Positions 1-20,151 of a DNA stretch of 20,151 nt are shown in pieces (within the stretch, counting starts at the first letter, position 1; each line of letters begins with the position of its first letter). This DNA comes from an uncultured Candidatus Saccharibacteria bacterium. Lineage in GTDB: Bacteria; Patescibacteria; Saccharimonadia; Saccharimonadales; CAMLKC01. Where the stretch lies: contig CAMLDM010000012.1 in assembly GCA_946479025.1 (NCBI GenBank), positions 1 to 20,151 on the forward strand. Reading direction: 5' to 3'. The notes under the pieces were generated by a model. It was not told the origin of the DNA. It did not search any database and saw nothing but the letters and a program-made list of their open reading frames with translations. Position numbers and translations under genes: made by a program.

Positions 1-997
1 CAATTTCCGCTAACACCTCTGGATTATCTTGCAGATACTTCTTGCTTGCTTCACGACCTTGGCCAATTTTGGCATCATTGTAATCAAACCACGCGCCGGC
101 TTTGCCGACAATACCGTGCTCTACAGCAAGGTCGAGCACGTCGCCAGTTTTGCTGATTCCCTGGTTGTACATGATGTCAAATTCAGCAACGCGGAACGGC
201 GGCGCGATCTTGTTTTTCACAATCTTCACCTTGGTGCGGTTACCCTTCACGTCGTCACCTTCTTTGATCTGTCCCGTGCGGCGAATATCGATACGAACCG
301 ACGCGTAGAACTTCAAGGCGTTACCACCGGTGGTAGTTTCAGGGTTACCGAACATCACGCCGATCTTCATGCGGATCTGGTTGATGAAGATGACCGTCGT
401 TTTACTCTTGTTGATAATACCCGTAAGCTTGCGAAGCGCCTGGCTCATCAGGCGGGCCTGCAGCCCCATGTGGCTGTCGCCCATATCGCCGTCGATCTCG
501 GCCTGAGGTACGAGTGCCGCTACCGAGTCAACAACTACAAGATCGACGGCGTTCGAGCGTACCAGCGTTTCGGCGATTTCCAGCGCCTGCTCACCGTTAT
601 CTGGCTGGGACACAAGCAGATTGTCGGTATCAACGCCAAGCTTCTTGGCGTATGCCGGGTCGAGCGCGTGCTCGGCGTCGATAAATGCCGCCGTACCGCC
701 CGCTTTCTGCACTTCCGCGATCGCATGCAGGGTCAACGTGGTCTTACCGGAGCTTTCCGGACCATAAATCTCAATAATACGCCCCTTCGGGTAGCCGCCG
801 CCGAGCGCCAAGTCAACACTAAGTGAGCCTGACGAGATCAGTTCTACGTCCACTTTGTGCGCTTCTCCGAGCTTCATAATCGAGCCGTCGCCAAACTGCT
901 TGGTAATCTGATCCATCGCGAGGCCAAGCGCTTTTAGCTTTCCTTCGTTATTAGTAGCCTTCTCAGCCATTTCTGCTTTTTCAGCTTTTTTCGCCAT
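1..997 (-). CDS. recA: RecA recombinase, 3' end beyond window
   Basis: This is the strand-exchange ATPase of homologous recombination, which also integrates DNA taken up by competence. Reading the minus strand from an ATG at 997 gives an N-terminus [10 protein letters not shown], then the RecA core with Walker A GPESSGKT (about residues 79-86), [33 protein letters not shown], and the INQIR and [19 protein letters not shown] segments. About 332 residues lie in the window and the frame runs off the left edge at ...NPEVLAEI, so only a short C-terminal tail is missing. The start is supported by GAGAGGG (1004-1010) six bases upstream. The gene diverges from the pilin gene across a 101-base gap. 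No intein or frameshift is seen. I saw no obvious LexA-type box. Identification is certain. Confidence 0.98.
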
Positions 998-1023
998 AAA
1001 AATCCCTCTCTTTATCTCCTTTC

Positions 1024-1052
1024 ATTATACGATATTCTGTGTATTTTGCCAC
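1024..1052 (-). promoter_or_regulatory. recA promoter
   Basis: On the minus strand GTGGCA (1047-1052, four of six matches to TTGACA) is followed after 17 bases by a perfect TATAAT (1024-1029). Transcription would start near 1017, leaving a leader of about 20 bases that contains the GAGAGGG ribosome-binding site. Confidence 0.6.
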
Positions 1053-1081
1053 ATTACGCCATGCTTCCAGCCACACCGCTG

Positions 1082-1090
1082 TGCTATAAT
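1082..1090 (+). promoter_or_regulatory. Extended -10 promoter of the pilin gene, near-leaderless
   Basis: TGC-TATAAT is a perfect extended -10 element. It ends 8 bases before the ATG at 1099, so the expected transcript begins at about 1097 and has almost no leader. No convincing -35 is seen. AGGA at 1091-1094 could serve as a weak ribosome-binding site only on a longer transcript. Confidence 0.6.
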
Positions 1091-1098
1091 AGGACGCA

Positions 1099-1491
1099 AT
1101 GAAACGTTCTCAAGGGTTTACAATCATCGAAGTTATCGTCGTCGTCTGTTTTTTGGTCGCCGCGTCTGTTTTACTGCTCGTTCAAAAGGGAAACCTGGCA
1201 GCGGCGCAGCGTGACGATCAGCGCAAAACAGCCATCAATGCCATGTACTACAACCTTGAGGAAGTCTTCTACGAGAAGAGCGGCTATTATCCTTCGAAGA
1301 TCGACAGTAAAACACTTCGCGCCATGGATCCGGCCCTTTTCACCGATCCGGACGGCACAGCTATGAACGATACCGGCGCAGAATATCACTACGATGCCGT
1401 TAATTGCTCGGGCGACCACTGTAAAGGCTATAAGCTCAGCGCTGACCTTGAAAAAGAGCAAGAATATACCAAAACGAACCGCAACAGCTAG
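1099..1491 (+). CDS. Type IV pilin-like prepilin
   Basis: A 130-residue protein with a class III signal peptide: short basic leader MKRSQG, predicted prepilin peptidase cleavage between G6 and F7, the invariant Glu at +5 (E11), then a hydrophobic helix (about residues 8-28) that packs into the pilus core. The rest is a small soluble domain with two Cys in NCSGDHC, which might form a disulfide. Family knowledge: such proteins build type IV pili or competence pseudopili after PilD-type processing. No pilus assembly genes are visible here, so major versus minor pilin cannot be decided. The gene converges on the PH-domain gene, and the palindrome CTAG (1488-1491) supplies the stop codon of both. 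Confidence 0.85.
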   Translation: MKRSQGFTIIEVIVVVCFLVAASVLLLVQKGNLAAAQRDDQRKTAINAMYYNLEEVFYEKSGYYPSKIDSKTLRAMDPALFTDPDGTAMNDTGAEYHYDAVNCSGDHCKGYKLSADLEKEQEYTKTNRNS

Positions 1492-2234
1492 TCGTTTACG
1501 ATAGGACGACCGTTTTTGAATGCTTCAACGGCGTTATTAAGCGTTGCGATCTGCTCCTTCGGATTTGCAACGTAGTAAAACCGATACGTTGTCTCGTCAC
1601 CCTCAGTGCTGAGACGGATAGAGCCATAGTTAAATATCAGTTGAAAAATCCCGTGTTGACGATAACTTGCGTCTTCGATATTTACCAAGCTTACCGTTTG
1701 CTCATGATGCGAGAACAGCCCTGTCTGAATCTCCTGAATAACACTTTCATTCGTTAGGAAAAAACGGTTGCTGCGGTAGATCCACACGCTGATATAAAGC
1801 CCCATGAGAACAAGCAAAATAAACAGCGACCCAATCAGAAGCACGCCGCCAAAAGATGGCGGATTATATATCCCAAGCGAATCCATCATCATTGAATAAT
1901 TGATCATGATCGAAGCGGTAAAGGCCACCAGAATGACCGCGAGTGTTACCGGAAGCGCCAACCCTATCGGATGACGCCGAACCGCACTAATGACGTATTC
2001 GGCTTCGCTGATGTTGAGGAAGGGGTATTTTTTTACTGATTCGTCGTGCTTTGCCTGAAGCTCTGGTGTGAGCGGCTGCTCAGCCGGATTAACGGCGCGG
2101 CTGAAATGCACAAATTGCGGACCCTGCTGCATAGCAGGCGGCTCCGCATATAGTGGGCGGCCTTGGTTGTCATAGGCAACGGGCTGCGGCATATTTGGCT
2201 GTTCGGGTTGCTTTGGCTGAGGTTGCTCGTCCAT
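1488..2234 (-). CDS. Membrane protein with bacterial PH (bPH2-like) domain
   Basis: A 248-residue protein starting at ATG 2234. Residues 1-60 form a Pro/Gln-rich, probably disordered cytoplasmic tail (MDEQPQPKQPEQPNMPQP). Residues 80-90 include the SEAEYVISAVRRHPIGL segment, followed by two membrane helices (about 91-112 and 130-153). A C-terminal domain (about 155-235) with RSNRFFLTNESVIQE and VSLVNIEDASYRQHGIFQLI has the look of YdbS/bPH2-type domains. Role unknown; family members are thought to be membrane-linked scaffold or stress proteins. The reading frame extends upstream to 2342, but that extension overlaps the ruvB coding end and bypasses the promoter-like TATAAT and AGAGGA just before 2234. 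Domain call is good, function not known. Confidence 0.8.
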   Translation of the reverse strand: MDEQPQPKQPEQPNMPQPVAYDNQGRPLYAEPPAMQQGPQFVHFSRAVNPAEQPLTPELQAKHDESVKKYPFLNISEAEYVISAVRRHPIGLALPVTLAVILVAFTASIMINYSMMMDSLGIYNPPSFGGVLLIGSLFILLVLMGLYISVWIYRSNRFFLTNESVIQEIQTGLFSHHEQTVSLVNIEDASYRQHGIFQLIFNYGSIRLSTEGDETTYRFYYVANPKEQIATLNNAVEAFKNGRPIVND

Positions 2235-2240
2235 TCCTCT

Positions 2241-2249
2241 ATTATACCA
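2241..2249 (-). promoter_or_regulatory. Extended -10, leaderless, for the PH-domain gene
   Basis: Minus strand TGG-TATAAT, then AGAGGA, then ATG (2234). The hexamer ends six bases before the start codon and overlaps the ruvB stop codon (2242-2244). AGAGGA could act as a Shine-Dalgarno sequence on read-through mRNA from ruvB, whereas transcripts from this element would be leaderless. Confidence 0.55.
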
Positions 2250-3270
2250 ATTTCTGCTGGTTTTCGGCGGCTTCTTTACCGAGATGCCTATAGGCTTTTG
2301 GCGTAACTCGCCGGCCGCGAGGCGTTCGTTCGATGAAGCCAAGCTGCAAAAGATACGGCTCGTAAAAATCTTCGATCGTCGTCATTTCGTCGCCGGTCAG
2401 CGCGGCGATAGTATTCAGCCCAACAGGGCTGTCGCCGTAGTTTTCAATGATACTCAAAAGAAGTCGGCGGTCGGCTGGGTCAAGTCCAAGCTCGTCCACC
2501 TCAAGCAGCTCAAGCGCTCTCTGCGTTATTACCGTATCGATAATCCCGTCGCCGTTCACGTCGGCGTAGTCGCGTACACGTTTTAATAGACGGTTGGCGA
2601 TTCGCGGCGTCAGGCGAGCACGGGTCGAAAGCATCTGGGCAGACTCTGGGTGGATTTTACTCTCCAAAATCGCCGCCGCCCGTGTGATAATCTGGCCGAT
2701 TTCTTCGGGCGTGTAAAATTCCAGCCGGTAAATGTGGCCGAAGCGGTCCCGGAGCGGTGCCGCCAGTGCGCCCGTCCGCGTTGTCGCGCCAATGACCGTG
2801 AACTTTGGTAGATCTAGCCGCACACTGCGTGCCGCCGGCCCTTTACCGATCACGATATCAAGTTTGAAATCCTCCATCGCGCTATAGAGCACCTCTTCAA
2901 CGGCACGACTCAGGCGGTGAATTTCATCAATAAACAGCACGTCACCGTCGGCCAGGTTCGTGAGTATACTTGCAAGATCGCCGGCGCGTTCAATCGCCGG
3001 TCCGGCCGTCACGCGGATATTCGTGCCCATTTCGTTGGCAATTACCGTTGCCATAGTGGTTTTCCCAAGTCCTGGCGGGCCATAAAGAAGCACGTGATCG
3101 ATCGGTTCGCCGCGTTTTTTTGCCGCATCGATCGCCAGCTTCAGATTCTTCTTTAGCCGCTCCTGCCCGACATACTCTGAAAAATGCTGCGGACGCAGGT
3201 TCACCTCAATCCGCTGTTCGTCCGCGTCTTCATCATGCGCGCTAGTGTCGACGATACGTTCTACAGCCAT
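2242..3270 (-). CDS. ruvB: Holliday junction branch-migration helicase RuvB
   Basis: A full-length 342-residue AAA+ motor that drives branch migration of Holliday junctions with RuvA and hands them to RuvC. Walker A GPPGLGKT lies at 64-71, Walker B FIDEIH at 113-118, sensor I in IGATTRTG at about 160, the arginine-finger region in [16 protein letters not shown], and the C-terminal winged helix includes [16 protein letters not shown]. Length and motifs match the family. AAGGGAAGT lies just upstream of the ATG at 3270. It is separated from ruvA (7457-8032) by a 4-kb accessory island, which is unusual because ruvA and ruvB are commonly adjacent. A promoter-like element precedes it. Confidence 0.98.
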
Positions 3271-3282
3271 ATTACTTCCCTT

Positions 3283-3291
3283 AGTATAGCA
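3283..3291 (-). promoter_or_regulatory. Extended -10 promoter of ruvB, very short leader
   Basis: Minus strand TGC-TATACT ends 12 bases before the ruvB ATG, giving a predicted leader of about 5 bases. The AAGGGA between them would be mostly lost from that transcript but available on mRNA reading through from the upstream island gene. Confidence 0.5.
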
Positions 3292-3341
3292 GCTCGGCTG
3301 GACAGAGAATGTTGTTTATTTTTAGGCAAAGAGCTGATCTG

Positions 3342-3914
3342 CTAAGATTCTTTGTTTTCGATTTCGCGCTGTACGAGTTCGCGGAGAATTTCCGCCTTTG
3401 TCTTGCCGGTTTTCAGCGCAGCCCATCGAAGATAGTTGTAGATAGGGCGGTCGATAAAGAAATTGAAACGCATATCCTTGGTGGAAATGTTGTTTTCCTG
3501 CAAAAACTTGGTGACAATCGTGTCCACGCTCTCTTCCGTGTATTTTTTATACGTGATACCCGTTTCGATGCCGCTTGCAAAAAATGATTTTTCAACACCC
3601 TCACGGTTCAATACGAGTGCCGGTTTCTTCATACTGATCGCCGTAGCAACCTGATAGCCGACACTAAAACTCGGCGTGCTGGTTTCTGCAACCACGACAT
3701 CGGCGCGGCTAATCGCCTCAACGCTGTCTTTGTAGAGCAGCGACCAGTCAGTGGCGCCGGGGTTCTGAGCCGCCTGATCCCGCACCTCATACGAAGCGTC
3801 AACCCAATCGTGAGCTAAAGTGTGGCCCTCTCTTTGAATGATCTCTACCAAATTACGTAAATGATCAATATTTTTATCAATCTCATCCCTGGAACCGATA
3901 AGGTGAACGAGCAT
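3342..3914 (-). CDS. NDT-like sensor domain plus ribbon-helix-helix protein (paralogue A)
   Basis: A 190-residue protein, one of four similar ones in the island. The N-terminal part (about 1-135) has the alpha/beta pattern of nucleoside 2-deoxyribosyltransferase-like folds: MLVHLIGSRDEID, then DWVDASYE, then RADVVVAETSTPSFSVGYQ and ATAISMKKPALVLNRE. Where active enzymes have Glu in the GTxxExG motif this protein has Gln (VGYQ), by eye alignment. The C-terminal part (about 150-185, RFNFFIDRPIYNYL...TGKTKAEILRELV) matches the beta-helix-helix layout of CopG/Arc-type DNA-binding domains. I chose ATG 3914 over the in-frame GTG at 3920 because AAGGGAA (3921-3927) is six bases from the ATG but abuts the GTG. 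It lies downstream of the sulfotransferase-like gene on the same strand. Likely a ligand-responsive DNA-binding regulator; signal and targets unknown. Confidence 0.75.
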   Translation of the reverse strand: MLVHLIGSRDEIDKNIDHLRNLVEIIQREGHTLAHDWVDASYEVRDQAAQNPGATDWSLLYKDSVEAISRADVVVAETSTPSFSVGYQVATAISMKKPALVLNREGVEKSFFASGIETGITYKKYTEESVDTIVTKFLQENNISTKDMRFNFFIDRPIYNYLRWAALKTGKTKAEILRELVQREIENKES

Positions 3915-3985
3915 AGCCACTTCCCTTCATTAAATTTAGCGCGTCATATAAAATAACATCCAATCACAGTATACAGGAAAGGAGA

Positions 3986-4822
3986 CTACAGGTGAAGCTC
4001 TTCTCTTGCAAGCGCCATGAAATCATTATATGGCTGACGGCACTTTTCCTCGATTATCTTAGCCATTTCAGGGGCTACCTGGTAATTATTATTGCTGTAT
4101 GTGTATTTTTTCCTCAAGTAGGTGTTTTTTATGTTGTAATCAAAAAACTCTTTATCGGCTGCTTGGCCTTTTACCAGCTTTTTCTCGATCTGTTCTACGT
4201 CAAATTGCAGGCTGAGATCAGCCGAATCGAGCCCTATCGCATCCAGCAGCGCTTTTACGACTCGCTCCTCATTATCCTTAAGAAGATCGTACGCAAACGG
4301 TATAACCTTCATGCCTTTTTGGCGGTATTTATAAAAATGCTCGATCGTATACGCCTGCGTCTCACTGAAAACTTCGGCGTCCGCATCAGCTATATCGGGA
4401 TAACCCCATGACGCCAGAGATCGGATCGGATCTCTTAAAAATGTTATCCATGTGATGTTTTCCGCAGGGATGCCGGCCCTAAGAAGCATGTCGATCGGAT
4501 CATATGTTTCATTCAACCGGACGCCGAAGACCTCTTTCGTACATATAAGTTCATCGCCTTCGTATAGTTCAAAGTCGGGCTTTCCTCTTCGAAGAATGGT
4601 CTTCTGGGGCTGAAAATAAACGCGGTCTACTTGCGGGTGGCCGGCTAGCAAAAACAGCATAGCGGTGGTTCCGGCGCGTGCCGGGCCCGACCAGCCAATA
4701 ACGCGTGGAGGCTTTCCGCTATGCGGCAGGTGGGTCGACTTCACGACGTCATCGGGAGTAAAATGAAATTTACCGGCGTGTGCCTCATATGAACCCGAAG
4801 GACCGCCTACAGTATCTGGCAT
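3986..4822 (-). CDS. Sulfotransferase-like P-loop protein
   Basis: A 278-residue protein. The P-loop variant WSGPARAGTTAM (about residues 44-55) resembles the 5'-phosphosulfate-binding loop (xRxGTT) of sulfotransferases, and FLRDPIRSLASW (about 128-139) resembles their second, 3'-phosphate-binding motif (Arg...Ser). FLLAGHPQVDRVYFQP after the P-loop also fits the family. No signal peptide or membrane helix is seen, so it is probably cytosolic. Known sulfotransferases move sulfate from PAPS to sugars, lipids or proteins; no PAPS-synthesis genes are in view, so the donor could differ and a kinase-like role is not excluded. It is divergent from the three-gene paralogue operon and upstream of paralogue A on the same strand, with its own strong promoter. 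Family call is moderately sure, substrate unknown. Confidence 0.65.
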   Translation of the reverse strand: MPDTVGGPSGSYEAHAGKFHFTPDDVVKSTHLPHSGKPPRVIGWSGPARAGTTAMLFLLAGHPQVDRVYFQPQKTILRRGKPDFELYEGDELICTKEVFGVRLNETYDPIDMLLRAGIPAENITWITFLRDPIRSLASWGYPDIADADAEVFSETQAYTIEHFYKYRQKGMKVIPFAYDLLKDNEERVVKALLDAIGLDSADLSLQFDVEQIEKKLVKGQAADKEFFDYNIKNTYLRKKYTYSNNNYQVAPEMAKIIEEKCRQPYNDFMALAREELHL

Positions 4823-4861
4823 GCAATTGACTCTTTTACTTTATTATTGAAACAAAGTTAT

Positions 4862-4890
4862 ATTATACATGTTTATTTTACTTATGTCCA
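4862..4890 (-). promoter_or_regulatory. Strong sigma70-like promoter of the sulfotransferase-like gene
   Basis: Minus strand TGGACA (4885-4890, five of six), 17-base spacer, perfect TATAAT (4862-4867). Transcription from near 4855 would leave a leader of about 33 bases. No good Shine-Dalgarno sequence is seen before the ATG at 4822 apart from a weak AAAAGAG. CGAG (4892-4895) and CTCG (4901-4904) form a small dyad just upstream of the -35 box, a possible operator. Confidence 0.65.
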
Positions 4891-4954
4891 GCGAGACTGA
4901 CTCGTTGTCGCTTCTATATTACATGCTATCACTAAACACAAAAAATCGCATCCC

Positions 4955-4983
4955 TTGATAAGGTCAGGTAAGTATTTTAAAAT
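4955..4983 (+). promoter_or_regulatory. Leaderless sigma70-like promoter of the three-gene paralogue operon
   Basis: TTGATA (4955-4960, five of six), spacer of exactly 17, TAAAAT (4978-4983, five of six). The hexamer ends seven bases before the ATG at 4991, so transcription should begin on or one base before the start codon. No Shine-Dalgarno sequence is present in the A/T-rich bases before the ATG, which fits leaderless translation. Confidence 0.7.
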
Positions 4984-4984
4984 A
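4973..4984. repeat. Perfect 12-bp palindrome over the -10 box (possible operator)
   Basis: TATTTTAAAATA reads the same on both strands and covers the -10 element of the paralogue operon. Its position would let a dimeric ribbon-helix-helix protein block the promoter. The A/T-only composition makes chance occurrence plausible. Confidence 0.35.
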
Positions 4985-4990
4985 TAGCAT

Positions 4991-5572
4991 ATGATAGTGC
5001 AGGTAGATGGCAGCGCGAAAAACCTGAAGGAGGATCTCCCTTTCTACCAGGCGATCGTCGAGGTTATCCACGACAATAGCGCAGTAACGGCGCGCGATTG
5101 GATCAGCGCCGCGCAAAATAATCTCGATAAGAACATCGCCCGCGACAACACAAAGGTTGAATGGGAAGATGTCCACAAGGAAAACAGCGAGGCGATTTCC
5201 CGGTCGGACATCGTCATTATTGAGGCGACAAACTACGGCTTTCAGGAAGGTTTTTACACCTCCGAGGCATTGCGGCAAAAGAAGCCTGTCCTACTGCTCA
5301 CCCGCGAAGATATCCGCGGCAAGCTAGTCTCTGGTTTCCGGCACAAGCTGCTCTTGGTCCAGCATTACGACGACGTGGAGAGCCTTAAGAAAATCGTCAA
5401 CAAGTTCATACGGTCCAATACGATTGCCACTAAGGACCTGCGCTTTAACTTCTTTATCGACAGACAGATCTATAGTTACCTTCGCGAAGTATCTTACGAA
5501 ACCGGCAAAAACAAATCGGAAATCATCCGTGAGCTGCTAGAAAAAGAGATCGACAAACAGGACAAGGACTAG
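4991..5572 (+). CDS. NDT-like sensor domain plus ribbon-helix-helix protein (paralogue B)
   Basis: A 193-residue protein and the first gene of a three-gene operon. The N-terminal domain has MIVQVDGSAKNLKEDLPFYQ, RDWISAAQ, then SEAISRSDIVIIEATNYGFQ and EGFYTSEALRQKKPVLLLTRE. The equivalent of the transferase catalytic Glu is Tyr here, unlike the Gln of its relatives. The C-terminus (about 152-190, DLRFNFFIDRQIYSYLREVS then ETGKNKSEIIRELLEKEI) is a clear ribbon-helix-helix module: one beta strand, helix, turn with Gly, second helix capped at KSE. The second half of that module is nearly identical in DNA to gene D. Start at ATG 4991 is fixed by a promoter whose +1 falls at 4990-4991. The stop is three bases before gene C. 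Likely a DNA-binding regulator; ligand unknown. Confidence 0.75.
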   Translation: MIVQVDGSAKNLKEDLPFYQAIVEVIHDNSAVTARDWISAAQNNLDKNIARDNTKVEWEDVHKENSEAISRSDIVIIEATNYGFQEGFYTSEALRQKKPVLLLTREDIRGKLVSGFRHKLLLVQHYDDVESLKKIVNKFIRSNTIATKDLRFNFFIDRQIYSYLREVSYETGKNKSEIIRELLEKEIDKQDKD

Positions 5573-5575
5573 CTT

Positions 5576-6145
5576 GTGATCGTTCATCTTACCGGCAGCC
5601 TGCGTGACATGGAAACCGATACGAAATATCTGCGCAGTGCCATCGAAACCATCCACAATCACGGCGCCGTGCTTGCGCGGAGCTGGCTTGAGGCCGCCAT
5701 CGCCCGGTACAAAACCAATCAAAAACATGAGGATTGGAGCGATTATGTGCAGCAAAATATCGATGCTATAAAAAAGTCCGATGTCGTTATTATCGACACC
5801 ACGCACCAATCATTCAGCCACGGCTTTCAGCTGATGGCAGCCCTAGACTACAAGAAGCCGACGCTCGTTATCACGCGCGACAGGCTCGCTGCAAAAAAGT
5901 ACATCGGCGGGCTCGCTAATCCGCTGTGCTCACTAAAAATCTATAAAAGCCAGGCGGAATTAAATGGCATCGTATCCTCGTTTCTTACGCGCAATACAGT
6001 GTATACGAAAGACTTGCGTTTTAATATGTTCCTCACGCGCGATATCGTAAAGTTCCTCGACGAGCGCTCGCGAGAAACAGGCCGTAGTCGATCGGAAATC
6101 ATCCGTGCGCTTATTAAACACCAGGTCGAGGAGAACCGCCCATGA
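5576..6145 (+). CDS. NDT-like sensor domain plus ribbon-helix-helix protein (paralogue C)
   Basis: A 189-residue paralogue starting at GTG 5576, with AAGGA (5564-5568) seven bases upstream inside the end of gene B. It keeps the family layout: MIVHLTGSLRDMETDTKYL, RSWLEAAI, then SDVVIIDTTHQSFSHGFQ with Gln at the catalytic-Glu position, and ALDYKKPTLVITRDR. The C-terminal ribbon-helix-helix (about 148-184) is DLRFNMFLTRDIVKFLDERS then ETGRSRSEIIRALIKHQV, closest of the set to textbook CopG-like sequences. Its ATGA junction with gene D implies coupled translation. Function inferred as for the other paralogues; different sensor residues suggest a different ligand or a heteromeric partner role. 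Confidence 0.75.
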   Translation: MIVHLTGSLRDMETDTKYLRSAIETIHNHGAVLARSWLEAAIARYKTNQKHEDWSDYVQQNIDAIKKSDVVIIDTTHQSFSHGFQLMAALDYKKPTLVITRDRLAAKKYIGGLANPLCSLKIYKSQAELNGIVSSFLTRNTVYTKDLRFNMFLTRDIVKFLDERSRETGRSRSEIIRALIKHQVEENRP

Positions 6146-6732
6146 CAGGCACGCCCCTGCTGCATGTTCACATTGCCGCCAGCGGCAATGATCTAGAGCA
6201 TGACCTGCCTTACTTGAAAAAAATCGTTGCTACTGCCTACGACAATAACGCGATCGTATCACGCAACTGGATAGACGCGGCGGTCGCAAGAAAAAAGAAA
6301 ATCGCCGACGAAGAGATCGATTGGTCGGAAATACTAAATGAAGACTTCGAAGATACTCGCCACGCAGATCTAGTTATCGTAGAAGCAACGGCGCAGGAGC
6401 TGAACCAAGGTATACAGACGTACATCGCCGCACAGTACAAAAAACCAACGCTTCTACTTGCACGCTCCAACCTCGAAGGGCGCTTCACTTCCGGCGTCGC
6501 CAACAAATACATCACCATAAAATCATACGAGACTGAAGACGATCTAGGGAAGATGGTCGGCAAATTCATCAGGCAGAATGCCATTGCCGAAAAAGATCTG
6601 CGCTTCAATTTTATACTCAACCGCCGGATTTATAAATATCTTCGCGATAAATCTTACGAAACAGGCAAGAACAAGTCGGAAATCATCCGCAGAATACTCG
6701 AACAAGAAATCAAGCGGCGAGAAAACAAGTAA
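6142..6732 (+). CDS. NDT-like sensor domain plus ribbon-helix-helix protein (paralogue D)
   Basis: A 196-residue paralogue, last of the operon. It overlaps gene C by four bases (ATGA) and has GAGGAG (6128-6133) eight bases upstream. The sensor part reads LLHVHIAASGNDLEHDLPYL, RNWIDAAVARKK, ADLVIVEATAQELNQGIQ (Gln at the catalytic-Glu position) and AAQYKKPTLLLARSN. The ribbon-helix-helix module (about 157-193) is DLRFNFILNRRIYKYLRDKS then ETGKNKSEIIRRILEQEI, very close to gene B (43 of 49 bases match between 5481-5529 and 6641-6689). B and D may therefore recognise similar DNA while differing in the sensor domain. No terminator is visible after it. Confidence 0.75.
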   Translation: MTGTPLLHVHIAASGNDLEHDLPYLKKIVATAYDNNAIVSRNWIDAAVARKKKIADEEIDWSEILNEDFEDTRHADLVIVEATAQELNQGIQTYIAAQYKKPTLLLARSNLEGRFTSGVANKYITIKSYETEDDLGKMVGKFIRQNAIAEKDLRFNFILNRRIYKYLRDKSYETGKNKSEIIRRILEQEIKRRENK

Positions 6733-6755
6733 AACAGCGCTCACTCAATATGACA

Positions 6756-6769
6756 TGTATTAGAATACA
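6756..6769. repeat. 14-bp inverted repeat upstream of the fifth family gene (possible operator)
   Basis: TGTATT-AG-AATACA is a perfect inverted repeat with six-base arms, ten bases upstream of a -35 box. The half-site GTATT is shared with the palindromic region over the -10 box near 4973. An 8-base direct repeat TCAATATG flanks this region (6745-6752 and 6790-6797). An operator role is inferred from position only. Confidence 0.35.
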
Positions 6770-6778
6770 GCAAAATCG

Positions 6779-6807
6779 TTGTATGTATGTCAATATGGGT
6801 ATATACT
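6779..6807 (+). promoter_or_regulatory. Promoter of the fifth family gene, leadered
   Basis: TTGTAT (6779-6784, three of six), 17-base spacer, TATACT (6802-6807, five of six). Transcription from about 6814 gives a leader of about 70 bases that ends in a strong ribosome-binding site. This separates expression of the gene from the three-gene operon upstream. Confidence 0.5.
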
Positions 6808-6884
6808 AATTAGTAGGCACATGTTACACCGTGAACACTCTTCAACTCACAAAGCAATGTGTGCAAGCTAAAGAGGAGGTGCAT

Positions 6885-7460
6885 ATGAACGTAGCCACAC
6901 AAATAAGCGGCAACATTCGCCCAGGCAACACCGCGCTCCGGGCACTCAAAAGCATGCTTTCTTACGTCGGTATCATCGTGACTCATCCCACTGCAGATGA
7001 GTCACTTTTTTATGAGACCGACGCAAACGCAGCATGGCGGCAGTACGACAATGAGCTGGAGTTCTACCGGTCGATTGCCGATTCGTCGTTCCACATTATC
7101 TACAACGACGGCGAGATTGATAACGAGATCGGCCTGCAGATCGTCTACGCTATGCTAAAAAACCGCCCGATTCTCATGACGGGCATGCCTGTGTTTGCCA
7201 GCGACTTAAGCCTCTTCATCCGCGACACAATCAAAAAGCACATGCGCGATTTTCACTTCGTGAAATTAGCCGAACTCGAACTTACCGAGCTGAGCCTACT
7301 GCTTAATCAACTGAAGCCGACGAATTACAACCTTACAAAAAGCGAGAAAATCCTCATAAATGCCCGGGTAAAGTCCCTCTTTCGCAGCCTACTGAACGAC
7401 GCAAAGGAACTGCGTCTCTCGAAAGTCCAAAGTATGATCCACCCGATTGAAGAAAGTTAA
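6885..7460 (+). CDS. Diverged NDT-like protein without ribbon-helix-helix (paralogue E)
   Basis: A 191-residue protein I do not recognise as a named family. GAGGAGGT (6873-6880) four bases before ATG 6885 fixes the start; an in-frame GTG at 6831 has no such support. After an N-terminal stretch with MLSYVGIIVTHPTADES, it contains SFHIIYNDGEIDN then EIGLQIVYAMLKNRPILMTG. This matches the paralogues' motif x-G-(hydrophobic)-Q-x3-A-x3-K-(K/R)-P, including the Gln. The C-terminus (LTKSEKILINARVKSLFRSL) is helical but lacks the beta strand and TGxxxSE turn of a ribbon-helix-helix. It may be a sensor-only partner of the regulators, by inference. It converges on ruvA and shares the palindromic stop TTAA (7457-7460). 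Confidence 0.65.
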   Translation: MNVATQISGNIRPGNTALRALKSMLSYVGIIVTHPTADESLFYETDANAAWRQYDNELEFYRSIADSSFHIIYNDGEIDNEIGLQIVYAMLKNRPILMTGMPVFASDLSLFIRDTIKKHMRDFHFVKLAELELTELSLLLNQLKPTNYNLTKSEKILINARVKSLFRSLLNDAKELRLSKVQSMIHPIEES

Positions 7461-8032
7461 CCCTTCAACGCCTGAGTCACCCGCTCAGCCGTAGAGATAT
7501 CTGTCGGCACATCCTCAAGCGCGCGCGTGGCATCATTAAGATTGTATCCGAGCGCCATCAGCGCTTCGAGCGCCTCGTCGCCGTTAGTCCGATTCGGCTC
7601 ATTCGCAGATGCAGGGCCGCTACTTTGTAATGCCAGCCCCACTTTATCGGTGAGATCGACCACGACACGCTCAGCGATCCGCTTGCCGACGCCGCTCGCC
7701 CGAGTAATAAACGCGCTGTCGCCATTTGCGATCGCGTTTCGCACTGTCTCGCTCTCACCCAGGCTGAGAATTGCAAGTGCGGCTTTCGGTCCGACGCCCT
7801 GTACGGTAATCAGCATTTCGAACAGTTTTTTAGCGGCCAAACTTGTAAACCCAAAAAGTTCCTGTGACTGCTCACGGATATGATGATACGTGTGAAACTT
7901 CATCGGCTCATTCAAAAGCGCGCGTTCATAATCCCCGAGCGCCACGGCTACCTCATACCCAACTCCATGCACATCCACGATGACGGATGAATTAAATTTT
8001 TCGGCAACTATTCCAGAAACATGTGCAATCAT
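7457..8032 (-). CDS. ruvA: Holliday junction DNA-binding protein RuvA
   Basis: A 191-residue protein that binds four-way junctions as a tetramer and loads RuvB. The N-terminal OB-fold (MIAHVSGIVAEKFNSSVIVD, VHGVGYEVAV, YHHIREQSQELFGF) is followed by two helix-hairpin-helix motifs (LITVQGVGPKAALAIL, about 74-89, and ASGVGKRIAERVVVDL, about 112-127). A short variable linker leads to the RuvB-binding domain III (about 145-191, DEALEALMALGYNLNDATRA). Length is typical. It follows the penicillin-binding protein gene with an 18-base gap and has a promoter-like GATAAT six bases before its ATG. Confidence 0.97.
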   Translation of the reverse strand: MIAHVSGIVAEKFNSSVIVDVHGVGYEVAVALGDYERALLNEPMKFHTYHHIREQSQELFGFTSLAAKKLFEMLITVQGVGPKAALAILSLGESETVRNAIANGDSAFITRASGVGKRIAERVVVDLTDKVGLALQSSGPASANEPNRTNGDEALEALMALGYNLNDATRALEDVPTDISTAERVTQALKG

Positions 8033-8038
8033 ACTCTT

Positions 8039-8047
8039 ATTATCGCA
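8039..8047 (-). promoter_or_regulatory. Extended -10-like element, leaderless, for ruvA
   Basis: Minus strand TGC-GATAAT, then AAGAGT, then ATG (8032). It fills the 18-base gap between the penicillin-binding protein stop and ruvA, with the same six-base spacing as other genes in the block. Confidence 0.45.
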
Positions 8048-8050
8048 CAG

Positions 8051-10318
8051 TTACGGTTTTGGAAGAATTGTTCCACCGGACCCGCCACCACTTCCAGAAC
8101 CAGTGCCGCCCGAACCCGTGTCCGTGCCGCCGCCATCTCCACTACCCGTTCCGGTGCCACCATCTATCGGCGGGGTGACCGTCGAATCGCTTCCGGAAGT
8201 TCCGCTATCGGTCGTTGAATTATCTTTCTTGCTCTTCGCGTCGGTTTTATCTTTCGGTTTTTCTTCCACTTTTTTTTGCGGAATTACTTGCGGTGAGCAT
8301 GTACCGCTTGGAAGCGCCGAGGCCAAAAAGTATTCGTTGTACGTGCCATTGCCGCTGCTACTAGCAAGCGCACCGGTACCATAACAAACCGGTTTTTGAA
8401 TAACGCCCGCAGGCACCGGGAACTGCGTGTCCGGTATACCTTGCAACGCTTCCTGCATTGTATTTACCCAAATAGGACCAGCCATGCCCGAGCCGCCGTT
8501 AAGCATCGTCGCGTTGTTGTTGTTTCCGACCCATACACCTATCGCAAGTTGCGGAGTGTAGCCGATTGTCCAGGCATCACGATCGTCGTCTGTCGTGCCT
8601 GTCTTTACTGCGGCGGTATGGCCGAATACGGTCAGCGACGAACCGAAAATTGGTGCACGGGCGTTATTGTCGGAAAGTATGCTCGAAATCAGGAATGCAC
8701 CTTCCGGGCTGATAGCCTGCCTGCTTTTCTCCACGGTTTTATAAATCGAATGATTGAACTTGTTGTTGACCTGCTGAATGACCGACGTGTCGTATTGCCG
8801 GCCCTGGTTGGCGAAAGCGGCGTAGGCATTCGTCATCTGTATCAGTGGCACCTCGGCCGAACCAAGGGCAAGCGAGAGCCCGTAGTCTTTGTTCTCGTCG
8901 ATCGCGGTGATTCCCAGGCTGTGCGCAGCCTCTTTTGCGCGGTTGATGCCAAGTTTCTGCATCACCTCTACGCTTGGAATATTGAGCGATTGGCTAATGG
9001 CATTTCTCACCGTGATGTCACCGCGGAACTGACGGTCGGCGTCGAGCGGCTTGTAGCCTCCAAAATCCGTTGGAACGTCGTGCAGAATCGTCGCCGGAGT
9101 AATGACACCATCGGCGAGCGCCTGGCTGTAATAAATCGCCTTGAAACTGGAACCTGGCTGACGTGGTGTCGTTGCCATGTTCACCTTGCCCCAATTAGGG
9201 TTGTCCCAATCCACGCTCCCAACCAGCGCCCGAACCTCGCCGGAAGTCGGATCAATCGCAATCCCACCCACGTTTGAGCCGCCGTTTTGCTGAATGTACG
9301 TCAGATGATCAGCGATATTATTAGCAAGCTTGTGTTGCAAACCAAGGTCAAGCGTCGTTCGCACCTGATATCCCGAACGAATCACCTTTTCTTCGCCGTA
9401 CTTATCGTAAAGTTCTTTTAGGACCATCTGGGCAAAATGCGGCGCTTCGCCTTTGTTTTCCTCTCGCGGCTTTGCGTATTTGAGCTTTTCGGCAAGCGCC
9501 GCTTGCTTCTGGTCTTCCGTAATGTAACCGTTCGCCACCATGCGCGAAAGCACCGTAGTCTGGCGCTCCTTTGCATACGTCGGATTACCCAGCGTTGGTG
9601 AATAGGCATTCGGCGCCGGCAAAATCCCTACCAGCATGGCGCTCTGGGCAAGGTCGAGATCCTTCGGCTTTTTGTTGAAGTAGAACTTCGCCGCTTCTTC
9701 CACGCCGAAATTCGTGCCGCCGAAGAACGCTGAGTTAAGATACATGTCGAGAATCTGATCTTTGCTGTATTTTTGCTCGATTGCGATAGAGATGGTCAGC
9801 TCCTGGTATTTACGCAAGATCGTTTGCTGTTCGGACAGCAGCGTGCCTTTGGCGAGCTGCTGCGTAAGGGTTGAACCGCCGCCCGCAATAGAACCGGAAG
9901 TCACATCGTCGTAGAGGGCACGTAAGATTCCCGTCACCGAGAAGCCGTCGTGCTTATAAAAATCCTTGTCCTCAGAAGCTATCAGCGCGTGCTGCATATT
10001 CACCGAGATGCTGCCAAGCGGCACTAATGCGCGGTGCTCGGCCCGGCCGGTACTGTAAATGGTTTTGCCGTTTTTATCAGTCAACAGCACACCGGTGTTA
10101 TTACGATTCATCAGCCGCTCTTGGTCGGAAATATCATTGTAATAGTAAATATATGTCACGATCGGCGTAAGGATAAGAAACGCCAAAACCGGCGCCGAGA
10201 TGAGCAGCGCTTTCTTCTTCTTGGATAGCCCCTTAAACCAGCGCCAACGACGCTTAAGAGAACGTTTTACCCTGGTCAGCCTGGTTACTTTTTTCGTGTA
10301 TATTCCTTGGCGGATCAT
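8051..10318 (-). CDS. Class A penicillin-binding protein (PBP1A-type)
   Basis: A 755-residue bifunctional peptidoglycan synthase. A basic cytoplasmic tail (1-36) and one membrane helix (about 37-59) precede the GT51 glycosyltransferase domain: EDKDFYKHDG with catalytic Glu116, GGGSTLTQQLAK at about 146-157, and LNSAFFGGTNFGVEEAAKFY. The transpeptidase domain has the nucleophile motif SSFK (Ser390-Lys393), SLN (444-446) and KTGT (572-575), so all active-site motifs are intact. The last 75 residues are Lys-rich and then Gly/Ser/Thr-rich, a flexible tail outside the membrane. It lies between ruvC and ruvA, so wall synthesis and recombination genes are mixed. A TATACT lies six bases before its ATG. 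Confidence 0.96.
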   Translation of the reverse strand: MIRQGIYTKKVTRLTRVKRSLKRRWRWFKGLSKKKKALLISAPVLAFLILTPIVTYIYYYNDISDQERLMNRNNTGVLLTDKNGKTIYSTGRAEHRALVPLGSISVNMQHALIASEDKDFYKHDGFSVTGILRALYDDVTSGSIAGGGSTLTQQLAKGTLLSEQQTILRKYQELTISIAIEQKYSKDQILDMYLNSAFFGGTNFGVEEAAKFYFNKKPKDLDLAQSAMLVGILPAPNAYSPTLGNPTYAKERQTTVLSRMVANGYITEDQKQAALAEKLKYAKPREENKGEAPHFAQMVLKELYDKYGEEKVIRSGYQVRTTLDLGLQHKLANNIADHLTYIQQNGGSNVGGIAIDPTSGEVRALVGSVDWDNPNWGKVNMATTPRQPGSSFKAIYYSQALADGVITPATILHDVPTDFGGYKPLDADRQFRGDITVRNAISQSLNIPSVEVMQKLGINRAKEAAHSLGITAIDENKDYGLSLALGSAEVPLIQMTNAYAAFANQGRQYDTSVIQQVNNKFNHSIYKTVEKSRQAISPEGAFLISSILSDNNARAPIFGSSLTVFGHTAAVKTGTTDDDRDAWTIGYTPQLAIGVWVGNNNNATMLNGGSGMAGPIWVNTMQEALQGIPDTQFPVPAGVIQKPVCYGTGALASSSGNGTYNEYFLASALPSGTCSPQVIPQKKVEEKPKDKTDAKSKKDNSTTDSGTSGSDSTVTPPIDGGTGTGSGDGGGTDTGSGGTGSGSGGGSGGTILPKP

Positions 10319-10324
10319 AATCTC

Positions 10325-10330
10325 AGTATA
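10325..10330 (-). promoter_or_regulatory. -10-like hexamer, leaderless, for the penicillin-binding protein gene
   Basis: Minus strand TATACT, then GAGATT, then ATG (10318), the same six-base spacing as its neighbours. No clear -35 or TG extension is seen. A small dyad, TCTCA and TGAGA around 10372-10388, lies further upstream, close to the ruvC stop. Confidence 0.45.
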
Positions 10331-10394
10331 CTCTTAGTTCCGAAAACTATGCTTTGCAGCTATGTCTATTATCTCACATTTTATGAGAAATTAA

Positions 10395-10871
10395 CTAGAG
10401 ACCACGCGTCATCATGTGGTGCGTAATCGCGGCTGCCAGCGCATCGGCGCAGTCGTCCGGCTTTGGTACGTCGCGAAGCCCAAGATGAATCCGCACCATT
10501 TCCTGCACCTGCTTTTTGTCGGCTTTGCCATAGCCGGTGAGCGTCTGTTTGATCTGCATTGGCGTATATTCCGCAATCGGCAGCCTCGCCTTGCGACCGG
10601 TCAGCATCGCCACGCCGCGCGCCTGCGCCACGCTGATCGCCGTTGTAACATTGCGTGCAAAAAACAGCTGCTCGATCGACATAGCGTTCGGTTTGGTTTC
10701 AGCAATAATTTCAGTCAGGCCGTCGAAAATCTCTTCGAGCCGCTCATCTATCGGCGTGTGTGCTGGCGTCGTGATCACTCCGGCAGTCACCATTTTGGCT
10801 TTGCCTTTTACAAAATCCACGACCCCAAAGCCGAGGATTCCCGTACCCGGATCGATGCCGATAATTCTCAT
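10395..10871 (-). CDS. ruvC: Crossover junction endonuclease RuvC
   Basis: A 158-residue Holliday junction resolvase of the RNase H-like fold. The catalytic acidic residues are in place: Asp7 in IGIDPGTG, Glu67 in SIEQLFFARN, and Asp140 and Asp143 in PDDCADALAAAI. YTPMQIKQTLTGYGKADKKQ is the family's conserved basic region. Length is typical. The gene starts 14 bases after the stop of the lamin-tail protein gene, and GGAG lies two bases before the ATG, too close for an ideal Shine-Dalgarno sequence. Confidence 0.97.
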   Translation of the reverse strand: MRIIGIDPGTGILGFGVVDFVKGKAKMVTAGVITTPAHTPIDERLEEIFDGLTEIIAETKPNAMSIEQLFFARNVTTAISVAQARGVAMLTGRKARLPIAEYTPMQIKQTLTGYGKADKKQVQEMVRIHLGLRDVPKPDDCADALAAAITHHMMTRGL

Positions 10872-10877
10872 GTCTCC

Positions 10878-10883
10878 AGTATA
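10878..10883 (-). promoter_or_regulatory. -10-like hexamer, leaderless, for ruvC
   Basis: Minus strand TATACT, then GGAGAC, then ATG (10871). It occupies almost the whole 14-base gap between the lamin-tail gene and ruvC. A weak TTCATC (10901-10906) sits at 17-base spacing inside the end of the upstream gene. Confidence 0.45.
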
Positions 10884-10885
10884 CG

Positions 10886-12319
10886 TTATTTGCGACCTGC
10901 GATGAACGAGCCGACTTTTCGCAGACCGCCAAACACCTCACGCCGCCACTCCCATGCGCCGTATCCAAGTGCCAGCGCGCCCACACCGCCCAGAGCCCAC
11001 CAGCCGACAAACGCCTTGCCGGCCTCTTTGACCGGCTCAACTGCAAACGCCGCGTCGGGAATGCTGCTTATTTTGTTACGGCAGCGGTTCGTCTCTGGGT
11101 TGCGCTCCTGATTTGCCTTGCATGGCGTCAAACTACTGATAGCCGTTGCAAGGCTGCGGCAGCGATTAGTTTCAGGATTGCGCGCTTGCCCGGGTTTGCA
11201 TGGCGTTAGGTTTGTCGCTGCACTGGCAATAGAACGGCAACGGTTCGTCTCCGCGCTGCGATATTGATCGGACCTGCAAGGAATGAGCGTCTTTACCGCG
11301 CTTACCTTTTTTGCTTTTACTGGCAAATCAACAAAGACGCTCGGCTCATCGCCCGGCGTCGGCCGTGCGGTCCATTTCCATGTTCCGTCGCTTTCGTCAT
11401 ATGCCCACACCGCGCCTTTTTTGTTATCCGGGCTGGCGTCCGCATATCCCTGCACGGTGTTATCATACCGTTTTATGCCGTATGTATCCTCCAGCCAGAC
11501 AAACCCTCCGCCGTTAGTAATAGAAAGCGGGCGACCATTCACGTCTTGAGACACCGTTCCGTAATGTCCCGACGGAATAATACCGCTCAGTTCGTATGTA
11601 TTACTCGTCGTGGCGCTTTGCCCCTGGTATCCAAGCCGCAACCGGAATTTCGACAGGTCGACATCCTGCGATGTGGGATTGTAAAACTTCACGTAATCTT
11701 TGCAGCTCAGGCTAGTATCAAGAGGCGAACAGTTACGCGGATTGGCTAAGATCTCGCTGATCTGAAGCCCGACGCTTTCCGGTAAATCATCGTAAAGTCC
11801 GCCCACATACAGCACGTACGTGGGATCAACTGCATCAAATGTGGTCGTGTATTTCCCTGTCGAATCAGAAAGATGCCTCGTCCATCCTCCCGTGTTCTTG
11901 CTACCAAGCGTCATATTCTGCTCTTTGTAGTCTGGAGATTTCAACTGGATAGAGAGCGCTTTCTTGGCGGTCATTTCCGGTGGGATACTGAGCACATATG
12001 GAAGGTCCGCCTCCGGAATGGTTCCGGTCACTACGTAATTCGACGGTTTCAATATGCCACTTAGCAACGGCAGTTTTATCGGCGCCGCTCCACCTTCGAT
12101 TGTATATTCTATACTCCACCCGGAAATATCAACTGGCGTATCGGATGTATTAAAAAGCTGGACATAATCCAACTGCGCACCCGCGAACGAATAGCCGGAA
12201 ATAATCACGGGAGATTCAGGTTTGTCGATATACTCAGCCGTAGTGAGAGCACTCGCCGGGGCAGCCCTGAATAAAAGGCAAAAAACAACGACTACCAAGC
12301 CCACCCTCAGCAATTTCAT
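10886..12319 (-). CDS. Secreted/anchored lamin-tail domain protein with Cys-repeat
   Basis: A 477-residue surface protein. A signal peptide (MKLLRVGLVVVVFCLLFRAA, cleavage near ASA at 22-24) is followed by two lamin-tail-like beta domains (about 37-135, DYVQLFNTSDTPVDISGWSI; and about 185-325, QISEILANPRNCSPLDTS then KFYNPTSQDVDLSKFRLRL). Three copies of a Cys motif, L-x-P-C-x4-Q-x-R-x2-E-T-N-R-C-R, lie at about 345-415. A C-terminal membrane helix (about 437-456) with a basic end (RR...RK) anchors it. The layout suggests a protein exposed on the cell surface and held in the membrane, with roles such as attachment or envelope scaffolding inferred, not shown. The gene sits between yebC and ruvC. 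Confidence 0.75.
   Translation of the reverse strand: MKLLRVGLVVVVFCLLFRAAPASALTTAEYIDKPESPVIISGYSFAGAQLDYVQLFNTSDTPVDISGWSIEYTIEGGAAPIKLPLLSGILKPSNYVVTGTIPEADLPYVLSIPPEMTAKKALSIQLKSPDYKEQNMTLGSKNTGGWTRHLSDSTGKYTTTFDAVDPTYVLYVGGLYDDLPESVGLQISEILANPRNCSPLDTSLSCKDYVKFYNPTSQDVDLSKFRLRLGYQGQSATTSNTYELSGIIPSGHYGTVSQDVNGRPLSITNGGGFVWLEDTYGIKRYDNTVQGYADASPDNKKGAVWAYDESDGTWKWTARPTPGDEPSVFVDLPVKAKKVSAVKTLIPCRSDQYRSAETNRCRSIASAATNLTPCKPGQARNPETNRCRSLATAISSLTPCKANQERNPETNRCRNKISSIPDAAFAVEPVKEAGKAFVGWWALGGVGALALGYGAWEWRREVFGGLRKVGSFIAGRK
11075..11287 (-). repeat. Three in-frame repeats encoding PC...NPETNRCR motifs
   Basis: Three units start at about residues 345, 371 and 397, a 26-residue (78-base) period. 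Each has two Cys, spaced 12 residues apart, around a conserved ETNRCR core. They sit between the beta domains and the membrane anchor, like a disulfide-stapled stalk. Confidence 0.8.
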
Positions 12320-12325
12320 GCTTCA

Positions 12326-12334
12326 AGCATAGCA
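12326..12334 (-). promoter_or_regulatory. Extended -10-like element, leaderless, for the lamin-tail gene
   Basis: Minus strand TGC-TATGCT, then TGAAGC, then ATG (12319). There is no Shine-Dalgarno sequence between hexamer and start, so translation probably depends on a leaderless transcript. No -35 is seen. Confidence 0.5.
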
Positions 12335-12355
12335 CAAAACTGTTGTAAATGTGTA

Positions 12356-13081
12356 CTATTCTGCCGGCTCAACCGTAATATCGGCGTTGGTATGAACGTT
12401 CACGACGTCGTCAAGATCATCAAGCGCGTCCAAGACCTTCAGAGCTTTGCGGGCAACTTCAGGATCGGTAATTTCAACCTGCGCGTTTGGCACGTATTGC
12501 AGCTCGGCTTCTTTTACTTCCAGGCCGGCATCAATCAAGGCAGTACGGACTTTTGCCAACTCTTTTTGTTCGGTGTACACGATAATTTCGCCGTCTTCTT
12601 CCACGGCATCTTCCGCGCCCGCGTCAAGAATCGTCAAAAGCGCGTCTTCACCGCTGGCCGCCACACGGATCACACCTTTTCGCGCAAACTGAAACGCCAC
12701 GCTGCCAGGCTCGGCCATAGTTCCGCCATTTTTAGTCAGCGCCGTACGAACTTCCGGATACGTGCGGTTTTTATTGTCGGTTGCCGTTTCAACGATAATG
12801 CCGATACCACCCGGGCCGTAGGCCTCGTATGTCGCTTCCTCGAGCACTGCAGCGTTTTTGTCTGCCACGCGGTCGATAGCGCGCTGAATGTTTGCTGCCG
12901 GCATGTTAGCCTGCTTGGCTTTTTCGATCGCCAGCGCCAGGCTTGAATTCATCGTGGGGTCAGTGCCGCTGCGAGCTGCAATGGCAATAAGGTTGCCGAT
13001 TTTCGTAAAAACCGCGCCGCGTTTGGCATCTTTAGCGCCTTTTTCGCGCTTGATCGTTGACCATTTACTGTGTCCAGACAT
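12356..13081 (-). CDS. yebC: YebC/TACO1-family protein
   Basis: A 241-residue protein with the family's N-terminus MSGHSKWSTIKREKGAKDAK, the MPAANIQRAIDRVADK region, YEAYGPGGIGIIVETATDNK and NGGTMAEPGSVAFQF. Length is typical. Family knowledge: YebC proteins were annotated as transcription regulators, and members related to TACO1 act in translation of difficult motifs such as polyproline; which applies here is unknown. CGGAG seven bases before ATG 13081 marks the start. It lies between comEC and the lamin-tail gene; yebC next to ruvC is a frequent arrangement in bacteria, here interrupted by the lamin-tail gene. Confidence 0.96.
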   Translation of the reverse strand: MSGHSKWSTIKREKGAKDAKRGAVFTKIGNLIAIAARSGTDPTMNSSLALAIEKAKQANMPAANIQRAIDRVADKNAAVLEEATYEAYGPGGIGIIVETATDNKNRTYPEVRTALTKNGGTMAEPGSVAFQFARKGVIRVAASGEDALLTILDAGAEDAVEEDGEIIVYTEQKELAKVRTALIDAGLEVKEAELQYVPNAQVEITDPEVARKALKVLDALDDLDDVVNVHTNADITVEPAE

Positions 13082-13116
13082 AAGAATCTCCGTGATTAAG
13101 TCGGTATGTTTTCTTC

Positions 13117-13125
13117 ATTATAACA
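13117..13125 (-). promoter_or_regulatory. Extended -10 promoter of yebC, leadered
   Basis: Minus strand TGT-TATAAT, with about 35 bases to the ATG and a Shine-Dalgarno sequence in between. This contrasts with the leaderless layout of most neighbours. Confidence 0.55.
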
Positions 13126-13180
13126 TCGGCGAGCCGAGAGAGACGAGCGCTCGCGTTCGTTTCCAAGGCGACCCGATGTT
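13122..13180. repeat. Inverted repeat enclosing a 10-bp palindrome upstream of yebC
   Basis: AACATCGG (13122-13129) and CCGATGTT (13173-13180) are perfect 8-base complements. One arm overlaps the yebC extended -10 element. Between them lies the palindrome CGAGCGCTCG (13144-13153). It could be an operator or structured DNA; there is no T-tract, so it is not a terminator. Confidence 0.35.
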
Positions 13181-13212
13181 TCGATGTTTACATCATAACA
13201 GATACGGGGCTC

Positions 13213-14661
13213 TTATTCCACGAGGTTACCGCTAAAGAAGCTAAACTTCGTTTTTCGCCACGCGTACACGCAGCCGCCAGCAAGAACAGCATAATACAAA
13301 AGCACCATCACGCCGCTCGCCGACAGCTTAGTTTGCGCCCATGGCATGCCCGCCAAATACTGCGCGGTGGCCGTCATATACTGCAAAAGCCAGCTGGCCG
13401 GTAATCCAATAACGGGCGCAGAAAAGGGAAGCGTCAAGACGCCGATCCCGGCAATAAATGTAAGAAGCATCGCCAGCGGCACGAGCGGCAACACAAGCAG
13501 GTTCGCGAGTATCGCTACGTTTGAAAACTGCCCGAACGCCATCACTAAAATCGGCAGCGTCGCGATTTGCGCACTCACCGTTTCGCCCAAAATCTGGCGG
13601 ATGATTCGCGGCTCCTTTTCGCCGAAAAAATAGCGCTGCATAAGCGGCGCCACAATCATAACACCGCCGAATGCCGCAAAGCTTAGCTGCCAGCCAAGGT
13701 CGTTCCAACCATAGCTTGGATTAATGAGAAGTGTCACTGCGGCCGCAAAAGGAAGCAGTACAAGTGGATGGAATGTGCGCCCATAGTACCACGCCAACAG
13801 GCTCAGTCCGGCCACTAGCCCGGCCCGCGACATACTCGGGCTTGCGCCGGTTACCATGATAAACGCGGTGATCATCACTCCGCCGGAAAGCGCCGCCATA
13901 TATTTAGAGATTTTCACGAACAATCGCCTCGCCAGCCGTACAAGAATCGTCAGGTTGTACCCGCTAGCCACAACCACGTGCGTCAGTCCGGCAATCTTAA
14001 GCGCGCTGTCAAGTTCGGGAGGAAGCGACCTGCGCTGCCCAACCAGATAGCCGAGCCCCAAACTTGCTTCCGGTTCAGGAATTGCCCGCCGCACCTTGCC
14101 TGCAAATTCGTCGCGCGCTTGTCCGGCCACGTCGCCAGGTTGTGGCCGCTGCACTTTCACCACTTCAGCCCGATACATGCTGGCCGAAAAATTCCCGAAC
14201 CCTTCGGCAAGCTTCCCCTTCACCGTCACGATGTCCGCCCGCTTGACCACGCTGTTTTTACCAGCGCTTATCCACACCATTCCCGCCATATTATGGCCAT
14301 CAATCACGAGTGATCCGAGCCTTAGAACCAGCTCGCCGCTTTTTCCAACGTCGGGATCTTCCTGTACCGTTCCTTTGACTTCCGCCGTATAGCCGATCAA
14401 ATGTTTATATGGAGATAGTTGTTGCTGACTGATCCCACCTCGCCACAGCCCAATTATGCCGCCCGCGATAAAAACGAATATGAGTGCATATGTTTTGTGG
14501 CGCCAAAATCCAAGTATCAAAAGCGCAATCCCGACACACAGCCACGCCGTAGAGTTGAGTGAAAAGCGCTGCGCTAAAATAACGCCGAGCGTCACGCCAA
14601 GACTGGCGGCGGCAACCAACCACGAAGAATGAATGCGCCGCCTAAGAACCCACCAATTCAT
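13213..14661 (-). CDS. comEC: ComEC/Rec2 DNA-uptake channel, short form
   Basis: A 482-residue polytopic membrane protein that moves single-stranded DNA across the cytoplasmic membrane during natural transformation. The N-terminus holds about three membrane helices, then an OB-like domain (about 90-170, YTAEVKGTVQEDPDVGKSGE), then the competence domain with the signature LTHVVVASGYNLTILV (about 226-240) and several helices (ASPSMSRAGLVAGLSLLAWY; WNDLGWQLSFAAFGGVMIVA). The metallo-beta-lactamase-like C-terminal domain of full-size ComEC (about 700-800 residues) is absent; the protein ends after the last helix. I start at ATG 14661 because an upstream in-frame ATG at 14691 lies inside the tRNA terminator. 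No Shine-Dalgarno sequence precedes it; a CATACT -10 does. Confidence 0.9.
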   Translation of the reverse strand: MNWWVLRRRIHSSWLVAAASLGVTLGVILAQRFSLNSTAWLCVGIALLILGFWRHKTYALIFVFIAGGIIGLWRGGISQQQLSPYKHLIGYTAEVKGTVQEDPDVGKSGELVLRLGSLVIDGHNMAGMVWISAGKNSVVKRADIVTVKGKLAEGFGNFSASMYRAEVVKVQRPQPGDVAGQARDEFAGKVRRAIPEPEASLGLGYLVGQRRSLPPELDSALKIAGLTHVVVASGYNLTILVRLARRLFVKISKYMAALSGGVMITAFIMVTGASPSMSRAGLVAGLSLLAWYYGRTFHPLVLLPFAAAVTLLINPSYGWNDLGWQLSFAAFGGVMIVAPLMQRYFFGEKEPRIIRQILGETVSAQIATLPILVMAFGQFSNVAILANLLVLPLVPLAMLLTFIAGIGVLTLPFSAPVIGLPASWLLQYMTATAQYLAGMPWAQTKLSASGVMVLLYYAVLAGGCVYAWRKTKFSFFSGNLVE

Positions 14662-14668
14662 GCTTCGT

Positions 14669-14677
14669 AGTATGCCA
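14669..14677 (-). promoter_or_regulatory. Extended -10-like element, leaderless, for comEC
   Basis: Minus strand TGG-CATACT ends seven bases before ATG 14661 and starts two bases after the T-tract of the tRNA terminator. The gene therefore needs its own initiation, and this is the only candidate in the gap. Confidence 0.5.
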
Positions 14678-14678
14678 C

Positions 14679-14730
14679 AAAAAATCACCAAGAAAAAACA
14701 CCCATACGCGATGAGTGTCTTTTCTTGGTG
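14679..14730 (-). terminator. Intrinsic terminator whose stem contains the tRNA CCA end
   Basis: On the minus strand a 20-base-pair stem (14711-14730 with 14686-14705, two G-U pairs) closes a five-base loop (14706-14710) and is followed by ATTTTTT (14679-14685). The outermost five bases of the 5' arm are C72, A73 and CCA of the tRNA, so terminator and mature tRNA end overlap. Confidence 0.9.
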
Positions 14731-14802
14731 AGGCCGCTGAGACTTGAACTCAGGACACCCTGCTTAAAAGGCAGGTGCTCTAACCAGCTGAGCTACGGCC
14801 CC
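14726..14802 (-). tRNA. tRNA-Lys (anticodon TTT)
   Basis: The minus strand folds as a full cloverleaf. The acceptor stem GGGGCCG pairs with CGGCCTC (one G-U), the D arm is GCTC-AGCTGGTTA-GAGC, the anticodon stem CCTGC/GCAGG holds loop CTTTTAA with anticodon TTT, the variable loop is GTGTC, and the T arm is CTGAG-TTCAAGT-CTCAG. The discriminator is A and the CCA end is encoded (14726-14728). It reads AAA and AAG lysine codons. It has its own promoter and terminator. Confidence 0.96.
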
Positions 14803-14815
14803 TTAGCACCTAACA

Positions 14816-14845
14816 AAAATAGCATTTTTAGAGGTAGTTTGTCAA
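14816..14845 (-). promoter_or_regulatory. tRNA-Lys promoter
   Basis: Minus strand perfect TTGACA (14840-14845), 18-base spacer ending in TGC, then TATTTT (14816-14821, four of six, extended -10). Initiation near 14809 is about seven bases before the mature tRNA 5' end. Confidence 0.65.
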
Positions 14846-14850
14846 TGCTG

Positions 14851-15327
14851 TTAGTGTTCTCTGTGGCTTCTTGGTGATTTTGTCACTAAAATATCAAGAA
14901 GCGCCAAGCCAAGACATACCGTAATGATAATCACTCGGTACTGAACGAAGAAATCGTACACAGGCTTAGCAAAGCTGTCAATAACAAGGGCTGAACCAAG
15001 CGGCTCGAGTAGCAGGCTGGTCGCAAGCACTGCAAAAGCGGCCGCTCCGATAATCCGCTGGCGCATCGTTTTATATACCGGTCCGCTCGAAAGCAGCAAA
15101 ATCGCCGGCGCCAAAATCAGTGCGCCCGAAACGACACTTTCCAGGGGCGGCCGCACCAAAATAAATCCGGCTTTTGCGATAATCGGCGTAAGGTCGCCTA
15201 CCCAAAGCGTACTCATCATTGCGCCGGCGGCAAGCGCCAACCCTAGTACACCAAAACGCCGCTTCGTAAGAAACGCGAGCGCAAACAACGAGCCAATAAC
15301 TATCAGAAAAATAACGAGAAAACTCAC
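14851..15327 (-). CDS. Small multi-pass membrane protein, unknown function
   Basis: A 158-residue hydrophobic protein I cannot assign. It begins at GTG 15327, overlapping the DUF192 stop as GTGA, so its translation is probably coupled. Likely membrane helices lie near residues 2-18, 27-45, 65-82, 90-110 and 130-147, with basic patches TKRRF and KTMRQR between them. No catalytic or binding motif is apparent. Its only context clue is co-transcription with the DUF192 membrane-anchored protein. The tRNA-Lys promoter starts just after its stop. Confidence 0.7.
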   Translation of the reverse strand: MSFLVIFLIVIGSLFALAFLTKRRFGVLGLALAAGAMMSTLWVGDLTPIIAKAGFILVRPPLESVVSGALILAPAILLLSSGPVYKTMRQRIIGAAAFAVLATSLLLEPLGSALVIDSFAKPVYDFFVQYRVIIITVCLGLALLDILVTKSPRSHREH

Positions 15328-15809
15328 AGCTTCAGACCTTGAATGTTATTTTCGTCGAACACCGCCTCGGCGTCTATGGAAATTGCCTTTCGCGCCACCG
15401 TTCCTGCCGGAAATTCTATCGCGTAGCGCGCTTTTTGCTTCGGCGAAAAGTCTTCGTACGGATAGCTTTCCGGCGGTACGTTCTTCACGATATAGACGAC
15501 TTTTTTATTTTTATCCAGCCACACGATATCAACCGGAAAATGCATATCTTGCATCGTCAGTATCCACTTATCGTCGTGGTCGTACACGAAAATCATCGCC
15601 TGGTCCTGTCTGAGCGAGCGTGTACCAGATAGCCCCTTGTCGATTTCAGGTGGCGTCTTTGCTACCCGTGCCGTAAACACGCCGTCGCCCAGGCGAAGCG
15701 ACGTGTGCGGCTGGAGTTGCGGCCACAGCACGTACAGCGCAGTCACGCCGACAGCCAGCAAAATGAGGACAACTATCCCCCAAGAAAACACGTCCTTTCG
15801 CCGACTCAT
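15324..15809 (-). CDS. DUF192 family protein, membrane-anchored
   Basis: A 161-residue protein. A short basic N-terminus (MSRRKD) and one membrane helix (about 10-30) place the DUF192 domain (about 40-155) outside the cytoplasm. Recognisable parts are ARVAKTPPEIDKGLSGTRSL, MIFVYDHDDKWILTMQDMHF, PVDIVWLDKNKKVVYI and an ending with YAIEFPAGTVARKAISI. The family has a known fold but no settled function. The start ATG 15809 overlaps the stop of a seven-codon reading frame (15806-15829), and AAAAGG lies about ten bases upstream. The next gene overlaps its stop. Confidence 0.9.
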   Translation of the reverse strand: MSRRKDVFSWGIVVLILLAVGVTALYVLWPQLQPHTSLRLGDGVFTARVAKTPPEIDKGLSGTRSLRQDQAMIFVYDHDDKWILTMQDMHFPVDIVWLDKNKKVVYIVKNVPPESYPYEDFSPKQKARYAIEFPAGTVARKAISIDAEAVFDENNIQGLKL

Positions 15810-15829
15810 GCGTGTGCGCCTTTTACCAT
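15806..15829 (-). CDS. Possible leaderless seven-codon leader peptide
   Basis: The frame MVKGAHA-stop begins with an ATG seven bases after a TATAAT and ends in TGA overlapping the DUF192 ATG (ATGA). A ribosome that starts on the leaderless 5' end would finish exactly at the next start, so it may feed translation of DUF192 by reinitiation. It is too short to show coding selection; this rests only on position. Confidence 0.3.
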   Translation of the reverse strand: MVKGAHA

Positions 15830-15836
15830 AGGCACT

Positions 15837-15865
15837 ATTATATCAGTTACGCGCAGTATTGCCGA
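15837..15865 (-). promoter_or_regulatory. Promoter of the DUF192 gene pair
   Basis: Minus strand TCGGCA (15860-15865, four of six), 17-base spacer, TATAAT (15837-15842) with TGA extension. Initiation at about 15829-15830 coincides with the ATG of the seven-codon frame. Confidence 0.6.
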
Positions 15866-16777
15866 CTACGCGCCGACTTTATCTTTTTTATTACGGCGCT
15901 TGGCGTTCATTTCGACATATTCAATGATCGGACTCGCAACATCACGGCCGGTTACTTTCTCGATACTAAAGCCCGGGCTGGCGTTCACTTCCAACACCAG
16001 CGGTCCACGGTTACTGCGCATCATATCAACACCCGCGATATTCAAGCCCATGGCCTTGGCTGCCTTAACGGCCATTTTACGCTCTTCTTCCGTGAGCTTT
16101 ACTATTACCCCTTCGCCGCCTTTGTGCAGATTGGAACGAAAATCATCGTCGAGACTTTGGCGTTTCATGCTCGCGACAACACGACTCCCCACGACAAATG
16201 CACGGATATCAGTACCGGCAGATTCTTCCACATACTCTTGAAGCAGGATGTTGGTGCCGTCGTCATCAGACAAATAAAATGCCTGCATGACCGACTTCGC
16301 CGCCTTCTTGGTTTCAGCAAGGACGACACCGTTACCATGCGTGCCGCGGGCCAGCTTGATGATGACTGGCATGCCGCCGATCTTTTCAATCAGATCGTCG
16401 ATATCAGTAGAGTTGCGCGAGAAGACCGTCTTTGGAATGCCCACACCAGCTTTGGCAAGCAGCTGCATGCTGCGCAGCTTGTCCCGGGAGCGATTGATCG
16501 CGATAGAACTAGAGAGCGTATAGACCCCTTGCATTTCCAACTGACGCACGATGGCCGTACCATACCGCGTCATATACGAAGCGATCCGGGGAATCACCGC
16601 ATCGAACTGAGCGAGATCTTCACCGCGATAGCTTACCGTCGGATTGTTTTTTTCGATCGATGCATAGCATTCACGATATTTGATAATCCGCACCGTGTGC
16701 CCGCGCTTAACAGCCTCTTCCTTAAGGCGTTTCGTCGAGTAATTGCCCGGACCGTTTGAGAGAATAGCTATGTTCAT
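15866..16777 (-). CDS. rimK: RimK-like ATP-grasp glutamate ligase
   Basis: A 303-residue ligase of the size of E. coli RimK, which adds Glu residues to the C-terminus of ribosomal protein S6. The N-terminal pre-ATP-grasp part (NIAILSNGPGNYSTKRLKEE) precedes the ATP-grasp core: INRSRDKLRSMQLLAKAGV, Lys141 in VIIKLARG, the Gly-rich loop GTHGNGV (145-151), ILLQEYVEESAGTDIRAFVV, and the metal-binding Asp251, Glu263 and Asn265 in GVDMM...VLEVNASPGFS. Everything needed for catalysis is present. It overlaps the upstream protease-like gene by four bases (ATGA) with AAGGA upstream, forming a rimB-rimK pair. The true substrate (S6, a peptide or a cofactor) cannot be told from sequence. Confidence 0.88.
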   Translation of the reverse strand: MNIAILSNGPGNYSTKRLKEEAVKRGHTVRIIKYRECYASIEKNNPTVSYRGEDLAQFDAVIPRIASYMTRYGTAIVRQLEMQGVYTLSSSIAINRSRDKLRSMQLLAKAGVGIPKTVFSRNSTDIDDLIEKIGGMPVIIKLARGTHGNGVVLAETKKAAKSVMQAFYLSDDDGTNILLQEYVEESAGTDIRAFVVGSRVVASMKRQSLDDDFRSNLHKGGEGVIVKLTEEERKMAVKAAKAMGLNIAGVDMMRSNRGPLVLEVNASPGFSIEKVTGRDVASPIIEYVEMNAKRRNKKDKVGA

Positions 16778-17307
16778 GATTTTTTCCTTATGCTTAATCC
16801 TGTTTCTTTGTAATGCTTTTTATAGAACTCGTACGGGTTATCTGCCAGTTTTTCATTGAGTGCTTGGTTTTCCTCAGTAAACACTTTGCCGACATCAGCA
16901 TAGTGCGACTGCGAAACGTCAACAATGAACTTACCGCTGAGCGTCCTGCGTCCGATAAGGACAGGAAACCTGTTCTTGGACCGATCGGACAGGGTAAACA
17001 TCGCCCGGATACGCTTACCCCTGATGCGAAGGCTAAGCTGTGTCCTGTAGCGTATCTGCTCGTGACCGCTCGCACTTCGTACGACGCCCACCTTATACTG
17101 CTCTCTTTTGATAATTTTGCCGGTGTAAAACGGCGACCCCTCACCAAAAAGGCTGAACCGCAACACGCCCTCTTTATCTACGCGAATATTGCTCACCCAT
17201 ATAGAGGAGGTGTCGGCACCCGTGTCGATTTTTGCGGGTACTTGGCGGGCGGCCTTGGTGGCAAAACTCACAGGTTCGTTGCGCCCGATTATACTTTTTT
17301 CTTTCAT
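16774..17307 (-). CDS. RimB-like retropepsin-type protease (COG4067)
   Basis: A 177-residue protein of the so-called ATP-dependent zinc protease family, whose core is a pepsin/retropepsin-like half with the motif KIDTGADTSSI (active-site Asp about residue 28). Later landmarks are VRFRTQ-like IRYRTQLSLRIRGKRI and RSKNRFPVLIGRRTLSGKFI, the second being the family's typical conserved stretch. Family knowledge: in Pseudomonas RimB acts with RimK to control glutamate addition to ribosomal protein S6. I start at ATG 17307, six bases after AGGAAG (17314-17319), rather than at the in-frame GTG 17313, which touches that ribosome-binding site. Overlap with rimK (ATGA) supports a working pair. Confidence 0.85.
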   Translation of the reverse strand: MKEKSIIGRNEPVSFATKAARQVPAKIDTGADTSSIWVSNIRVDKEGVLRFSLFGEGSPFYTGKIIKREQYKVGVVRSASGHEQIRYRTQLSLRIRGKRIRAMFTLSDRSKNRFPVLIGRRTLSGKFIVDVSQSHYADVGKVFTEENQALNEKLADNPYEFYKKHYKETGLSIRKKS

Positions 17308-17378
17308 TGCCACTTCCTACTATTTAACCAGATTAACTGCTTGTTTGATACGGGTACGCCCATTCCATTTCTTGTTTA

Positions 17379-17407
17379 TTTATACCATCTATACACATTA
17401 AAGTCAA
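17379..17407 (-). promoter_or_regulatory. Promoter of the rimB-rimK pair
   Basis: Minus strand TTGACT (17402-17407, five of six), 17-base spacer ending TGG, then TATAAA (17379-17384, five of six). A leader of about 65 bases precedes the rimB start. It lies back to back with the ATP-grasp gene promoter. Confidence 0.7.
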
Positions 17408-17418
17408 TGATCTACCCC

Positions 17419-17447
17419 TTGACATCGGAAGCGCGCTCATGAATACT
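17419..17447 (+). promoter_or_regulatory. Leaderless promoter that sets the ATP-grasp gene start
   Basis: A perfect TTGACA (17419-17424), spacer of exactly 17, then AATACT (17442-17447, four of six), ending six bases before ATG 17454. The upstream in-frame ATG at 17439 would lie before the +1 site and so would not be on this mRNA. No Shine-Dalgarno sequence precedes 17454. Confidence 0.65.
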
Positions 17448-17453
17448 CTCCTT

Positions 17454-18674
17454 ATGAGCGCATTCGTTTTTATTGTTGGAAAAGCCGACTCCCAGCAGGA
17501 AATGGCCGGCGCGATCCGCTCGCTTGGCTATAAAGCGGGCTTGCTCCAAGATAAAACCGTACCTGCCAAACATCCTGAGGCATACGACAAAATTATACAA
17601 ATAGACTTTGAGAAGCTGGACGAAGAGATTGCTCAGCTTGAAGGCCTGGATATCGCAGGCCTTACATGCACATACGAAAACTACGTTATCGCGAAGGCAA
17701 AAATCGGTTCTTTCCTTAAACTACCTGTCGCTTCGGTTCGCTCCGCAGCGGCTTCGACAGATAAGTACTTGATGCGGCAAGCCTTTCTTGATGCCGATCC
17801 CTCCATTACGCCAAGGTTTGCCAAAGTCTCCTCCGAACAGGAGCTGCTGGAATTCGCTTCAAGCACTACGTACCCGCTCATTCTCAAGCCGACCAGCCTT
17901 GTTAAAAGCCTCCTAGTACTGCGTTGTGACAATCAGGAAGAGCTGATGCGAAATTTTTCTTACGCCCAAGCGGAAATCGCTGCCCTTTATAAAAAGTACG
18001 CGGTTTACGACAGGTCGCCGCAGATTATCGTAGAAGAGTTCATCAAAGGAAGGAGCTGTTCGGTCGCGGCCTTTGTCGACAACCAAGGCATTCCTCATTT
18101 TTGCGAAGGCATCGCGGCGATTACAACCGCGCAGGAGCATGGAGTTCGCGACAACTACCTGTACTGCAGACAACTCCCCCTTAAGGCAGACGAGGAGCTA
18201 ACTCGCCGGCTGTTCGAAGTGTCCGAAATTGGAGTAAAAGCGCTCGGGATGCGATCAACGCCTGCTCACATCGAGCTGATGTACGACGGCACCGACGTAA
18301 AGATCATCGAGATCGGCGCGCGAATCGGTGGGTACCGGCCACGAATGTATCGCTACAGCTACGGCCTGGATCTTGCGCAACAGGAAGTGAGATTAGCAGT
18401 GGGAGACCCCCTTGAACTAGACGGCGCTTTCACCGCCTATTCGGCTGTATTTGAACTCTTCGCCGAGCGAGAAGGAAAGTTCAAACAAATACGGAATCTT
18501 AGCAACACTGCCAGGTACACCTACCTAAGCATAAAACCTCAGGTGGGTACACGCGTCGGCCCCGCGAAAAGCGGTTACAAGGCGGCGGCTGTGGTTATCG
18601 TCACCGACAAAGATAAGCAGCGCTTCGATAGTCTATGCCGTTCGGTCGATGAGCTCGTGGTCGAGGTGGAATAA
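17454..18674 (+). CDS. ATP-grasp carboxylate-amine ligase
   Basis: A 406-residue ligase that would activate a carboxylate with ATP and join it to an amine, as in L-amino acid ligases of the BacD type. The N-terminal Rossmann-like part (FVFIVGKADSQQEMAGAIRS) is followed by the ATP-grasp domain: Lys in YPLILKPTSLVKSLLV (about residue 145), the adenine-binding hinge IVEEFIKGRSCSVAA, and metal-binding residues in HIELMYDG and IIEIGARIGGYRP (Glu about 274 and 286, Arg about 290). The loop after the Lys is not Gly-rich (SLVKSLLV), a variant seen in part of this family. The promoter supports ATG 17454; if read-through mRNA exists, ATG 17439 with GGAAG upstream is the alternative. It is directly coupled to the glycosyltransferase gene. 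Substrate unknown. Confidence 0.85.
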   Translation: MSAFVFIVGKADSQQEMAGAIRSLGYKAGLLQDKTVPAKHPEAYDKIIQIDFEKLDEEIAQLEGLDIAGLTCTYENYVIAKAKIGSFLKLPVASVRSAAASTDKYLMRQAFLDADPSITPRFAKVSSEQELLEFASSTTYPLILKPTSLVKSLLVLRCDNQEELMRNFSYAQAEIAALYKKYAVYDRSPQIIVEEFIKGRSCSVAAFVDNQGIPHFCEGIAAITTAQEHGVRDNYLYCRQLPLKADEELTRRLFEVSEIGVKALGMRSTPAHIELMYDGTDVKIIEIGARIGGYRPRMYRYSYGLDLAQQEVRLAVGDPLELDGAFTAYSAVFELFAEREGKFKQIRNLSNTARYTYLSIKPQVGTRVGPAKSGYKAAAVVIVTDKDKQRFDSLCRSVDELVVEVE

Positions 18675-19690
18675 TGAACATCGCACACCTTCTCCCTTAC
18701 TCGGCGCGGTTCCCCCTGAAGAAACATAACGGGCGCTACGAATGGGCGCTACGGCTGGCGAGAGAACAGCAAAAACAGGGACACACCGTCACGCTCTACG
18801 CCGCGCCGCACTCGTTTGATCCGGATAACGACGCTCTTCTCTGGCGTAGCCTTTCCAGAGAGTACGGCAATAAAAAACAAAATAACATTGCGCTACTCAC
18901 AAGTGCCCTCACATCTTCGGAACACGATATTTTTCATAGTCACTTCGATTCACTCCACTACTCGCTCGCTCACCTTACCGCCAAGCCGATTATCTGTACG
19001 CAGCACTGGTTTCCAAATGAAGCAATCGCAGATGCAGCCCGAGCGTTCTCCGGCCGGAACGTTCACGTCGTTCCGGTTACCCATTTCATGGAGCAGACAG
19101 ACAAAAGGCTTGGTATCGAAACAGAAGCGATGATTTATCACGGCATTGATCTTTCGCGTTTTACTCCGTCAAAACCACCATATTCCCGGCTTATCTTCGT
19201 CGGACGAATTACGCCTACTAAAGGCGTGCGGGAGGCAGTGGACCTCGCGCGAAAGACGCACAGCGACCTCGATATTATCGGCAAGGTGAACGACATCGAT
19301 CGTCCTTATTGGAATACTATTTTGCCATATGTTGACGGCGAGCATATCCGCTACCATGGAGCATTGCCGCAGGAAGATGTCGCACATCTGTTCGCTCACG
19401 CCAAGGCACTCCTGTTTCCTAATACTGAAGAAGAGGCTTTCGGCCAGGTCGTCATAGAAGCACAGGCATCAGGCACGCCTGTCATTGCCAGGCGTACAGG
19501 CACATCAAACGAACTCGTAAAAGACACGGTGACCGGCTTTGTCTGCAGCTCTGAAGCTGATTTCATAAAAGCAATCGGCAGCATCGATACTATCGACCGC
19601 CGTTCATGTCGGGCTTTTGCTGAAAAGTTTGACTTTTATACCATGGCAGCGCAATATAACCAGCTGTATCAATCTCTTGTCAGACACTAA
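18674..19690 (+). CDS. GT4-family glycosyltransferase
   Basis: A 338-residue GT-B fold enzyme. The N-terminal acceptor domain starts MNIAHLLPYSARFPLKKHNG and includes HDIFHSHFDSLHYSLAH and IICTQHWFP. The nucleotide-sugar domain begins near IYHGIDLSRFTPSKPPYSRL, IFVGRITPTKGVREAVDLAR, and has the retaining GT4 signature Glu254-x7-Glu262 in EEAFGQVVIEAQASGTPVIA. No signal or membrane segment is present. Its ATG overlaps the ATP-grasp stop by one base (TAATG), so both are made together and may act on one product, for instance a sugar-peptide or surface glycan; that link is inferred. Donor and acceptor unknown. Confidence 0.9.
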   Translation: MNIAHLLPYSARFPLKKHNGRYEWALRLAREQQKQGHTVTLYAAPHSFDPDNDALLWRSLSREYGNKKQNNIALLTSALTSSEHDIFHSHFDSLHYSLAHLTAKPIICTQHWFPNEAIADAARAFSGRNVHVVPVTHFMEQTDKRLGIETEAMIYHGIDLSRFTPSKPPYSRLIFVGRITPTKGVREAVDLARKTHSDLDIIGKVNDIDRPYWNTILPYVDGEHIRYHGALPQEDVAHLFAHAKALLFPNTEEEAFGQVVIEAQASGTPVIARRTGTSNELVKDTVTGFVCSSEADFIKAIGSIDTIDRRSCRAFAEKFDFYTMAAQYNQLYQSLVRH

Positions 19691-19709
19691 GCAGCCCCTC
19701 AACTAACGT

Positions 19710-19738
19710 TTGTTTCTTTAGTAGATATATTGTAAAAT
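19710..19738 (+). promoter_or_regulatory. Promoter of the lipoprotein gene
   Basis: TTGTTT (19710-19715, three of six), 17-base spacer, TAAAAT (19733-19738, five of six). A start near 19745 gives a 30-base leader with AAAGGTGGAG as ribosome-binding site. Confidence 0.55.
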
Positions 19739-19774
19739 AAGCATGCCCTTTTATCTAGAGAAAGGTGGAGCAAC

Positions 19775-20151
19775 ATGCGAGGAAAACTCGCCGCAGCGAC
19801 CGCAGCAATCCTCACGACAGCCGTCGTGGCCGGATGCAGTTCACCGCAAAAGCGAGCAAGCGGTAGCGACAGCAATCTGCCAGCGCCCCTCCCGAGCCCC
19901 AGCTCTACGGGTCCGACGGCAGTAACCTTCGTTCTTCCGTATCACGTCTCGATGGATGCGAAGGATGACGACGGCTACAGCTGGACCGCCACGCTCGACC
20001 GGGGGACTCCCCGGGCCGCGAAAGATCTCATCGGCATGCAGTTCGGCGGTTCGGTTCTCGGCGCATCATGCGAAGTCGACCCGCAGACGGCGGTAGTGGA
20101 GCCGTTCACGATCACCATCGTGAACAAAACACCCAATACCAGCTTTACCGC
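19775..20151 (+). CDS. Lipoprotein of unknown function, 3' end beyond window
   Basis: The first 125 residues of a lipoprotein. The signal peptide MRGKLAAATAAILTTAVVAG ends in a lipobox VAGC, with the lipid-carrying Cys at 21. A linker rich in Ser and Pro (NLPAPLPSPSSTGPTA) then leads to a mature domain (FVLPYHVSMDAKDDDGYSWT, and later EPFTITIVNKTPNTSFTA) that may be a beta-sandwich. No family recognised. The ribosome-binding site GGTGGAG lies five bases before ATG 19775. Base composition stands out: by hand count about 64% GC over 19801-20100 against about 53% in a 60-base sample of the glycosyltransferase gene, with GC-rich third positions. This and the actinobacterial look of the signal peptide hint at transfer from another lineage. 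Confidence 0.75.
   Translation, partial: MRGKLAAATAAILTTAVVAGCSSPQKRASGSDSNLPAPLPSPSSTGPTAVTFVLPYHVSMDAKDDDGYSWTATLDRGTPRAAKDLIGMQFGGSVLGASCEVDPQTAVVEPFTITIVNKTPNTSFT

Follow-up and report, generated by a model that had tools for sequence, protein, structure and literature searches.

Proteins that join a DNPH1-like fold to a ribbon-helix-helix domain appear to be gene switches of a so far undescribed family in Patescibacteria

In NikR, a ribbon-helix-helix (RHH) domain comes first and is followed by a metal-binding ACT domain; in HicB, the RHH domain is C-terminal and follows another domain, one that is unrelated to the DNPH1-like domain described here. NrtR, a regulator of NAD metabolism with a Nudix domain, binds DNA by a winged helix. 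It is reported to be an auto-repressor that acts upon a palindrome in a shared promoter and to be catalytically dead in M. smegmatis (PMC6800001). We analyzed a stretch of 20,151 nucleotides (the window), most likely chromosomal, from a Saccharibacterium that is probably very small and dependent upon a host; it encodes four proteins in which a DNPH1-like domain is fused to a C-terminal RHH domain. The fused proteins resemble NrtR in pairing an enzyme-derived domain with a DNA-binding domain, as putative auto-repressors with a palindrome in a shared promoter, but the enzyme fold and the DNA-binding domain are both different and the two families are not related; Pfam recognized no Nudix domain among the window proteins, whose fold is that of DNPH1. 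Palindromic operators, putative for the fused family, are likewise a feature of Arc, CopG and NikR, from which the family differs in that the RHH domain is C-terminal and follows a DNPH1-fold domain. It differs from HicB in that no HicA-like partner was recognized. We found no description of a DNPH1-like domain with a C-terminal RHH domain in the literature and databases searched, and the sequence-only reading had likewise known of no named family with this domain order. The fused proteins appear to be gene switches of a family not yet described.

The four fused open reading frames lie where the sequence-only reading had placed them and belong to one family, but the cluster is larger than had been stated and includes a fifth gene. 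The gene g1 occupies 3342-3920 on the reverse strand, with a likelier start at the ATG at 3914 (3342..3914, 190 aa). On the forward strand, g2 (4991..5572, 193 aa) opens a three-gene operon; its DNPH1-like domain covers about residues 1-144 and its RHH domain about residues 145-193. It is followed after a gap of 3 bases by g3 (5576..6145, GTG start, 189 aa), which shares an ATGA overlap with g4 (6142..6732, 196 aa), a spacing that agrees with the earlier account. The fifth gene, g5 (6888..7460, forward strand), encodes a single domain with a predicted DNPH1/NDT/TIR-like fold and a long C-terminal helix, and lacks an RHH domain. The cluster and g5 are flanked by ruvB (2242..3270) and by ruvA (7457..8032, confirmed by Pfam), both on the reverse strand; relatives of g1 adjoin ruvB in five other genomes (G002, G005, G071, G180 and G263). 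Upstream of g1 and divergent from g2 is a variable partner gene on the reverse strand (3986..4822), sulfotransferase-like on the basis of sub-threshold matches. In single BLASTP comparisons, g2 was 36% identical to g1 (E 2e-44), 39% to g3 (E 4e-45) and 44% to g4 (E 2e-55), demonstrating that the four proteins are homologous over their full length, well above chance. We give pairwise values in place of profile E-values because the whole-family profiles include the window proteins and their E-values are not independent.

The g2 protein was modeled with AlphaFold2 (pLDDT 88). Profile and structure searches identified DNPH1 as the closest solved relative of its N-terminal domain, and the predicted fold is that of the nucleoside-5'-phosphate N-glycosidases DNPH1, Rcl and MilB, closer than the classical nucleoside 2'-deoxyribosyltransferases (NDTs). 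The NDT family PF05014 fell under its curated cut-off in g1, g2 and g3 (best 21.7 vs 28.8 bits), and g4 had no entry for it within E<=1. The structure prediction bears out the related fold proposed for the N-terminus from sequence, but NDT should read dead DNPH1. None of 196 fused proteins combined the catalytic Asp with the catalytic Glu (3 are gapped at the Asp position), compared to 12 of 13 single-domain relatives that keep both; the 196 comprise 120 from databases and 76 from genome sets, with one identical sequence common to both. This difference indicates that the N-terminal domain is probably a pseudoenzyme sensor. Gln or Tyr replaces the catalytic Glu in the window proteins; in g4, for example, Asp is retained at position 65 and the nucleophilic Glu is Gln. 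Nowhere among the 196 fused proteins did we find the full set of catalytic residues of human DNPH1 (Tyr24, Asp80 and Glu104). The family thus shares its fold with the N-glycosidases DNPH1/Rcl and MilB/BlsM, from which it differs by loss of the Asp and Glu pair and by the added RHH domain; from the NDTs of PF05014 it differs by its sub-threshold scores, its lack of the catalytic residues and, again, the RHH domain.

These data bear on whether the fused proteins are active nucleotide N-glycosidases or deoxyribosyltransferases, in which the RHH domain just oligomerizes the enzyme or tethers it to DNA. DNPH1, the nearest fold, is an enzyme, the Glu is retained in 17 of 76 genome members, and in one source three fused proteins are entered under the name 2'-deoxynucleoside 5'-phosphate N-hydrolase. 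The absence of the catalytic pair across the fused family, the substitutions in the window proteins, and the divergent promoters with palindromes described below, which suit a regulator, make active enzymes very unlikely, and the N-hydrolase labels are probably wrong.

Support for the C-terminal RHH domain, also put forward in the sequence-only reading, varies among the four proteins. In full-length searches g3 scored above the Pfam RHH_1 cut-off (29.8 vs 20.5 bits), and g2 and g4 fell slightly under the Pfam RHH cut-off; when the C-terminus was searched alone, g2 equaled the RHH_3 cut-off and g4 was under it. No Pfam RHH match was obtained for g1 on its own, either full-length or with the C-terminus, and its CopG-like PHROG match is weak (E 0.03), so that its RHH assignment depends upon alignment to the other fused proteins. 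Across the family, RHH_3 was found in 17 and RHH_1 in 3 of 82 members (E<=1e-3). The AlphaFold2 monomer of g2 has predicted helices at 158-171 and 175-192, preceded by a segment without helix or strand. The RFN strand of the family aligns to Arc, with which the family shares a putative strand-helix-helix order, and g2, g3 and g4 are identical at the positions predicted, by comparison with Arc, to contact DNA.

Based on these features, the reading that we favor, and consider probable, is that the fused proteins are one-component local autorepressors. The C-terminal RHH dimer would bind a short palindrome in the promoter common to the regulator gene and its divergent neighbor, probably blocking RNA polymerase and repressing both genes. 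The N-terminal domain would not cleave nucleotides; instead, a compound that resembles a nucleoside 5'-monophosphate would probably bind to it across the interface of the dimer, with an effect upon DNA binding. In the window, the 168-bp region 4823-4990 would control g2-g3-g4, possibly with g5, together with the divergent partner gene. The overall outline of the sequence-only reading stands.

The arrangement of the genes is consistent with local autorepression. Fused genes were divergent from their upstream neighbor in 46 of 74 cases, compared to 228 of 644 comparison genes. In five genomes of one subgroup, the shared divergent promoter contains the palindrome TGTGTA-N5-TACACA, which resembles a footprint and is nearly unique genome-wide; the pattern was derived from the same five genomes and is informative only in its rarity elsewhere. 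In another palindrome test, the pattern was set after viewing the discovery group, making the remainder and the background the fairer test. The promoter of the L082 homologue carries TGTGTAGTCATTACACA, the palindrome lies 36 bases ahead of the gene start in L085, and a related form was seen by eye in L080. These last two were among the 18 of 76 fused genes omitted from the upstream motif set (58 genes) for a gap of less than 30 bases, their short gaps reflecting an over-long call of the neighboring ORF; ORFs of the relatives' loci were called mechanically, making starts and small genes rough. A second palindrome group had a match at its own locus in just 2 of 5 genomes. The general family motif is weak and fails against shuffles in 2 of 5 cross-validation splits; relative to background, its score reached the 69th percentile upstream of g1 and the 96th upstream of g2. 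In the window, the subgroup operator occurred at chance level (5 matches with <=2 mismatches vs 4.6 expected), none of them intergenic within the cluster. Two candidate operators lie in the 168-bp region. The first, at 4852..4887, is an imperfect 36-bp palindrome over the -10 of the promoter-like site of the partner gene and includes a weak family motif match, TTATACATGT, at 4863. The second, at 4973..4984, is the palindrome TATTTTAAAATA over a -10-like box of g2, and is also present ahead of the orthologue in G263 at about the same place.

The genes adjoining the fused relatives vary, and include those for methyltransferase, NUDIX, sulfotransferase-like, glyoxalase, Gfo/Idh and other proteins. 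NUDIX genes, which encode enzymes that clean nucleotides, are the clearest partners, confirmed by Pfam in 8 of 8 cases, four of these being apparently orthologues; their frequency (8 of 138 neighbors vs 3 of 120 among genes 4-5 places off) was not significantly raised (p 0.16). The control set represents 120 of 138 genes drawn from 223, with pieces cut by the locus end and one g5 excluded. A Ham1-like gene in L083 was confirmed by Pfam. By-eye labels of thymidylate-kinase-like (L052), Ham1-like (L089) and nucleotidyltransferase (L050) were without Pfam support at E<=1e-3, and 'MTH1-like', assigned to some NUDIX genes by reading only, was not adopted. A homologue of the window partner gene (43% identical) adjoins a fused gene in L049; the partner gene itself matches no recognized nucleotide enzyme.

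The RHH domain is a common antitoxin DNA-binding fold, and the fused proteins could be antitoxins that autoregulate through this domain and bind a toxin through the N-terminal domain. Weak RelB/HicB-like matches fit this proposal, as do genes read as PIN-like beside the fused genes of L056, L097 and L110. No toxin-like neighbor was recognized by reading in the window, and the lack of a constant toxin partner among neighbors as varied as methyltransferase, NUDIX and glyoxalase genes makes the proposal very unlikely.

Full-length fused relatives were found in a minority of the sampled Patescibacteria genomes, the survey that the sequence-only reading had called for, and a bigger family sample gave no additional close loci. 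One locus (L116) was omitted as a repeat of L115; in 69 of the 71 other loci the fused gene was over threshold. Close relatives were not found on plasmids and phages (tblastn from a single core protein, P0114, with a threshold of E<=1e-3), and none of 43 pattern matches in viral contigs, searched with an 82-member alignment, was confirmed; distant relatives would escape both searches. The sensing of phage infection suggested earlier is accordingly unsupported. The wider proposal, that the proteins respond to nucleotides associated with infection by activating a defence gene, is highly unlikely given that absence of close relatives from the phage, plasmid and viral sequences searched, the mostly metabolic nature of the partners that can be named, and the PADLOC result of just two weak, partial matches, both to unrelated models. 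Interpretations as a defence island or mobile element, as a toxin-antitoxin pair or as active NDTs were considered and set aside.

With autorepression as the favored reading, the three regulators of the operon, with diverged sensor parts and the same DNA-contact residues, could allow several ligands to act upon one promoter. An extension of this reading is that g2, g3, g4 and g5 form hetero-oligomers, with several sensors on one promoter and g5 as a DNA-free modulator of the RHH proteins. The tight coupling of g2-g3-g4, their shared contact residues, and the 1:1 orthologues of all three in G263 are consistent with such assembly, as is the DNPH1 active site, which is common to two subunits (PMC10483697). 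Genes of the g5 type adjoin fused genes, or are one gene off, in 8 loci including the window; several loci have one fused gene alone, without g5. Placement of g5 in the DNPH1/NDT/TIR-like fold is by structure model alone: no sequence link between the g5 and g2 families was found by hhalign (probability 0.8%), and when the g5 profile was run against PDB sequences, the sole matches were a viral glycoprotein that is unrelated (E 0.005) and a portal protein (E 0.9). On balance we regard hetero-oligomers as doubtful.

We offer, tentatively, the idea that the fused proteins are phylum-wide nucleotide switches of Patescibacteria that subsist upon scavenged nucleotides, formed when a DNPH1-type hydrolase was inactivated and joined to an RHH repressor. 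Each copy would gauge a particular modified or damaged host nucleotide and control an enzyme gene close by, for cleaning or for modification; in the lineage of the window, three sensors and an RHH-less partner might form mixed oligomers, a one-promoter logic gate for nucleotide quality. A family of dead-hydrolase sensors together with the subgroup palindrome opens scavenged-nucleotide sensing to direct test in E. coli. At least one Saccharibacterium that carries two fused genes, Ca. Teamsevenus rhizospherense (CP025011), is reported to be unable to make nucleotides de novo and to possess 20 genes for 8-oxo-dGTPase (PMC6031116).

The combination of a DNPH1-like N-terminal domain with a C-terminal ribbon-helix-helix (RHH) domain is a real and recurrent regulator architecture. 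The four genes for such fused proteins in the window (g1 to g4) lie where the sequence-only reading had placed them, between 3342 and 6732, with the start of g1 probably at 3914. Their homology spans the full length, which bears out the proposed paralogy, and g2, g3 and g4 form the tight operon described, with a 3-base spacing followed by an ATGA overlap. The cluster is flanked by ruvB (2242-3270) and ruvA (7457-8032). Based on its position and modeled fold, g5 (6888-7457), which has no RHH domain, is a fifth gene of the cluster. A sulfotransferase-like gene (3986-4822), recognized from sub-threshold matches only, is divergent from g2.

Matches of the C-terminal domain to RHH models were strong for g3 and weaker for g2 and g4, and there were none for g1 alone. 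A profile built from the C-terminal domains of 20 members matched mostly RHH proteins in the PDB (TTHA0139, NikR, AvtR, CopG, and VapB26), the individual matches being weak (E 0.018 to 1.6). Arc residues 5-43 aligned with positions 147-184 of the full family profile (E 0.93), which places family residues R151-F152-N153 on the DNA-contacting strand of Arc. R151 is kept in 120/120 fused proteins from the database search and in 60 of the 76 fused genes from the genomes compared, with Lys instead in 15 more of the latter; N153 is kept in 120/120 and 53/76, respectively. Both RHH helices are present in the predicted monomer structure, whose strand would need a second subunit to pair with. A dead DNPH1 domain joined to an RHH domain, both predicted, is well supported for the fused proteins.

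The nearest relatives of the window are Saccharibacteria. A protein search from g2 found 293 relatives at E<=1e-3; among the 120 matches listed, query coverage was 91-100%, and of the few that name a taxon two give Candidatus Saccharimonadales and one Streptomyces. The contig of one g2 relative (P0034, 76% identity) is 957,675 bases long and bears the name Streptomyces caniscabiei; it is probably the chromosome of a Saccharibacteria member that ended up in a Streptomyces assembly. A search from 26 distant members found 315 relatives at E<=1e-6, the few taxa named among the 120 listed being Pacebacteria, Shapirobacteria, and Patescibacteria. A scan of the GTDB collection with patterns derived from close relatives gave five loci, all from Saccharibacteria. 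Matches were found in 66 of 392 genomes of the class sample (E<=1e-3; the majority partial or single-domain) and in 50 of 379 of the phylum sample (E<=1e-8; many full-length). No close relatives were found in the viral contigs, plasmids, and phages searched. The 76 fused genes were collected from 69 of the 71 loci examined, with the RHH domain covered and E<=1e-10. A fragmentary copy with a stop codon (G263:C7:57090-57510, inside L062), at a contig end adjoining g1, is probably a decaying paralogue.

Within the window lineage the fused gene occurs in two main settings, several gene names being assigned by reading. The order ruvA-[g5][variable gene][g1]-ruvB is found in the window and in genomes G002 and G180, as well as in G263, where contig ends separate the two halves; G005 and G071 have the ruvA/ruvB setting without g5. 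In the second setting a uvrA-like gene adjoins the fused gene, often with g5-like genes (loci L003, L048, and L049), without them in L050, and at a greater distance in L001. As variable gene, G002, G180, G263, and G005 carry one for a methyltransferase and G071 one for a class-I synthetase-like protein; in the window it is the sulfotransferase-like gene, which has a homologue in L049. Methyltransferases account for 10/138 immediate neighbors of fused genes and 3/120 genes four or five places off. Phylum-wide, the upstream neighbor is divergent for 46/74 fused genes (two more lie at contig ends) compared to 228/644 for the remaining genes of these loci (p 9e-6).

NUDIX genes make up 8/138 immediate neighbors, compared to an expectation of about 1.5 (P about 2e-4; base 599 NUDIX genes in 53 genomes); the comparison with genes four or five places away (3/120) was not significant (p 0.16). 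At seven of the eight loci (L057, L078, L080, L081, L082, L085, and L088) it is the NUDIX gene that lies upstream of the fused gene in divergent orientation, the exception being L055. The fused proteins of L081, L082, L085, L088, and L086 are 49-72% identical, and the first four loci look orthologous, so that the independent NUDIX events number perhaps four or five. Other neighbors also recur. Gfo/Idh oxidoreductase genes lie near the fused gene at L052, L056, L058, L077, and L087 (3/138 immediate neighbors), accompanied at some of these loci by genes read as a DegT-type aminotransferase and as NUDIX-like; here the fused protein possibly controls a small-molecule pathway. PrnB-like genes (PF08933; 4/138), assigned by reading to L059, L060, L064, and L065, and an island there of Ham1-like and methyltransferase-like genes (also by reading) adjoin a divergent subgroup of the family. 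CYTH-domain genes (PF01928; 3/138) were assigned by reading to L053, L112, and L113.

TACATA/TATGTA is over-represented in the upstream regions of 58 fused genes (24/58 compared to 40/387, p 3.5e-8, 2079 words tested), and these regions are also AT-richer (GC 32 vs 37%). An EM motif scored 62.8 against 32-38 across six shuffles, and its held-out scores exceeded shuffles at p<0.05 in 3/5 cross-validation splits. Individual subgroups carry clear palindromes. Forms of TGTGTA-N5-TACACA, beginning 36-75 bases before the start codon, are common to L081, L082, L085, L086, and L088; the palindrome TGTGCATATTRCACA occurs in L078 and L089, and sequences resembling it are present in L079, L080, and L057. 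With at most one mismatch, TGTRYA-N5-TRYACA was found in 6/8 of the discovery set, 3/50 of the rest (L052, L083, and L087), and 0/387 of the background. Genome-wide, TGTGTARTCATTACACA with at most two mismatches lies at the fused-gene promoter in G510, G523, G596, G706, and G665 and at one further place in these five genomes, in G706; its reversed control pattern matched once. A second palindrome form lies at the fused gene in G499 (also once elsewhere) and G779, lies only away from it in G763 and G776, and was not found in a genome-wide search of G004. The palindrome at L082 is followed after 9 bases by a TATAAT box that precedes the start codon by 7 bases. A dimer bound there would thus mask the -35 region, for which repression is the simplest reading. 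Autoregulated repression is the likely role of the fused proteins.

The subgroup operator was not found in the window promoter. Two candidate operators are an imperfect palindrome (4852-4887) that overlaps the -10 element of the divergent sulfotransferase-like gene and TATTTTAAAATA (4973-4984) over a -10-like box of g2, the latter present also before the G263 orthologue of g2. Inside the former, TTATACATGT (position 4863) is the best match to the general motif, itself weak, and reaches the 96th percentile of background; the region upstream of g1 had no notable match to this motif (69th percentile). AT-rich palindromes arise easily, and we treat both sites as leads only.

The sequence-only reading had considered the architecture probably undescribed, and we found no description as far as we searched, no paper with a DNPH1-like and RHH architecture being found in literature that left out preprints and most subscription papers. 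The novelty lies in the parts list, the principle of an enzyme turned sensor being already familiar. NrtR is an auto-repressor with a palindrome between its gene and the target operon, and NrtR of M. smegmatis is catalytically dead (PMC6800001); it resembles the fused proteins in their proposed working principle and has another enzyme fold. Candidatus T. rhizospherense (CP025011) carries two fused genes (L056 and L057). De novo nucleotide synthesis is absent from this organism, which encodes 20 8-oxo-dGTPases (PMC6031116); these features make a nucleotide a plausible ligand at most. Three RHH-fused proteins (P0236, P0295, and P0318) are named 2'-deoxynucleoside 5'-phosphate N-hydrolase by one source, a probable misannotation, and P0043 is named a negative regulator of replication initiation by another.
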